From assembly GCA_024762995.1 (NCBI GenBank), contig JANTGI010000003.1, positions 1 through 64,000 on the forward strand: a stretch of DNA of 64,000 bases, written 5' to 3'. A program made the translations under genes and the position numbers. Positions within the stretch are counted from its first letter, which is position 1, and each line of letters begins with the position of its first letter. The notes below the pieces were generated by a model. The model had not been told where the DNA came from. It did no database searches and worked only from the letters and a program-made list of their open reading frames with translations. This document shows positions 1-64,000 of the stretch, in pieces. Source of the DNA: Saprospiraceae bacterium (GTDB lineage Bacteria; Bacteroidota; Bacteroidia; Chitinophagales; Saprospiraceae).

Positions 1-2
1 CA

Positions 3-1718
3 ATTGCAACTGATGACAATCCAAGCACCGATGAAGACACGCCGGTTGTAATCGATGTTTTAGCCAACGATACTGATGTCGAAGGATTGGATTCTACTTC
101 AGTAACCATACTTACTCCTCCAACCAATGGAACGATTACGGTTGATTCTATAAATGGTGAAGTTCAGTATATTCCAAACAATCATTTCTTTGGTCAAGAT
201 ACCATAGTCTATGTAGTTTGTGATACAGGAATGCCGGTACTATGTGATACAGCACAAGTAATCATTTCGGTGATGGAGACTAATACCTTATTTGCACTAG
301 GAGATATTAACCAGACATTAATGAACATGCCGGTATCCGGAAATGTCCTCTTCAATGATAAAGACCCACAAGGTCATTTATTGACGGTTAACATGACACC
401 GGTCGTAGATCCTGAGCATGGTACGGTTGTTCTAAATGCAGATGGCTCCTACACATACACGCCGGATGACAATTATACCGGAACAGATAAATTCTTCTAT
501 GCGGTATGTGACAATGGTTCTCCGGTAGTATGCGATACAGCAGAAGTCATCATTAACATCATTGAAATCTACGCCGGTACGAACAATCCACCAACGGGTG
601 GTGCCGATCATTTTGAGATGGAAAGTGGCGGAGTCTTGATTTCAACCTTACTTCCAAATGACTTTGACATTGATCTGGATAGTATTATCATCAATACGAC
701 TCCTGTTCAGGCTCCAAGTCATGGTACCCTTGTAATCAATCCCGACGGCACATTTGAATACACTCCAAATGATGAATTTATCGGCTCGGACACCATGTTT
801 TATGAAATTTGTGACAATGGTTCTCCGGTACTTTGTACCACTGTGGAAGTGACCGTGGATATCAAAGAAGACAATGGTGAAAATAACACCTATGCAACAG
901 ATGACTCTGGTTTTGGTAATATGAATACACCAATCACCGGCAATGTATTAATCAATGACTACGACCCGGAAAATGATGATTTGATTTTGAGAGTAGTGGC
1001 TGTTGTAAATCCACAGCATGGTACATTAGCCTTGGCTGCCAACGGAGCCTATATTTATACTCCGGATGATGGATTTAGCGGAAATGATTATTTTGTTTAT
1101 GCTTTATGCGACAACGGTACCCCGGTGGCCTGTGATACAGCTACGGCTTATTTAACAGTTGTAAATAGAGAAGGCATTCCATCAGCACCGGTAGCAGTTG
1201 ATGACCAAGCGACAACATTAATCAATACGCCGGTTAGAATCCCTGTCTTGTTGAATGATACCATTCCGGAAACAGCCGTTGTAACCATTCTTAACGAGCC
1301 AGTACATGGTATGGTAGAAGTGGATACCAACGGAGTGGTGACCTATATTCCGAATCCGGATTACTGCAGCACAGAGCAAGATAGCTTCTCTTACGAAATT
1401 TGTACGAATACACTGTGTGATACAGGAAGCGTATTCATCACTATCAATTGTGAAGGGGTCGTCATCCACGAAGGATTCTCTCCAAATGGCGATGGAATCA
1501 ATGATTACTTTGTTATTGAAAATGTGGCTAGTTTCCCTCATAATAGCCTTAAAGTCTATAATAGATGGGGAAATCAAGTTTTTGAGAAAGCACCTTATGA
1601 TAATTCTTGGAGTGCTACTTGGAATGACAACAAATTTGTACCGGATGGTACTTACTTCTACATTTGGAAAGATGGAGAAGGCAAGACATATTCCGGATAC
1701 GTCGTTATTCACAGATAA
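3..1718 (+). CDS. T9SS type B adhesin with cadherin-like repeats (3' part; start outside window)
   Basis: The frame is open to the first base of the window, so the true start lies upstream. What remains is about five repeats of roughly 95 residues. Each has an acidic opening such as AVDD or ATDD, a central VL.ND segment, a T/PxHGT strand, a YTPDD loop and a closing Y..CDNG.PV.CDTA strand with two cysteines. This is the cadherin-like/VCBS-type (tandem-95) pattern of large extracellular adhesins. The last 85 or so residues (GFSPNGDGINDYFVIEN, then VYNRWG and PDGTYFY) form a gliding-motility-associated CHU_C domain, the type B T9SS sorting signal. The protein is therefore inferred to be exported across the outer membrane and held at or released from the surface. 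A strong terminator follows at once, so this is the end of its transcript. Confidence 0.9.
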   Translation: MATDDNPSTDEDTPVVIDVLANDTDVEGLDSTSVTILTPPTNGTITVDSINGEVQYIPNNHFFGQDTIVYVVCDTGMPVLCDTAQVIISVMETNTLFALGDINQTLMNMPVSGNVLFNDKDPQGHLLTVNMTPVVDPEHGTVVLNADGSYTYTPDDNYTGTDKFFYAVCDNGSPVVCDTAEVIINIIEIYAGTNNPPTGGADHFEMESGGVLISTLLPNDFDIDLDSIIINTTPVQAPSHGTLVINPDGTFEYTPNDEFIGSDTMFYEICDNGSPVLCTTVEVTVDIKEDNGENNTYATDDSGFGNMNTPITGNVLINDYDPENDDLILRVVAVVNPQHGTLALAANGAYIYTPDDGFSGNDYFVYALCDNGTPVACDTATAYLTVVNREGIPSAPVAVDDQATTLINTPVRIPVLLNDTIPETAVVTILNEPVHGMVEVDTNGVVTYIPNPDYCSTEQDSFSYEICTNTLCDTGSVFITINCEGVVIHEGFSPNGDGINDYFVIENVASFPHNSLKVYNRWGNQVFEKAPYDNSWSATWNDNKFVPDGTYFYIWKDGEGKTYSGYVVIHR

Positions 1719-1740
1719 TTGATTGAAGGTTTTTTAAGAT

Positions 1741-1780
1741 AAGCATCTTGGGGTTTTCTCCAAGATGCTTTTTCTTTTTT
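1741..1780 (+). terminator. Rho-independent terminator of the adhesin gene
   Basis: A perfect 11-bp stem (AAGCATCTTGG at 1741-1751 with its complement at 1760-1770) and an 8-nt loop are followed by a T-rich tract. It begins 22 bases after the stop codon. Confidence 0.9.
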
Positions 1781-1959
1781 TCGTTACCGAAAAAATTTTG
1801 GGAAGCTGGAAACAAAGAACATTATTTCCAACTGAACCGACGAAACCACTTCTCCTTCAACAAAATCTCCTACTCTTTCCCCATTTTTTCCCCGGTATTC
1901 CGTTCATATAACAAAATAAACTCCGTACTTGCATTTTTTTTTGTTATAACAAACATCAC

Positions 1960-3558
1960 ATGAGATACGTTTTCTTCTTTTTGCTTTCTTTGACGACTCA
2001 ATTAGCGGCCGGGCAGAACACTTTGTCGGAATGGGCACCAAGCCTTAAATCCGCTACTCCAACTTCCATTGAATTGGCTTGGGATACCTTGCCAAATGGG
2101 CAAAACCACATGATTTGGTGGGGGCATAAACCTAACCAACTCACACAGCATCAAGTACTTAACCAGGAAAACCACAGTGCCACCTTAACCGACCTTCTAC
2201 CCGCTACCGTTTACTACTCAAAGATTCAATACGAGTCCAATGGGACAACCTTTTTTTCGGCAACGAAACCTTTCATCACCTCCTCCTTATCTTCCGGTGA
2301 AATGCAGGTTTTCTTTAACTTCTCTGTCGATAACTCCTACTCGAATGGAGCGCTACCCGCCACAACCAGCCCAACAGCCCTAGAATCAAAGATGATTGAA
2401 TTTATCCTTTCGGCCAATCAATCCATTGATATTTGTATGTATAATGTAAATAGAGATGGCTACGTCAATGCCCTTAAACAAGCAGCTTCAAAAGGAGTCA
2501 CCGTCCGTTATATCGCCGAATCTGCCCGTTCCAACTATAGCCTCCATAACACCACGCTCAACTTTCCCGTCCTATACGCAGATGCAAGTGGCATTATGCA
2601 CAATAAATTTTTAATTATTGACAAAAACTCCACCCAAGACGCTACAGTAATAACGGGTGCTTACAATTTCACCAACTCCAATCTCTACGAAGGGTACAAT
2701 AATATGATTTCTATCCAGGACCAGTCCCTTGCGGAAATATACACGATGGAATTTGAAGAAATGTGGGGCGGCTCCGGTAGCCAGCCGAATCTCTCTCAAA
2801 GTAAAATAGGTGATGCCAAAACAGATAATACACCCCATACTATTTTTGTCAATGGCGTAAAAATAGAATCTTATTTCTCCCCATCTGACCACACCACAAA
2901 CCATATTGTCAATGCCATCCAGACCGCAGACAAAAACTTAAGATTCGGGCTTCTCGCTTTTACCAATGATGATATTGAAAATGCCATCTTAAGCCTAAAT
3001 GTCCCTACAAAAGGCCTGATTGAAGAACAATATGCCGGCACTATTACCGGTCAATTTCAAGCCAATGGGCAACAAGTATATGATTTTAACGAAAGTGACC
3101 ATTTCTTACATCATAAATACGGTCTAATTGATGTTGAATCTACTTCTTCTGACCCGACCGTCATCACGGGCTCCCACAATTGGACCTACTCCGCAGAAAA
3201 TTACAACGATGAAAACACCCTTATCATCCACTCATCGGACATTGCCAATATCTACTTACAAGAATTTGAAGAACGATGGAAAACCATCGTTTCTATCGAA
3301 GAAGTCAACGGCATGCCGGTATTAAGTATCCACCCCAATCCCGCAAGAAAAAATATCTTTATACAGAATAATAGCGCCTCCCGACAAACCGTTTCCATTG
3401 TGGATTGTTTGGGAAGGCAAATGACTGAGTTCGTCTTACACCCCAATGAATATACTGTTGAAGACGTTCAACATTTTCCGCAAGGAATATACTCGGTCGT
3501 GCTACAAACGAATAATGGAACTATTTCCTCTAAAAAATTAGTTATTTTGCACGATTAA
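1960..3558 (+). CDS. Secreted phospholipase D-like protein, two HKD motifs, T9SS type A tail
   Basis: The 532-aa protein opens with a signal peptide (MRYVFFFLLSLTTQLAAGQ). A fibronectin type III-like segment (about 22-108) follows, then two PLD-family catalytic halves. The HxKxxxxD motifs are H214/K216/D221 and H384/K386/D391, each followed by the family's TG(A/S)xN stretch (TGAYNFT and TGSHNWT). Residues 455-532 form a type A T9SS sorting domain (HPNPARKN..., ending GIYSVVL...KKLVI). Two complete HKD motifs in one chain normally make one phosphodiesterase active site. Short secreted relatives are nucleases and longer ones phospholipases, so substrate cannot be decided. The gene stands alone, with a terminator before it. 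Confidence 0.88.
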   Translation: MRYVFFFLLSLTTQLAAGQNTLSEWAPSLKSATPTSIELAWDTLPNGQNHMIWWGHKPNQLTQHQVLNQENHSATLTDLLPATVYYSKIQYESNGTTFFSATKPFITSSLSSGEMQVFFNFSVDNSYSNGALPATTSPTALESKMIEFILSANQSIDICMYNVNRDGYVNALKQAASKGVTVRYIAESARSNYSLHNTTLNFPVLYADASGIMHNKFLIIDKNSTQDATVITGAYNFTNSNLYEGYNNMISIQDQSLAEIYTMEFEEMWGGSGSQPNLSQSKIGDAKTDNTPHTIFVNGVKIESYFSPSDHTTNHIVNAIQTADKNLRFGLLAFTNDDIENAILSLNVPTKGLIEEQYAGTITGQFQANGQQVYDFNESDHFLHHKYGLIDVESTSSDPTVITGSHNWTYSAENYNDENTLIIHSSDIANIYLQEFEERWKTIVSIEEVNGMPVLSIHPNPARKNIFIQNNSASRQTVSIVDCLGRQMTEFVLHPNEYTVEDVQHFPQGIYSVVLQTNNGTISSKKLVILHD

Positions 3559-3676
3559 TGAGTTGAATCGGGGGTATTTTCGTATTCATTTTTTTTGTAA
3601 CTATTGTCGGGCAGGTTTTTGCCCTATGGTGTCCGCTTGTTTATTGGCTCTTTCATCAACATCAAAATAATAGAAA

Positions 3677-4825
3677 ATGAAATATTTAAAAGCTATTGGC
3701 TTATTACTCATCTTAGCTTTTGGCGTTTTTATAGGACTCTCTTGGAATGACAAGATTGCTCCCAAATTAAACCTAAACCCCAAAAAAGCCGCCCAAACTG
3801 ACGAAGAAAAACCGGTGAAGGCCGTTTTAACCAACGACAAACCGACGACAAACAACTATGCGGGTGCGCTCAATAGCACCGAAGATGCCATTATCCATCT
3901 TTTCGATGCCACCGCCCCTTCCGTTTGCTTTATCACCACCTCTAACGTCCGAAGAGATTATTGGACGCGCAATATTCAGGAGATTCCAAGGGGTACCGGT
4001 TCCGGATTCGTTTGGGATAAAGATGGAAATATTGTCACCAATTATCACGTGATCAAAGGAGCGGACAAGGCCCAAGTAACGCTAGCCGATCAGACCACCT
4101 GGGAAGCCTCCTTGGTCGGTATCGCTCCCGCAAAGGATTTGGCGGTACTCAAAATCAAAGCACCCAAAAAATCTCTTATGCCCATCAAGACCGGTTCTTC
4201 CAACCATCTTAGAGTCGGGCAATTTGTCATGGCCATTGGCAACCCTTTCGGGCTCGACCAAACCTTGACTACCGGAGTCATTAGTGCTTTGGACAGAGAA
4301 ATTCAGTCGCAAACCGGCACACCTATTCGGGGAGCTATCCAGACAGATGCAGCCATCAATCCGGGCAACTCCGGGGGCCCTTTAGTCAACTCCAACGGAG
4401 AATTAATCGGCGTAAATACCTCCATTTACAGCCCATCGGGGGCATCTGCAGGTATTGGGTTTTCCATTCCGGCAGGTGAGATTAATTGGGTCATTCCCGA
4501 ACTTATCAAATATGGCAAAATCAAACGACCATCCTTAGGTATCGAGTTGGCACGCTCTATTCGGGGCGTACAAGGAGCAGTCATTTACCATGTCTATGAA
4601 GGCAGCAATGCAGAAAAAGCGGGGCTTCGGCCAACCACTGTTGACAGATACGGTCAAGTATATTTGGGCGATGTCATTGTCGCCATTGATGACACAGAAG
4701 TGAAAAATAATGACGACCTTCAACTAGCCATTGAAAAACATAAAGCCGGGGATGTCGTAAAACTTAGCATCATTCGCTCTAACGAAGAAAAAACGATAAA
4801 TCTCCAACTGGAAGACCCAAGATAA
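3677..4825 (+). CDS. htrA: HtrA/DegP-family periplasmic serine protease
   Basis: The 382-aa protein has an N-terminal hydrophobic anchor or signal (residues 4-23), a trypsin-like domain and one C-terminal PDZ domain (about 290-375). The catalytic triad is visible: H124 in NYHVIKG, D154 in AKDLAVL, and S232 in NPGNSGGPL. One PDZ domain and a probable anchor resemble DegS more than the two-PDZ DegP. Known family role: degradation or quality control of misfolded envelope proteins. The stop is followed after 2 bases by aroC, so the two genes are probably co-transcribed. Confidence 0.93.
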
Positions 4826-4827
4826 AC

Positions 4828-5907
4828 ATGGCTGGTAACACCTACGGAAATAATTTAAAAATAACCACTTTCGGTGAATCTCACGGAAGAGCGGTCGGAG
4901 TGGTGATAGATGGATTCCCCGCCGGAATTATGGTCCATATACCCAAAATTCAAGAAGCTTTAGACCGTCGCCGCCCCGGTCAGTCTCACATCACCACTCA
5001 ACGCAAAGAAACCGATCAAATTGAAGTATTGTCCGGTATTTTTGAAGGTAAGAGTACCGGAATGCCGATTACTTTGGCCGTTTTTAACCACGATGCTCGC
5101 TCCAAAGATTATAGTCATATCAAGGATGCCTATCGACCTTCTCATGCGGATTTTACTTATGAAGTCAAATACGGGCATCGAGATTATCGGGGGGGTGGTC
5201 GCTCCTCGGCTAGGGAGACCTTGGCACGGGTGGCGGCCGGTGCATTGATTCAGCAGTGGCTTGCGCCCAAAGGGGTGTCTATTCAAGCCTATGTCAATCA
5301 AATTGGTCACCTAAAAGTGCCCCTACCCTACACGGAGTTAGATTTATCCCTTACAGAAAAAAATATCGTTCGCTGTCCGGACGCACCGCTTGCGCAAAAA
5401 ATGATTACCCTTGTTGAACAAACCAAGAAAGCCGGAGACTCTGTAGGTGGAATGATTACCTGCGTGATTTCCGGTCTGCCGGCGGGATTAGGGGAGCCCG
5501 TTTTTGACAAATTACACGCCGAATTGGCCAAAGCGACCCTTAGCATCAACGCTTGTAAAGGTTTTGACTATGGTTCCGGTTTTGACGCGGTATCGATGCG
5601 CGGCTCAGAACACAATGATGAGTTTGTGCCGGGAGACCCCAACCCACAAACCAAGACCAATCATTCCGGCGGTATTCAAGGGGGAATTTCCAATGGGATG
5701 GATATTTACTTTAGAGCCGCCTTCAAACCGGTCGCTACCATCATGCATGATCAACAATCAGTGGACAAATTCGGCAATCCCATTACCGTCAAAGGCAAAG
5801 GACGACATGACCCTTGCGTAGTACCCAGAGCGGTACCCATAGTCGAAGCGATGGCATGGTTAGTGATTGGTGATTTTTGGTTACGGGCAGGCAAGAATCC
5901 CAATTAA
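4828..5907 (+). CDS. aroC: Chorismate synthase
   Basis: At 359 aa this is the normal length for AroC, which converts EPSP to chorismate with reduced FMN in the last step of the shikimate pathway. Family signatures are present: GESHG near the N-terminus, [20 protein letters not shown], the glycine-rich [12 protein letters not shown] segment and the C-terminal [17 protein letters not shown]. The ATG lies 2 bases after the htrA stop, which fixes the start by coupling. It carries one copy of the GCTTGCGCAAA sequence at 5388-5398, in frame. Confidence 0.97.
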
Positions 5908-5991
5908 AATAATGTCCGATTTTAAGCAAAAAGGACCAATGTCACCCGACATCAGTCAAATCTGAATGGATGTGTGAAGTAAAAACAAAAA

Positions 5992-6019
5992 AAAGCCCAT
6001 CAATAAATTGACGGGCTTT
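5992..6019 (-). terminator. Terminator between aroC and the cold-shock gene
   Basis: AAAGCCC and TCAA arms pair across a TAAA loop with one A.C mismatch. The A-rich run before it gives a U-tract on the minus strand, so it mainly ends the cold-shock gene. It may also serve aroC, which converges on it. Confidence 0.75.
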
Positions 6020-6041
6020 AATTTTTGGTAAAACTTAAATA

Positions 6042-6233
6042 TTAGATTACTCTCACATTTATGGCATTCAGTCCTTTTTTACCTTCCTTTAGTTCAAATT
6101 CGACGGTATCACCTTGTTGGATATCGTCAATAATTCCAGATACGTGTACAAAGTACTCGTTGTTTGAACCTTCTTCAGTAATAAATCCATATCCTTTGGA
6201 CTCATTGAAGAATTTTACAGTTCCTTTTTTCAT
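6042..6233 (-). CDS. Cold-shock-domain protein (CspA family)
   Basis: This 63-aa single-domain protein carries both RNA-binding motifs of the OB fold: KGYGFITEE (RNP1 position) and YFVHVSGI (RNP2 position). Family members bind single-stranded RNA/DNA and act as RNA chaperones. The length matches bacterial Csp proteins. It is a monocistronic gene with its own promoter element 24 bp before the ATG and a terminator right after the stop. Confidence 0.96.
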   Translation of the reverse strand: MKKGTVKFFNESKGYGFITEEGSNNEYFVHVSGIIDDIQQGDTVEFELKEGKKGLNAINVRVI

Positions 6234-6256
6234 GTATTAAAACTTTTAATGAATTG

Positions 6257-6264
6257 CAAAGGTA
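6257..6264 (-). promoter_or_regulatory. Bacteroidota -7 promoter element for the cold-shock gene
   Basis: The minus strand reads TACCTTTG, matching TAnnTTTG. No clear -33 TTG was seen. Confidence 0.6.
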
Positions 6265-6419
6265 GGAATAAATTACTTTATATGATAATTATTCCGTAAA
6301 AAGATAGGTCAACCTATTAAATAAAACCAATCAATTCTGATTTTGCTACAATTTCAGTAAAGAATCATTGAAGTCTGTGATATTATGTGATCGCTTCTTT
6401 AAACCACTACCCCTTTCTC

Positions 6420-6809
6420 CTACTCCACTACATAACTAACTGCTACCGAAGGACTTTTCCCCATTGCAACTTGATGAGCAACGACTTTTCCATTCTCTAT
6501 GATTTGCAACTCCAAAGTAGCGGTAGAATCTTTGGCTCCATATCCGGTGCTCGAAATAGAAGCAATATAACCAGCAGACACTAACCCGATGGGTATATCC
6601 ATAACTTTCTGAATCAAATCCTTTTTGGTCACCCCCTTCTCAAATCGATCGAGATAGGAAACATCTAAGTGGTCAAATACCGAGTTGGTGATTAGCTTAT
6701 AAGCAATTTGATGGGGTTGTTCCGGTGCTTTTTGAATAGGCTTGGCTGTTCCACAACTAAAACAAAAAAAGCCAACAAGCATAAAAAAAAGCAGTTGAAA
6801 ATACTTCAT
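6420..6809 (-). CDS. Putative lipoprotein, unknown function
   Basis: The 129-aa product starts with a lipoprotein signal: a hydrophobic stretch, then CFSC with the predicted lipidated cysteine at residue 19. The mature part has no motif I recognise. It alternates polar and beta-type segments and ends in a beta-rich region (ATLELQIIENGKVVAHQVA). Nothing in the neighbourhood suggests a role; the gene stands alone between the cold-shock gene and a 347-bp gap. The coding call rests on length, signal peptide and a sensible start. Confidence 0.7.
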   Translation of the reverse strand: MKYFQLLFFMLVGFFCFSCGTAKPIQKAPEQPHQIAYKLITNSVFDHLDVSYLDRFEKGVTKKDLIQKVMDIPIGLVSAGYIASISSTGYGAKDSTATLELQIIENGKVVAHQVAMGKSPSVAVSYVVE

Positions 6810-7156
6810 AGGTTGTTTTTGTGTAAATGTTTTGGTACCCCTGTTTTATGGACTGCTAATCATCATTTTTACGTAAGTTGAACCTACCTATGCCGGCAGA
6901 CCAGGCACCATTTCTTGAAATAGCCAGGCTATGGGAAAAATGTGCTAAATAAAAAGGATTTTTACCGCCAATTCCAGCGAATACTTGTACAATTACATTT
7001 TGGTTACTCAAATTCTCTGCCGCCTCTTGTCAGATTCTCAAATTTATAATCGGTTTGAGATGGTTAGATTTTGCTTACAAGATAAGTTTTTAGCTAACTT
7101 GGGTGGATCTAAAATTACATCTTCACCCCAACTAGCCGCCACCGCTCACCCGTAGC
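6810..7156. other. 347-bp intergenic stretch
   Basis: No convincing ORF, RNA gene or terminator was seen. It separates two minus-strand genes. Confidence 0.5.
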
Positions 7157-7570
7157 CTAAATATACTTTGTTGAGTTTCTATCAGAAATAATATCCTTCA
7201 ACTCTTTAAGCATTTTGTATTGTGCCTTTGGCAGGACTTTTTTGAAAGCTTCCTTGACGGCAAAATAGGTTGATTTTTCCATCTTGGGCACCAAATCCCA
7301 CATTTTATCCGTCAAAAACAACACATCTTCCTTAATCAATTTCCGTAAGGAAGGAATCTCATGCCAATCTGCTTCAATGGCCATCACCTTTGTATCTTCG
7401 TCTTCTGCCGACTCCAGTTCAATAAGATTACCTTGCGCCTTCACTTCATCCAGTTCACCACCTTTCGGTAATTCCCAATTATCGGTATCATTATCGTTAA
7501 CTAATAGTACCTCCAAGCCTTTCTCCTTGACTCGGTAAATCACTAATACAACTTTTTCCGCGATTCCCAT
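7157..7570 (-). CDS. Nudix-like protein lacking the Nudix box
   Basis: The 137-aa N-terminus (VVLVIYRVKEKGLEVLLV, then NWELPKGGE) looks like the first strands and the PKGG loop of a Nudix hydrolase. The catalytic box GX5EX7REUXEEXGU is absent: where REUXEE is expected there is an acidic, helix-poor stretch (GNLIELESAEDEDTK). The C-terminus is helical and lysine-rich. I infer a Nudix-fold protein that has lost pyrophosphohydrolase chemistry, or a small distinct family with a similar opening. There are no partners in the operon. Confidence 0.65.
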   Translation of the reverse strand: MGIAEKVVLVIYRVKEKGLEVLLVNDNDTDNWELPKGGELDEVKAQGNLIELESAEDEDTKVMAIEADWHEIPSLRKLIKEDVLFLTDKMWDLVPKMEKSTYFAVKEAFKKVLPKAQYKMLKELKDIISDRNSTKYI

Positions 7571-7724
7571 TATATATACATATTGTGTGCTGTAAGTAAA
7601 TGGTTTTTAGACCGTAAATTAACTAGGACGAATGCGTCCAATTACTTACATTAAAAAAAAATGGTGCCTGTCTAGGTATCCGTTTTATTGTCCCAAGATG
7701 CTCCTTTTGCACCCAAAGGCAGAA

Positions 7725-7738
7725 ACCTAAACTGTTAC
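7725..7738 (-). repeat. Example of the dispersed intergenic motif GTAACTGTTTAGGT
   Basis: This copy reads (minus strand) GTAACAGTTTAGGT. Related copies lie at 3597, 14177, 18110, 18741, 31063, 38101, 40047, 45443, 48865 and 63540 on plus, and 8548, 20255, 28126, 31122, 37167 and 58709 on minus. All are outside genes. Many carry a run of six to eight T just upstream of GTAAC. Confidence 0.7.
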
Positions 7739-7849
7739 AAAAAAGGACTATTCCTAAAGAGCGGCCATGACGAAAAAATAGACTTTTCAAGACCAAAAAC
7801 CTCCTTTGGAGTAGTTACCAAAAAACAAAGAAAGGCAATTTTTTTTGAA

Positions 7850-8344
7850 TTACAAAGAATACGTCTTTCGTTTTTTCTTTTTTTCTTTTTTCTGTTCTTC
7901 CGGTGCATCCGGTTTCCCTTTCGGAATATCATCTCCCCAAATGTGCTCAAACTGCTTCAACTGTTGAGCCAAACTATCCGGGCTTATCTGCATAAAGTTC
8001 TGTAAGTCAAGCGGTTGCATAGAGCCGAAAGGAGTCGTTTTCAAACTTGGATTCATCGTGCCCAAATTCTTTTCCATCCATTCTTCCAATTCCTTCATCG
8101 GTAGGGATTCCGAAAGGCTATCCACATCCGAAAAATTGTAAAACCGGTAAAAACCACCATTAGGCATTTGTGTAAACGTAGAATCAGATAATTGGTTAAA
8201 AAAAGTATTTCCCTGACCAAAAAACTGGTTCATCAATTCTAAAAACTCCTTTTGATTCAATTCCCGGGGGCTTGGTGGCGTTTTTTGCGCAAGCAAGGGC
8301 AAAGTCAACCACACCATCATAAAACAAAAAAAACTTTTTCTCAT
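7850..8344 (-). CDS. Secreted hypothetical protein with Lys-rich tail
   Basis: The 164-aa product has a clear signal peptide (FFCFMMVWLTLPLLAQ, cleavage expected after AQ). The mature region is rich in Asn, Gln and Phe with predicted helices. It ends in a very basic tail (KKEKKKKRKTYSL). I recognise no domain. A copy of GCTTGCGCAAA (8284-8294, minus strand) encodes the Leu-Ala-Gln at the cleavage site. The gene is divergent from dnaE across 292 bp. Confidence 0.72.
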   Translation of the reverse strand: MRKSFFCFMMVWLTLPLLAQKTPPSPRELNQKEFLELMNQFFGQGNTFFNQLSDSTFTQMPNGGFYRFYNFSDVDSLSESLPMKELEEWMEKNLGTMNPSLKTTPFGSMQPLDLQNFMQISPDSLAQQLKQFEHIWGDDIPKGKPDAPEEQKKEKKKKRKTYSL

Positions 8345-8495
8345 CTCTTGAATAATTTTGGCTACTCCACTAAAACGATTGGGAAAATATTTTGTTTTGT
8401 GCCTGTTTCTATTCCTAGTTCCGCAAGAATTTTATTTTGCCCATCTTGCATCAAAAAAGGTGGGAATTTGGGCGTAAAGAAAAAAAGATAATGAT

Positions 8496-8506
8496 GCTTG
8501 CGCAAA
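8496..8506 (+). repeat. Dispersed uptake-like 11-mer GCTTGCGCAAA (intergenic copy)
   Basis: This is one of 14 perfect copies in the window. Plus-strand copies start at 5388, 8496, 11963, 24888, 25431, 31147, 36185 and 45900. Minus-strand copies start at 8284, 14374, 25063, 28930, 49368 and 63837. A fifteenth at 35530 keeps the TTGCGCAA core but differs in one flanking base. Only this copy and the one at 31147 are outside genes. Confidence 0.85.
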
Positions 8507-8605
8507 TTTCTGCCCAAAAATGCCCTTTTTGTGTCTAAAAACAGGCACCCTGAAACACTTACAAAAAAAGCTGAGTAGAGAAAGCCTAGTCCCCAATATT
8601 TTCAC

Positions 8606-8613
8606 TATCTTTG
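8606..8613 (+). promoter_or_regulatory. -7 promoter element for dnaE-yraN
   Basis: TATCTTTG matches TAnnTTTG, 23 bp before the dnaE ATG, giving a short leader. Confidence 0.6.
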
Positions 8614-8636
8614 TATAAATCTGCTAATTACACACT

Positions 8637-11600
8637 ATGTCAAAATTCGTCCACTTACACTCTCACACCACTTATTCACTGCTAGACGGGGCATCTTCGA
8701 TATCCGGCACCATGGAAAAAGCCGTTAAAGACGGCATGAAGGGAGTGGCTATCACCGACCATGGCAACATGTTTGGCTCCTTTGAATTTGTGGCAGAAGC
8801 CAATAAGGCCGGTGTAAAACCCATCGTGGGATGTGAATTTTATTTGGTTGAAAACAGACACCAGCATTCCTTCAAAAAGTCTGAAGGGCAAAAAGATCAA
8901 AGACGACACCAGTTACTGCTGGCCAAAAATCAAGAAGGCTATCACAACTTAGCAAAACTGTCCTCCATCGGCTACTCCGAAGGTCTTTATGGCTCTTTTC
9001 CAAGAATCGACAAAGAAGTACTCGCCAAACACAGCAAAGGCGTTATTGCGACTAGTTGTTGTTTAGCGGCGACGATTCCCCAGATGATTTTGAATGGCGA
9101 CATCGAAGGAGCAGAAAAAGAATTACAGTGGTGGATAGAACTATTTGGAGAAGATTTTTACATAGAATTAATGCGACACCGGGGGCTCGAAAACATTGAT
9201 GGAAAGGGAGTGAGCCAAGAAGACATCAACCAAGTCCTGATGTCTTTCGCCAAAAAATACAATCTCAAGGTCATTGCCACCAACGACTCTCACTATCTCG
9301 AAGAAAAAGACGCCAAACCCCACGACGTATTGTTGTCCATCAATACGGGGAGTTTTCTTTCTGATACAAACCGCTTTCGGTTTTCGAGTGAAGATTACTT
9401 CTTCAAGACCACCCAACAGATGTCAGATTTATTTAAGGATATCCCGCAGGCGATTGACAATACCATGGATATCTTTGACAAGATTGAGCCATTAAAATTG
9501 ACCCGCGATATTTTAATGCCCAATTATGACATCCCACCCAATTTTGCCAGCCAAACCGAATATCTGCGACACTTATCCTACGAGGGTGCCAAAAGAAAAT
9601 ATGGAGAGCTCAGTATGGCGACGAAGGAGCGTCTTGACCATGAATTGGGCATCATCGACAACATGGGATTTCCCGGCTACTTCCTGATTACCCAAGACCT
9701 CATTAATGCAGCGCGAGAGCTCGGCGTATGGGTAGGGCCCGGACGTGGTTCGGCGGCCGGATCAGCCATTGCCTATACCTTGGGTATTACCAATGTGGAC
9801 CCCATCGGATATGACTTACTTTTCGAACGATTCTTAAATCCCGAGAGAGTATCTATGCCGGATATTGATATTGACTTCGACGACGAAGGTCGCCAAAAAG
9901 TCATTGACTATGTCGTCAAAAAATACGGGCGGAATCAAGTCGCCCAAATCATCACCTACGGTACCATGGCGGCCAAGCTCTCCATCCGGGATACGGCAAG
10001 AGTCATGGAACTTCCACTTAGCGAAGCCGATAGACTGGCCAAGTTAGTCCCCATGAAACCCGGCACCAAGTTGAAAAAAATTTTGGTGAAAACCATCAAA
10101 GAACTCTCCAAAGACTATCAACCCGAAGATGTCCAAAACATCGAAAAACTCCAAGAAATAGCCCAAGCAAACACTTTGGAAGGAGAAGTGCTTAGAATGG
10201 CACATTCCCTAGAAGGTTCTGTCAGAAATACCGGAATACACGCTGCCGGAGTCATCATCGCACCCAGCGACATACGAGAATACATCCCCGTGAGCACCGC
10301 CAAGGACGCCGATTTGTTTGTCACCCAATACGATGGCAAATACGTCGAATCTGCCGGTATGTTAAAAATGGACTTTTTGGGCCTAAAAACCTTATCCATC
10401 CTCAAAGATGCCGTTCAAAACATCGTCCTTAGATATGGCGAAGACCATCGTATCGAACTGGACGACATCCCGCTTGACGACCCCAAAACCTACGAATTAT
10501 TCCAACGGGGAGACATGATTGGTATTTTCCAATTTGAGTCGGAAGGGATGCGCAAGCATATGCGAGATCTCAAACCCACCAATATCGAAGACTTAATCGC
10601 CATGAACGCCCTCTACCGCCCGGGCCCAATGGATAATATTCCGACCTACATCGCCAGAAAGCATGGCAAAGAAGCCGTCAAATATCCCCACCCCATGCTT
10701 GAGAAAATCTTAAAACCGACTTTCGGAATTATGGTTTATCAGGAGCAAATCATGCAGGCCGCCCAAATTATGGCCGGCTACTCACTCGGTCAAGCGGACG
10801 TCCTGCGTCGGGCCATGGGAAAAAAGAAAAAAAGCGAGATGGAAAAACAAAGTGCCATCTTTGTCAAAGGAGCCGCCGTAAAAGGTGTTCCCGAAGATCA
10901 GGCACGTGAAGTTTTTTCTATTATGGAACGTTTTGCGTCCTACGGATTCAATCGTTCTCATGCTGCCTGCTATGCCATTTTAGCTTTTCAAACAGGTTTT
11001 CTAAAGGCCAATTATAAGCCGGAATTCATGGCTTCAGTCATGACTCACTCCAAAAATGATCTCACCAAGCTTAAATTTTTCTTGGATGAATGCAAGCGCA
11101 TGGACGTAGAAGTACTCGGGCCGGATGTCAATGAAAGTCACTTGAATTTTACCGTAAATGCAGAAGGAAAAATCAGATTTGGGCTTTCCGCTCTCAAAGG
11201 TGTAGGCGAAGGTCCGGTCAATGAAATCGTTGCCGAAAGGGATAAAAACGGCCCTTTCCTGAGCCCTTATGACATGGTGCGCCGTCTTCCACTAAAAGCT
11301 TTCAACAAACGCGTCATGGAAAGTTTGATTTATGGTGGGGCTTTTGATTTTTTCTCCGATTTGACCCGCGCGCAATACTTTCTACCTAGCGGCAAATTCA
11401 ACACCTACATGGAGCATCTGCTCAAATATGGCAACGTCTATCAGCATCAAAAAGAAACGGCGGCCAACACGCTTTTTGGCGCATCAGAAGACGCCATGGT
11501 GCCACAGCCTGAACCACCGACACATACGACCTGGAACCTTATGGAAAAATTGACCAAGGAAAAGGAAGTCGCCGGCATTTACATCAGCGGTCATCCGCTG

Positions 11601-12167
11601 GATGATTACCAAGTCGAAGTCAAACAATTTGCCAGTTGTTCCATTGACAGGATGATGCAGTTTCAGAATGCTACCGTCCGAATAGCAGCCTTTGTCAACT
11701 CAGCCAATCATCGTTTTACTAAACGAGGAGACGGATTTGGCTTTTTTAGCTTGGAAGACTACTCAAGCACCACCGAGATTGCGCTATTCAAAGAAGATTA
11801 TCAACAATTCAAAAATCTGCTCGAACCCGGTTCTTGCGTCTTAGTGGAGGGCACCATACGCATGGATCGATATCGCAATGAATGGACCTTAAAAGTCAAT
11901 AATGTCCACCTACTCTCTTCCTTACTGGAAAAAAAGACATCGACGATTGAGATTCAATTACCGCTTGCGCAAATTCAACCCAAAATGTTGGATCGGTTGG
12001 AGACTCTTTTTAAGGCCAATCGCGGACAAAAAACCTTACGATTTGCGGTTATTGATCCCAAAAACAAGCAAGTTGTGCGATTCCTTTCGGAAAAACGCAA
12101 AGTAAAAATCGACCATGAATTGACGGCTGCCCTTCAAGAGATGATGCTCACCTACAAATTAAGCTAA
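8637..12167 (+). CDS. dnaE: DNA polymerase III alpha subunit
   Basis: The 1176-aa protein matches DnaE in length and domain order. It has an N-terminal PHP domain (HLHSHTTYSLLDG), the C-family polymerase palm with catalytic aspartates D409, D411 and D413 in PDIDIDFDD, and the VGPGRGSAAGS motif just before it. Fingers follow (YRPGPMDNIP, YQEQIMQ, ASYGFNRSHAACYA), then a C-terminal HhH and OB-fold region (residues about 1000-1090). It is the replicative polymerase that extends primers at the fork. yraN begins 2 bases after the stop. One GCTTGCGCAAA copy is at 11963. Confidence 0.98.
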   Translation: MSKFVHLHSHTTYSLLDGASSISGTMEKAVKDGMKGVAITDHGNMFGSFEFVAEANKAGVKPIVGCEFYLVENRHQHSFKKSEGQKDQRRHQLLLAKNQEGYHNLAKLSSIGYSEGLYGSFPRIDKEVLAKHSKGVIATSCCLAATIPQMILNGDIEGAEKELQWWIELFGEDFYIELMRHRGLENIDGKGVSQEDINQVLMSFAKKYNLKVIATNDSHYLEEKDAKPHDVLLSINTGSFLSDTNRFRFSSEDYFFKTTQQMSDLFKDIPQAIDNTMDIFDKIEPLKLTRDILMPNYDIPPNFASQTEYLRHLSYEGAKRKYGELSMATKERLDHELGIIDNMGFPGYFLITQDLINAARELGVWVGPGRGSAAGSAIAYTLGITNVDPIGYDLLFERFLNPERVSMPDIDIDFDDEGRQKVIDYVVKKYGRNQVAQIITYGTMAAKLSIRDTARVMELPLSEADRLAKLVPMKPGTKLKKILVKTIKELSKDYQPEDVQNIEKLQEIAQANTLEGEVLRMAHSLEGSVRNTGIHAAGVIIAPSDIREYIPVSTAKDADLFVTQYDGKYVESAGMLKMDFLGLKTLSILKDAVQNIVLRYGEDHRIELDDIPLDDPKTYELFQRGDMIGIFQFESEGMRKHMRDLKPTNIEDLIAMNALYRPGPMDNIPTYIARKHGKEAVKYPHPMLEKILKPTFGIMVYQEQIMQAAQIMAGYSLGQADVLRRAMGKKKKSEMEKQSAIFVKGAAVKGVPEDQAREVFSIMERFASYGFNRSHAACYAILAFQTGFLKANYKPEFMASVMTHSKNDLTKLKFFLDECKRMDVEVLGPDVNESHLNFTVNAEGKIRFGLSALKGVGEGPVNEIVAERDKNGPFLSPYDMVRRLPLKAFNKRVMESLIYGGAFDFFSDLTRAQYFLPSGKFNTYMEHLLKYGNVYQHQKETAANTLFGASEDAMVPQPEPPTHTTWNLMEKLTKEKEVAGIYISGHPLDDYQVEVKQFASCSIDRMMQFQNATVRIAAFVNSANHRFTKRGDGFGFFSLEDYSSTTEIALFKEDYQQFKNLLEPGSCVLVEGTIRMDRYRNEWTLKVNNVHLLSSLLEKKTSTIEIQLPLAQIQPKMLDRLETLFKANRGQKTLRFAVIDPKNKQVVRFLSEKRKVKIDHELTAALQEMMLTYKLS

Positions 12168-12169
12168 AG

Positions 12170-12538
12170 ATGGCCGACCACCTCATCAAAGGTCAAAAAG
12201 GAGAAGACCTGGCCGTTACCTTCCTTACGGAAAAAGGCTTTGAAATCTTAGAGACCAATTGGCGTTTTAAACGGGCGGAAATAGACATCATTGCCAAAGA
12301 CCACAAGATATTGGTATTTATTGAAGTCAAAACCCGAACAACAGATTATTTTGGAGCCCCCGAAGAATCCATCAAAGACAAAAAGAAACAATTAATGGCC
12401 GATGCCGCTTCTGACTACATGCAGCGCATCGGACATGAATGGGAAATCAGGTTTGATTATATCTCCATTATTTTTGAAGACGAGGACAATTTCCATCTCC
12501 GGCATTATCCGGATGCCTTTTTTCCGGGGTTATTCTAA
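12170..12538 (+). CDS. yraN: YraN/UPF0102-family nuclease-like protein
   Basis: The 122-aa protein has the UPF0102 layout: N-terminal KGQKGEDLAVTFLTEKGF, then NWRFKRAEIDIIAKD and FIEVKTR. Together these give the E...D...ExK constellation of the Holliday-junction-resolvase-like (PD-(D/E)XK) fold. The biochemical role is poorly defined in the family. The start is 2 bases after dnaE, so it is almost certainly co-transcribed. Its last 4 bases overlap the end of the opposing Nudix gene. Confidence 0.92.
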   Translation: MADHLIKGQKGEDLAVTFLTEKGFEILETNWRFKRAEIDIIAKDHKILVFIEVKTRTTDYFGAPEESIKDKKKQLMADAASDYMQRIGHEWEIRFDYISIIFEDEDNFHLRHYPDAFFPGLF

Positions 12539-13107
12539 ATAAACCTTTGCCCTTCACCATCCTCTAATTCAGCACCAAAAATTGCGAAAGCCTTCATCAA
12601 TCCAATCATAGATACCGCATCTGTTATTTCCCCATCCAAAACCATTTGGTAAGCAGCTTGAAGGGGTATTTTTTGGACCGTTACATCTTCGCTATCTTCC
12701 AAATCTTGCTCACCCATCGTCAAATCTTGGGCTAAAAATATTTCGCCATATTCATCAGTAACGGAATTCGATGTATGCAATTCGGCTATTTTCGTCCACT
12801 TTTTAGCAATAATTCCGGTCTCTTCTTGCAATTCTCGTCGGGCAGCGTCCAAAGGAGTTTGATCTTGGGGGCAACCTCCTTCCGGAATCTCCCACGTATA
12901 TTGGTCGAGTGTATATCGAAATTGCCTAACCAACCAAGTATTGCCTTCCTCATCAATAGGCACAATACCGATGGCCAAATTTTTAAACTCGACCACCCCA
13001 TAAATCCCCGGATTTCCGGAAGGGTTGATGACATCTCGATGAGAGACCTTAATCCAATTATTTTCGTAAGTGACTTTCGACGAAAGCGTCTGCCAAGGTT
13101 TTTTCAT
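12535..13107 (-). CDS. Nudix hydrolase, ADP-ribose pyrophosphatase-like
   Basis: The 190-aa protein has a complete Nudix box (GGCPQDQTPLDAARRELQEETG) with the REUXEE glutamates that bind Mg2+. Upstream is the beta-rich segment VVEFKNLAIGIVPID typical of the NudF/ADP-ribose pyrophosphatase group. Substrate is inferred, not proven. Its ATG follows the stop of the upstream heme-motif lipoprotein by 3 bases, so the two form a minus-strand operon. The gene converges on yraN. Confidence 0.92.
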   Translation of the reverse strand: MKKPWQTLSSKVTYENNWIKVSHRDVINPSGNPGIYGVVEFKNLAIGIVPIDEEGNTWLVRQFRYTLDQYTWEIPEGGCPQDQTPLDAARRELQEETGIIAKKWTKIAELHTSNSVTDEYGEIFLAQDLTMGEQDLEDSEDVTVQKIPLQAAYQMVLDGEITDAVSMIGLMKAFAIFGAELEDGEGQRFI

Positions 13108-13110
13108 GTT

Positions 13111-13758
13111 TTAGCGACTAAACTGGATACTCCAAATACCCCTAAAATCACCTTCTTTATACCCGATAGCCTGATCATTCGGATAAAGTTTTTTGATGGT
13201 TTCATAATCGCTTTTTTGCATCGTCTCCCCTATTGTTCCGTGACACTTTAGACAAACAGCCTTCATTTTGATAGGTGCAAAAAACTGAACTTTGTTTCCT
13301 TCCAAAGGGACGACCACCGGTTTTAGTGGCTGATTGGCCGCTATTTGCTCTTTGTAGGATGCTAATTGAGCCGCTTCGGCAGCGGTAGGCTTGTCATTTT
13401 CATTCCTTACCTTATCGGTCGTTCTGCGGATGGTCGCTTGATGGGCTTTCATCAAGCTATCCACCAATACACTTGCTTGCACATGACAAAACTGTACGGC
13501 ATTCTTTGGGCCACCGGCTTTCATCGCTTTCTTTAGCTGCCCGGACAATGCCATAAAAGAAGCTTTGGCCATACTTTTACCTTGGTTGACATATTTTTCG
13601 GTTTCTTCGGCAGTAAACGCAGCCGGTGTGCTCGGTGATTCATCTTGGTGAATGGCGTCTGTCGCAGCAGATGAATTGGTTGTAGAAGTCGAATTGTTTT
13701 TACAACTGACCGCCCCTATCAATAGGGCAAATAACATAAAAAGGGTCCATTCTTTCAT
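13111..13758 (-). CDS. DUF3365/Tll0287-like heme-motif lipoprotein
   Basis: I chose the inner ATG at 13758 (215 aa) because it puts a lipoprotein signal (FMLFALLIGAVSC, Cys19) at the N-terminus. An upstream ATG at 13824 would add 22 polar residues. Near the C-terminus is CLKCH, a CxxCH c-type heme attachment motif, inside the Tll0287-like (DUF3365) pattern. That pattern also includes a central QFCH and LKPVVVP...FFAPI. Such proteins are periplasmic heme sensors or electron carriers. The Nudix hydrolase follows in the same operon. Confidence 0.83.
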   Translation of the reverse strand: MKEWTLFMLFALLIGAVSCKNNSTSTTNSSAATDAIHQDESPSTPAAFTAEETEKYVNQGKSMAKASFMALSGQLKKAMKAGGPKNAVQFCHVQASVLVDSLMKAHQATIRRTTDKVRNENDKPTAAEAAQLASYKEQIAANQPLKPVVVPLEGNKVQFFAPIKMKAVCLKCHGTIGETMQKSDYETIKKLYPNDQAIGYKEGDFRGIWSIQFSR

Positions 13759-13833
13759 AAAACGATTGGATTTGGTGACTATTTTTGTACTCACAGGTAC
13801 TGACATAAAATGAATACAGGTCAAACAAAAAAA

Positions 13834-13869
13834 GCCTTCCTTTGATTAATAAAGAAGGCATTTTTTTTT
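13834..13869 (-). terminator. Terminator of rpsU
   Basis: GCCTTC at 13834 pairs with GAAGGC ending at 13859, extended by TTT/AAA. A/T runs lie on both sides, so it works in either direction; it lies just beyond the rpsU stop. Confidence 0.85.
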
Positions 13870-13887
13870 CAAAGAAAAGAAAAAGGA

Positions 13888-14079
13888 CTAAATAGACTCT
13901 CTCATCTTCTCATTGCGGTAAGCCGCTTTTAGCTTTTGCTTACGTCTTTTAGTCGTTGGTTTGATATATTCTTTACGTCCACGCAGTTCTTTAATCACCT
14001 TAGTGGAGCGATATTTTCTCTTGTAACGCTTAAGCGCTTGAGAAATGGATTCATTATGTTTTACGTCAATGATTAGCAT
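13888..14079 (-). CDS. rpsU: Ribosomal protein bS21
   Basis: This 63-aa, strongly basic protein has the bS21 pattern (MLIIDVKHNESISQALKRYKRK, then ELRGRKEYIKPTTKRRKQK). It is a component of the 30S subunit near the anti-Shine-Dalgarno. In Bacteroidota it is linked to the occluded 16S tail and to start selection without Shine-Dalgarno sites. It is monocistronic, with its own -7 element and terminator. Confidence 0.96.
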   Translation of the reverse strand: MLIIDVKHNESISQALKRYKRKYRSTKVIKELRGRKEYIKPTTKRRKQKLKAAYRNEKMRESI

Positions 14080-14108
14080 AGTCGCGTTTAAAGTTTTAAA
14101 ATGGAGTG

Positions 14109-14116
14109 CAAAGATA
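14109..14116 (-). promoter_or_regulatory. -7 promoter element for rpsU
   Basis: The minus strand reads TATCTTTG, 30 bp before the rpsU ATG. Confidence 0.6.
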
Positions 14117-14242
14117 GTTGTTTATTTCAAAATATCCTATTGTTTGGGGACTTTTTTTGTAAAAAAAATAAGTTGCTGACTGTTTAAGGGTCTTCCGTTT
14201 GCAAGAGTAACAAGGAAACTCAAAAACTTACAAAGGAATGAC

Positions 14243-14250
14243 TATCTTTG
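14243..14250 (+). promoter_or_regulatory. -7 promoter element for the M1 aminopeptidase
   Basis: TATCTTTG lies 75 bp before the ATG, implying a leader of about 70 nt. Confidence 0.5.
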
Positions 14251-14325
14251 CCCTTCACAAAAGCCATGGGTCGTTTATCACAATAAAACGCCCAAATTAT
14301 CTGTTTTCCATAAAATCACAAAACT

Positions 14326-16191
14326 ATGCAGTCTCCTTTTTTGACCATCTTCTTTTTACTAGCGGTGTCCTTTTTTGCGCAAGCTCAACCCGATCGATGG
14401 CAACAACATGTGGATTATCAAATGAATATTGATTTTGATGTCAAAAATCACCAATTTAATGGTACCCAAAAGTTAGTGTACACCAATAACTCACCGGACA
14501 AACTTAAAAAAGTCTTTTTCCATCTATATCTTAATGCCTTTCAGAAAGATTCTCAAATGGCTCTACGCGCTCAATCCATGCCTGACACGGACCCGCGAGT
14601 CGCCGGCAAGTTTAGGAAGTTAACTCCCAAGGATGAAGGTTTTACGCAAGTAAAAAAACTAACTATGGATGGTCAACCTACCCAATATCATATCGAAGGG
14701 ACGGTATTGGAAGTCAGTTTACCTAAGCCTATCCTCCCCCATTCTTCTGCGACCTTTGAGATGGAGTTTTTGTCGCAAGTACCTATTCAAATACGTAGAA
14801 ACGGTCGCAATAATGCGGAAGGTATTGACTATTCGATGTCTCAGTGGTATCCTAAAATGGCTGAATACGATTTGGACGGCTGGCACACCGATCCATATGT
14901 GGCAAGAGAGTTTTATGGAGTTTGGGGAGATTTTGATGTTAAAATTACTATTGACAAAAACTATGTGGTTGCTGCCGGCGGATATATCCAAAATCCCGAA
15001 GAAGTGGGGCACGGCTATGGTGAAAAAGGATTGAAATTACATTTGCCGCAAGGCGATAAATATACTTATCACTTCAAGGCTCCCAATGTCCATGATTTTG
15101 TATGGGCGGCAGATCGCGATTATGTCCACACTAAATTCCAAAGAAAAGACGGGGAAGTTTTGCATTTTTTCTATCAGAAAGGGCCACAAACCAAAAGCTG
15201 GGATAAGCTACCGGCCATCATGGACAAAGCCATCGATTATGCGAATGAGCATTTTGGACAATACCAGTACAAAACGTACTCTTTCATCCAAGGTGGAGAC
15301 GGCGGGATGGAATATCCACTAGCCACCTTGATTACCGGTAATCGACCGCTCAACAGCTTGGTTGGCGTGGCGGTACATGAGCAGATGCATAGTTGGTATC
15401 AGATGATGCTGGCTTCTAACGAATTACTCTACCCTTGGATGGACGAAGGATTTACTACATACGCTTCCACAAAAATAATGAATTACCTTGCGGGAAAAGG
15501 ACTTTTGGGTACGATGAAAGCCCAAGACGATCCGTTTTTGGCTCACTACGCCCGCTACTTTCAAATTCATGAATCCAATCTCGAAGAACCCTTATCCACT
15601 CATGCCGATCATTATATGACCAATACGGCTTACTGGACGGGTGCTTACACCAAGGGGGAAATAACGCTTCGCCAACTGGAATATGTCATCGGAGAAGAAA
15701 ATGTAGCTCAAGGACTATTAAAATATTTTGATGCCTGGCACGGAAAACATCCCAATGCGAATGATTTTTTCCGTATTATGGAAAAACAGTCCGGACTCCA
15801 ACTTGACTGGTATCAAGAGTACTGGATTCGCACCATTCACGGTATAGACTACGGCATCAAGGATGTCTCCAAAAAATCACGTAAAAAAACCAAAGTCACC
15901 CTCGAAAAAATAGGAGTCATGCCGATGCCCCTGGATGTTGTCGTGACGTTCAAAAACGGAGACCAAAAACTTTTTTATATCCCCCTTCGAGAGATGCGCG
16001 GTGAAAAAACAGGAGATGTCATGAATACGATGGAAGTAGAAGTCTTACCTGATTGGGGTATTTATGGGAAGGAGTATCAATTTACCATAGAAGCCAAGTA
16101 CAAGAAAATAAAATCTATTGAGATTGACCCTTCGCACCGTATGGCAGATACCAATCAAAAAAATAATTTGTTGATGGTAAAGAAAAAATAA
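14326..16191 (+). CDS. Exported M1-family metallo-aminopeptidase
   Basis: The 621-aa protein has a signal peptide (FFLLAVSFFAQAQ). The N-terminal beta domain of M1 peptidases is followed by a gluzincin site: HEQMH (H351, E352, H355) and, 18 residues later, E374 in DEGF. The usual GxMEN exopeptidase motif appears as GGMEYP. It probably trims N-terminal residues from peptides in the periplasm or outside. A GCTTGCGCAAA copy (14374, minus strand) falls on the Phe-Ala-Gln of the signal-peptidase site. DUF5683 follows after 3 bases. Confidence 0.93.
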   Translation: MQSPFLTIFFLLAVSFFAQAQPDRWQQHVDYQMNIDFDVKNHQFNGTQKLVYTNNSPDKLKKVFFHLYLNAFQKDSQMALRAQSMPDTDPRVAGKFRKLTPKDEGFTQVKKLTMDGQPTQYHIEGTVLEVSLPKPILPHSSATFEMEFLSQVPIQIRRNGRNNAEGIDYSMSQWYPKMAEYDLDGWHTDPYVAREFYGVWGDFDVKITIDKNYVVAAGGYIQNPEEVGHGYGEKGLKLHLPQGDKYTYHFKAPNVHDFVWAADRDYVHTKFQRKDGEVLHFFYQKGPQTKSWDKLPAIMDKAIDYANEHFGQYQYKTYSFIQGGDGGMEYPLATLITGNRPLNSLVGVAVHEQMHSWYQMMLASNELLYPWMDEGFTTYASTKIMNYLAGKGLLGTMKAQDDPFLAHYARYFQIHESNLEEPLSTHADHYMTNTAYWTGAYTKGEITLRQLEYVIGEENVAQGLLKYFDAWHGKHPNANDFFRIMEKQSGLQLDWYQEYWIRTIHGIDYGIKDVSKKSRKKTKVTLEKIGVMPMPLDVVVTFKNGDQKLFYIPLREMRGEKTGDVMNTMEVEVLPDWGIYGKEYQFTIEAKYKKIKSIEIDPSHRMADTNQKNNLLMVKKK

Positions 16192-16194
16192 ACA

Positions 16195-16749
16195 ATGTCC
16201 AAATCGTTGATATTTTTCATCATGATTAGTTGCTTTGTATTGCCGATGAAGTCTTGGGGTCAAGCGTCGGCAGACTCCACTCTTGCTCTCTCTACGACAA
16301 GAAAGAAGGCTTTTCATCCCATTCCCAAACGGGCCTTGCTTTTTGGGTTAATTCCCGGCGGTGGTCAAGTGTACAACAGAAAGTATTGGAAAGTTCCCCT
16401 GGTTTATGCCGGATTGGGTTTTGCGACGTATATGATTATTGACAACAAAAAGAAATATAATCGCTACCAACAAGCCCGTATCTATAGGCTTGATGGAGAC
16501 TCAACTACTGTGGATGAATTTGCAGGCTTATATTCAGATGAAGCACTTTTCAAGATACGAGCCATTTATGACAAAAATGTCCAAAAGGCATACATTTGGA
16601 CGGGGGTCGTATATAGCCTGAGCATTATAGATGCCTTTGTGGATGCTCATTTAAGTAATTTTGACGTAAGTGACGACTTGAGTATTCGGTGGATGCCTAG
16701 CACGTTAGGGGGCACCGGATATGGACTGTCTATTGCTTTGGAGTTTTAG
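16195..16749 (+). CDS. DUF5683 membrane protein
   Basis: The 184-aa protein has an N-terminal signal (FFIMISCFVLPMKSWGQ) and a basic linker. The characteristic LLFGLIPGGGQVYNRKYWKVP segment of DUF5683 follows, then a hydrophobic helix and KKKYNRYQQAR. This is a small inner-membrane family common in Bacteroidota, with no defined function. The 3-base gap to the aminopeptidase argues for co-transcription. Confidence 0.88.
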   Translation: MSKSLIFFIMISCFVLPMKSWGQASADSTLALSTTRKKAFHPIPKRALLFGLIPGGGQVYNRKYWKVPLVYAGLGFATYMIIDNKKKYNRYQQARIYRLDGDSTTVDEFAGLYSDEALFKIRAIYDKNVQKAYIWTGVVYSLSIIDAFVDAHLSNFDVSDDLSIRWMPSTLGGTGYGLSIALEF

Positions 16750-16805
16750 CGCAACAAGCATAATTTATTCATTTACTAAACGCAACAAATGAATAAAAAA
16801 TGCCC

Positions 16806-16813
16806 TATCTTTG
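16806..16813 (+). promoter_or_regulatory. -7 promoter element for the NTF2/HhH fusion gene
   Basis: TATCTTTG lies 35 bp before the ATG. Confidence 0.6.
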
Positions 16814-16848
16814 CGGCGCAAATCTTTCCGCACACTAAAAAGTAAGAA

Positions 16849-17688
16849 ATGAGTATTAAAAAAAGACTTAGTAATCTGGACAAAATGGTCGTTGAAGGGA
16901 ATATCATCGACGCGTTTGACTTGTATTTCCATGACCAAGTTGTGACCCACAGCGATGCCGGGGATCGCTCCAAAAACAAAGCCCAAAAAAGAGAATGGTT
17001 GGTCAAGTTTTTTCAATTAATCCAAAAAGTGGATAAGATTGAATTGTATGGTCAGACCGTTACCGGAAATGTATCCCACTCTAAATTTTCTTTTCATTTT
17101 ACCACCACTTGGGGGGCTCAATTAGTCTGGAAAGAAATCATCCGACGCACTTGGAAAGATGACTTGGTCATCGATGAGTACTACTACGAAGGTGAACTGC
17201 CGGAAACCAAAAAAGAAGAAAAAACTCCTTCTCCCGCCAAAAAAGCCATCAAAAAAGCTGCACCTAAAAAGGTCAAAGAAGCGACACCATCTAAACCGGC
17301 GGCCAAAAAGACAACACCCAAAAAAGTAGTCGCTCAAAAAGTAGTCAAAAAAGCAGCCCCGACAAAATCACCCGCCAAAAAAGCTGCACCTAAAATTACC
17401 GCCAAGAAGGTAGTCAAAAAGGCCGCTCCTAAAAAACCGGATGATTTGAAAAAAATTGAAGGTATCGGCCCTAAAATTGCACAATTACTCACTGATGCCG
17501 GTATTTCTACTTTCGCTAAATTAGCCACTGCGAAGCAAGACAAACTAAAAGCTATTTTAGCTGCAGCCGGCAATCGTTATAAAATGCACAATCCGGCTAC
17601 TTGGCCTGAGCAAGCCAATCTTGCTAAGAACGGACAATGGGACGAATTGAAAAAATTGCAGGATAGACTTGATGGTGGTCGCCGATAG
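16849..17688 (+). CDS. NTF2/SnoaL-like domain fused to H1-like linker and HhH domain
   Basis: The 279-aa protein has three parts. Residues 1-115 look like a SnoaL/NTF2-like fold (conserved FDLYFHDQVVTHSDAG, W and HFTTTW strands). Residues 116-197 are a low-complexity basic linker of KKAAPKK-type repeats, like histone H1 tails. Residues 198-279 are a helix-hairpin-helix module (LKKIEGIGPKIAQLL) ending in a conserved NPATWPEQANLAKNGQWDEL segment. In Bacteroidota that last module is also found fused to ribosomal protein L21. The composition suggests nucleic-acid binding; a link between the NTF2-like part and DNA/RNA is inference. It has its own promoter and terminator. Confidence 0.85.
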   Translation: MSIKKRLSNLDKMVVEGNIIDAFDLYFHDQVVTHSDAGDRSKNKAQKREWLVKFFQLIQKVDKIELYGQTVTGNVSHSKFSFHFTTTWGAQLVWKEIIRRTWKDDLVIDEYYYEGELPETKKEEKTPSPAKKAIKKAAPKKVKEATPSKPAAKKTTPKKVVAQKVVKKAAPTKSPAKKAAPKITAKKVVKKAAPKKPDDLKKIEGIGPKIAQLLTDAGISTFAKLATAKQDKLKAILAAAGNRYKMHNPATWPEQANLAKNGQWDELKKLQDRLDGGRR

Positions 17689-17715
17689 GATTCACTTGAT
17701 GTTTGTTAAAATTTT

Positions 17716-17750
17716 AAAAACTCCGTCATCTTATGATGGAGTTTTTTTTT
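17716..17750 (+). terminator. Terminator of the NTF2/HhH fusion gene
   Basis: An AAAACTCC/TCAT hairpin around CTT is followed by nine T residues, 27 bp after the stop. Confidence 0.9.
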
Positions 17751-17828
17751 ATTGCCTAGGCAAAAACTTGAGTAAAAAAACAATTTCTTTTACCGGTGGA
17801 AAATTAGCATGTATATAACATTTTTTAA

Positions 17829-18096
17829 GGTTTTGGTTAATTCAAGCTCCATAGGAGTGACATCTTTGTAACCCGCAACGTAGTGGAGGGATAAAAGCAT
17901 GACCCAACTGCAAGTCATAGCAAGCTATGTTGGAAAAACCAACGCAGAGTAAGAGAAAATTTGAAATTTTTGGTAGTGATCATTGTCTAAAAAATATGCT
18001 TCAAATTTTTTCTTAATCAAGGCGGATTTTGGAGGCATAGCAGGTTATGACGAACACTAGCCCGATCTGAAATATTGTATTTTTTGCAATCTGTCA
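17829..18096 (-). repeat. Dispersed non-coding repeat of about 270 bp, copy A
   Basis: Read on the minus strand, this is collinear with copies at 48594-48860 and 48894-49134. Shared blocks are GATTGCA, CGTCATAACCTGCTATGCC, TCCGCCTTGATTAAGAAAAA, the GTTGGTTTTTCCAAC hairpin, CATAGCTTGCTATG, and a tail with AAGATGTC and ATGGAG. No ORF runs through it. It fills most of a 490-bp gap between convergent genes. Confidence 0.85.
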
Positions 18097-18178
18097 TACA
18101 CATAAAGATAGCTGTTTAGGGACTGCTTTTTTCAAACAGAAACAGGCATTTTTGAGTTTACGAATACTACGCTTCCTC

Positions 18179-18703
18179 CTAACGTACCGCAAACTTTAAA
18201 ATCAATCGAGACTCGATAGTTTGGGGAGCGGCTCCATATAGTTGCAACCGGATTCGGCAATTAAAGTGATCCTTGAGCATAAACTCTTTTAAATCTGCTT
18301 CTTCGGAGACCAAGTCGATTTGGCTACCCGTTTTTTCCGGTACAGGGTCTCGATAATACGCCGGTAAACGCTTAATACTGCCATTTACTTCATCGTACAA
18401 CTCAACATCTATACTTTTAATAAAATCATACTCCACTCCGGTCGCATATACGGCGACCATACGCCCATTTTGCGGCAAAATACTCTCAATCGTAGCCGGA
18501 TCCACCTCATGAAAGGCAAACAAAGAATCGGAAAAAGTAAGGATGTCTTGTATCTCAAAATAGTGGGAGACAAACGGCCCTATCCCCGCATTTATCGTAA
18601 AATCAACGGGATACTCCATCTCAAATAAAAAGGCACGTTCATTGTTTTTGCGGCAAGAAACCAATAACAAACCCACAAAGAGTACTAGAAGTGATTTTTT
18701 CAT
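18179..18703 (-). CDS. Putative lipoprotein, unknown function
   Basis: The 174-aa product has a short basic start, a hydrophobic core and LLLVSC with the lipidated cysteine predicted at residue 17. The mature part is beta-rich (EMEYPVDFTINAG, RIRLQLYGAAPQ, RLILKFAVR) and resembles a small periplasmic beta-sandwich. I recognise no family. It lies 90 bp downstream of mazG on the same strand. Confidence 0.72.
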   Translation of the reverse strand: MKKSLLVLFVGLLLVSCRKNNERAFLFEMEYPVDFTINAGIGPFVSHYFEIQDILTFSDSLFAFHEVDPATIESILPQNGRMVAVYATGVEYDFIKSIDVELYDEVNGSIKRLPAYYRDPVPEKTGSQIDLVSEEADLKEFMLKDHFNCRIRLQLYGAAPQTIESRLILKFAVR

Positions 18704-18793
18704 AATTTTAAAACGGCGAGCTTGGCGTGTTATTGTTTTTTAACTGTTTACGAGCCCGAAGCTTTTTGCCATCGGAGAAATCCCATTCCCTGC

Positions 18794-19555
18794 TTACTTT
18801 TTTGCTTTCGCTAAATCCCAAAGCGCATCCATTTCTGCAAGGCTCATTTCTTCGATAGGCTTAGGGGCGTGGTCTTCAATGTAATGAAAACGTTTTTTAA
18901 ATTTTTGATTGACTCTTTCCAATGCAGTTTCCGGCTCGATGCCTATCAATCGGGCGTAATTAATCAAGGAAAAAAGAATATCCCCAAATTCTAACTCTTT
19001 TTCCCGAAAGGGCAAATCTTGCTCCATAGCCTCCTTAAACTCCCCAATTTCTTCTTCGACTTTTTCCCAAGCATCCCCCGGATTGCTCCAATCAAAACCC
19101 ACTTGAGCGGTTTTTTCTTGCATCCGATACGCCTTGACCAGTGCCGGCATAGAATCCGGGACACCGGCCAAGACAGATTTTTTGCCTTCTTTAAGCTTTA
19201 ATTGCTCCCAATTCCGCTTCACTTCTTCTTCATCGGCGACTTCCACATCACCATAAATATGTGGATGACGTCCAATCAGCTTTTCAGAAACCGCATCTAA
19301 GGCATCCGCTATATCCCACGCCCCCGTTTCAGAAGCCATCTTGGCATAAAACACCATGTGCAACATCAAATCCCCAATTTCTTCTTTGATGCCTTCTAAA
19401 TCTTCCTTTAAAATCGCATCTGCCAGCTCATAGGTTTCTTCGATAGTCAAATTTCGTAAACTTTCAAAAGTTTGTTTCCTATCCCACGGACAGCCTGCGC
19501 GCAATTCATCCATGATAATCAAAAGTCGCTCAAAAGCTTTTTTCTTACGTTCCAT
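18794..19555 (-). CDS. mazG: Nucleoside triphosphate pyrophosphohydrolase MazG
   Basis: The 253-aa protein has the MazG start CPWDRKQTFESLRNLTIEETYEL. It carries two EExxE/ExxD metal-binding helices, one in each half (EEIGDLMLHMVFYA and KELEFGDILFSLINYARL). The family hydrolyses dNTPs/NTPs to monophosphates and pyrophosphate and can lower (p)ppGpp. Length matches E. coli-type two-domain MazG. It has its own -7 element. Confidence 0.95.
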   Translation of the reverse strand: MERKKKAFERLLIIMDELRAGCPWDRKQTFESLRNLTIEETYELADAILKEDLEGIKEEIGDLMLHMVFYAKMASETGAWDIADALDAVSEKLIGRHPHIYGDVEVADEEEVKRNWEQLKLKEGKKSVLAGVPDSMPALVKAYRMQEKTAQVGFDWSNPGDAWEKVEEEIGEFKEAMEQDLPFREKELEFGDILFSLINYARLIGIEPETALERVNQKFKKRFHYIEDHAPKPIEEMSLAEMDALWDLAKAKK

Positions 19556-19601
19556 CTTACTGATTTTGTAGCTTGTGGGATATGCCCATATAAAATATGT
19601 G

Positions 19602-19609
19602 CAAAAGTA
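19602..19609 (-). promoter_or_regulatory. -7 promoter element for mazG
   Basis: The minus strand reads TACTTTTG, 47 bp before the ATG. Confidence 0.5.
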
Positions 19610-19660
19610 AACCTAATTCGTCAACTTATAGAAAAAAAAACTGTTTCTAGGACATTCGAT

Positions 19661-19668
19661 TACCTTTG
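19661..19668 (+). promoter_or_regulatory. -7 promoter element for the NqrM-like gene
   Basis: TACCTTTG lies 22 bp before the ATG at 19690. This excludes a longer TTG start at 19666, which would overlap the promoter. Confidence 0.55.
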
Positions 19669-19689
19669 CTTTCGCTAAAAGAGAAAAAA

Positions 19690-19932
19690 ATGGCCTTTCT
19701 ATATATTCTCCTAATCATTACGGTGACGGTTGGATTGTCTTTTATCCTATTAAACATCCGTCATATTATTACCGGTCAACAATTTAGGGGTACGTGTGCC
19801 TCTGCAAGCCCTTTTTTAAAAGATCAATTGGGTGACTGCAGTTGCGGTGCCGAAGAGCGGGCAGCTTGTACCAAAACCGTGCATGATGATGAATTGGCCG
19901 GGCAAGAATACGAAGAAATCACAGCCGACTAA
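19690..19932 (+). CDS. Small Cys-rich membrane protein, NqrM (DUF539)-like
   Basis: The 80-aa protein has one N-terminal membrane helix (FLYILLIITVTVGLSFILL). A short cytosol- or periplasm-facing tail follows, with a cysteine cluster RGTCAS...GDCSCG...AACTK. This layout resembles NqrM, which helps metal/cofactor insertion into the Na+-translocating NADH:quinone reductase. No nqr genes are in the window, so the assignment rests on layout alone. Confidence 0.55.
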   Translation: MAFLYILLIITVTVGLSFILLNIRHIITGQQFRGTCASASPFLKDQLGDCSCGAEERAACTKTVHDDELAGQEYEEITAD

Positions 19933-20053
19933 CGGTCCTGTCTGCCTGTCGAGTGACAGATTTGCTTCCCTAAAGATCTTGCGTTCTATCCGAGTTTAGG
20001 AGTTGAGGAGCCTGCTTTGTCTATCGCTTCGCTTCTTAGGTGACAGGCAGGTT

Positions 20054-20133
20054 GACGGCACCAGATTGCTAAGCTCGTAGCCTGCCTGCCGATTAGGTAG
20101 GCCTGCGGAGAGATTGGTAAGCTGGACTTGTAG
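20054..20133. repeat. 80-bp dispersed repeat with hairpin, copy 1
   Basis: It begins GACGGCACCAGATTGC and ends AAGCTGGACTTGTAG. The centre can fold GCCTGCCT against AGGTAGGC with one G.T pair. Other copies are at 56906-56963 (lacking the hairpin) and 57003-57080. The rest of the 508-bp gap (19933-20440) has no ORF that I believe. It also holds a copy of the intergenic motif at 20255-20269. Confidence 0.8.
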
Positions 20134-20279
20134 CAATTCAAAAATCTTATTTCGTATATCGTAAATCTTAAATCCTTCTTCACCAATCTAACAGGTTCCT
20201 AATCCTAAGAGACACCCCATAAAAAAAAGCTTTTTTCCTCCAAAAAACAAAGAAACCTAAACAGTTAACTAATTTTCAT

Positions 20280-20287
20280 TATATTTG
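20280..20287 (+). promoter_or_regulatory. Possible -7 promoter element
   Basis: TATATTTG matches TAnnTTTG. It lies 153 bp before the next ATG, so the leader would be long. Confidence 0.35.
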
Positions 20288-20440
20288 CATAGCTATTTAA
20301 CAGTCGCAGATTTTTTCCACTTCTTACTGCATATTTCCTTAACTCCAACAAAGGACAAGATATAGTAAAAAAGAGACTTTATCTAATCAAATTGATTCCT
20401 GCTAAATAGTTACCATTTTTTTACTCCAAACATAAACGCC

Positions 20441-21133
20441 ATGAAAAAGAATCTAATTATTGGGCTATTCGCTTTTGTATCCATTTTTATGTTTTCGGGA
20501 TGTATAGACTTTCTCGAAGATATTACCTACCACCGTAACGGCTCCGGCTCCTACAAATTCACCGTTGATATGGGTGCCGTCAAATCCCTACTAGATAGTT
20601 TTGGGGATGACGAAGAAAAGAAAAAAGAAAAAGACCCCATGGCGGATATGAACAAGACATTTAGTGAGTTGGAAAAAAATTTAGAAAAAGTACCGGGAAT
20701 CAGTCATTTTAAATCTATCGAAGACACTGCTGCCTACGTTTTTGGATTTTCTTTTGACTTCAAAAATGCCGATGCCCTAGACAAGGCGCTCCATGAACAA
20801 AATGACAAACTTTCCGCTTCCACAAAATTATTTTCCGGTGGAAAGCGCATATTTTCGCGTTTCAATGCAGGCAGTTTGGCGGAAGCCATGAAGGATGAGT
20901 TGGCCGGTGATGATTCAAATGACGAGGATATGGAAATGGTGAAGTCCATGTTTGGAGATATGAAGCTTCGGACCGTGTACCATTTTGACCGAAAGGTAAA
21001 ATCATCCTCCAATCCAAACTCACAAATTTCGGCGGACTATAAACAAGTAACGCTTGATTATTACTTCTTCAAACCGGAATTGAATAAAGGAGACCAAGGT
21101 GTAGGTACCGTGATTAAATTAAAACGAAGGTAA
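20441..21133 (+). CDS. Putative lipoprotein, unknown function
   Basis: The 230-aa product has a lipoprotein signal ending MFSGC (Cys21). The mature protein opens with FLEDITYHRNGSGSYKFTVDMG, a pattern of Bacteroidota surface or periplasmic lipoproteins. Acidic/lysine-rich helical stretches (DDEEKKKEKDP, DDSNDEDMEM) sit between beta segments. No domain was identified. It is probably monocistronic. Confidence 0.75.
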   Translation: MKKNLIIGLFAFVSIFMFSGCIDFLEDITYHRNGSGSYKFTVDMGAVKSLLDSFGDDEEKKKEKDPMADMNKTFSELEKNLEKVPGISHFKSIEDTAAYVFGFSFDFKNADALDKALHEQNDKLSASTKLFSGGKRIFSRFNAGSLAEAMKDELAGDDSNDEDMEMVKSMFGDMKLRTVYHFDRKVKSSSNPNSQISADYKQVTLDYYFFKPELNKGDQGVGTVIKLKRR

Positions 21134-21350
21134 GTACCTAAAAATCAATGGTTTACAAAATTTAATTCCCTATCACCGGAATTTAAGGTAATTGGGTTAT
21201 GAGTAGAGACAAGACGTGCCTTGTCCCTACTCATAACCCCCTTGACCCTGCCTGCAGCAGCCACCTACTTATCTTTTAGCCTTCAAACCAAAGACCGCTA
21301 AGCTATTACAAAAAACAAGCCTAATACAATGTAATTCAACAAAGCTTTAC

Positions 21351-21358
21351 TACCTTTG
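21351..21358 (+). promoter_or_regulatory. -7 promoter element for the PD40 lipoprotein
   Basis: TACCTTTG. The transcript would begin about 21363. This leaves a 50-nt leader for the ATG at 21413, or almost none for an ATG at 21368. Confidence 0.55.
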
Positions 21359-21412
21359 CTATCCCCAATGAAAAAAAAGGGGCATCATTACTCACAAAAC
21401 ATACATCGCTTT

Positions 21413-22537
21413 ATGCAAAAGTATCTTTTTATTGTCACTATTTTGGTGCTTGTTTTTAGTTGCAAAAACGAAACGGCCCACCACTCAAAAGAAAATAGCC
21501 ACAAAACGGACGGTAAGGCTTCCGCTTCTGTCAAGTATCTGGACACACTCATTTTAGATGGGGAAAATCATTTTAAAAGTCTCAGACAAGTCACTTTTGG
21601 TGGCGACAACGCTGAAGCCTACTGGAGCTTTGATGACAGCAAATTAGTCTTTCAAGCAAAAAATCCAAAATGGAATGCCCCTTGTGACCAAATCTTTGTC
21701 ACAGGAGTGAATGATGTCTGGAAAGGCGATCGCGTCCCCCCCATGGTTTCTACCGGCAAAGGGCGTACGACGTGCTCCTATTTTCTGCCCGGAGACACGA
21801 CGATTTTGTATGCTTCGACACATTTAGCCGGGGATGCCTGCCCACCCGAGCCCAAAAAACGCAAAGATTATGTTTGGCCGATTTATGACTCCTTTGATAT
21901 TTTTGTGACGGACTTGAAGGGCAATATCAAAAAGCAATTGACGAATACGCCGGGCTATGATGCCGAAGCGACCGTTTCTCCGAAAGGAGATAAAATCGTC
22001 TTTACTTCGATGCGTACCGGTGATTTGGAATTGTTTACCATGGATATTGATGGAAGTAATGTCAAACAAGTCACTTCGGAGCTAGGTTATGACGGAGGCG
22101 CTTTCTTTTCCCCTGACGGGAAAGAGTTGATATTTAGATCATCCCGACCCAAGACGAAAGAAGACATTAAAAAGTATAAGGATTTGCTGGCAGAAGGCCT
22201 AGTGATGCCGACAGAGATGGAGTTGTATATTTGCAATGTAGATGGCAGTAATTTGAGACAGCTGACCCATTTGGGGGGAGCCAATTGGGCACCATTTTTC
22301 CATCCTTCCGGAAAAAAGGTCATTTTTGCTTCCAATTATGAATATGAGCGGGGCTTCCCTTTCAATCTGTATCTCATCAACACAGATGGTACCGGTTTAG
22401 AAAAAGTAACGGCAAGTGGTATGTTTGATGCCTTTCCGGTTTTTTCTAATGACGGTAAATATTTAGTCTTTTCTTCCAATAGAAACAATGGAGGCGGACA
22501 TGATACCAACTTTTTTATTGCTGAATGGAAAGAGTAG
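21413..22537 (+). CDS. TolB/PD40 beta-propeller lipoprotein
   Basis: I chose the ATG at 21413 (374 aa): it gives a compact lipoprotein signal (FIVTILVLVFSC, Cys17). The ATG at 21368 would add 15 residues. Repeated PD40/WD40-like blades are visible: AYWSFDDSKLVFQA, EATVSPKGDKIVFTS, GGAFFSPDGKELIFRS, APFFHPSGKKVIFAS and FPVFSNDGKYLVFSS. Four or more sequential SPDG-type blades indicate a TolB-like propeller, used for protein or peptide binding in the periplasm. Unlike TolB itself, it is lipidated and not in a tol-pal operon. Confidence 0.85.
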   Translation: MQKYLFIVTILVLVFSCKNETAHHSKENSHKTDGKASASVKYLDTLILDGENHFKSLRQVTFGGDNAEAYWSFDDSKLVFQAKNPKWNAPCDQIFVTGVNDVWKGDRVPPMVSTGKGRTTCSYFLPGDTTILYASTHLAGDACPPEPKKRKDYVWPIYDSFDIFVTDLKGNIKKQLTNTPGYDAEATVSPKGDKIVFTSMRTGDLELFTMDIDGSNVKQVTSELGYDGGAFFSPDGKELIFRSSRPKTKEDIKKYKDLLAEGLVMPTEMELYICNVDGSNLRQLTHLGGANWAPFFHPSGKKVIFASNYEYERGFPFNLYLINTDGTGLEKVTASGMFDAFPVFSNDGKYLVFSSNRNNGGGHDTNFFIAEWKE

Positions 22538-22594
22538 TTTAGGCATGTTGCCAAAGTACCCAACACCCATTAAGGGAGATTCAAGAACAGAATC

Positions 22595-24124
22595 ATGAAA
22601 GGAATAACACCTCATACCATTTTACTCATAATTTGCGGCTATTTTTTGCTGCTGATGGTTATTTCCTGGTTAACTTCTAAAAAGGCTACGAATAGCACTT
22701 TTTTTGCGGCAGACCATAAATCTCCGTGGTACTTAGTGGCCTTTGGCATGATTGGGGCGAGTCTATCGGGGGTCACTTTTATTTCTCTACCGGGTATAGT
22801 CGGAGCCACTCCTGAAGTCATGAAAATGCTGACCGGCGAAGAAATTGTCCGCCAAAACATCTACTTCTCCTATATGCAAATGGTCATGGGGTATGTCGTG
22901 GGTTACGCCGTCATTGCCCTGCTGCTGCTTCCCTTATACTATCGACTAAAACTGACCTCTATCTATCAATATCTTGGTCAAAGATTTGGATACTATACCC
23001 AAAAGGCCGGAGCCGGGTATTTTTTGGTGTCCAGAGTTATTGGTGCTTCCTTCCGAATTTATTTAGTGGCTATTGTTTTACAGACGTTTATGATGGATTC
23101 ATTCGGGATTCCTTTTTGGGCAACCATCTTGATTATGATTTCATTAATATGGGCATATACCTACAAAGGCGGCATTAAGACCATTATCTATACGGATACT
23201 TTGCAGACTTTATTTATGCTCATTGCCGTAGTGACAACTATTGCGTATATCGGTTCATCAATGGGTCAGTCGTTTACAGAAATTTTAACAACGGTCAAAA
23301 ATAGTGAATATTCCAAGGTCTTTTTCTTTGAAAATGGATGGAGCGACCCCAATTTCTTTCCCAAACAATTTTTTAGTGGCGCTTTAATGGCCATTGTCAT
23401 GACCGGTCTGGATCAGGATATGATGCAAAAAAATCTAACTTGCAAATCTTTAAAAGAAGCTCAATGGAATATGGGTTCCTTTGTATTTGTACTCTTTTTT
23501 GTCAATATTTTGTTTTTGGCACTTGGTGCCTTATTGTACATGTATTCATCCAATATTGGTATTGCTTTACCCAAATCTACCGACCAGTTGTATCCCTTAT
23601 TGGCACTTCGACATTTTCCTTCTTATATTTCGATCATCTTTTTAATAGGCTTTGTGGCGGCGGCATTTTCTAGTGCAGATTCTGCCTTGACATCCTTGAC
23701 TACATCATTTAGCACGGATTTTTTAGGCATCAGTACCGACCCCGACAAGGTAAAGCCGGATGACAAGAAAAAACGAATGATTTCCCATATCGGATTTTCT
23801 CTTTTGGTCATGGCATTGGTCATTTTGGCCAATCAATATAGTGGCGGCTCCGTACTCAATAAATTATTCAAGTTTGCCGGTTATACCTATGGGCCGCTAC
23901 TGGGTATGTTTGCCTTTGGGATATTCACCCACCGCCAAATCAAAGACAACTTGGTCATCGGAGTGACCTTAGCAGCGGCTATTTTGTCGGTCATCTTGGA
24001 CTTAAACTCTGCACGTCTATTTCATGGCTTCACCTTTGGTTTTTTCATCCTTGCGGTCAATGGCCTTTTGACTTTTCTGGGTCTTTGGCTTATCTCTTAT
24101 GAGCCGGATGACATAAATGACTAA
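22595..24124 (+). CDS. Sodium:solute symporter (SSS family)
   Basis: The 509-aa polytopic protein has about 13 hydrophobic segments. Family landmarks are LVAFGMIGASLSGVTFISLPG near TM2, YKGGIKTIIYTDTLQTLFML, and GFVAAAFSSADSALTSLTTSFSTDF, the latter containing the Ser/Ala-rich Na+-site region. It imports a solute with Na+. The substrate cannot be read from sequence; galactose/proline/sialic-acid branches share these motifs. It starts 57 bp after the PD40 lipoprotein and may be co-transcribed. Confidence 0.92.
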   Translation: MKGITPHTILLIICGYFLLLMVISWLTSKKATNSTFFAADHKSPWYLVAFGMIGASLSGVTFISLPGIVGATPEVMKMLTGEEIVRQNIYFSYMQMVMGYVVGYAVIALLLLPLYYRLKLTSIYQYLGQRFGYYTQKAGAGYFLVSRVIGASFRIYLVAIVLQTFMMDSFGIPFWATILIMISLIWAYTYKGGIKTIIYTDTLQTLFMLIAVVTTIAYIGSSMGQSFTEILTTVKNSEYSKVFFFENGWSDPNFFPKQFFSGALMAIVMTGLDQDMMQKNLTCKSLKEAQWNMGSFVFVLFFVNILFLALGALLYMYSSNIGIALPKSTDQLYPLLALRHFPSYISIIFLIGFVAAAFSSADSALTSLTTSFSTDFLGISTDPDKVKPDDKKKRMISHIGFSLLVMALVILANQYSGGSVLNKLFKFAGYTYGPLLGMFAFGIFTHRQIKDNLVIGVTLAAAILSVILDLNSARLFHGFTFGFFILAVNGLLTFLGLWLISYEPDDIND

Positions 24125-24218
24125 CTTAATTTTTGGCCTTGGCGCAGCGTAGGCTATAGCGGTCGGCAGACCCGTATCAAAACTTATTAAAAAATCCTTT
24201 TTTACACATTTTTTCTAT

Positions 24219-24226
24219 TATCTTTG
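24219..24226 (+). promoter_or_regulatory. -7 promoter element for the SNF2 helicase
   Basis: TATCTTTG lies 29 bp before the ATG. Confidence 0.6.
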
Positions 24227-24255
24227 CCCGTTGCACTACACACTAAAGCGAACCT

Positions 24256-27200
24256 ATGAATCCTAAGCAATTGGAGACCAATCTATTGCGCTACGTCAAA
24301 CAAAACACGACACCAGCAATTATTAATCGTGGGCACCAAATCACCCTACAAAGAGAACTAGGAATTGTCTTAGAAGAACTTAATATGGACACCCAGCGAG
24401 CCACATTCAAAACCGTCGGCAATCCATCATATAATGTACAAATTAACAATTTTCTAAAAGATTTTGGTCCGATAACCAGTTGTAGCTGCCATAGCAATTG
24501 GACCAACTTATGTGAGCATCGGGTAGCTGCCATTTTGACTTTGATTGAAGAGATAAAAAATCCGCAAGACCATACCACTCCTAAAACCCAAAAGAAAGAA
24601 ACCCACCATTCAGGTACGCCCTTACTTTTAGATGGATTTCAAAAACTCACTAAGGAAAAAATTCATCGCTTGTCCGAATATAGAGAAATTATCAGCGCGA
24701 CACGCAACGTATCGCTAGAGCAAGAAAAACTTGGTCAGGTAACGTTTTCCGTTTTCACCGATTTTTGGGATACATCAGGCATGAAAACGGTGTTCTTTTA
24801 TAAGGAGGATAAGATATATACCACCTGTTCGTGCAATCTCCCCGTCATAGGTCTGTGCCGCCATCAAGTGAGCGCATTACAATATATGCTTGCGCAAAAA
24901 AATGATTTCTTAGATGCTTATAACCCCGCCAAATATGAACCCCAAAAAAACGAACTCGCGCAATGGGCAGGGATTTCAGTAGAAGAATTTGATACGTATT
25001 TTGAATTTGATTTTAAAAAGAAGAAATTCATACCCAAAGGAAAACTAGCCGGCTTAATCAATTTTGCGCAAGCATCCACCCCTTTTCCACTCCAATCAGA
25101 AGACATCCGTCCTTGGCAGATACCTGCGCCCTTTTTGAACCAAGATGAGCAAGATATTTATGCGATGGGTTACGTTTTTGACATCCACTACGATTATTCT
25201 ATTCATGCGACCATATATCCGGTCGTTGGCAAAAAATCGACCACTTCCTATCTCAAATCCCTTAAGGAATACGACCCTAATCAAAATTTACCGCTAGAAA
25301 AAACCCATAAAGATCACCAAATCACCCCGCTGTTGGCCGTAACTTCTCTTCGCTATTCGGATGACCAAAAATTTAGTCCGGACGAAAAAAGTAAGCAGCA
25401 ATTTTTGGATTATCAAGCGATTATTCCCTTGCTTGCGCAAAATCCAAATACCTATTTGCGAAAGCATCGGTTGACTCACAAAATCAAAAGAAAGGATATT
25501 CGACTTATTGAAGTCTCTGCGACTCCTGCTCGATTATTCTTTGAATTATCGGAAGATGATGATTTTTTGACCCTTAAAGCAAAATTACAACTTGGCAACC
25601 GCTCAATTCCCATCCCGACCACTTCCCTATCTCGGACACTAATCTCTCCTTTTTTAGTCAAAAATGCCGGCGTTCTTTATCTCCACGAAAACTATAACCA
25701 GGTAAGGATTCTTCAAAAATCAATCGCCGAACAACCCATCTATAAAGCCAAGCGAGAAGATGCGGAGTTATTTTTTGAGAAAATTGTCTCCCCGGCAGCC
25801 TCCATGTTCCCTATCAAATGGGGCGCTTTGCAGAATTATGAAAAAAAATCCATCTTCTTGGAAGTCAAAGAAAAACAGATTTATATCAGTGATGTGGGCA
25901 ACTATATCCTCTTTGAGCCCGCCATCCAATATAAAGATGGTTCTGTCATCAAATTAGCCACCCAAGGTCAACCTTTTTCCAAGATGGATAATGTATTGAC
26001 TACTTATCAAAAAGATGAGGAAGCCGAAAAAGAACTCATGGAGTTTATGACCCGTTTGCATCCTGATTTTGCGACTTCATTTTACAAAGGAGTTTTTTAT
26101 TTGAATTACAATCAATTGCTTAAACAAGATTGGTTTTTTGATTTCTTTGCCGCCACCAAACATGCCCATATCCGGCTTTTTGGAGTCAAAAAATTAAAAC
26201 GGCTCAAGTATTCCCCGCACCGCGCCCAAATTTCTACAAACATCTCTTCCGGTCAAGATTGGTTTGACCTAAACATCCGCGTGTCCTTCGGAGACGAGGT
26301 CGTCAAGCTAGCAGATTTACGCAAGGCCGTCATCAAACAAAGCAAATTCATCCAACTCAAAGATGGCAAACTTGGCCTAATCCCCGAAGAATGGCTCCAA
26401 AAACTAGCCGGCTATTTTCGTGTCGGAGAAATGCAAGCCGACCAACTCAAAATCTCCAAACGTAAGTTCTCCATTATCGACCAACTGTTTGAAGACATTG
26501 ATAATCAAGAGATTCTGGAAGAATTGGCCGAAAGGCGCAGAAAAATCAAAACCTTCAAAAATATCAAAAAAATAACCATCTCCCCCCATATTACCGCCAC
26601 GCTCCGCCCCTATCAAAAAGAAGGCATCAACTGGTTACACTTCTTAGACGAGTTCAAATGGGGCGGCATCTTGGCCGATGATATGGGACTTGGAAAAACC
26701 ATCCAAGTTTTGAGCTTACTCCAAAACTTAGTGGACCAAGGTCGCGGCCCGCACTTAGTTGTGGTCCCGACGTCTCTCCTGTTTAATTGGCAAAATGAAA
26801 TCAAAAAATTTGCTCCGGCACTGGATTACCACTTGCATTATGGCTCTGACCGAGAAAAAAATCTAAGTAAAATTAAAAATCACGATGTCATTTTGACGAC
26901 TTATGGAGTGGTATTAAGAGATATTCCTTTTTTGCAAGACCAACCATTCTCCTATGTCATTTTGGACGAAAGTCAAGCCATCAAAAACGTGCTTTCGCAA
27001 AGGTATAAAGCTTCTTGTCTATTGCAAGCAGAAAATCGGATCGCTATGACAGGCACCCCGATTGAAAATAATACTTTTGATTTGTATGCACAGATGAATT
27101 TTTTAAATCCCGGATTTTTAGGTTCTCAAGTAGGTTTTAAACGCGATTATTCTAAACCGATTGATAGCGACCAAGATGCGCATCGCGCGCAGGAATTACA

Positions 27201-27984
27201 AAAACTCATCAGCCCGTTTGTCTTGCGACGTACAAAGGAGCAAGTGGCTCAAGAGCTTCCGCCAAAAATAGAAGACTATATCTATGTCAACTTGGGCACG
27301 GAGCAGCAACAAGTCTATGAAGCCTTTCGGAATAAGTACCGCGATTTTCTATTGGGAAAAATTAGAGAAGAAGGCTTAAACAAATCCAAAATGTATGTTT
27401 TGGAAGGATTGACTAAGCTGAGATTAATTTGTGACTCTCCATCCTTAGTCGATGGCGGAAAATATGCCGGAGAAAGTGCCAAAATCCAAGAATTAATCCG
27501 ACACATCACCGAAAAAACGGCTAATCACAAGATGCTCGTCTTCTCGCAATTTACCAAAATGCTGGCGCTCGTCAAAGGCGCTCTCGACCAAGAAGGTATC
27601 GCTTACGAGTATCTGGACGGCCAAAGAAACCAAAACCAACGTAAGACCAGCGTCGAAAACTTTCAGAAAAATAAAGATATTCGTGTTTTTCTCATCAGCC
27701 TAAAAGCCGGAAATACCGGTCTCAATTTGACGGCCGCTGACTACGTCTATCTCCTTGACCCTTGGTGGAATCCGGCCGTTGAAAGCCAAGCCATTGACCG
27801 AACTCACCGCATCGGACAAGACAAACACGTCATCGCCTACCGTATGATTGCCAAAAATACCATCGAAGAAAAAATCATGAAACTGCAACAACGCAAAAAG
27901 AAATTAGCCGCCGAATTGATACAAACCGACGAAAGCGTCATGAAAAGCATCAGTCAGGAAGATATTTTGGAATTGTTTAGTTGA
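24256..27984 (+). CDS. SNF2/SWI2-family helicase with two SWIM zinc motifs
   Basis: The 1242-aa protein has two SWIM-type CxCxnCxH motifs: C76/C78/C86/H88 and C191/C193/C201/H203. The C-terminal half is a full SNF2 ATPase: Walker A DDMGLGKT (K814), DESQ (D904, E905), MTGTPIENN, then a helicase C domain with LKAGNTGLNLTAADYV and QAIDRTHRIGQ. Bacterial SNF2 proteins of this type move on duplex DNA and may clear bound proteins. Three GCTTGCGCAAA copies lie in its 5' third (24888, 25063, 25431). It is a single gene with its own promoter. Confidence 0.95.
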   Translation: MNPKQLETNLLRYVKQNTTPAIINRGHQITLQRELGIVLEELNMDTQRATFKTVGNPSYNVQINNFLKDFGPITSCSCHSNWTNLCEHRVAAILTLIEEIKNPQDHTTPKTQKKETHHSGTPLLLDGFQKLTKEKIHRLSEYREIISATRNVSLEQEKLGQVTFSVFTDFWDTSGMKTVFFYKEDKIYTTCSCNLPVIGLCRHQVSALQYMLAQKNDFLDAYNPAKYEPQKNELAQWAGISVEEFDTYFEFDFKKKKFIPKGKLAGLINFAQASTPFPLQSEDIRPWQIPAPFLNQDEQDIYAMGYVFDIHYDYSIHATIYPVVGKKSTTSYLKSLKEYDPNQNLPLEKTHKDHQITPLLAVTSLRYSDDQKFSPDEKSKQQFLDYQAIIPLLAQNPNTYLRKHRLTHKIKRKDIRLIEVSATPARLFFELSEDDDFLTLKAKLQLGNRSIPIPTTSLSRTLISPFLVKNAGVLYLHENYNQVRILQKSIAEQPIYKAKREDAELFFEKIVSPAASMFPIKWGALQNYEKKSIFLEVKEKQIYISDVGNYILFEPAIQYKDGSVIKLATQGQPFSKMDNVLTTYQKDEEAEKELMEFMTRLHPDFATSFYKGVFYLNYNQLLKQDWFFDFFAATKHAHIRLFGVKKLKRLKYSPHRAQISTNISSGQDWFDLNIRVSFGDEVVKLADLRKAVIKQSKFIQLKDGKLGLIPEEWLQKLAGYFRVGEMQADQLKISKRKFSIIDQLFEDIDNQEILEELAERRRKIKTFKNIKKITISPHITATLRPYQKEGINWLHFLDEFKWGGILADDMGLGKTIQVLSLLQNLVDQGRGPHLVVVPTSLLFNWQNEIKKFAPALDYHLHYGSDREKNLSKIKNHDVILTTYGVVLRDIPFLQDQPFSYVILDESQAIKNVLSQRYKASCLLQAENRIAMTGTPIENNTFDLYAQMNFLNPGFLGSQVGFKRDYSKPIDSDQDAHRAQELQKLISPFVLRRTKEQVAQELPPKIEDYIYVNLGTEQQQVYEAFRNKYRDFLLGKIREEGLNKSKMYVLEGLTKLRLICDSPSLVDGGKYAGESAKIQELIRHITEKTANHKMLVFSQFTKMLALVKGALDQEGIAYEYLDGQRNQNQRKTSVENFQKNKDIRVFLISLKAGNTGLNLTAADYVYLLDPWWNPAVESQAIDRTHRIGQDKHVIAYRMIAKNTIEEKIMKLQQRKKKLAAELIQTDESVMKSISQEDILELFS

Positions 27985-28216
27985 GAAACGGTGGCCGCAG
28001 TTGGAGTTTGTCCCCCATATATTATTTCTGGTTGTTTTTTGATATAAGAGATAGGGACAAAACCCAATCGTACCCAGAAACGGTTGATTATTACGGACTA
28101 TGTACCTGAACAAAAAACTGCGGATACCTTAACAGTCACAAAAAAAGTAACTGTAAAGATAACCACAGGTTTACGGGCACAATCAGAATAAATGTCCATT
28201 TATTTTGGGCGTGTCC

Positions 28217-31006
28217 CTAAAAGGTTGCACTCAAACTCAAACCATAGGTCCTTCCTATGACATATTTTGACCAGATATAAGTTCCCGTATTTTTTGTACC
28301 GGCATCATAGGCGGTTAATCTTTCTGAATCCAAAATATTATTCACGCTTACGCCCAATTTATAAGCCTTGTTGCTCCCAAAGCGATAAGTCACTTTTGTG
28401 TCCAAGGCATGAAACGGTTGCTCATAGACATCCGGGTTAACACCAATCCCCACAACAATCAACTGCGGCCCTTGCACATTGTAGGAAAGATTTGCTTCAA
28501 ATCGTTGCTGATCTCCCCGGTAACTTAAACCGGAATTGACCAAATATGGAGCTTGTCCCACCATGGTACGTGTATCATTATCATAAAGACCCACCTTATT
28601 GCTTCGCTTGATGGCTGATTGAACCCATGAAGCATTGATGTTCCAATAGAAATTATGCAGTGCCGCAATAAAACCTAAATTCTTTTTGACTTCCACTTCT
28701 ACACCCAAAGCTTGGGCATGATCGTGGTTTCTTGGCGTATAACTATCCGGAGAGACTTCATTATAAGACTCTAGTTCGATGGGATTGGTAAAATACTTAT
28801 AAAAAGCACTAATCGAAACCAACTCACCATTTTCAAAATAGTTCTCCCATCTCAAATCCAAATTATCAATATTGGATACTTTTAAGTTGGGATTACCAAT
28901 AAAATTACGTCCGGTAATAGGGTCTTGTATTTGCGCAAGCGACTTCTCCTTAAAGGTCGGACGCGCCAAAGTCCGGTTATAAGACAACCGAATATTCATT
29001 TTTTCACGCGGTGAATAAACAATATTAGTCGATGGCAGAATACTAAAATTGTCCATAATCTGCTCATTTACAAACTTCTTAGTACCCAAATTATTTTGTC
29101 CGGTATAAAGAATAGTTGATTGCTCGGCACGCGCCCCAAATATTAATTTTAGCTGCTTATTAATCGGCAACACGCTCATAGCATATCCGGCAAAGACCAT
29201 CTGTGACGCATTAAAAGTATTGGCCGGCTCATAATTTCCTTTGATGTAAGCACCTTGGGTTCTATCGGGAGTCCAAAGGTTTTCTTCCTTCAAAATATTA
29301 TCCGGATTGCCTTGATAATCAAATTCACCTTGATTTTTTACTCTCACCAAATAAGTCAAAATAGAATAATCCCGTTGCTTAGCCAGCCCCAGAAACCCAA
29401 ATTTAATACTGGCTTTTTGGTCATTCCACTGTGTGAAATTATACTTAATATCTACTTTTGAATTAATCATATTCTCCTTCAAGTTCCGAAAACTTCTTCT
29501 CACGTCCGCCCCTACTGCCGGGTGTAAAAGATACTTGCCATCAGAAGTCAACTCAAATCCGGTACTCCGTACATCCGGCTCATTCAACGACACAAATGAA
29601 GGAGAGATTTTCCATTTTGTTTCCCATTTTCCTTCTTTCAACAAGTGCTTGCCGTGTAAGTCCAAGGTCGTCACTCGCCTTTCGGAAAAATATAAAACAT
29701 CACGCTCAATAGTAGATGGATTATCAGCGTAGTCAATGGCTTCCAACTTGGCAGCACGATCTTCCCCATTGATAAGTGATAGTAAGGTAAAGCCAACTTT
29801 ATGTTTAGCGGTTTTGATGGCTCCACCAACCAAGGCACTTGTTAAGGTATTAATGGTACTTTGGGCACCGGTAATCCCCCTATCCAAAGACATTTCATAA
29901 TCATCCGTTTTTTCGGCAACGTAAAACCCGTACTCCGCATGATCATAATGCCTCCAATTTCGCTTATAATTAAGTGACGCAATATAACCAATGGTCACTT
30001 TGTCAAGTTTATGTCGATTGCCAATGGAAAAAGAAGCGCCGCCATTTAACTTGCTTTTGGTCGGATTAGCCGCCAACTCGCTACCCATCGCCTTGGTCAT
30101 CCTGTACAATGCGGGATCATTCAAAGATTCATCGGGTACTTCAGTTGTCGGATCAAAGCCAAGAGCACGTGTGCCATCATCAAACCCTAATTTGTCATAT
30201 CGCCCCCCATCATAGGATCTAAAATCGTTAATTAAGTTGCTATTGGGGTTAAAACTTCCCGAGAGAGAGAGCTTCATGGACTTCCTTTCGGGAAAATCCT
30301 TAGGCACAATATTGACCACGCCCCCACTAAAATCTCCCGGCAAATCCGGTGTAAAAGTCTTGAAAACCAATATGTTATCAATAATATTGGTGGGGAAAAT
30401 ATCTATCTGCACAGCGTTCTTGTCCGGATCCAAACCTGGAATTTCCATCCCGTTAAAAATGGTTTTAGTATATCTGTCCCCAAGCCCCCGAACATATACG
30501 TTTTTGCCATTCTGTATCGACACGCCTGTCACCCGCTTAATCGCATCTGCGGCATTGCTATCCCCACTTCTCGAAAAGGTCTGGGCAGAAATACCGTCCA
30601 CCACACTCACTGACTTTCGTTTCAAAGTACTCAATGCTGTCTCCGTATTTTGAGTTTGGCGAGCGGTCACCACCACTTCTTCGAGTACGTCCCCTTCTTC
30701 AGAAAGTGAAATCGCCCCCAAAGTAAGTACCTCTTTAGGTTTAACATCTATCTCCTTGATAATCGTCTTGTAACCGATATATGAAAAATCTAATACATAA
30801 TGCCCCGGTGACAAAACCAAGGTAAATTTACCATCTAAATCAGTCGATACCCCCGTTGTTTTTTCTTTGACAAGAATATTCACAAAAGGCAATGGCTCCC
30901 CTGTACTACCATCAATAACGACCCCGGTGACTTCCCCTTCCTGAGAATAGGTAAAGCTCATCACAAACAAGGAGAAAGTAAGAAAAAGAAAAGAAAAGCG
31001 CTGCAT
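28217..31006 (-). CDS. TonB-dependent receptor with carboxypeptidase-regulatory domain
   Basis: I take the ATG at 31006 (929 aa) because it opens directly into a signal peptide (FSFLFLTFSLFVMSFTYSQ). The longer frame adds 13 polar residues. Residues about 22-105 are a CarboxypepD_reg-like beta domain (GVVIDGSTGEPLPFVNILV). The plug domain follows (SRSGDSNAADAIKRVTGVSI, VYVRGLGDRYTKTIFNGMEIP), then a 22-strand barrel ending in YGLSLSATF with a terminal Phe. It is an outer-membrane importer powered by TonB; the ligand is unknown. It is paired with the beta-helix lipoprotein upstream. One GCTTGCGCAAA copy is at 28930. Confidence 0.95.
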   Translation of the reverse strand: MQRFSFLFLTFSLFVMSFTYSQEGEVTGVVIDGSTGEPLPFVNILVKEKTTGVSTDLDGKFTLVLSPGHYVLDFSYIGYKTIIKEIDVKPKEVLTLGAISLSEEGDVLEEVVVTARQTQNTETALSTLKRKSVSVVDGISAQTFSRSGDSNAADAIKRVTGVSIQNGKNVYVRGLGDRYTKTIFNGMEIPGLDPDKNAVQIDIFPTNIIDNILVFKTFTPDLPGDFSGGVVNIVPKDFPERKSMKLSLSGSFNPNSNLINDFRSYDGGRYDKLGFDDGTRALGFDPTTEVPDESLNDPALYRMTKAMGSELAANPTKSKLNGGASFSIGNRHKLDKVTIGYIASLNYKRNWRHYDHAEYGFYVAEKTDDYEMSLDRGITGAQSTINTLTSALVGGAIKTAKHKVGFTLLSLINGEDRAAKLEAIDYADNPSTIERDVLYFSERRVTTLDLHGKHLLKEGKWETKWKISPSFVSLNEPDVRSTGFELTSDGKYLLHPAVGADVRRSFRNLKENMINSKVDIKYNFTQWNDQKASIKFGFLGLAKQRDYSILTYLVRVKNQGEFDYQGNPDNILKEENLWTPDRTQGAYIKGNYEPANTFNASQMVFAGYAMSVLPINKQLKLIFGARAEQSTILYTGQNNLGTKKFVNEQIMDNFSILPSTNIVYSPREKMNIRLSYNRTLARPTFKEKSLAQIQDPITGRNFIGNPNLKVSNIDNLDLRWENYFENGELVSISAFYKYFTNPIELESYNEVSPDSYTPRNHDHAQALGVEVEVKKNLGFIAALHNFYWNINASWVQSAIKRSNKVGLYDNDTRTMVGQAPYLVNSGLSYRGDQQRFEANLSYNVQGPQLIVVGIGVNPDVYEQPFHALDTKVTYRFGSNKAYKLGVSVNNILDSERLTAYDAGTKNTGTYIWSKYVIGRTYGLSLSATF

Positions 31007-31063
31007 AATTTTTTTGGATTTTAGGTGTACCCTTTGCAAAGTCACCTCATAATTATTGTAAAA

Positions 31064-31134
31064 AACTGTTTAGGTCACTCCAGCTCTTGTCATAAAATAT
31101 CTTTTATGCTCAAAATAGGGAGACCTAAACAGTT
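31064..31134. repeat. 13-bp inverted repeat built from two intergenic motifs
   Basis: AACTGTTTAGGTC (31064-31076) and its exact complement (31122-31134) face each other across 45 bp. The interval itself contains CATAAAA-TATC-TTTTATG. This could form a branched hairpin in the leader of the TonB receptor. Confidence 0.8.
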
Positions 31135-31165
31135 AAAAAAAATCTAGCTTGCGCAAACAAGCTAG
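31135..31165 (-). terminator. Terminator of the beta-helix lipoprotein gene
   Basis: The 8-bp stem CTAGCTTG/CAAGCTAG (31144-31165) is followed on the minus strand by a run of eight U. The stem-loop contains a GCTTGCGCAAA copy at 31147-31157. Confidence 0.88.
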
Positions 31166-31183
31166 AAATCACTAATTCAAATA

Positions 31184-32479
31184 TTACTGAATAAAACCTT
31201 TCTTCTTAGCCCAAGTCCAATCAAAAGCAGTCTTGTCGGTAGCTCCTTTTGTAAAACTGGATACAACTGCATTTCCTTTTTGTGACCAAGCATTGTCCAA
31301 AGCAGCTTGATAAGATGCCTCCACAGCGTCAAAACAAGTTGTTTGCTTTGAATAAACATTGTACATGTCTTCAACAGCACCTGTCTTTATTTCGCAATCT
31401 GTCACGTTAAGTGTTCCACCGATTGCATGTGTATATGCGTCTGTCTTTTCAGCACAACTGTTTGCTTCATCAAACTTTGCAGAAACCTTGACGAACTTAG
31501 AGTAACCTTCAAAAGTGACGTTCTTGATAGTACCTTGTGCTTTAGATTTCAAATCTGCACCACTACCATTACCATCTACCGTACGAATTGTACCGTTTTG
31601 AAGCGTAAATAGACCATCTGTATGAGTCGATCCTTCAGGACCGTCAATCTCTAATCCTTCGTCTGTACCGGAACCACCATGAACAACATAGAAATTATCA
31701 ATAGTTCCCGAATAATTTTGGTCAATATCCAAACCATCGTCATCTTGGAAAGCAATCACTACATCATTTAAGTTAACCGTACCACCAAAAAACTCGATAC
31801 CATCGTCCAAGTTAGCGACGATTTCTATGTGATGAATCGTTGTGCCATTACCTACACCACCAAGAGTCAATCCGTTAATTTCATTACCTTCTCCGATAAC
31901 TGCTCCACCGTGACGAATAGATACGTAGGCTAAAGTACCGGAATTATCAGCAGGATCTTCTCCACCGTATTTTCCGTAAGGTTCATCGGCAGGAATACCT
32001 TCTACTTGACCAATGACATCCCCATCACCGGTGGATACAGGCGCTTTACCAAGGATAATCATTCCGCCCCATTTTTCTCTATCATTCTCATCCAGATTAG
32101 TACCGGAAGTTTCTCCTATTTTTATATTATCCAAAACAGACGTAAAAATAATAGGCTTAGCTGCTGTTCCCACAGCATTAATCTTACCCCCTTGAGCAAC
32201 AACCAAGGCAGAAGCCAAAGAACCGGCTCCGGTACGTCCTTTAACAATTGTTCCGGGCTGAATAGTTAATGTAACACCGTCTCCTACGACAACCTTTCCG
32301 GCTAATTCATAGATTTTATCGGCAGTCCAAGTCGTAGAAGCATCAAGCAAACCGGAAACCACCACATTTTCGGGTGTAGGAGTCGGGTCTGTTGTAGTTG
32401 TTGTGGCTTTTTTACAGCTAGAAAGAAAAGCCATAGCTGCAAAAAGTAAAATCATACTTTTGACGAAAGTCTTTGTCAT
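31184..32479 (-). CDS. Right-handed beta-helix lipoprotein
   Basis: The 431-aa protein has a lipoprotein signal (FAAMAFLSSC, Cys22). A Thr-rich spacer (KKATTTTTDPTPTPE) precedes a parallel beta-helix: VVVGDGVTLTIQPGTIVKG, VAQGGKINAVGTAAKPIIFTS, then repeated GGTVNLNDVVI-type rungs. Bacteroidota genomes often pair this family with a TonB receptor and annotate it misleadingly as a multidrug transporter. A surface substrate-binding role is inferred. A strong terminator separates it from the TonB receptor, and its 5' end is divergent from a response regulator. Confidence 0.82.
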   Translation of the reverse strand: MTKTFVKSMILLFAAMAFLSSCKKATTTTTDPTPTPENVVVSGLLDASTTWTADKIYELAGKVVVGDGVTLTIQPGTIVKGRTGAGSLASALVVAQGGKINAVGTAAKPIIFTSVLDNIKIGETSGTNLDENDREKWGGMIILGKAPVSTGDGDVIGQVEGIPADEPYGKYGGEDPADNSGTLAYVSIRHGGAVIGEGNEINGLTLGGVGNGTTIHHIEIVANLDDGIEFFGGTVNLNDVVIAFQDDDGLDIDQNYSGTIDNFYVVHGGSGTDEGLEIDGPEGSTHTDGLFTLQNGTIRTVDGNGSGADLKSKAQGTIKNVTFEGYSKFVKVSAKFDEANSCAEKTDAYTHAIGGTLNVTDCEIKTGAVEDMYNVYSKQTTCFDAVEASYQAALDNAWSQKGNAVVSSFTKGATDKTAFDWTWAKKKGFIQ

Positions 32480-32501
32480 TTGAGAAGTTTTTTTGTTTAG
32501 A

Positions 32502-32509
32502 CAAAATTA
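32502..32509 (-). promoter_or_regulatory. Possible -7 element for the beta-helix lipoprotein
   Basis: The minus strand reads TAATTTTG, 23 bp before the ATG. Confidence 0.4.
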
Positions 32510-32599
32510 GATTAAAAATTTCGCTGCAAAGGTCTCATTTTACCGCACACACATAAAGAAAGAGCTATTGAAGAATAAGTAAAATTTGGCTTCAAAAAC

Positions 32600-32609
32600 T
32601 TAACGTTAA
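32600..32609. promoter_or_regulatory. Candidate operator palindrome
   Basis: TTAACGTTAA is a perfect 10-bp palindrome between the divergent starts. It is about 50 bp upstream of the regulator's -7 box. Use by that regulator is inference. Confidence 0.35.
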
Positions 32610-32647
32610 ATTTACACTCCATAATTCTCGTAAAGCGCGAATGGTCA

Positions 32648-32655
32648 TACCTTTG
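32648..32655 (+). promoter_or_regulatory. -7 promoter element giving a probably leaderless mRNA
   Basis: TACCTTTG ends only 4 bases before the ATG at 32660. Transcripts starting the usual few bases after this element would begin at or next to the start codon. The only nearer ATG (32656) is out of frame. Confidence 0.55.
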
Positions 32656-32659
32656 ATGT

Positions 32660-33346
32660 ATGCAAGCACCAAAAAGGAAGATTCTGTTGGTTGATGATGA
32701 TGATGCAGTACTTGAATTTCTGTCGTACAATCTCATCCGAAAAAATTTTGAAGTGCAAGTCGCTTCAAATGGTCAAGAAGCCCTAGATAAAGCGAAACCT
32801 TTTCAGCCGGACATCATTATTTTAGATTGGATGATGCCCGAAATGGATGGCATTACCACCTGCCGGAAATTTAGAGAAGACCCCGACTACAACGAGACCA
32901 TCATCACCTTCCTGACGGCCAAAGACGATGACTTTTCAAGGATTGAAGGCTTTGATGCCGGAGCCGATGATTACATCCACAAGAGCATCAAACCCTTGGT
33001 ATTCATCGCTAAAGTCGAAGCACTCCTGCGCAGAAAAGGCAAAATTGTCGAAGACTCGGGCAATATTCTATTTCAAGACCTTTCTGTCAATCCCCACAAA
33101 AGAAGAGTCCAAAAAAAGGGTCAAAAAATAGAACTAACCAAGATTGAATACAATCTCCTACTCTTATTCCTTTCGGACAAAACCAAAATATTCTCTAGAG
33201 AAGAAATCTATAAAATCATCTGGGGAGAAGACATTATTGTCGGAGATCGCACCTTGGACGTACATATTCGTAACTTACGTAAAAAAATCGGCTACGACAT
33301 GGTGGCCACCCACAAAGGCCAAGGATACTCCATGACAGAAGAATAA
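32660..33346 (+). CDS. OmpR/PhoB-family response regulator
   Basis: The 228-aa protein has a receiver domain (residues 6-118) with acidic pocket D12-D15, phosphoacceptor D56 in LDWMMPEMDG, T86 and K108. The residue after K108 is Ser where Pro is usual. A C-terminal winged helix (about 135-226) has LTKIEYNLLLLF, FSREEIYKIIWG and RTLDVHIRNLRKKIG. It activates or represses transcription when phosphorylated. No histidine kinase is adjacent. The divergent beta-helix/TonB genes are the natural candidate targets; PhoB-like phosphate control is possible but unproven. Confidence 0.94.
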   Translation: MQAPKRKILLVDDDDAVLEFLSYNLIRKNFEVQVASNGQEALDKAKPFQPDIIILDWMMPEMDGITTCRKFREDPDYNETIITFLTAKDDDFSRIEGFDAGADDYIHKSIKPLVFIAKVEALLRRKGKIVEDSGNILFQDLSVNPHKRRVQKKGQKIELTKIEYNLLLLFLSDKTKIFSREEIYKIIWGEDIIVGDRTLDVHIRNLRKKIGYDMVATHKGQGYSMTEE

Positions 33347-33678
33347 CAAAATCTCTATTTAAGCTTCGTCAGCTTCCGCAAAAACAGATGATCACGCCGG
33401 CGCCCTGCGACCATGGCTCTTCTCCCTCATCCAACCATGGACATATACCCATTTATTCAATTGATTATCAACACATTAAACAAAACCCAAGAACACTTCA
33501 CCAATAAATCAAACAACCAAATAAAAACCCCACCAACCACTCCCCCCTATTGCCCACCAACCTAACTATCCTCACTCTAAGATTGCCCCCATTCCCAAGA
33601 ACTAAACAAGCCCATCTGCATCATAAGAAAACATATACAAACCATCCAACTTTACCCCACAAAGTCTCCAACAATTCA
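33347..33678. other. C-rich intergenic stretch
   Basis: It is unusually rich in C and A on the plus strand, with no credible ORF or terminator. One near-match to the uptake-like motif (GCTTCCGCAAA) is at 33372. Confidence 0.5.
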
Positions 33679-33686
33679 TATCTTTG
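33679..33686 (+). promoter_or_regulatory. -7 promoter element for the S9 peptidase
   Basis: TATCTTTG lies 163 bp before the ATG, so the hairpin array at 33712-33843 would be in the mRNA leader. Confidence 0.55.
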
Positions 33687-33711
33687 CAAAGACATCAATC
33701 AATTTATCACC

Positions 33712-33843
33712 AAAAGCAGCTTGCTGCGCCCCTAAAAGCAGTTTACTGCGCCTCCAAAAGCAGCTTGCTGCGCCCCAAAGACCAAAAGCGCCACAGGCGC
33801 GCCCCAAAGACCAAAAGCGACCGCAGGGAGCGCCCCAAAGACC
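33712..33843 (+). repeat. Array of five short hairpin modules
   Basis: Each unit is A-run + hairpin + GCCCC, the later ones with AAAGACC spacers. Hairpin cores are GCAGCTTGCTGC, GCAGTTTACTGC, GCAGCTTGCTGC, GCGCCACAGGCGC and a degenerate fifth. The last base is 6 nt before the peptidase ATG. Units 3-4 match 55791-55847 exactly. Confidence 0.85.
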
Positions 33844-33849
33844 AAAAAA

Positions 33850-35994
33850 ATGACAAAACCCATCATCTTCCTCCTCACCCTTTCAATATTTGCACAAAGC
33901 TGTAGTATGAAAAATAAATCTATGACCTCCTCGCACCCCTCAAAAATGTATCAGCATTTGGCGCAAGCCCCTAAAGCAGCCATAAAACCAAAAAAATTGG
34001 TCAAACACGGGGATACTAGAATCGATCCGTATTATTGGCTCAACCAAAGAGAAAATCCGGAAGTCATCCACTACCTCGAAGCCGAAAACGCCTATACGGA
34101 CAAGGTCATGTCGCACACCAAAAAATTTCAGGGAGACTTATTCCAAGAGATAAAAAGCCGTATAAAAGAAACAGATATGTCTGTCCCATACAAGAAAAAC
34201 GGCTATTGGTACTACACAAGATTTGAAGAAGGAAAAGAGTATCCTATTTTTTGCCGAAAGGCGCAAAACCTTGATAATCAAGAAGAAATCATGCTCAATG
34301 TCAACGAAATGGCCAAAGGACATGATTACTACCAAGTCGGCGGATTAAGCGTAAGCCCCGACAATCGCCTGCTTGCCTATAGTGTGGACACCGTCTCCAG
34401 ACGTAAATACACCATCTATGTCAAAGACCTAAAAACCGGAGAATTATTCAAGGACATCATCCCCAATACAACCGGAAGCACCGTCTGGGCCAATGACAAT
34501 AAAACCCTATTCTTTACCAAAAAAGACAAAACACTACGTGCCTTCAAAATCTATCGTCATAAATTAGGAAACAAAAGAGATGTGCTCGTTTTTCACGAAA
34601 AAGACCCTATTTATAACTGCTATATCTACAAGACAAAATCCAACAAATTTTTAGTGATTGGCTCTGACGCCACCCTTTCTTCCGAAATGCGTATTTTGGA
34701 TGCCGACAATCCTACGGGCAAATTTAAAATCTTTCAACCGCGGGAGCGCAATCATGAGTATCATATTGCCCATTTTGAAGATAAATTTTATGTCATCACC
34801 AATTGGAATGCCCAAAACTTCAGACTCATGGAAACCCCTGTGGCAACCACCGAAAAAGCCAATTGGCAAGAAGTCATCCCACATAGTGAGACCGTATTAA
34901 TTTCAAACATCGACGTTTTTAAAGATTATTTGGTGTTAAGTGAACGTAAAGACGCCACAGAACAAATCCACATCCTGCCGGTAAAAGGGAAAGATTATTA
35001 CATTTCTTTTAAGGAAAAAGCTTTTTCAGCCTATCCAACTACTAATTTGGATTTTGATACCAAAACCTTGCGCTTCTCCTATACCTCTATGACAACCCCA
35101 CGATCTGTCTTTGATTTTGACATGGAATCCCAACAAAAAACCCTTCTAAAGGAGCAAGAAGTACTCGGAAACTTTGATAAAAATAACTATCAATCAGAAC
35201 GAATTTTTGTCACGGCAAGAGACGGAAAAGCCCGGATACCCGTATCCATTGTGTACAAAAAAGGACTAAAAAAAGATGGCTCTGCTCCTCTTTTAGAGTA
35301 TGGTTACGGTTCGTATGGATACAGTATGGATCCTTATTTCAGTAGTGTACGATTGAGTTTATTGGATCGGGGATTTGTATATGTGATTGCCCATGTCCGT
35401 GGTGGACAAGAATGGGGACGTCAATGGTACGAAGACGGCAAACTATTGAAGAAAAAGAACACTTTTACCGATTTCATTGATGTAGGCAAGTATCTAGTTC
35501 GCCACAAATACACGTCCCCTGATCGACTTTTTGCGCAAGGAGGCAGTGCCGGCGGACTGCTCATGGGTGCCGTCATCAATATGGCGCCTGAATTATACAA
35601 GGGAGTCATTGCCCAAGTTCCTTTTGTAGATGTGCTCACGACCATGCTGGATGAATCTATCCCATTGACCACAGGAGAATATGACGAATGGGGCAACCCA
35701 AATGATCCCGTTTATTATAACTACATCAAGTCCTATTCCCCCTACGACAATATTGAAGCGAAGGACTACCCCGCCCTTTTAGTCACTACAGGATTACATG
35801 ATTCACAAGTCCAATATTGGGAGCCCGCCAAATGGGTCGCCAAACTTCGAGCAACCAAAACAGACCAAAACCCCCTATTGCTACATACCAACATGGAAAC
35901 CGGTCACTCCGGTGCTTCAGGACGTTTTGAATACCTCAAAGAAGTCGCCTTAGGTTACGCCTTCCTGCTCGACTTGATGAATATTGAAAATTAA
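33850..35994 (+). CDS. S9A oligopeptidase B-like lipoprotein
   Basis: The 714-aa protein has an N-terminal signal with LSIFAQSC (Cys18), so it is probably lipidated. An N-terminal seven-blade propeller (about 75-430) precedes the alpha/beta-hydrolase domain. The catalytic triad is S566 in GGSAGG, D651 in LHDSQV and H686 in ETGHSG. HVRGGQEWGRQWYEDGK is the S9A signature. Oligopeptidase B enzymes cut short peptides after Lys/Arg; specificity here is inferred. The leader carries the hairpin array. The octamer TTGCGCAA at 35531 lies beside the nucleophile codon. Confidence 0.93.
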   Translation: MTKPIIFLLTLSIFAQSCSMKNKSMTSSHPSKMYQHLAQAPKAAIKPKKLVKHGDTRIDPYYWLNQRENPEVIHYLEAENAYTDKVMSHTKKFQGDLFQEIKSRIKETDMSVPYKKNGYWYYTRFEEGKEYPIFCRKAQNLDNQEEIMLNVNEMAKGHDYYQVGGLSVSPDNRLLAYSVDTVSRRKYTIYVKDLKTGELFKDIIPNTTGSTVWANDNKTLFFTKKDKTLRAFKIYRHKLGNKRDVLVFHEKDPIYNCYIYKTKSNKFLVIGSDATLSSEMRILDADNPTGKFKIFQPRERNHEYHIAHFEDKFYVITNWNAQNFRLMETPVATTEKANWQEVIPHSETVLISNIDVFKDYLVLSERKDATEQIHILPVKGKDYYISFKEKAFSAYPTTNLDFDTKTLRFSYTSMTTPRSVFDFDMESQQKTLLKEQEVLGNFDKNNYQSERIFVTARDGKARIPVSIVYKKGLKKDGSAPLLEYGYGSYGYSMDPYFSSVRLSLLDRGFVYVIAHVRGGQEWGRQWYEDGKLLKKKNTFTDFIDVGKYLVRHKYTSPDRLFAQGGSAGGLLMGAVINMAPELYKGVIAQVPFVDVLTTMLDESIPLTTGEYDEWGNPNDPVYYNYIKSYSPYDNIEAKDYPALLVTTGLHDSQVQYWEPAKWVAKLRATKTDQNPLLLHTNMETGHSGASGRFEYLKEVALGYAFLLDLMNIEN

Positions 35995-36024
35995 TATCTC
36001 TTTAACAGCCCATAATCTACTCCC

Positions 36025-37110
36025 ATGCAAATAAATATCATCGGCCTAATGTCTGGCAGCTCCTTAGATGGGTTAGATATGGCTTATTGTCGTTTTGAAT
36101 TTGAAGAAAGGCCACAAAAAGATCAAATTCAATGGGCTATTTTGGACGCAACCACCATCCCATATCCGGATGAGTGGCAACAACGCTTGCGCAAAACGAC
36201 ATCCATGTCAGCAGTCGATTTAGCGGAGACAGATGCGGCGCTTGGAAAATGGATGGGCCAACAGGTCAAAGATTTTGTCAATAAAAAGCATTTGAACGTA
36301 GATTTGGTGGCTTCACATGGACATACTGTTTTTCATTTTCCGGAAAAAGGATTTTCTTTTCAGATAGGCAATGGGCATCACCTTGCGGAAAAATGCCACT
36401 TACCCGTCATATATGACTTTCGGATGGCTGATATTGCTGCAGGCGGACAAGGCGCCCCCTTGGCACCGGTCGCTGATGAATGGCTTTTTCCTACTTATGA
36501 TTTCTTTCTCAATGTGGGTGGAATCGCTAATATTGCCTGCCATACACAAGACGGTTTTGTCGGATATGATGTCATAGGAGCCAATCAAATTTTGGATGCC
36601 CTTGCGGGAAAAATGGGACTCCATTTTGATGAAGGTGGACAGATTGCCGCCAAAGGCACCGTCAATCCGGAGCTGGCATCCATAATTCAAAATATAGACT
36701 TCTTTCGACAACCCTACCCTAAGTCGCTTGACAATCAATGGGTTATACACAATATGATAGCGCCTATTCTAGCATTTGATGATAACATCCCCAACAAAAT
36801 GGCTACAACCGTCGAACTTATCGCCCAATTCGTCGCCAAAGAAATCAATCAGCTCCTCCCCATTGCTCAAGGCAACCAACACCAATTATTGGTCACCGGC
36901 GGCGGCGCACACAATACCTTTTTGATGCAAAGACTTCGAGAATACACCGATTCAAAAATTGAAATCATCATTCCCGATTCACAAATCATCAACAACAAAG
37001 AATCCTTATTAATGGCTCTTCTGGGTCTTTTGAACCTATACGATATCCCCAATAGTAGCCCTTCTGTGACAGGTGCTTCGAGAAATACTGTGGGGGGCAC
37101 AATGGTTTAG
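36025..37110 (+). CDS. anmK: Anhydro-N-acetylmuramic acid kinase
   Basis: The 361-aa length and motifs fit AnmK: MSGSSLDGLD at the N-terminus (phosphate loop), ASHGHTVFHFP, QIGNGHHLAE, NVGGIANI and LVTGGGAHNTFL. It phosphorylates and hydrolyses anhydroMurNAc from cell-wall turnover to MurNAc-6-P. It starts 30 bp after the S9 peptidase and is probably co-transcribed. One GCTTGCGCAAA copy is at 36185. The next gene downstream on the opposite strand is an M23-like wall protein, a loose thematic link. Confidence 0.95.
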   Translation: MQINIIGLMSGSSLDGLDMAYCRFEFEERPQKDQIQWAILDATTIPYPDEWQQRLRKTTSMSAVDLAETDAALGKWMGQQVKDFVNKKHLNVDLVASHGHTVFHFPEKGFSFQIGNGHHLAEKCHLPVIYDFRMADIAAGGQGAPLAPVADEWLFPTYDFFLNVGGIANIACHTQDGFVGYDVIGANQILDALAGKMGLHFDEGGQIAAKGTVNPELASIIQNIDFFRQPYPKSLDNQWVIHNMIAPILAFDDNIPNKMATTVELIAQFVAKEINQLLPIAQGNQHQLLVTGGGAHNTFLMQRLREYTDSKIEIIIPDSQIINNKESLLMALLGLLNLYDIPNSSPSVTGASRNTVGGTMV

Positions 37111-37181
37111 TGAAAAACCGGGCAAAAATAGATATAAAAGAACATTTTGGAACAAAAACTTGCCCGACCTAAATAGTCACT

Positions 37182-38057
37182 TTATTTCTGAAAATAACGC
37201 CCAACCTTCAGTACTTCTTCCTTACCAAAGAGTGCAAACTTAACCGCCAAAGGTTGATTTTTATATCTTTTCACTTCATAGACTTCAAAATGCAAACTCG
37301 GCTTCGTTGTTCGACCTGTTTCACCACTCAGCGCTAAAAGAGCTCCTTTTTTTACTTCCTGACCAAACACCACGTTATTAGATTTCGGAGAAAGATGCCC
37401 ATATTTGGCAATGGTGCCGTCTTCGTGCATGATTAAAATATAATTATCAAAATCAACACAAGTCCTTTCCGGACAAAATTTAGAATTGTTCATCACTACC
37501 TTGACAACTTTGCCGGCTCTAGCAGCAAAAATTTCTGTCCCTATGGGCAAAGAAAAATCAACCGTTGTTGCCCGATTAGCCCGCTTTTTTCGTTTCTTCT
37601 TTTTGAACTGCTGATTATCTACAACAATAGTATCCGACTTAAAAGGAATTTCATACACGACATTATCATCATGTTTGGAATGGTAAAAATTGCCGATTCG
37701 ATAAGTATATTCATAGTCAATCTTATACTCCTTACCTACTTTGACAACTGCAAATATTTTTTTCCGGCTCTCACCCGGTAAAACAGTCTCACTCCCCTTC
37801 ATGTTTGACCTTTCTATCCCTGTCCCCGATGCCGTGATATCAACAACAAATGGGAGCATTCGCGTCCGATTTGTGGCAAAAAAAGTGACTGCATACTTCA
37901 CATGAGAAATAAAAACTCCAGGAGGACGTAAATCATCTAAAAATTCAATTTTAATCTCATTTTCATTGTTTATAGTATTCGTATAAATGAGTTGTCCAAA
38001 AGAAAAAGACACAAATGTTCCCATCAAGACAAGCAAGGTAAAAATTCTAAATTTCAT
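37182..38057 (-). CDS. M23 (LytM)-like protein with incomplete zinc site
   Basis: The 291-aa secreted protein (signal FTLLVLMGTFVSFSFGQ) has a C-terminal LytM fold. D167 in VDFSLPIGTEI, H221 in YGHLS and H256 in LHFEV are present. The first histidine ligand, normally in an HxGxD or SHTG...D arrangement, is missing: a lysine-rich stretch (FKKKKRKKRANRATT) precedes D167. It may be a non-catalytic wall-binding or amidase-activating protein, as known for EnvC-type LytM domains. It converges on anmK. Confidence 0.82.
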   Translation of the reverse strand: MKFRIFTLLVLMGTFVSFSFGQLIYTNTINNENEIKIEFLDDLRPPGVFISHVKYAVTFFATNRTRMLPFVVDITASGTGIERSNMKGSETVLPGESRKKIFAVVKVGKEYKIDYEYTYRIGNFYHSKHDDNVVYEIPFKSDTIVVDNQQFKKKKRKKRANRATTVDFSLPIGTEIFAARAGKVVKVVMNNSKFCPERTCVDFDNYILIMHEDGTIAKYGHLSPKSNNVVFGQEVKKGALLALSGETGRTTKPSLHFEVYEVKRYKNQPLAVKFALFGKEEVLKVGRYFQK

Positions 38058-38302
38058 GGCTTAAACATTTTTTAAAAACAAAGGCAATGTAAAGATTTTG
38101 TAACTGTTTCGGTAATCTGCAAGTTTCCCCCAAGTACGTTACCTTTTATAAACTCCAAACAACCAACTGGCTATCAACTTATTACATTCAAAAATAAAAA
38201 AAAGTGGTCTCAAACAATAAAGCAATCCTATCATTATGTTTGATTCTTTTCCAATCTACCCCAAATTCCACAAGAAATAGGACATGACCTAATCATTTCC
38301 AA

Positions 38303-38800
38303 TCACTCACAAAGCAAATAAATAGGTCCAACCTGAATCTCATTAGACCGATGACCTGCCCGATCTTGGATGTAAAGCGAATAATAGAGCGTATCTCTAG
38401 ACTTGGTTGGAGAGATACCACATGGGGCTGTACCGTCATCAAAAATACAACAAGCCGTAAAAATCTTAAGATCTACCGTCCCGGAAATACCATTACCTGC
38501 ACCTTCTTCAGGTATAAATGGAATCTGAAAAGTATTTCCTTCATAGCCATCCCTAGAGTCTATCAAAAAAACATTGGGCCCAACGGGATCCGTACTGGAA
38601 GGCTTGGCCCCCAAATCACCGTCACCGTCCGTAAAAGAAAACCGGACAACCATAGTATCTTCATTTTGACTTCCTTGTCTCATCACTTGCTTGCTCAGCC
38701 CCAAAAACTCGATTACCGGCTCATTCGGATAATTGGGTGGTTCTACACAGCCCCAAAACAATAATGTAAATGTAAAAAAAACAAAGAGTAAACGATGCAT
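38303..38800 (-). CDS. Putative lipoprotein, unknown function
   Basis: The open frame extends to 38974, but the ATG at 38800 (165 aa) places a lipoprotein signal (FTFTLLFWGC, Cys18) at the N-terminus. I choose that. The mature part has a beta-sandwich-like opening (VVRFSFTDGDGDLG), a CC pair with a further cysteine (FTACCIFDDGTAPC), and a RDTLYYSLYIQDRAGHRS strand. The DGDGD segment is typical of small Bacteroidota lipoproteins with an Ig-like fold. No function can be given. Confidence 0.75.
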   Translation of the reverse strand: MHRLLFVFFTFTLLFWGCVEPPNYPNEPVIEFLGLSKQVMRQGSQNEDTMVVRFSFTDGDGDLGAKPSSTDPVGPNVFLIDSRDGYEGNTFQIPFIPEEGAGNGISGTVDLKIFTACCIFDDGTAPCGISPTKSRDTLYYSLYIQDRAGHRSNEIQVGPIYLLCE

Positions 38801-38974
38801 GGATTTCTGTTTTAAATAACAACAACTCCGGATGAATATGACAAACGATTTTTTGCTAAAAAAGAGCAAAATATGGCTCAAAAAGAGATTTTTCCAAAAA
38901 AATGATTCTTGTAGAGCATTTACAGCAACTAAGTTAAAGGGATTTAAGCGTTTATGCAAATAAACCAAGCCCAC

Positions 38975-40018
38975 TCACAAATCTGACACCATCAAATTGC
39001 AACCCCTTACATCACTTTGATCATACCGCCCCAGCACTTCAAAACGTTGATGGTCCACCAAACGACCGATATCATCCGTCGCAATAAAACTGCAACTATC
39101 TAGATTTGCTAAATCGATGACATTTATTAATCCTGTTTTTCCGAAAGGCACCAAGGAAAAAGGATCATTCACTTCCCTTAGCAAAATCCGCATGGTGGCA
39201 CCGGGGTGGAAAATACCATCTCCATCTGAATAAGCTTGGGATAATAACTCCGTCATCCCATATTCTGAATGAATCTCAGACACATTAAATGCCCTTTTTA
39301 ATTCGTCATGCAATGCTTCTCGAATAATCTCTTTTCGTCTTCCTTTCATTCCACCGGTCTCCATAATGATACATTCGGACAAATCCGCCGGGTAAGCTTC
39401 CGCAAAATCCAATAATCCGAAACTCACACCCAATAAAATGGTTTTCCGACTTTTCGTAGCTTGCGCCAAAACTTCATTCAAGCCCTTAAAATCATCCAGA
39501 TAAAATCCACTCAATGGACTTTCTGTCTTTGAAATAAAATCATCAACCATTGCCACTAACGAGGAGTTTTTTCTTTCCAAGTACCCCGGCAATAGGGCCA
39601 AAAGGTGATAGTCCGTAAGTTGTCCGTACTGATTTTCAAATATTTTCCGAGCGTTATCCAAATAAAAGGCCTTGTCCCTTACATAATGTACGGAAGGAAT
39701 ACTCCCCGTAGTTCCACTACTTGCAAAGGAAATAGAAGGAGCTATCTCCCAACTTCCTGTTTTAACAACAAAATTTTTAAAAAAAGAAATAGGTAAGAAA
39801 GGAATATCCTCTATCCTTGACACCTGCTTTTTAAATTGCCCCGATAGCAATAAAAAACGACGGTACACCTCGTTATGAACAGATTGATACTCATAGACCT
39901 TTAGCGCAAGCTCATCGAAAGACCAGTCTGTGGAAGTGAGTCGTTGAAGTAATTTTTTACGCAAGTATTTTTTGACAAAGATAATAGAGTTACTCAAAAG
40001 AAAAAAGGGATGCACCAT
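38975..40018 (-). CDS. LuxE-like acyl-protein synthetase / ANL-family ligase
   Basis: The 347-aa protein has the phosphate-binding loop FASSGTTGSIP and the late motif SEIHSEYGMTELLSQAY found in the LuxE branch of adenylate-forming enzymes. LIDHQ/VDHQRFEVLGRYDQSD-type residues close the domain. LuxE activates a fatty acid to acyl-AMP and holds it as a thioester. No luxCD or luminescence genes are present, so a role in lipid or surface modification is only inferred. A nearer inner start is possible because the first residues (MVHPFFLLSNS) look atypical. Confidence 0.82.
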   Translation of the reverse strand: MVHPFFLLSNSIIFVKKYLRKKLLQRLTSTDWSFDELALKVYEYQSVHNEVYRRFLLLSGQFKKQVSRIEDIPFLPISFFKNFVVKTGSWEIAPSISFASSGTTGSIPSVHYVRDKAFYLDNARKIFENQYGQLTDYHLLALLPGYLERKNSSLVAMVDDFISKTESPLSGFYLDDFKGLNEVLAQATKSRKTILLGVSFGLLDFAEAYPADLSECIIMETGGMKGRRKEIIREALHDELKRAFNVSEIHSEYGMTELLSQAYSDGDGIFHPGATMRILLREVNDPFSLVPFGKTGLINVIDLANLDSCSFIATDDIGRLVDHQRFEVLGRYDQSDVRGCNLMVSDL

Positions 40019-40097
40019 TTCGGTACATCCCTCATCATATTATTCTGTAATTGTTTAGGTTTAATTACTTTTACCTAAAGAACTACTTCACAGTAAT

Positions 40098-43000
40098 CTA
40101 CTCTTTTCTAAGCTTCATCATCCGCACATCACCATCAACGGTCACCTTCACAAAGTAGAGACCGGAAGCCAAGTCAGGAATTAAGAACCTGCGTGGGCCA
40201 CTGTTGCCGGATTCCATAGTAAAGGTCTTAACCACCTTACCGTTTGTATCGAAAATGGATACTTCGCCGTTTGTCACTTTGTCTTTCATCACATCGACAT
40301 AGAAAACTTCACCGGCCGGATTAGGAAACAATGCCAACTCCTCATGCCCGGATTTTTTAGCCATAATCTTAATAATATCCGAGCTCATTTCAAAGCCATT
40401 AGGCCCTTTCATGACCACTCTATAAAAATTAGTGCCATTACGAGGATGTTCATCTACGTAAGTATAGGTATTATAACCATTAGAAATACCGTGCCCCAGC
40501 ATAACTTCCATCGCCGCAAAATCTTCTCCGGTAGCCGAATGCTCGACTTGATACGAGAAATCTCCATTTTCAGCACCGGTCACCCATTCCAAGCTAACAG
40601 CTTGATTCGCATAATTACCTGTAATACTCACAAAATTACCTCCACAAGTGTCTTTAACTGTAATAGTTAAACTAGGTGGTTCAAGATAATTCACACATCC
40701 TGCTCTACGCACACACTTCCTATAAACAGTCGAAGAAAATAAAGCAGGTGGCTGGTAATTTGGTGTATTAGAGCCGGGTATAGGCGCCAAAGCAGCACCC
40801 GGTGCTCCTTTCATCCAGATATATTCCAAGGCTCCGGAGCCACCAAATGGTTCAATCAACGTAATCAATTCATTAGGCACTTGACCCGGACAAATCGATT
40901 GATCGTAACCGATAGTTCCTGCGCCCGCCACTTGATCACAAATCACATGGATACCTGCATCCAAAGAAAGATTATCTCCCCCGGCTAGGGTAACGGTGAA
41001 AGGTACAGTCCGACCGGACTCTCCACTGGCATCGCTATCTTTATTATCATTGGCTCCGTTTATCTTAGTAAACTGATAGCCTTGTGGCAAACTTGCCGGG
41101 TCAAATTCAATCACATAAGTCCCGTCTTCTACACAATCAAACAGATACAATCCATCGGCATCAGTCGTCGTTGTTGCAACAACAATATCATCGGCAGTGC
41201 CAATATTACCATCAGGACCGACACCTATCAAGTTCACAACAAAACCTTCAACACCGTTGTAAGCTCCATTTTGAATCCCATCTTGATCATCATCATACCA
41301 AACAAGGTCTCCAACACTCACACAGTTCTTTATTAAACCGGCATCCAAAGTTGGATTATATTCACCGGAGGCCAAAGTCACCACTTGGGTCATTCCGGTG
41401 TTAGGATCGACATCGCTATCCAGCGCATCATCACTACCTGCATTGGAAGTTGTAAAATCATGGTTATCCGGCTTAGTAAAAGTAACCTTATAATCACCTG
41501 GAGGCAATGTAAACATATACATCCCATTCGCATCTGTTACGGTACTCAAATCAATCATCAATCCATAAGCAGATGTACCCGTCACTTGAGCCGTAACTCC
41601 TTCAACGCCCGCTTCATCGGCATCTTGAATACCATTAGAGTTGGCATCTATCCAAACATAATTGCCTAACTTGGCAGGGTCTTCTAATGTCACAGAAGAT
41701 TCACAAGTACAACCTGTAACATCATCCTTTACGACAACAGTATAAGTACCTGCCGATAGACCGGTAATTTGTTGGCTGGTTTCTCCGCTATTACTCCAAG
41801 CAAAAGAAAAGGAACCGGGATGACCTCCGTTCATAGTAACCGTAGCCGACCCATCACTTCCTCCAATACTGCTAATATGTGCTCCATTATAACTTGAAGC
41901 AACAATCGCATTACAAGTAAAACCGGCAGTGGAGCCCACTGTAACGGTAGCACTGGCAGTACAATTATTAGCATCCGTGACCATCACAATATAATCACCG
42001 GCTTCCAAATACATGGCCATATGCGTCGTCTGTCCAAAAGAGTCATTCCATTTATAGGTATATGGTGGTGTTCCTCCGCTTGCCGTTACCATGGCTGTAC
42101 CATTGGCTCCGCCGCAATTAGCATTTGTCGTACTGGTTACTAGCGTAATCGCTGTAGGTTCGCCAACGGTAACCATTCCGGTAGCCATACAGCCGGTTGC
42201 ATCTGTAACAGTCCATCCATATTCTCCGGCTGCTAGATTATCATTGGTTGCATCTGATGTATTATCATCCCATGCGTAAACGTATGGTGCCGTACCTGAA
42301 GTAACTGTAATAGTCGCACTTCCGTCACTTCCGCCGTTACAGGATACATCTGTTCCTGTGGCTGTCGCAACAACCTGCCCACCTCCTTGTTGAACCGTTG
42401 CCGTAGCCGATCCTAAACAAAGATTTTCATCCGCTACAGTCAATATGTAGTTTCCGGCAGGAACTCCACTAATCATGGGAGCCGTGATATTATTATAAGA
42501 CCATAAGTAAGAAATGGTCCCTGTACCACCTGTAACCGTTGCGGAAGCAGAACCATTCGATTCTCCACATGTAGCAGGTGTAGTCGTTATATCAATAACT
42601 ATTGGGTCCGGAGACGTAATTGTTACCGTTTTGACCAAAGGACATCCTACTGCATCCAATATAGTAACCGTATATGTACCGGCTGCCAACCCGGTAGCAT
42701 TAGCGCCGGTGGTATTATTACTCCAAGTGTAGGTGTATGGCCCGGAACCGGAGGTCACTTCAACAGTAGCCGTACCATCACTTGATCCCGAACAAGTTGT
42801 CGGTGTACTAGTCACATTGGCCGTAATATTAGAACCGGTTTGTCCCACAGTAACCGTAGAACTAGCCGTACAACCCAACATATCAGTCACAGTCACTCCA
42901 TGAGTACCCGGATTTAATCCGGTAGCTGTCGCCGTTGTATTTCCATTTGTCCATAAATAAGTATATCCTCCATTACCTCCGGTTACGGTAGCTGTAGCCG

Positions 43001-44267
43001 TTCCGTCAGAAGCAGCACAGTTGGCATTAGTAGAAGTCAAACTAATATCAATCGGATCAGGACCACTTACGATAAAAGATCGTGCAATTGGGCAACCATC
43101 GGCATCCGAAACAGTCACAGCATACTGTCCGGCACATAGTCCGGAGACATTACTTGTGGTTTCTCCGGAACTCCATTGATAGGAGTAAGGCGCACTTCCT
43201 GATATAATATTGATGGAAGCACTACCATCGCAGTTGCCTGAACAAGTGACATCATTTGCAGACAACGTAAAACCAAGGTTAGAAGAGCTTGATTGTCCTA
43301 CATTAACGGTACTTGTAGCGGTACAACCATTGGCATCTGTAATGGTCACCGAATAATCACCGGGCGCAAGGTGCATGATGGTAGCCGTTGTTTCTCCGTT
43401 AGACCACAAATAGGTATAACCCGGAGTTCCACCGGAACCAACAGCAGATGCAGAACCTGTATTGGTACCGGCACAACCGGAAGGAGTCGAAGTCGAGGAA
43501 GCAACCAAAGCCGGTGGCTCATTGACTGTCGCATGATCTACCGCTACACAACCATTAGCATCTGTAACCGTCACATCATAGGTACCGGCACATAAACCGG
43601 TGACATGATCAGTTGTCTGGCTAGTCCCGGACCAGTTGTAAGTATAAGGTGCAGCACCGGTCATTGGCATGACTGTCGCAGTACCATCACAATCACCGGC
43701 GCAACTAGCATCTGTCGCACTAGTACCGAGCCAAATCCCTTCGGGAGAAGGTTCAACAGTCACGGTGCCCACAACGGAACAACCATTCGCATCTGTGATG
43801 GTCACAGAGTAAGTACCTGCAGACAAATTATAGGCAACCCACCACGTCTGTGCGGCAGGGTCATCCCACAAAATAGTATAAGGTGGTGTACCCCCATATG
43901 CAAGAACACCTGCTGTCCCATCATCACTGATGTCGCAAGTTTCATAAGAAGCACTCATAGATACCGACAAAGCAGCCGGCTCTGAGATGTAAACACTGCT
44001 CGATGCAGTATTACCATTAGCATCTGTGGCTGTTACGGAGTAACTGCCGGGGACTAATGAGTTAATTGTTGCTCCGCTAGCACCTGTATTCCATTGATAG
44101 GTATAAGTGCTACCTGCCCCGTCAACCACATTCGCTGTAGCAGTTCCATCAGCGGCACCATGGCAGGTGACGTTAGTAGAACTGATTTGAACAGTAAATC
44201 CGAACAAAGTGGAAGTGAAAAAAAAGGCAGACAGAAAAACAAAGATTGGTGTAAGTTTTCCGTTCAT
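40098..44267 (-). CDS. Large SprB-repeat surface protein, T9SS type A
   Basis: The 1389-aa protein has a signal peptide (FVFLSAFFFTSTLFG). About eleven SprB-type repeats of 75-80 residues follow, each opening with a VTC.G..DGTATA motif and containing YTYLWSNG-like strands. Two SdrD-type B domains (about 865-975 and 982-1100: LGNYVWIDANSNGIQD and VGDLVWYDDDQDGIQN) come next. The C-terminus (about 1308-1389: FPNPAGEVFYVDV) is a type A sorting domain. SprB repeats occur in Flavobacterium gliding adhesins, so a mobile or fixed surface adhesin is likely. It is read from its own promoter. Confidence 0.93.
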   Translation of the reverse strand: MNGKLTPIFVFLSAFFFTSTLFGFTVQISSTNVTCHGAADGTATANVVDGAGSTYTYQWNTGASGATINSLVPGSYSVTATDANGNTASSSVYISEPAALSVSMSASYETCDISDDGTAGVLAYGGTPPYTILWDDPAAQTWWVAYNLSAGTYSVTITDANGCSVVGTVTVEPSPEGIWLGTSATDASCAGDCDGTATVMPMTGAAPYTYNWSGTSQTTDHVTGLCAGTYDVTVTDANGCVAVDHATVNEPPALVASSTSTPSGCAGTNTGSASAVGSGGTPGYTYLWSNGETTATIMHLAPGDYSVTITDANGCTATSTVNVGQSSSSNLGFTLSANDVTCSGNCDGSASINIISGSAPYSYQWSSGETTSNVSGLCAGQYAVTVSDADGCPIARSFIVSGPDPIDISLTSTNANCAASDGTATATVTGGNGGYTYLWTNGNTTATATGLNPGTHGVTVTDMLGCTASSTVTVGQTGSNITANVTSTPTTCSGSSDGTATVEVTSGSGPYTYTWSNNTTGANATGLAAGTYTVTILDAVGCPLVKTVTITSPDPIVIDITTTPATCGESNGSASATVTGGTGTISYLWSYNNITAPMISGVPAGNYILTVADENLCLGSATATVQQGGGQVVATATGTDVSCNGGSDGSATITVTSGTAPYVYAWDDNTSDATNDNLAAGEYGWTVTDATGCMATGMVTVGEPTAITLVTSTTNANCGGANGTAMVTASGGTPPYTYKWNDSFGQTTHMAMYLEAGDYIVMVTDANNCTASATVTVGSTAGFTCNAIVASSYNGAHISSIGGSDGSATVTMNGGHPGSFSFAWSNSGETSQQITGLSAGTYTVVVKDDVTGCTCESSVTLEDPAKLGNYVWIDANSNGIQDADEAGVEGVTAQVTGTSAYGLMIDLSTVTDANGMYMFTLPPGDYKVTFTKPDNHDFTTSNAGSDDALDSDVDPNTGMTQVVTLASGEYNPTLDAGLIKNCVSVGDLVWYDDDQDGIQNGAYNGVEGFVVNLIGVGPDGNIGTADDIVVATTTTDADGLYLFDCVEDGTYVIEFDPASLPQGYQFTKINGANDNKDSDASGESGRTVPFTVTLAGGDNLSLDAGIHVICDQVAGAGTIGYDQSICPGQVPNELITLIEPFGGSGALEYIWMKGAPGAALAPIPGSNTPNYQPPALFSSTVYRKCVRRAGCVNYLEPPSLTITVKDTCGGNFVSITGNYANQAVSLEWVTGAENGDFSYQVEHSATGEDFAAMEVMLGHGISNGYNTYTYVDEHPRNGTNFYRVVMKGPNGFEMSSDIIKIMAKKSGHEELALFPNPAGEVFYVDVMKDKVTNGEVSIFDTNGKVVKTFTMESGNSGPRRFLIPDLASGLYFVKVTVDGDVRMMKLRKE

Positions 44268-44364
44268 GGAAGATTATTTTAAAGAGATTAAAAATTAAGC
44301 AAATTCAATACTTCATCATGTGTGCGAATGCACACTTTGTAATCAGTCGTCGGAATGGATGCCC

Positions 44365-44372
44365 CAAAGATA
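44365..44372 (-). promoter_or_regulatory. -7 promoter element for the SprB-repeat gene
   Basis: The minus strand reads TATCTTTG, 98 bp before the ATG. The rest of the 316-bp gap up to cvpA is AT-rich, with nothing else identified. Confidence 0.55.
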
Positions 44373-44583
44373 GGTAAAAATTTATGTAAAGGCAAATTTT
44401 CTTTTATTTGAACTGCACCCTTTTTTGTTAAAATAACAACAATACCTTCATTAGTATAGTTTATATATAAAAATTACATATATATAAAACATTTTTTTTA
44501 CAAACAGACATAAAAACTATGCTTCGAAACCCTTTGAATAAGGCAAAACATGGGATATGCTCCCCCTAAAACACCTACTCCAA

Positions 44584-45162
44584 TCACTCACTTTTAGGCA
44601 CATCATGTATGTTCGTATCTTGCTCCTCTTCCAATCCGGCTCGTTTAATACGGTCCATATAATCTAAAGTATAATTCCAAAAATCCTTAAAGACAGGCTT
44701 CATGGTCATAAACAGCCCCCGAGCTTCTACCGGTATCTTTTCCAAATAGGCATAGGAGAAAGACGATTCCTTTGTTTTTGTATCTATGACTCGAGACTCG
44801 TTGCCAAACCAAACCAAAATACTAAACAACAAAATAAAAAAACCGGACATTAAAATCCCGCCGGCCACCTTATTAATCGCATTTATCTTTATCGTCTTGA
44901 ATATGCCCTCTACAGTCTTGGCCAAAAGCCGGACCAACAGCATCACCCCCACAAACGTCACCACAAAGCCGGCTATAAACATCAATGGGGATTTGCTAAA
45001 GGTATCCTCCAAAAAACTGGTCATATACGGAGAAAACTTCATCGCTGCCATCAATCCTAATATGATTGAAAGTGTAGAAAATACCGTCTTTATGATCCCT
45101 TTGTTATAGCCAACGTAAAATCCATAAGCTGCCGAAATGAAAAAAATGATGTCAATTACCAT
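44584..45162 (-). CDS. cvpA: CvpA-family membrane protein
   Basis: The 192-aa protein has four hydrophobic helices in the CvpA order. It opens IDIIFFISAAYGFYVGYNKGIIKT and has the conserved INKVAGGILMSGFF segment before the last helix. A charged C-terminal tail is cytosolic. CvpA was first linked to colicin V production; in most bacteria it affects envelope stress tolerance. The gene is monocistronic. Confidence 0.88.
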   Translation of the reverse strand: MVIDIIFFISAAYGFYVGYNKGIIKTVFSTLSIILGLMAAMKFSPYMTSFLEDTFSKSPLMFIAGFVVTFVGVMLLVRLLAKTVEGIFKTIKINAINKVAGGILMSGFFILLFSILVWFGNESRVIDTKTKESSFSYAYLEKIPVEARGLFMTMKPVFKDFWNYTLDYMDRIKRAGLEEEQDTNIHDVPKSE

Positions 45163-45483
45163 AATTTTGTGTTTTGATTCGCAAACTTTGAGTCATTTGT
45201 TGCGTTATTCCTAACTGTTGAGTTACCCTAACGCAATCCTCATGTCACATACAACGGGCGAAGGTAATGATTTAACATTTGATAGGTGCAATTTTGAGCA
45301 AACAAACTGCGTTTCTTCCTTGATTTTCAAGCAATACTGCTCCGGCTATGCTTTTTGATCTTGATTTTTTCTTGTTTTGGCATCCATTTTGTTTGTTATG
45401 GAGTTAGACCTCCCTTTTTGATGCCTTATCACTTGGTCCTATGACTATTTAAGGTTTTTATCCACTTTCAAATTTCAAATTTA
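45163..45483. other. 321-bp intergenic stretch
   Basis: Divergent region between cvpA and a secreted-protein gene. It contains a weak copy of the intergenic motif at 45443-45455. No good -7 box or RNA was seen. Confidence 0.5.
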
Positions 45484-45975
45484 ATGAGAAACTTTCTTCA
45501 ATTAATGGTCTTTATTTTTTTGGCAACTTCTACAGCATTGGCCCAGGGACCAACAGTAAACTCTTCTGACAACTTACCGCTGGTTTTTGTGCTTGGCGAA
45601 CATGCTGAACAATATGATGCCATGACCGAGCAATACTCTAACATGCTCTTGGATGAGTGCAAGGGGGATATGCAATCCGCTTATTCTAAATGGATGGGAA
45701 TGCTTAAAGAAATGGAAGCTTACGCTAAAGAAATCAATTACGACATTGATGGCATCCAAATTTGGATGAATGTATTCTGGAACAAAGACGGGTCTGTCAA
45801 GCACATTGCTTACTACCTTAAGCCGGAATCTAAAGTCGTGCCTTTGGATGAACTAACAGCCTTCATCAAATCTTTTGCTAAACAGTATAAGTTTCCTGTG
45901 CTTGCGCAAAACCAATATGTGCACTACGGACATGCTTTCTTTCCCACTACTCCAAAAAGAGTCGCACACAAATAA
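45484..45975 (+). CDS. Secreted hypothetical protein
   Basis: The 163-aa protein has a signal peptide (LMVFIFLATSTALAQ). The mature part has a helical opening (EQYDAMTEQYSNMLLDEC). A TonB-box-free alpha/beta segment follows (IWMNVFWNKDGSVKHIAYYLKPES, then FIKSFAKQYKFPVLAQNQ), resembling a small sensor or binding fold. I do not recognise a named family. A GCTTGCGCAAA copy at 45900 encodes part of VLAQNQ. It is a single gene. Confidence 0.75.
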   Translation: MRNFLQLMVFIFLATSTALAQGPTVNSSDNLPLVFVLGEHAEQYDAMTEQYSNMLLDECKGDMQSAYSKWMGMLKEMEAYAKEINYDIDGIQIWMNVFWNKDGSVKHIAYYLKPESKVVPLDELTAFIKSFAKQYKFPVLAQNQYVHYGHAFFPTTPKRVAHK

Positions 45976-46065
45976 AATAGCAATTATTGCAGCATTCTGC
46001 TTTGATTCACTAAACATTATACTTGCCTAATCCTTTTCAATATTCAATGAATAATGGAATGGGTT

Positions 46066-47037
46066 ATGACTAAAAATTCAGTATTTTTTTCCTTCGCCCT
46101 TGGGCTGTTTCTTTTGATTTTTTCTGCTTGTCACAAAAAACCGGAAGCAACAGTTTCTTGGGCTTTTTTTGATTTCCCCTATGATTATGACCTGACTTCC
46201 GTCAAAATTCAATCTCCCGACAACTGGCATATCGTCGGTGGAAAAGCTTGGGAATCAGGAATTTACGCCCACATCATCAACCAAGACTCCATTCAGTCTA
46301 TAGATAGTATCGCTCCCAAAAGACTCAATGCTGTCAACCTCGACAATAACAATAATATTTATACGGTTGGATATACCGGCTATCTGCTGTCTCAATCAAA
46401 TAATGCTCCCCACAATTGGCACTCCAACCGGATATTCAACACACTTAATGTCCTTAGAGATGTAGATTTTATCAATGATTCTACCGGACTTGCCGTTGCC
46501 GGAGTTGCTTACCATAATGGTTATATTTTTAGGTTGGAACATGCTCATATCATTCAAAAAATCGACACATTCCAGCTATCCGTCCGTGCCGTAGATTTTA
46601 TTTCTCCCACCAATGCTATCGCCGTAGGCTATGGCAATATCCTAAAAATGCAATCGGATGGTAAATGGAATCGACTACCTAATTATGGCGATTTCTACGT
46701 GGATGTGGACTTCCCCACCCCGACCATCGGTTATATCATCGGCAATGCCGGCTCTATACTAAAGACCACAGACGGTGGACAAAATTGGACTTCCTTACAA
46801 AAGAAAAATACCTATTCCCCCAATAAAGCTTTTCGGGCCATTCGATTTTTGGATGAGCAAAACGGGTTCATTACCGGGGAGCATGGCCTTCTTTGGAAAA
46901 CTAAAGATGGAGGCCAAAACTGGACCATTGGAAAAGGACTACCCGATATAGAACTCCAAGGGATTGACATTCTCCCACACAAAGGGGTTTTGGTTGGAAA
47001 AGCCGGTACCATCATCACCTTTGACCCGGATTTTTAA
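46066..47037 (+). CDS. YCF48/BNR-like beta-propeller lipoprotein
   Basis: I prefer the ATG at 46066 (323 aa) over 46054: it keeps the basic start of a lipoprotein signal ending LLIFSAC (Cys22). The mature protein has propeller repeats with BNR-like turns: KTTDGGQNWTSL, KTKDGGQNWTIG, and IGYIIGNAGSI/NGFITGEHGL strands. This resembles the YCF48/photosystem-II assembly propeller, widespread in non-photosynthetic bacteria as an extracytoplasmic binding scaffold. No partner is obvious. Confidence 0.85.
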   Translation: MTKNSVFFSFALGLFLLIFSACHKKPEATVSWAFFDFPYDYDLTSVKIQSPDNWHIVGGKAWESGIYAHIINQDSIQSIDSIAPKRLNAVNLDNNNNIYTVGYTGYLLSQSNNAPHNWHSNRIFNTLNVLRDVDFINDSTGLAVAGVAYHNGYIFRLEHAHIIQKIDTFQLSVRAVDFISPTNAIAVGYGNILKMQSDGKWNRLPNYGDFYVDVDFPTPTIGYIIGNAGSILKTTDGGQNWTSLQKKNTYSPNKAFRAIRFLDEQNGFITGEHGLLWKTKDGGQNWTIGKGLPDIELQGIDILPHKGVLVGKAGTIITFDPDF

Positions 47038-47145
47038 CCATCCGGTCTTTCAACTTAAATCTCTTCTCTCAAACCTGCAAAGTACAACCGACCACCGACC
47101 ACCACCTAGGAGACAAGCCAAAACCGCAATAAAAACTAAAATTAA

Positions 47146-47176
47146 TTGGCAAATATCAAAAAGGAACATAACTTTG
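47146..47176 (+). promoter_or_regulatory. Bacteroidota promoter with both elements (DUF1573-ubiA)
   Basis: TTG at 47146 (-33 position) and TAACTTTG at 47169 are separated by 20 bp. This is the best full match to the Bacteroidota consensus in the window, 28 bp before the ATG. Confidence 0.7.
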
Positions 47177-47203
47177 TCGATTATTCATCAAAAAATCTAA
47201 AAA

Positions 47204-47710
47204 ATGACTTTGAAAACTGTTGCAATCACTCTATTTAGCGCTCTTCTTTTGGCTAGTTGTAATACGGTTTCTAGCAAAGACAAAGAAATAAGAGAAGCAG
47301 CAAAGGAAAAACTAACCAATCCCACTACTTCCCAAAACTCAAGAATCAATAAAAACAATGACAATAAAGTCGTCGTAACCGGGCCAACCACCAAAATTCA
47401 GTTTAAACAGACCCAATACAATTTCGGTACCATTAATGAAGGCGAAAAGGCTAAGCATAGCTACCAATTTACGAACGTCGGGACAGAACCTTTAATCATC
47501 CAAGATGCGAAAGCAAGTTGTGGTTGTACCGTACCCACCTACTCAAAAGATCCTGTTGCACCCGGAGAAACCGGACAAATAGACGTCGTATTTGACTCCA
47601 AAGGAAGACCCGGAAAAACCAGTAAATACGTCACTATTACTGCGAATACTGAACCGGTTAAAACTAAAGTTTTCCTTACAGGCGAAGTGAAGCCGAAGAA
47701 GAAAAAATAA
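47204..47710 (+). CDS. DUF1573 lipoprotein
   Basis: The 168-aa protein has a lipoprotein signal (FSALLLASC, Cys17), a polar linker, and one DUF1573 domain (about 65-160). Domain landmarks are NFGTINEGEKAKHSYQFTN, the cysteine pair in ASCGCTVPTY and PGETGQIDVVFDSKGR. This is an Ig-like domain of periplasmic or surface Bacteroidota proteins with no defined biochemistry. The C-terminus is lysine-rich. ubiA starts 1 base after the stop. Confidence 0.9.
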   Translation: MTLKTVAITLFSALLLASCNTVSSKDKEIREAAKEKLTNPTTSQNSRINKNNDNKVVVTGPTTKIQFKQTQYNFGTINEGEKAKHSYQFTNVGTEPLIIQDAKASCGCTVPTYSKDPVAPGETGQIDVVFDSKGRPGKTSKYVTITANTEPVKTKVFLTGEVKPKKKK

Positions 47711-47711
47711 T

Positions 47712-48581
47712 ATGCTGCAGAACTATCTGTCCCTTATCAAATTTAGCCATACTATTTTTGCCCTACCTTTTGCCTTGGTTGGTTTTTTCTTAGGGGTCAT
47801 CCAAAAAGGTGAAGGGCGCATTCCTTTCGACCTTCTTGCTTACGTCATATTGGCCATGGTTTTTGCACGTAGTGCGGCCATGGCCTTTAATCGCTATGCC
47901 GACCGAAAAATTGACAAAGCCAACCCCCGCACAGCACAGCGAGAAATTGCCGCCGGCATCATCAAACCCCACAATGCCCTTATTTTTATCCTTATCAATG
48001 TTGGCTTATTCGTATTTACATCATGGCTTATCAATCCTCTTTGTTTTTCCTTATCACCCATCGCCCTACTAGTGGTCTTGGGCTATAGCTATACCAAAAG
48101 GTTCACATCGCTCAGTCATTATGTTCTCGGTATAGGATTGGGCTTAGCGCCGGTAGGTGCCTACTTAGCAGTAACCGGAGAATTTGGTCTAATTCCTATA
48201 TTATATGGGTTTGTGGTTTTTACTTGGGTCGCCGGTTTTGACATTATTTACTCCCTTCAAGACGAGCGATTTGATAAAACCCTTAAGCTTCATTCTATTC
48301 CAACCTTTCTCGGAAGTAAAAATGCCCTACTTTTATCAACCGTCACTCACCTTATTACTGCCATCTTGATGATTTACGCCGTTTATCTTTCCGTCAATCA
48401 GCTTCCGCAAATAGGTTGGCTAACTTGGATTGGCGCCCTAGTCTTCATCGGCTCCTTAATCTATCAACATCTTATTGTCAAATCCGATGACTTAAGTCGT
48501 GTAAATATGGCCTTCTTCACCACCAATGGTATCGCATCTGTGGTTTTCGGCTTACTTTTCGTATTTGATTACTTCTTGTGA
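47712..48581 (+). CDS. UbiA-family prenyltransferase (MqnP-like)
   Basis: The 289-aa protein has eight or nine membrane helices and two aspartate-rich motifs: NRYADRKIDKANPRT and DIIYSLQDERFD. These bind Mg2+-prenyl diphosphate. The opening IKFSHTIFALPFALVGF is typical of the branch used in the futalosine (mqn) menaquinone pathway. MqnP is therefore my preferred assignment, with 4-hydroxybenzoate prenyltransferase as the alternative. Coupling to the DUF1573 gene is close (1 base). Confidence 0.88.
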   Translation: MLQNYLSLIKFSHTIFALPFALVGFFLGVIQKGEGRIPFDLLAYVILAMVFARSAAMAFNRYADRKIDKANPRTAQREIAAGIIKPHNALIFILINVGLFVFTSWLINPLCFSLSPIALLVVLGYSYTKRFTSLSHYVLGIGLGLAPVGAYLAVTGEFGLIPILYGFVVFTWVAGFDIIYSLQDERFDKTLKLHSIPTFLGSKNALLLSTVTHLITAILMIYAVYLSVNQLPQIGWLTWIGALVFIGSLIYQHLIVKSDDLSRVNMAFFTTNGIASVVFGLLFVFDYFL

Positions 48582-48593
48582 CTGCACAAGCTA

Positions 48594-48860
48594 GTGAATA
48601 ACAGATTGCACAAAAACAATATCAGACCGGGCTTAGTCTTCGTCATAACCTGCTATGCCTCCAAAATCCGCCTTGATTAAGAAAAAATTTGAAGTTTACT
48701 ATTTAGACAATACCAATTATTAAATAATTCAAATTTCTTCTTACTCTGCGTTGGTTTTTCCAACATAGCTTGCTATGACTAGCAATTGGGGTATGCTTTT
48801 ATCCCGCCACTACGTTGCGGGCTACTAAGATGTCGCTACAATGGAGCTAGAATTGATCGA
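48594..48860 (+). repeat. Dispersed non-coding repeat of about 270 bp, copy B
   Basis: First unit of a tandem pair with a period of 300 bp. It keeps a GGGGTATGCTTTTATCCCGC segment that copy C lacks. It is orthologous in layout to copy A (17829-18096, opposite strand). No ORF. Confidence 0.85.
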
Positions 48861-48893
48861 ATTGCAACTATTTAGGTGCTCCGCTTTTTTTGT

Positions 48894-49134
48894 GTGAATA
48901 ACAGATTGCACAATAACAATATTCCGGACCGGACTAGTGGTCGTCATAACCTGCTATGCCTCCAAAATTCGCCTTGATTAAGAAAAAGTTTGAAGTTTAT
49001 TTTTTAGACAATTATAACTACCAAAAATTTCAAATTTTCTCTTACTCTGCGTTGGTTTTTCCAACATAGCTTGCTATGACTTGCAGTTACGGGCTACTAA
49101 GATGTCGCTACAATGGAGTTTGAATGGACCGAAA
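48894..49134 (+). repeat. Dispersed non-coding repeat of about 270 bp, copy C
   Basis: It starts with the same GTGAATAACAGATTGCA as copy B. It lacks about 30 bp in the 3' half. The GTTGG/CCAAC and CATAGC/GCTATG hairpins are intact. Confidence 0.85.
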
Positions 49135-49194
49135 TATTGAAATAGGTGCAATATGTTTATACACACGCCAAAAAACGCATTAAAAAAAATCACC

Positions 49195-49202
49195 TATCTT
49201 TG
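49195..49202 (+). promoter_or_regulatory. -7 promoter element for the T9SS protein cluster
   Basis: TATCTTTG lies 108 bp before the ATG at 49311. Confidence 0.5.
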
Positions 49203-49310
49203 TAAGCAGTTGCCAAATAAAACAACTCAACCCAACCCCCATTTTGAATGATACGTCTAGCCAACATCTTGGCATAATTTTTACCGTATCAATACATCAA
49301 TCAACATCAA

Positions 49311-50204
49311 ATGAAGAAAACAATAATAAAAACCTGGCTTTTTATTTTTCTCAGTAGCACTTCCTTTTTTGCGCAAGCATCTGACACACTCAAAACAGCC
49401 ATAAAAGTAGGAGTTGTCAAAGAATACTGTCTGGACACGAGCTCTTTTGCAGGAATGATGACTAGTCTAACCGATCTTTGTAGCGGAGCCAACGGAACAG
49501 CCGTCAACTTCGTTCTTCAAGACAATTATTGTATAGGTTATGGAGGCTTAAGCTTAGGGACGGAAGCCACCTGCTTGGCCTATTGTGATGATACCGGTCA
49601 ATGTGATACCACTGTACTCATTGTTACAGTGGTACCCGATTCCGTCTCTACCTTGCCGGCCATTGCGGTAGATGACTTCTTAGAAACAACCGAAAACACT
49701 CCGGTTTCTACCAATATACTATCCAATGACCTACTCCCCAACAACGGAGCCTTTACGAGCTTGCGGCTGATTCAGTCTGCCGGCCACGGTTCTGCAGTGA
49801 TAGATGACATCGGTGAGCTAACCTACTCTCCCGGTCAAGATTTTTGCGGAGACACAGACACACTCCTTTATGAAGTATGTAATATCGTATCTTGTGATAC
49901 GGGGTATATCTATGTTACGGTCGCCGAATGTCTCCAAGTCGATGGTATTTTTGTTTATGATGGGTTTTCACCAAATGGCGATTATATCAATGATTTTTGG
50001 AAGATACATGGGTTAGATGAATTTCCGAACCACCACATATATGTCTATAACCGATGGGGCAATATAGTTTTTGAAACAAAAAACTATGAAAATAATTGGG
50101 ACGGAAAATGGGACGCAACTCCTTTACCGCCAGGGACTTATTTTTATCTCATTGATACCGGGACAGGAAAAAAACAAACTGGCTACGTGCAGATAGGTTA
50201 CTAG
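49311..50204 (+). CDS. Cadherin-like T9SS type B protein
   Basis: The 297-aa protein has a signal peptide (FIFLSSTSFFAQAS). A cysteine-containing N-terminal domain (about 25-110, CLDTSS...LTDLCSG) is followed by one cadherin-like repeat (AVDDFLETTENTPV, then YEVCNIVSCDTGYIYVTV). The CHU_C sorting domain comes last (GFSPNGDYINDFWKIHG, VYNRWGNIVF). It is a short relative of the 5' adhesin. It precedes a PorP/SprF and an OmpA-family gene in a layout repeated across Bacteroidota, where the CHU_C protein is thought to be the export client. A GCTTGCGCAAA copy lies on the signal cleavage codons. Confidence 0.9.
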   Translation: MKKTIIKTWLFIFLSSTSFFAQASDTLKTAIKVGVVKEYCLDTSSFAGMMTSLTDLCSGANGTAVNFVLQDNYCIGYGGLSLGTEATCLAYCDDTGQCDTTVLIVTVVPDSVSTLPAIAVDDFLETTENTPVSTNILSNDLLPNNGAFTSLRLIQSAGHGSAVIDDIGELTYSPGQDFCGDTDTLLYEVCNIVSCDTGYIYVTVAECLQVDGIFVYDGFSPNGDYINDFWKIHGLDEFPNHHIYVYNRWGNIVFETKNYENNWDGKWDATPLPPGTYFYLIDTGTGKKQTGYVQIGY

Positions 50205-50280
50205 CTAATTTTTTTTTAGCACGGTTTTTGAAAAGTTTAAATTAGATTTTTTTTTCATAAATATAAACAACTTACATAAG

Positions 50281-51288
50281 ATGAAAAACTTACTGATTCT
50301 TGTAATGGTGGTGCTTTATAGTTCTCACCTATTTGGGCAGCAAGACCCCATGTTTACAAAATACATGTTCAACTCGTTGCATTATAATCCGGCCTATGCG
50401 GGTTCTCACGAACACCTAAGTGCGGCCTTATTGCATCGTACACAGTGGATTAATTTTAAGGGTGCGCCAAGTACGCAAACTTTGACCGTTCACACTCCCT
50501 TGCGGGAAAATCGTGTTGGAGTAGGTCTGACCTTACTCCATGACCAAATCGGTGTCACCAACACCACCAGCGCTAATTTAGCCTATGCTTACCGGATTCC
50601 TTTCGGAAAAAAGGCCAAATTATCTATTGGAGTACAGGGCGGAATGACCAATTACCGAGCAGATTGGCAAAAACTTAACTTAGAAACAGGATCTGATATC
50701 GCTTTCCAAGGAGATAATCCTAATAAATGGCTTCCTAACTTTGGAATCGGGCTATATTTTCAGACTAAGCACTTCTATACGGGCTTAAGTTCGCCACATT
50801 TAATCGAACATCAGCTTAGAGACAAGGGCACTTCTACCGTTGAGCCGGCATTGATTGCTCAACAATACAGACATTACTTCTTCACTATTGGTGGAGCGAT
50901 ACCTATCAAAGGTGATGACATTATTTTTAAGCCATCCTTACTTGTAAAGAATGTAGGTATTGATAGCAAAATACGTAAAACCGCTGAATTACAGGCCATT
51001 AATGCACCTACCGAATTTGATGTAGATCTTTCTGTACTATTTATGGAAACCATTTGGGTTGGTGCTGCTTTTAGATCATCCATAGAAAAATTCACAAACC
51101 AAAAGAGTTCTTTTGATTCCGGAGACATCTGGGCATCTTACAACTTAAGAAATGGGATGCGTATTGGGGCGGCTTATGACTACACATTGACGGAGATAAA
51201 TAAAGAGACACCGGGTTCTTTCGAGATTATGCTCGGATACGAACTTGATTTCAAAACAAGACGAATTGAAACGCCACGATATTTCTAA
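50281..51288 (+). CDS. PorP/SprF-family T9SS membrane protein
   Basis: The 335-aa protein has a signal peptide (LILVMVVLYSSHLFGQ). The characteristic start QDPMFTKYMFNSLHYNPAYAGS and a run of amphipathic beta strands ending ELDFKTRRIETPRYF indicate an outer-membrane barrel. PorP/SprF proteins help T9SS clients of the CHU_C type reach the surface; SprF is needed for SprB in Flavobacterium. It sits between a CHU_C protein and an OmpA-family protein, 76 bp and 60 bp apart. Confidence 0.95.
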   Translation: MKNLLILVMVVLYSSHLFGQQDPMFTKYMFNSLHYNPAYAGSHEHLSAALLHRTQWINFKGAPSTQTLTVHTPLRENRVGVGLTLLHDQIGVTNTTSANLAYAYRIPFGKKAKLSIGVQGGMTNYRADWQKLNLETGSDIAFQGDNPNKWLPNFGIGLYFQTKHFYTGLSSPHLIEHQLRDKGTSTVEPALIAQQYRHYFFTIGGAIPIKGDDIIFKPSLLVKNVGIDSKIRKTAELQAINAPTEFDVDLSVLFMETIWVGAAFRSSIEKFTNQKSSFDSGDIWASYNLRNGMRIGAAYDYTLTEINKETPGSFEIMLGYELDFKTRRIETPRYF

Positions 51289-51348
51289 TAAACGAAACAT
51301 CAGGCGCGAAAAAGTAGTATGTTAACCAAAATTGAAAAACTAAGTAAA

Positions 51349-53805
51349 ATGCGAAAAATAAAATTCCTTTCCATTTTTGCCATTATTTTATTGGTCGGTA
51401 CAAGTGCTATGGCACAGACCGGTAAGCTTAAACGGGCAAAAACCTTTATGGATAATCTAGAATATCTAGAAGCTATTCATCTCTATAACCAAATATTAGA
51501 AAGCAATGATGTAGCAGAAGCTAAAATCAACATTGCAGACTGCTATCGGAAGATTGACGACACAGAAAATGCAGAGTTTTGGTATAGTCAGGTCGTCAGA
51601 CTTCCCGAGGCGCAACCTATTCATAAGCTCTATTATGGACAAGCTCTTCAAGCTAATGGCAAGTGCGACCTAGCCAAGGACTGGTACCAACAGTACATTG
51701 AGGCTGCGCCCGAAGATATTCGAGGCAAATTCTTGGCTAAATCTTGCGACTACCAAGAAGAATTGATGACCAAAAATGCCGGTATCTATGAAGTTCAACA
51801 CCTTGACTTTAACTCTAATCTAGACGATTTTAGCCCTACTTACTACAAAGACGGGATTATTTTCGCTTCTGAAAGAGATAAAGGATCGGCTGTCAAGCGC
51901 ATTCACACTTGGACCGGACAACCATTTAATGAGTTGTATTATATCGATACCAAGGAAAAGAAAAAAAGTGAAGTCGGTTGCACCTATGAATATGGGACAC
52001 CCAAAAAATTCTCGAAAGACATCAATAGTAAATTTCATGAGGCTGGTGTCACCTTTACCAAGGCTCAAGACCGTATGTATTTTACACGAAATAATTACAA
52101 CCACGGCAAGAGAAAACATAGTGATGAAGGGATCACTAAACTAAAGATTTATACCGCTACCGGTGGGGATGGTAACTGGGGTAAGGTAACAGAACTACCC
52201 TTCAATAGTGATGAGTATTCCTGTGCACACCCGACCTTGGACAATGAAGGCAAAAAAATGTATTTTGCTTCTGATATGCCCGGTGGATTTGGTGGTATGG
52301 ATCTATATGTCACCGAAATGGAAGGCGATTCTTGGGGACCTCCTATCAATCTAGGACCTAGAGTCAACACAGAAGGTAATGAAATCTTCCCCCACTTCTC
52401 CGGAGACAAATTATTTTTCGCATCTGATGGTCATGTTGGGCTAGGTGGATTAGACATCTACTTCATGAATAAACAAGAAAGCGGAGAATGGAGCCTTCCT
52501 GAAAACATGGGCGCTCCCATCAACTCTACAGAAGATGATTTTAGCTTAATTATGAACGAAGAAGGTACTTGCGGGTATTTTTCATCGGATAGAAAAGGCG
52601 GTTCAGGAAGAGACGACATTTATAGTTTCCGCAAGGTAGCCTCCCCTGTACATATATTTGTATATGATGCAGATACAGGTGAAGGGATTGAAGGCGCCAA
52701 AGTCAAAAACAGCTGCACCGGCGAGACTTTGACCACCAATGCCGAAGGTAAAACTCAAATCGACATGAAACTGGATATCTGTTGTACTTTTGACGCCAGT
52801 AAGGAAGAATATGATGACAATGGAAAAGAAGGCTGCACCAAAGATATCAAAATGGGAGACCCTGTCTTTGTAGAGATTCCTTTAGAAAAAGAAAAGAAAT
52901 TTGATGTAGAAGGGATTGTATTTGACCAAAGTACGGGTTTACCTCTAGAAAACGCAACGGTTACCCTAGTCTCTAGCTGTAACTCTGAAAATCCACAAAC
53001 TTATACAACAGACCTTACGGGAAAATATCATTTTGACCTAGACAAAGATTGTTGCTATACGGTAAAGGGTGAGAAAGTAGATTATTTGGCGGCATCGTCA
53101 GACGAATTTTGCACCAAAGCTCTTAAAGAAAGCAAAACTTTCAATGAAAACCTTAATCTAATGCCTACAAAGGGTGGCATTGCCGCTACAAACGGAGATA
53201 TTCAATATGACCCCGTTACCGGAAAATACATGGATACCAAAAGCGGGCAACCTGCCGATGGTACCTACCCTAATGGAATGGTCTATAAGGACGGTACTAT
53301 GTACGTAAACGGGGAGCCATATCAGCATTCGCCGGACTTCCAAACCGGTCCTGGCAACGTGGCTGATGGAGAGCCTATCCCCTACTTAGTCGATATTTAC
53401 TATGACTTTGACCAATCTTATATCAGACCTGAAGCAGAGCCTGAATTAGAAAAAGTCCTAGCCATGATGAATGACAACCCGAATGCCATTTTAGAAGTTT
53501 CTTCTTATACCGATTCTAGGGGGTCTGACTCTTATAATGACAGACTTTCCAGAAGAAGAGCCAAGGCCGTCGTTAAATGGCTTAGAAACAAAGGAATCTC
53601 TAAATCAAGAATCACTGCTAAAGGTTATGGAGAACAAAACCTCGTAAACAACTGCGTGGACTTGACACCTTGCTCCGAAGAAGAGCATCAGTTAAATCGT
53701 AGAACTGAATTTAGAGTCATTGGTTACTTAAATGATAATCAAGAGATTAAATCTCAGCCTAAAGCAAATCCAAAGGTGGACCCTTGTAAGAATTGCCCAT
53801 TTTGA
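51349..53805 (+). CDS. OmpA-family protein with TPR, PD40 and CnaB-like domains (PorE-like)
   Basis: The ATG at 51349 (818 aa) opens directly into a signal peptide (FLSIFAIILLVGTSAMAQ); an upstream ATG adds 10 polar residues. The order is tetratricopeptide-like helices (about 25-140), PD40 propeller blades (SPTYYKDGIIFASERDKG, HPTLDNEGKKMYFASDM, FPHFSGDKLFFASDG), two CarboxypepD/CnaB-like beta domains, and a C-terminal OmpA domain (YYDFDQSYIRPEAEPEL, YTDSRGSDSYNDRLSRRRA) that binds peptidoglycan. This is the build of PorE, an accessory of the T9SS complex. A terminator follows. Confidence 0.93.
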   Translation: MRKIKFLSIFAIILLVGTSAMAQTGKLKRAKTFMDNLEYLEAIHLYNQILESNDVAEAKINIADCYRKIDDTENAEFWYSQVVRLPEAQPIHKLYYGQALQANGKCDLAKDWYQQYIEAAPEDIRGKFLAKSCDYQEELMTKNAGIYEVQHLDFNSNLDDFSPTYYKDGIIFASERDKGSAVKRIHTWTGQPFNELYYIDTKEKKKSEVGCTYEYGTPKKFSKDINSKFHEAGVTFTKAQDRMYFTRNNYNHGKRKHSDEGITKLKIYTATGGDGNWGKVTELPFNSDEYSCAHPTLDNEGKKMYFASDMPGGFGGMDLYVTEMEGDSWGPPINLGPRVNTEGNEIFPHFSGDKLFFASDGHVGLGGLDIYFMNKQESGEWSLPENMGAPINSTEDDFSLIMNEEGTCGYFSSDRKGGSGRDDIYSFRKVASPVHIFVYDADTGEGIEGAKVKNSCTGETLTTNAEGKTQIDMKLDICCTFDASKEEYDDNGKEGCTKDIKMGDPVFVEIPLEKEKKFDVEGIVFDQSTGLPLENATVTLVSSCNSENPQTYTTDLTGKYHFDLDKDCCYTVKGEKVDYLAASSDEFCTKALKESKTFNENLNLMPTKGGIAATNGDIQYDPVTGKYMDTKSGQPADGTYPNGMVYKDGTMYVNGEPYQHSPDFQTGPGNVADGEPIPYLVDIYYDFDQSYIRPEAEPELEKVLAMMNDNPNAILEVSSYTDSRGSDSYNDRLSRRRAKAVVKWLRNKGISKSRITAKGYGEQNLVNNCVDLTPCSEEEHQLNRRTEFRVIGYLNDNQEIKSQPKANPKVDPCKNCPF

Positions 53806-53826
53806 TTAGTTAGTTTTTCAACTTTA

Positions 53827-53862
53827 AAAGCGGCTTCAACTTTTGTTGGAGCCGCTTTTTTT
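53827..53862 (+). terminator. Terminator of the T9SS cluster
   Basis: A GC-rich stem (AAGCGGCT and CAAC arms around TTTT) is followed by a run of seven T. It lies 21 bp after the OmpA-family gene. Confidence 0.92.
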
Positions 53863-53914
53863 GTAACTTTTTTGAAGGATAAAATCTATGATAAAATCCA
53901 CAAACCTTAAATCT

Positions 53915-54313
53915 CTATTTTTTAAAACTTCTCGTAAAATAGTCAAAATCGATAACTTCCAATCGACCGTCATCCGTCCTAAATAGGTTCTTGCTCTTAT
54001 CATACACCCCAAAATGACGAGTTTGAAAATTAAAACCGGAGATCAACGCCCAATCAAGGATTGCCTCCAACCATTCTTTTTCATTCTTACTCCCAAACCA
54101 GCCACTTTTTCGGTCGATTTCATAGAGCTTTTCTAATCCATATCGCTGTCCCAAAAACTCCCAACCCTTGGCATAAATCACCCCTTGCAAGCTGCGACAA
54201 GCAGCAAACAATTGAACCACAGCCTCTTCCCTATTCAGATTCTCGGGGTACAAAGCTATGCCCTTTGGCTTTGGATAAATATATCGGGCTAATATTTTGG
54301 ACTTTTTTCTCAA
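53915..54313 (-). CDS. Hypothetical protein
   Basis: The 132-aa soluble protein has a basic N-terminus (MRKKSKILARYIYPKPKG). A helical middle (EEAVVQLFAACRSLQGVIYAKGWEFLGQRYG) and a C-terminal DGRLEVIDFDYFTRSF follow. I recognise no family. The codon pattern and aromatic conservation-like spacing look coding, and the frame is the only long one here. A 311-bp region upstream of its start holds only the otc terminator. Confidence 0.6.
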   Translation of the reverse strand: MRKKSKILARYIYPKPKGIALYPENLNREEAVVQLFAACRSLQGVIYAKGWEFLGQRYGLEKLYEIDRKSGWFGSKNEKEWLEAILDWALISGFNFQTRHFGVYDKSKNLFRTDDGRLEVIDFDYFTRSFKK

Positions 54314-54566
54314 TCTTCGTGTAATATTTTCATTTGAATAAAATATGAAACGGGAATCCTAGATAAAAGTGCCTTTTTTTAGCACATTTCCTGCGGTTTG
54401 AAGATTGAATCTTCTTTTCTCCTAATACCTACTAAGTGCAAGCCATGAATGGAACAGCACAAGACAAAGTTTCCTCCCTCCTTGCTTGGCGAGAAGATGA
54501 AGCAAATCTTGATTTTTTCCGGTGTTTTACAGATAAACACTGGTACTTTCGTAAAAAACAACATAA

Positions 54567-54599
54567 AAAGCCCCGCTTTGACACACAAAACGGGGCTTT
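54567..54599 (-). terminator. Terminator of the ornithine carbamoyltransferase gene
   Basis: The 9-bp stem AAAGCCCCG/CGGGGCTTT has a 15-nt loop. The preceding A run gives a U-tract on the minus strand. Confidence 0.9.
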
Positions 54600-54625
54600 C
54601 TCTTACGGTAGCTTTCGCCAAAATT

Positions 54626-55627
54626 CTATTGACCCAAAGTAGCCACCATCACGGCTTTAATGGTATGCAGGCGATTTTCGGCTTCATCAAAAACGATAGA
54701 TGCTTCCGACTCGAATACATCTTCGGTAACTTCCATGGCAGATATCCCAAATTTTTGATAAATATCTTCGCCGATTTTGGTATCTCTATTATGAAAAGCA
54801 GGAAGACAGTGCATAAATTTCACCTTGGGATTACCGGTCAATTTCATCACTTTTTGGTTCACTTGGTAAGGCATCAACTGCTTGATTCGTTTTTCCCAAA
54901 CACTATCAGGCTCGCCCATACTCACCCATACATCCGTATAAAGGAAATCGCAACCTTTTACACCTTTGGCCACATCAGAAGTCAAGGTAATCTTGGCGCC
55001 TGTCTTTTTGGCGATTTCTTTAGCCTGTTTGACCAGCCCTTTTTCCGGAAGGAGAGACTTCGGAGCTACTGCCCTAAAATCCATCCCCATCAAAGCGGCT
55101 CCAATCATCAAGGAATTGCCCATATTATTGCGTGCATCCCCTAGATAGGCAAATTTTACCTGATGTAAAGGCTTATCACTATGCTCTTGCATTGTCAAAA
55201 AGTCCGCCAATATTTGGGTCGGATGATATTCATTGGTCAGTCCATTCCAAACCGGCACACCGGCAAATTCGCCCAAGGTTTCTACCGTTGTTTGGGCAAA
55301 GCCACGATATTCGATGCCATCATACATACGACCGAGTACCCTTGCGGTATCTTTCATCGTTTCTTTCCCGCCAATTTGGGTACCGGAAGGGCCCAAATAG
55401 GAGACATTAGCCCCTTGATCATGAGCGGCCACTTCAAAAGCGCAGCGAGTACGAGTAGAAGATTTCTCAAAAATCAAGGCGATATTCTTGTTCTTCAACT
55501 TTTGTTGTTCCGTGCCGGCGTATTTAGCTTCTTTCAAATCGGCAGCCAATTTAATCAAGAACTTCATTTCTTTCGGAGTAAAATCCAGTAATTTTACAAA
55601 GTTCCTGTTTCGTAAATTAAAGGCCAT
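54626..55627 (-). CDS. Ornithine carbamoyltransferase
   Basis: The 333-aa protein has the carbamoyl-phosphate motif S57-T-R-T-R61 inside [15 protein letters not shown]. The ornithine-binding HCLPAFH is at residues 273-279. The reaction joins carbamoyl phosphate and ornithine to citrulline, or runs in reverse with phosphate. The length fits the ArgF/ArcB-type group. Adjacency to carbamate kinase suggests the catabolic (ArcB) direction, but arcA is absent. The two genes are 232 bp apart with a hairpin array between. Confidence 0.94.
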
Positions 55628-55745
55628 TTTTCGTTTTTTTATTGGTTAATAAATTTGGCAACTATCAGGTACCCACAAATTTCTGCCACAAAATACACTA
55701 TTTTGCGGTACCATATCCATTTTTCAGCAAAAACCCAACTCCCTC

Positions 55746-55847
55746 AAAAAGCAACTTGTTGCGCCCCAAAAAGCAACTTGTTGCGCCCCCAAAAGCAGCT
55801 TGCTGCGCCCCAAAGACCAAAAGCGCCACAGGCGCGCCCCAAAGACC
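55746..55847. repeat. Array of four short hairpin modules
   Basis: Two copies of AAAAAGCAACTTGTTGCGCCCC-type units are followed by the same GCAGCTTGCTGC and GCGCCACAGGCGC units as at 33756-33812, with GCCCC and AAAGACC spacers. It ends 12 bp from the carbamate kinase stop, between the two arginine-related genes. Confidence 0.85.
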
Positions 55848-55859
55848 AAAACCGGCCAA

Positions 55860-56804
55860 CTACCCCACCACCTGCGTCCCATCCCCCCCTTGCCCCAGCA
55901 TATTCGCTTCCGTAATAATACTTTTGGAGCCACCATTGGTGATAAAGAAAAGAGCGGATTCCACTTTTGGCAACATATTCCCTTCTCCAAAAGCCTTTTG
56001 CTCAATAAGATGGGTCACTTCAGCCTGAGAGACCGATTTTAGGGCCTTCTGACTAGGTTTCCCAAAATCTTTGTAAACAAAAGGGACATCGGTCAAAATA
56101 TACAATTCATCGGCACCAATTCGGGTCGCCAGCAAGGCAGAAGCCGCATCCTTATCAATCACTGCTTCCAATGGTTGCAGATGGCCTTCTTCGTCATAAA
56201 AAACCGGAATACCACCGCCTCCCGCAGCAATAACTATCACTCCGGCATGAGCTAAGTTTTTCACAATGTCTTCATTGATGATTTGCCTAGGCTTTGGAGA
56301 AGGAACCACACGACGCCAAGCATCTTTTTTCTTGGGGCTGGGCTTAAATATCCAACCTTTTTGGGCAGTCATTATATCGGCTTCAGCTTTTGTATATAAT
56401 TTGCCGACCCTTTTGGTATAATTGTCGAAAGCCGGATCATCTTTGGAGACCACCACCGGTGTTACGATAGTCACGACTTCCTTGTTGATGCCTTCTTTTT
56501 TTAGAATATTTTGCAATGTTCTTTGCATCATATAGCCGATACTTCCTTGAGAATCAGCCACACAGACATCCAGTGGCTTGGCCGGAATATCATACAAAGA
56601 TTCGCCGGCATCATTCTGCATCAAAATATTGCCTACTTGTGGTCCATTACCATGGCTAAGGACTATATTGTATCCATCTTTGATGAGATAGACCAAATTT
56701 TGGAGTGTATCTTCCAGATTTTTATACTGCTCTTGGGTAGTCCCCTTTTGATTACCCCGTAAAATGGCATTACCACCTAATGCGATGACCGCTGTTTTGT
56801 GCAT
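55860..56804 (-). CDS. arcC: Carbamate kinase
   Basis: The 314-aa protein has the amino-acid-kinase fold with ALGGNAILRGNQKGT, SHGNGPQVGN, DSQGSIGYM, IAAGGGGIPV and VIDKDAASALLA signatures of ArcC. It makes ATP from carbamoyl phosphate and ADP in arginine fermentation. It is read from a TATATTTG promoter on the same strand as the carbamoyltransferase downstream. An arcA gene may lie elsewhere. Confidence 0.95.
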   Translation of the reverse strand: MHKTAVIALGGNAILRGNQKGTTQEQYKNLEDTLQNLVYLIKDGYNIVLSHGNGPQVGNILMQNDAGESLYDIPAKPLDVCVADSQGSIGYMMQRTLQNILKKEGINKEVVTIVTPVVVSKDDPAFDNYTKRVGKLYTKAEADIMTAQKGWIFKPSPKKKDAWRRVVPSPKPRQIINEDIVKNLAHAGVIVIAAGGGGIPVFYDEEGHLQPLEAVIDKDAASALLATRIGADELYILTDVPFVYKDFGKPSQKALKSVSQAEVTHLIEQKAFGEGNMLPKVESALFFITNGGSKSIITEANMLGQGGDGTQVVG

Positions 56805-56853
56805 TGGATTACTTTTTTTCCCGCAAGGGGGATATTCTGTTCAATTGGAAGGG

Positions 56854-56861
56854 CAAATATA
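56854..56861 (-). promoter_or_regulatory. -7 promoter element for arcC
   Basis: The minus strand reads TATATTTG, 50 bp before the ATG. Confidence 0.5.
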
Positions 56862-56905
56862 GGAGATTTTTTGACTTATGGGAGGGAAAGAGTTTAGGAG
56901 TTTAG

Positions 56906-56963
56906 GACGACACCAGATTGCTAAGCTCGTAGCCTGCGGAGAGATTGGTAAGCTGGACTTGTA
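56906..56963. repeat. Dispersed repeat, hairpin-less copy 2
   Basis: Same sequence as 20054-20133 but missing 21 bp of hairpin between two CCTGC direct repeats. GAGTTTAGGAGTTTAGGA precedes it, as at copy 1. Confidence 0.8.
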
Positions 56964-57002
56964 GAGGAAAGAGTTTAGAAGTTTAGAAGTTGAGAAGTTT
57001 AG

Positions 57003-57080
57003 GACGGCACCAGATTGCTAAGCTCGTAGCTTGCCTGCCGATTAGGTAGGCCTGTGGAGAGATTGGCAAGCTGGACTTGA
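57003..57080. repeat. Dispersed repeat, copy 3 (with hairpin)
   Basis: It lies 39 bp after copy 2, separated by AGTTTAGAAG-type short repeats. The hairpin insert is present. The rest of the gap to the transporter has nothing else. Confidence 0.8.
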
Positions 57081-57190
57081 GCAGCCCAAAGTAGTAGGGT
57101 GAAATTTCCGGCACAATTTGGCGAAGCAAATTAAAAGTGGTAAGTTTGTCCCATAATAAACGTAACTATCTAGTTACCAAAAATTTAGAC

Positions 57191-58444
57191 ATGAAGGGGA
57201 TAAAATTTAAACTAACCATTCTCAATTTTTTAGAATTTTTTATTTTTGGGAGTTGGCTGCTTTCTTTTGGAAAGTATATGTTTGTCAATTTACATTTTAC
57301 GGGCACGCAAATAGGCGCCATTTTTATGACCTTAGGCTTCGCCTCACTGATCATGCCCGGTATTATGGGTATCATTGCGGACAAATGGAGTCCCAATAAG
57401 CTTTTTGCATTATCTCACCTTGTCGGTGCCGCATTGCTCTACAACATGGCGCAACAGCCTGATTATGATGGACTTTTTTGGGCAAGTTTATTTTATTTAA
57501 TGCTATATATGCCTTCGATCGGGCTGGACAATACCATCTCTTATTGCCTTTTGGAACGTAATGACTTTGACGTGGTCAAAGTGTTTCCGCCTATTCGGGT
57601 ATGGGGTACCATTGGTTTTATCATAGCCACTTGGATAACGGATTCCTTTGGTTGGGGTGTCAATGCCAATCAATTTTATTTTGCGGCAGTGGCATCCATT
57701 GTGTTGGGCTTATTTACTTTAACACTTCCGGATTGTGCACGCGAAAAGTCCGAAACAAAGAAAAAGACCTTTTCCGAAGCCTTTGGATTGGATGCTTTTA
57801 AGCTTTTTGCGAACTACAAAATGGCTACTTTCTTCATTTTTGCCATGCTTTTGGGGGCTGCCTTACAGATTACGAATATGTTTGGAGAAGCTTTTTTACA
57901 TGATTTTGGTAATATTGAAGCCTACAAAGACACTTTTGCTGTAAAGCACAACGGCTGGCTCATGTCGCTTTCGCAAATATCTGAAACTGTTTTCATCCTG
58001 ACGATTCCATTCTTTTTGAAAAAATTCGGCATCAAAAAAGTCATGTTGATGAGTATGTTTGCTTGGTTTTTACGGTTTTTACTATTTGGAGTGGGTAGCC
58101 CCGTAGGTCTTGGGCTTATTGCCTTAATCTTATCTATGATTGTCTATGGGATGGCGTTTGACTTTTTTAACATTTCCGGCTCCTTATTTGTCGAGCAAGA
58201 AACAGATAAAAAAATCCGTGGCTCTGCGCAAGGATTATTTATCATGATGACCAATGGTTTTGGAGCGATGATAGGGGCCTATGGAAGCGGATATGTGGTG
58301 GACTTATTCACCAAAGACGGAGTCAAAGACTGGACAAGTATTTGGTATGTTTTTGCGGTCTATTCCCTTGTTTTAGTGATATTATTTGCGGTGATGTTCA
58401 AATACAAGCATGACCCTGCAAAACTGGGTGAGATAAAGCATTAA
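57191..58444 (+). CDS. NupG-like nucleoside/proton symporter (MFS)
   Basis: The ATG at 57191 (417 aa) is chosen because it opens into FKLTILNFLEFFIFGSWLL; the upstream ATG at 57137 would add 18 polar residues. Twelve helices are visible, with GIIADKWSPNKLFALSHL, the first-loop motif of nucleoside:H+ symporters, and FFNISGSLFVEQETDKKIRGSAQG in the second half. The family imports nucleosides in some members and is broader in Bacteroidota. It ends in KYKHDPAKLGEIKH. Confidence 0.88.
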   Translation: MKGIKFKLTILNFLEFFIFGSWLLSFGKYMFVNLHFTGTQIGAIFMTLGFASLIMPGIMGIIADKWSPNKLFALSHLVGAALLYNMAQQPDYDGLFWASLFYLMLYMPSIGLDNTISYCLLERNDFDVVKVFPPIRVWGTIGFIIATWITDSFGWGVNANQFYFAAVASIVLGLFTLTLPDCAREKSETKKKTFSEAFGLDAFKLFANYKMATFFIFAMLLGAALQITNMFGEAFLHDFGNIEAYKDTFAVKHNGWLMSLSQISETVFILTIPFFLKKFGIKKVMLMSMFAWFLRFLLFGVGSPVGLGLIALILSMIVYGMAFDFFNISGSLFVEQETDKKIRGSAQGLFIMMTNGFGAMIGAYGSGYVVDLFTKDGVKDWTSIWYVFAVYSLVLVILFAVMFKYKHDPAKLGEIKH

Positions 58445-58450
58445 AAATCC

Positions 58451-58492
58451 GGTGTAGCGGTGTAGCGGTGTGACGGTGTGACGGTGTGACGG
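58451..58492 (+). repeat. 8-bp tandem repeat
   Basis: Two units GGTGTAGC, three GGTGTGAC and a partial sixth follow the transporter stop. The remaining 540-bp gap holds this, an intergenic motif, a terminator and an inverted repeat. Confidence 0.85.
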
Positions 58493-58728
58493 TATCGCTC
58501 ATTCTTGACTTTGTGGTATTGATAAAAAGAACACGGACCAGCCTGCTGCACGGCTGGCAGGTAAAACGGATGTAACACTGACCTTTTGTGCAAAATAGGA
58601 ACGGATTTCTCACGGATTTCCACTTTATATTTGTGTGCAAACGGTAGATGCCGATAAGGCAGGTTCAATAAACACAAAAATGATTATTTGTTGCCTAAAA
58701 ACAGGAGCATCTAAACAGTTACAAAAAA

Positions 58729-58760
58729 ACACCTTCGAGTTTGCTTGAAGGTGTTTTTTT
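58729..58760 (+). terminator. Terminator-like hairpin
   Basis: ACACCTTC pairs with GAAGGTGT (inner GAG/CTT with one G.T) before a T run. It lies directly after a copy of the intergenic motif. Confidence 0.8.
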
Positions 58761-58828
58761 GTATTTATATGGGATTTTAGCTGAGTGACTATTAGTTAGC
58801 ATTTCCCAAAAAACAGCTATCTTTATTT

Positions 58829-58853
58829 TTTCAATGTGTTTAATACATTGAAA
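58829..58853. promoter_or_regulatory. Perfect 9-bp inverted repeat
   Basis: TTTCAATGT/ACATTGAAA with a 7-nt loop and no T-tract. It lies 132 bp before the hemopexin-like gene; it could be an operator or an mRNA hairpin. Confidence 0.45.
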
Positions 58854-58984
58854 TAGGTAGTTCACACAATTGTAATGGAATGGTAGTTTAAAGGGTATTA
58901 TTCTTGCCGCCGGATTCTTAGGAATAGATTTATTTTGGATGTATTCCATTTTAGAATCCCTTTGCAAACTTTAAACAATTTCAG

Positions 58985-61594
58985 ATGAAAAAAATTCTTT
59001 TACTTTTAGTTGTATCTATCTATTCGATAGGTGCCTTTGCATTCGTTCCGGATGCGACCTTGCATTCAAAGAAAAATAACAAGACCTATTATTTTGATTT
59101 TTCTGAAAAGAAATACCTGCGTTACAACGGTGATACGAAGGCTTATGAAGGGACTTTTGACATGTCCAATTTTTCAAGCAATTGGAATAGTGTTATAGGG
59201 AATATTCAGCCTACAGCCGTTTTTCAAAGCCCAAGTGGGGATAAAGTCTATTTTTTAGATACCAAAAATAACACTTATTTGAGACATGATTGGTCCAACT
59301 CGTCTATTGATGCCGGTTGGCCAAAATCACTGTCTCATTTTGACTCCGGGTGGCCAAGCAATTGGAAAGGAGCAAACTATAGAGTCACCGGTGCTTTCTT
59401 TAATAACAGCGACGGTTGGTTGTATTTGTTTGACTTCAGTAAGGAGAAATTTGTAGCCTACCGGTGGTCAACGGACACTTGGACCCCAACACTAGAAACC
59501 AGTTCATGGACCGATTATAGCCAAGTGGATATTAACATGAAATACTCCAATTCTGCATCGTATGACGACACAGAAGAAACATCCTTTTTCTATAAGTTTT
59601 CGACGTTATCTTTTGCTACTTATTACTGGAATACCAATAAGTTTGGTAGGGCCTTTGAACTAACAAGACTAGGAGAATGGCCGGATGAATGGGCTGATAA
59701 TGTATATAATGGGGATTGTACGATCTATTTTCTACAAGGAAACTTGGGGCGCCGGCTCTTTCCTGCCAAGGTCGATTTGCCGCAAGGCGTGTATGGTGAC
59801 GACTATAAATTAAAAAAATTGTCCTTGAATCTACAAACTCAAGGTAATGATTCGATAGCTGCTTACTTACTCTCTCCTTATGACTTTCCCAATACCGCCA
59901 ATCGGATGCTTTTTGAATATGGGTATGCGTCAGGAGATAATTTTGGTGGCAGTAATTGCACCAGCCTCGTTAATTTTTCGGATTCGGGAGATTATGAAAT
60001 TAGCTCCGGCTCTGCACCCTATATAAATGCCAATATTAAACCGCACCAAAGCTTTTACGGCATAGCCGATGGTACGAAGGTGAACGGCTATTGGTATCTT
60101 AAGGTTTACTCTAAATCCAAGTTGCGGACTGATATGTTTAAAAAGTTTACGCTAGAATTTGAGCCGGCTAGAACCTTGGAATGTGGTGTCTCTGAAACCT
60201 ACTCTGCTCCGGCAGGTGATGGGAAATGGGATATGTCAAGCGTGTGTGGAACGCCACAAGGTATCGAGCGACTATACAAATTTACTCCTACGAATACCGG
60301 TGAGCATTTTATTATTTTGCAAGGTGGCTCCGGTTATCATGATTATTACTACAAATCAAGTACGACTGGACTTAATAGCAGCGGATGGCAATGCCCTACG
60401 ACCAATGATGGGCAAACCCTCTCTTTAGGTACGCTGAATGCCGGAGAAACTTACTACATCCTTGATAAGCCCGAAACCAATACCGGTACATCTTCTACCT
60501 TCTACATAGAATGTGCTTCTTGTCAGCCCGTTACCGGATTAGAAAATGATGCCGGTAGCAATACAGGGCTTGGTTTTACTTGGTATCCTTCTCCTTCCGC
60601 ATCTAGCTATGCTTGGGAAATATCCACCGGTGGTACTGTCGTACAAAGCGGCACCACGAGCCAAAACAGCCAGTTTTCTGTGAACAATCTGACGCCCGGC
60701 ACTGAATATACTTTTACCGTAAAAACAGATTGCGGTGGTGGATGGTTCTCTTCTCCCGTTTCCGTAAATGCGACCACTAGCTCTGTATGCAATGAACCTT
60801 TTAATTTGTCTTTGGATGGAAGTGGATTTACCAACCTAGATTTTGCTTGGGATGGTCCGGCCAACGGAGTCAACTATGTTTGGCAAATCAAATCCGGTGC
60901 AGTATTGGTAAATTCAGGTTCCACAGCCACGACCGGACAAATAGTCGAAGGTCTTCTGCCCGGAACTTCATATACTTTTTATCTGAAAACAGATTGTGGT
61001 GGTGGTTTATTTTCTTCGGTGGTTTCTTTAGCGGCCAGTACAGCAGAATGTCAGGTACCTACCGGTCTGACAACATCCAATATCTCTTCTATCGGGTTTA
61101 CCGTGACGGCTGCGCCTAACTCCTCTACCATCAAAAAATGGCAAGTTGTACCTGCCGGAAATGGAATAGGAAACGGGATTGTGGCACAAGGAGAGTTGAG
61201 TGGGAATGTGTTTAATGTAAGCGGACTAAGTGCCAGCACAGCTTATGATTTTTATCTTCAATCTAAATGCGACGATCAATATTCCGATCCTGCAAGCTTA
61301 TTAAATATAAATACCATCGTTGGGGTTGAAGAACTATCCAACATCAACGGGATTAATCTTTATCCAAGTCCTGCCAAAGATGTGTTAAATATTTCCTTAT
61401 CCGGCAACCAAGCCGCTTCTTTGGAAATCTCCATCACCAATTTGCTAGGTAAAAATGTCCAAAGTAAGAAACTACAACTCAATCAAGGTTTGAATATCGA
61501 ACAATTTGATGTTTCTGACTTACAAGCAGGCATCTATCTGGTAAGAATTACCGACCAAGGGAAAACAGTTGGATTCCGCTTTGTCAAGGAATAA
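58985..61594 (+). CDS. Hemopexin-like/FnIII T9SS type A protein
   Basis: The 869-aa protein has a signal peptide (LLLLVVSIYSIGAFA). Four to five hemopexin-like blades occupy residues 18-230 (TYYFDFSEKKYLRY, KVYFLDTKNNTYLRHD, WLYLFDFSKEKFVAYRW). A P-like beta domain follows (about 260-400). Three fibronectin type III domains come next (about 515-600, 602-685, 690-775), then a type A sorting domain (783-869: LYPSPAKDVLNISLS, GIYLVRI). Hemopexin blades usually bind metals or protein partners. It is inferred to be a surface-displayed binding protein. Confidence 0.85.
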   Translation: MKKILLLLVVSIYSIGAFAFVPDATLHSKKNNKTYYFDFSEKKYLRYNGDTKAYEGTFDMSNFSSNWNSVIGNIQPTAVFQSPSGDKVYFLDTKNNTYLRHDWSNSSIDAGWPKSLSHFDSGWPSNWKGANYRVTGAFFNNSDGWLYLFDFSKEKFVAYRWSTDTWTPTLETSSWTDYSQVDINMKYSNSASYDDTEETSFFYKFSTLSFATYYWNTNKFGRAFELTRLGEWPDEWADNVYNGDCTIYFLQGNLGRRLFPAKVDLPQGVYGDDYKLKKLSLNLQTQGNDSIAAYLLSPYDFPNTANRMLFEYGYASGDNFGGSNCTSLVNFSDSGDYEISSGSAPYINANIKPHQSFYGIADGTKVNGYWYLKVYSKSKLRTDMFKKFTLEFEPARTLECGVSETYSAPAGDGKWDMSSVCGTPQGIERLYKFTPTNTGEHFIILQGGSGYHDYYYKSSTTGLNSSGWQCPTTNDGQTLSLGTLNAGETYYILDKPETNTGTSSTFYIECASCQPVTGLENDAGSNTGLGFTWYPSPSASSYAWEISTGGTVVQSGTTSQNSQFSVNNLTPGTEYTFTVKTDCGGGWFSSPVSVNATTSSVCNEPFNLSLDGSGFTNLDFAWDGPANGVNYVWQIKSGAVLVNSGSTATTGQIVEGLLPGTSYTFYLKTDCGGGLFSSVVSLAASTAECQVPTGLTTSNISSIGFTVTAAPNSSTIKKWQVVPAGNGIGNGIVAQGELSGNVFNVSGLSASTAYDFYLQSKCDDQYSDPASLLNINTIVGVEELSNINGINLYPSPAKDVLNISLSGNQAASLEISITNLLGKNVQSKKLQLNQGLNIEQFDVSDLQAGIYLVRITDQGKTVGFRFVKE

Positions 61595-61623
61595 CTAGAT
61601 TCTGAATTTGTAATTCTTTTTTG

Positions 61624-61656
61624 GGACACTCTGCTTTTAGTGGAGTGTCCTTTTAT
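61624..61656 (+). terminator. Terminator of the hemopexin-like gene
   Basis: An 8-bp stem GGACACTC/GAGTGTCC with an 11-nt loop is followed by TTTTATT. It lies 29 bp after the stop. Confidence 0.88.
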
Positions 61657-61890
61657 TATGCTAAAAGTTGGTATGGATAGTCACAATATACGACTTATTT
61701 GCAGGAATAACAAAGAGCTTTCATTTTCGATGCTTTCGCAAAAAAAATTTTTATCACACAAGCCAATCATATTCCCGCCAATAACAAGAAAATGCCTAAA
61801 CGCAAAAGGGAATCTACATGCCGATGAGTAGGTAATTGGCAAGATATTTGCCCCAAATGGAGTATAATATCCCAATAAAACCAGAATATC

Positions 61891-63051
61891 ATGAGAAATT
61901 TTCTACTATTATTCCTATTAATAAGCCTTTCAAACGCTCTATTTGCTAATTTAAATCCAGGTGACATCGCTTTTGTCCAGTACAATGCAGATGGTACGGA
62001 TGATTTTGCCTTTGTTGCCTTGGTTGATATTCCTGCTAATGAAGAAATCAAATTCACAGACAATGGTTGGAAAGCAGATGATACCTTCAAAACGAATGAA
62101 GGAATTGTTACTTGGACAGCACCGGCCGGTGGTCTCTCAGCAGGCGATGTGGTGACTATTACCATGTCTCCTTCTACGACAGTTGGAAGTGTGACAAAAT
62201 CCGGTATATTCAATTTTCTAGCAACTGGAGATCAATTGATTGCCTATCAAGGGACTAATTCAATGATTTATGCCTTGAATAATGAAGGCAATGGGGTATG
62301 GCAAACCGATTCCCCTAATACAAGTGAATCTAAATTACCTATGGGCCTTACCAATGGGACAGATGCCACTGCTGCTAATGAAATTGATAACCTAAAGTAT
62401 AACGGCATTGTCACAACCGGAACTAAAGAAGAAATACTGGCTGCTATAAACAACAAAGATAATTGGATTGGAAGTGATACGTACCATCAGACCTATGATG
62501 GTGCTGCTTTTGTTTTGCCCATTGAGTTAGTCGCTTTCGATGCTTTCGCAAAAAATAACCATGTCACCTTGACTTGGGAGACCGCCACAGAAACCAACAA
62601 CGATTACTTCCACGTCGAGCGTTCCACTAACGGACAGCGTTTTGAAGTCATCGGAAAGGTGATTGGTGCCGGGAATAGCACCACGACGCAAAGATATACG
62701 TTTATAGACCCCACTCCGGCGCATGGTACCAACTACTACCGCCTAAGTCAAACAGACTTTGATGGAAAATCAGAAACTTTTGATGTGGTCAGCGTGGACT
62801 TCCACAAAGCAGGTATAACAACCATCCACCCCACTCAAGTGAGAGACATCATGAATTTGAGCATAGAACCAAAGGAGACGGTGGGACGTGTGATTATCTT
62901 CAACCTAATGGGTCAGAAAGTATTTGATGCACCAATTGATGCCGGCGCTTCAAGGATGGAGATTGATGCTACGACCTTTGCTCCCGGACCATATTTTGCG
63001 CGTGTGTCTAATGGTCATTTGGTCGAGACGGTACGGTTTATTAAGGGTTAA
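61891..63051 (+). CDS. Secreted T9SS type A protein
   Basis: The 386-aa protein has a signal peptide (LLLFLLISLSNALFA). An N-terminal beta-sandwich (about 18-205, FVALVDIPANEEIKFTDNGW, VTWTAPAGGLSAGDVVTI) resembles the lamin-tail-like domains of surface proteins. A Bacteroidota pre-tail domain follows (LVAFDAFAKNNHVTLTWETA, YYRLSQTDFDGKSE). The C-terminus is a type A sorting domain (about 312-386: HPTQVRDIMNLSI, GPYFARVSNG). Function beyond surface display is unknown. Confidence 0.85.
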   Translation: MRNFLLLFLLISLSNALFANLNPGDIAFVQYNADGTDDFAFVALVDIPANEEIKFTDNGWKADDTFKTNEGIVTWTAPAGGLSAGDVVTITMSPSTTVGSVTKSGIFNFLATGDQLIAYQGTNSMIYALNNEGNGVWQTDSPNTSESKLPMGLTNGTDATAANEIDNLKYNGIVTTGTKEEILAAINNKDNWIGSDTYHQTYDGAAFVLPIELVAFDAFAKNNHVTLTWETATETNNDYFHVERSTNGQRFEVIGKVIGAGNSTTTQRYTFIDPTPAHGTNYYRLSQTDFDGKSETFDVVSVDFHKAGITTIHPTQVRDIMNLSIEPKETVGRVIIFNLMGQKVFDAPIDAGASRMEIDATTFAPGPYFARVSNGHLVETVRFIKG

Positions 63052-63222
63052 GGGTGCGAATTTGCGATTTCACAAACAAGGTTGACAGGAAAGTTTCCCC
63101 TTTCCCGTAAATGTGGATGACTTTTCTGGTTAGTAGATTGGTTATTCACTCCACCCATACAACTCGGAATCAAGGTTGGCAATTTCAAGCAATCATCCGA
63201 CGTTATCCCCAAAAACCAACCA

Positions 63223-63537
63223 ATGAAAACCTTACTCATCACCTTATCCTTCTTTCTGGTAGGTACTTGTACTTCCAAACCCAAATCTCCTGACCCGGCA
63301 GCTCATTATCGAGCGCATGGAGATATTGCCAGCTTGCAAGCCGCATTCCAATTAATCCCCGAAAAAGCCGATACGACCATCTTAAAAAATATCTTGGGCG
63401 AAGGGGCTAATTTTGGCTTTGACTATCGTTATTATTCGGACTCCATCGGTCCTAAAGGCTGCCCGGTGGCGGCCGTTTTTTGGATTGATCAAAATGGACA
63501 AGTGACCAATCGGGAGATTTTTGAAGTGTGTGAATAA
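63223..63537 (+). CDS. Small putative lipoprotein
   Basis: The 104-aa product starts with a hydrophobic signal (LLITLSFFLVGTC, Cys16 preceded by Thr, a weaker lipobox). The mature domain has a DYRYYSDSIGPKGCPVAAVFWIDQNGQV segment of unknown family. Two further cysteines near the C-terminus could pair. A copy of the intergenic motif begins 3 bases after the stop. Confidence 0.65.
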   Translation: MKTLLITLSFFLVGTCTSKPKSPDPAAHYRAHGDIASLQAAFQLIPEKADTTILKNILGEGANFGFDYRYYSDSIGPKGCPVAAVFWIDQNGQVTNREIFEVCE

Positions 63538-63600
63538 AAGTAACTATTTAGATACTTGCAGGTTTTCAATGGTGCCGCTTGCCCCTACTAGACCACCAAT

Positions 63601-64000
63601 TCATCCACCCAAAAACGCACAAATAATCCCTGCAGCCATTGCCGCATTCAATGACTCTGCCTTTTTATGCGGATGCCCGGGAATGGTCACGGTCGTATCA
63701 CTCATCGCAAATGCTTTTGGCGAAAGCCCCTTGCCTTCATGACCAATCATCACAATCATTGGTTGGGCTTCTTTATTCATTTTTTGAATGGGCGTTCCAT
63801 GCATTGCGGTGGCGACTACGCTAGCTGCTCCCTTCTTTTGCGCAAGCATATCCAAATCCATAACCGACATCTTGACCCGAAAAATAGAAGACATCGAAGC
63901 CTGTATCACCTTGGGATTGAAGAAATCCACACTGTCCGAAGTCGCAATCACCTGCTCGACGCCAAACCAATCTGCCACACGCAAAATCGTCCCCATATTA
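63601..64000 (-). CDS. TrmH/SpoU-family RNA methyltransferase (3' part; start outside window)
   Basis: The frame continues past the right edge. The visible 133 residues include NMGTILRVADWFGVEQVI (the N1 motif of SpoU/TrmH methyltransferases) and the AdoMet-binding trefoil-knot motifs IVMIGHEGKGLS and VTIPGHPHKKAESLNAAMAAGI. It 2'-O-methylates ribose in tRNA or rRNA; the exact site cannot be told from the fragment. One GCTTGCGCAAA copy is at 63837. Confidence 0.9.
   Translation of the reverse strand, partial: NMGTILRVADWFGVEQVIATSDSVDFFNPKVIQASMSSIFRVKMSVMDLDMLAQKKGAASVVATAMHGTPIQKMNKEAQPMIVMIGHEGKGLSPKAFAMSDTTVTIPGHPHKKAESLNAAMAAGIICAFLGG

Follow-up and report, generated by a model that had tools for sequence, protein, structure and literature searches.

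An NTF2-like protein with a lysine-rich linker and a promiscuous C-terminal HhH module in a Saprospiraceae bacterium

What might a SnoaL-type domain be doing on a histone-like arm that ends in a module also carried by ribosomal proteins? The question is raised by a gene within the window, here the whole analysed stretch of 64,000 nucleotides at the start of contig JANTGI010000003.1 (assembly GCA_024762995.1). An earlier note, made from the letters alone, had read the product as an NTF2/SnoaL-like domain joined to a histone-H1-like linker and an HhH module otherwise seen on ribosomal protein L21, a combination it did not recognize, and had suggested a nucleoid- or ribosome-associated ligand sensor. 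The analysis described here shows the fusion to be uncommon within an extensive, scarcely described group of proteins that share a promiscuous C-terminal HhH module.

The gene and the first two parts of its product

The features of the locus are collected in Table 1. The open reading frame appears to be a stand-alone gene, since the preceding gene on the same strand stops at 16749 and the next gene-like long frame downstream (18179-18703) lies on the opposite strand, both according to the ORF list. The region holds two sites for terminator-like hairpins against 1.7 in shuffled sequence, which is not above the shuffles. The product has a three-part architecture, with an NTF2-like domain, a lysine-rich linker and an HhH module, and no ribosomal protein domain rises above the Pfam cut-off anywhere in its 279 residues.

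Table 1. Features of the gene, its product and its flanks
Feature	Position	Strand	Remarks	Basis
Whole gene	16849..17688	+	279 aa plus stop, ATG start	ORF list, orthologues
NTF2/SnoaL-like domain, residues 1-118	16849..17202	+		AlphaFold2, Foldseek, VIA-align, profiles
Lysine-rich histone-H1-like disordered linker, residues 119-195	17203..17433	+		Composition, low pLDDT, orthologue variation
Shared C-terminal HhH module, residues 196-279	17434..17685	+		Alignment A1, carriers, AlphaFold2 helices of high pLDDT
Pfam HHH_5 match within module, residues 198-236	17440..17556	+		Pfam
Terminator-like hairpin with T-run, 3' of gene	17716..17746	+	14 pairs	
Candidate element TATCTTTG, possibly a Bacteroidota-type promoter element	16806..16813	+		By eye

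Structure prediction bears out the assignment of residues 1-115 to the NTF2/SnoaL fold. AlphaFold2, with a 52-row alignment, models residues 1-120 at a pLDDT of 90-98 in the element order H-H-E-H-E-E-E-E. The best PDB match of this part is 3hk4_C, a putative SnoaL-like polyketide cyclase (Foldseek, E 7.8e-9; target-normalised TM 0.83), and VIA-align superimposes 113 residues on 3hk4 with a Z of 17.6 at 2.0 A, while SnoaL-like proteins, limonene epoxide hydrolases, ketosteroid isomerases and designed NTF2 folds fill most of the first 50 Foldseek rows. The window's domain sequence taken alone matched no Pfam family; a profile built from 27 relatives matches 3hk4 by sequence (E 1.5e-12), with 11 of the 27 matching SnoaL_5 (best 1.1e-14) and 13 matching SnoaL_2 in Pfam. 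Membership of the NTF2-like/SnoaL superfamily is thus indicated by the predicted fold and, through the relatives, by the profile.

The linker is a lysine/alanine/proline-rich disordered tail of the histone H1-like kind, as the earlier note had it, with 35% K, 21% A, 13% P and a net charge of +23. Its pLDDT falls below 50 at residues 135-146 and 150-182, which is most of its length, and both sequence and length differ among orthologues. The HC2 family model in Pfam does not match the 279-residue protein, and the NCBIfam model hist_H1_lk_Burk gives 14.4 bits, below its cut-off of 80. The same genome encodes another KKAPAKK-rich protein (L007:1147-1941) that lacks the module and has a different C-terminal domain.

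Comparison of coding sequences indicates an intact gene kept by purifying selection within the genus. Among G000, G320 and G423 dN is 0.10-0.12 for the NTF2 part and 0.08-0.10 for the module, synonymous sites being at or near saturation among the three closest orthologues. In the same three, pN of the linker is 0.20-0.26 against 0.07-0.11 for the folded parts, about 2 to 3.5 times as high, a pattern that indicates constrained folded parts and a freer linker.

The C-terminal HhH module and its carriers

Pfam recognizes HHH_5 at 33.7 bits, above the cut-off of 27, and the module of about 84 residues extends past this 39-residue match to the C-terminus with a conserved tail, TWPxQAxLAxxGxWDELxxLQDxLDGG. 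Alignment A1, with 20 rows from different proteins, has 17 invariant columns; the window's module matches its profile over all 85 positions at E 3.3e-43, a value that is partly by construction as the window sequence is row 1 of A1, and independent single-sequence matches exist. The likeness could have arisen by chance from the low complexity of the KKAAPKK linker, but this was rejected, since the module can be aligned with the linker left out and is shared by ribosomal carriers whose linkers are acidic.

The module is predicted to be all helical, its AlphaFold2 pLDDT, averaged by block, being about 95-98 over residues 201-270 and 83 in the last block. A tandem-module model of another protein resembles HhH domains from Pol theta (Z 8.8), RadA (Z 7.4) and NusA AR2 (Z 6.6), values that may reflect no more than a common arrangement, with Foldseek E values above 0.5. 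When the module profile was compared by hhalign with six HhH segments, E. coli NusA AR2 came out best at 84.6% over 41 columns, followed by UvrC-like (53%), RuvA-like (50%), Pol IV-like (39%) and AR1 (21%) segments, and the end of the genome's own NusA reached 0.3%. This NusA (L297:1474-2718), a protein of 414 residues, ends by eye in a single HhH-like stretch. It shows no second acidic repeat like that of E. coli AR2, and its HhH-like end does not match the module.

In this genome the module is carried by five proteins: the NTF2 protein, bL27, bS16, a VEKIVEVPV-repeat protein (L005) and a coiled-coil protein that bears it twice (L004). The notion of an HhH module common to ribosomal proteins was sound, and the specific link to L21 holds for other Bacteroidota, where bL21 carriers occur; for this genome bL21 was rejected as a carrier, bL27 and bS16 being found instead. 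The earlier note overlooked how general this C-terminal unit is, both here and across the family.

The family, assigned by relatives, is Saprospiraceae, and the full protein is matched in 96 of 100 family genomes at E 0.001 or better. In five of the 96 (G315, G329, G350, G369, G388) even the best match is weak, and the other 91 have a best E below 1e-13. At 1e-6 the module profile finds 27 of 295 genomes of the class and 40 of 296 of the phylum, some of the matches being partial. Named relatives with the module are mostly Saprospiraceae, and Portibacter lacus, a cultivated relative, has a module locus (L212). Eight family genomes have 6 to 21 module matches each, most of which were read.

A census of all fetched loci, biased towards modules like the window's, gave 203 distinct carrier ORFs among the matches listed, and the module is C-terminal in every one, with 197 of the 203 frames ending no more than 15 residues after it and all within 22. 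Among these listed matches the carriers are 52 labelled 'TM', bS1 (29), bL27 (27), AMPK-beta-like (15), bL21 (15), other (14), bS16 (12), HU-like (10), NTF2 (6), bL17 (5), uS2 (5), P-domain (3), NrfD (3), bS6 (3), small basic protein (2) and phasin-like (2). Two of the 'other' carriers are ribosomal, bL19 (L257) and uL15 (L267), from MAGs titled Gammaproteobacteria and Gracilibacteria in which binning errors are possible, and ribosomal carriers make up 98 of the 203 among the matches listed, spread over nine ribosomal proteins. Pfam on representative carriers confirms S16, L27, L21, S2, L17, S6, L19, L15 and S1, as well as NrfD, P_proprotein, AMPK1_CBM, HC2, FAD_binding_5 and AMP-binding. The labels 'HU-like' and 'phasin-like' were given by eye: Pfam finds HHH_5 or DUF4332 only on L151 and L183, and NCBIfam matches to these two are confined to stretches within the linker and module or in low-complexity parts. 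The label 'TM' rests on hydropathy, and Pfam shows at least one of these rows, L188, to be an AMP-binding enzyme; the membrane carriers include membrane-anchored coiled coils.

Several observations accompany the census. Further occurrences, which may reflect binning errors, come from MAGs titled Gammaproteobacteria, Gracilibacteria, Myxococcota, Chloroflexi and Anaerolineales, on carriers that include L257 (bL19), L267 (uL15), L258 (bL27) and, by eye, the membrane proteins L250, L277 and L282. Module-bearing genes adjoin at L166, L170, L202, L204, L179, L231 and L245, a membrane-anchored coiled coil lying beside genes of the HU-like, P-domain or HC2-type histone-like kind, all of them ending in the module, in what looks like a conserved cluster. 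An AMPK-beta-like E-set domain followed by a lysine-rich linker and a basic module (L030, L031, L034, L039, L052, L139, L155, L172) repeats the plan of the window protein with another cargo domain; no AMPK-beta-like carrier was found in the window's own genome.

Inheritance of one module copy per carrier was rejected on a tree of 201 modules, in which carrier labels change 80 times, against a least possible 15 and a shuffled mean of 136. By this comparison of sequences the carriers cluster only partly, and well-supported branches force at least two changes for the NTF2 label; the tree rests on few columns and leaves many forks unresolved, and no number of fusion events is drawn from it.

The charge of the module follows its carrier for the most part, being acidic on ribosomal proteins and basic on other soluble carriers. 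Of 96 modules on seven ribosomal proteins, 90 are neutral or negative in net charge (mean -3.1), and a positive net charge was found for 29 of the 33 modules carried by NTF2, AMPK-beta-like, HU-like and phasin-like proteins (mean +4.7). These counts cover related sequences and do not form a phylogenetically independent comparison. In this genome the values are +6 for NTF2, -6 for bL27 and -4 for bS16. Nine genomes were compared, of which seven have both sorts of carrier, and the split holds in six of the seven and fails in G339, with two NTF2 modules at -3 and -1 and bL27 at +1.

Rarity of the NTF2 fusion and what the protein may do

The fusion of NTF2 part and module was found in four genomes of the genus and one of another genus, and the exact combination, which the earlier note had not recognized, is uncommon. 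Orthologues with both parts in the same genus occur in G320, G423 and G495. The upstream neighbour is the same gene in G320 and G423, and the G423 locus also retains a peptidase and the frame at 18179-18703; L205, identical to G423 over the NTF2-module gene and left out of the fusion count, also retains a MazG-like gene, and G495 has no shared neighbour within the captured flanks. G339, from the other genus, encodes two NTF2-module proteins (L061 and L194) with different linkers, that of L061 not being lysine-rich.

A widespread annotated NTF2-module family was rejected by the counts in class and family. The NTF2 part is present in 17 of 295 genomes of the class sample, where all frames except the window's own are 117-143 residues long, too short for the module, and in 66 of 298 family genomes. 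Both parts lie on five ORFs (L058, L029, L059, L060, L061) among 30 loci read, L029 included, and the module census supplied a sixth, L194. Most other NTF2 domains stand alone. In some copies a lysine-rich tail follows without the module (L066-L068), and in G542, of the same genus, the domain is followed by VEK-type repeats on a frame cut by the contig end, with no module in the sequenced part. Other copies have long C-terminal regions that by eye are P-domain-like (L063, L064, L076), and L298 has an NTF2-like domain followed by VEKIVEK-type repeats in place of the module.

Given the composition of the linker and the other carriers of the module, association with the nucleoid or the ribosome may reasonably be supposed, as the earlier note did; its further suggestion of a ligand sensor is speculative. 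The reading that we prefer, tentatively and as possible rather than probable, is that the NTF2-like domain is a tethered cargo delivered to nucleoid and/or ribosomes by the arm and the HhH docking module. Such tethering is suggested by the pairing of an H1-like arm with a basic copy of a module that ribosomal, membrane and histone-like proteins also carry. The N-terminal NTF2/SnoaL-type domain would be the cargo for these nucleic-acid-rich bodies, and might bind a small ligand or a protein; the disordered arm would bind DNA or RNA electrostatically, by analogy with PhaF and AlgP; and the basic module would dock to a common partner, which could be either nucleic acid or the acidic copies carried by bL27 and bS16. 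If the NTF2 part is dimeric, the protein would be bivalent. Against this reading stand the acidic NTF2 modules of G339 and the linker of L061, which show that the basic pattern is not universal for this architecture, together with the many purposes that HhH domains serve, the relatedness of the sequences in the charge counts and the genomes in which one module carrier alone was found at E 1e-6.

Two other roles for the module have to be weighed. Heterotypic docking, HhH to HhH, in which basic modules on NTF2, AMPK-beta-like and other proteins would bind acidic ones on ribosomal and membrane proteins and make the NTF2 domain a ribosome-docked accessory, somewhat like the binding of RNA polymerase alpha-CTD by NusA AR2, seems doubtful to us. 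It draws on the acidic/basic split, on the top hhalign rank of NusA AR2, a protein-docking domain, and on a model in which two tandem modules form one chain (pTM 0.73). Some genomes have a single module carrier at E 1e-6 (G062 with bL21 and G115 with bL27, for example), which means that a partner carrier is sometimes missing, and Pol theta and RadA exceed NusA AR2 in structural Z; a docking role argued from the likeness to AR2 is plausible and no more.

Pol theta and RadA, together with Y-family polymerases, provide the HhH domains that are the nearest solved folds, and with HHH_5 membership and the adjoining lysine-rich arm of the window protein they favour a plain nucleic-acid-binding module, which would contact rRNA or mRNA on ribosomal proteins and DNA on the NTF2 protein. 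The net acidic or neutral charge of nearly all ribosomal-protein modules argues against it, and we think it rather unlikely. That the NTF2 domain is an epoxide-hydrolase-like or isomerase-like enzyme whose tail serves only solubility or loose placement is very unlikely: its fold is close to limonene epoxide hydrolases and ketosteroid isomerases, but G17, W102 and E110 are the sole invariant residues across the 27 relatives, and a module under purifying selection is contrary to an inert tail.

Beyond the tethered cargo that we prefer for this one protein, a cell-wide docking code can be imagined, and we consider it unlikely. Acidic modules at the ribosome surface and on many membrane proteins would bind the basic ones of NTF2-, AMPK-beta-, HU-like and phasin-like proteins, or both kinds would bind a single shared partner, for which the analogy of NusA AR2 makes the HhH domain of RNA polymerase alpha-CTD a possible candidate. 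Ribosomes, chromosome, membrane complexes and storage bodies would thereby be physically linked, the NTF2 protein being one plug-in of the code.

The set of carriers is of greater interest than the single NTF2 protein. One unit of 84 residues sits on nine ribosomal proteins, membrane coiled coils and histone-like proteins, mostly in one family, with related forms also in Alphaproteobacteria, and this great variety of carriers suggests one common partner. Once identified, that partner would show how such bacteria organize ribosomes, chromosome and membranes, and the NTF2 protein offers a compact carrier for studying the module away from the ribosome.

Comparison with known systems

The open-access literature searched yielded no description of the module on ribosomal proteins and no paper on the NCBIfam 'S2 sunset domain variant', whose match hardly reaches into the module. 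Linker and module together match C-terminal stretches of the NCBIfam long forms of L21 (PRK12278), S2 (PRK12311), NuoE (PRK12373) and phasin PhaH, at E 4.5e-12 to 9.5e-7 and all far under the curated cut-offs; the N-terminal domains of these long forms are unrelated to the NTF2 part.

A homologous domain is carried by protein-O of the Dinoroseobacter shibae RC-LH1 complex (8yy9 chain O), which the module profile matches at E 2.5e-8. In the accessible text of PMC12079452 the C-terminal domain is described as shared with NuoE, ATP synthase subunit E and an endonuclease, as not visible in the map and as of unknown function. As in the window protein, and as at the C-terminus of Rhodobacterales NuoE, the domain follows a long flexible linker; the N-terminal part of protein-O is transmembrane and not NTF2-like.

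According to the accessible part of PMC6614801, NusA AR2 is a dual HhH domain that docks proteins, with alpha-CTD and SuhB as its partners. AR2 is likewise a C-terminal HhH docking domain, and by profile it is the nearest of the six segments; the similarity spans 41 of 85 columns, AR2 is an acidic repeat where the window copy, at +6, is basic, and the module, unlike AR2, has an extra conserved helical tail.

For the NTF2 part the closest counterpart is the SnoaL-like Mlr7391 (3hk4), which has the same fold and is matched by the profile, but is a single-domain chain of 136 residues, titled putative, without the HhH module. For the overall plan the comparison is with PhaF and AlgP, whose KPAA-type lysine-rich tails bind DNA and position granules according to the accessible portions of PMC3574117 and PMC9239181. 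The HhH module goes unmentioned in those portions, and the N-terminal domains of PhaF and AlgP are described there as helical or granule-binding, where that of the window protein is NTF2-like; the shared plan, as far as these portions describe it, is a cargo-associated N-terminal domain followed by a lysine-rich, H1-like arm.
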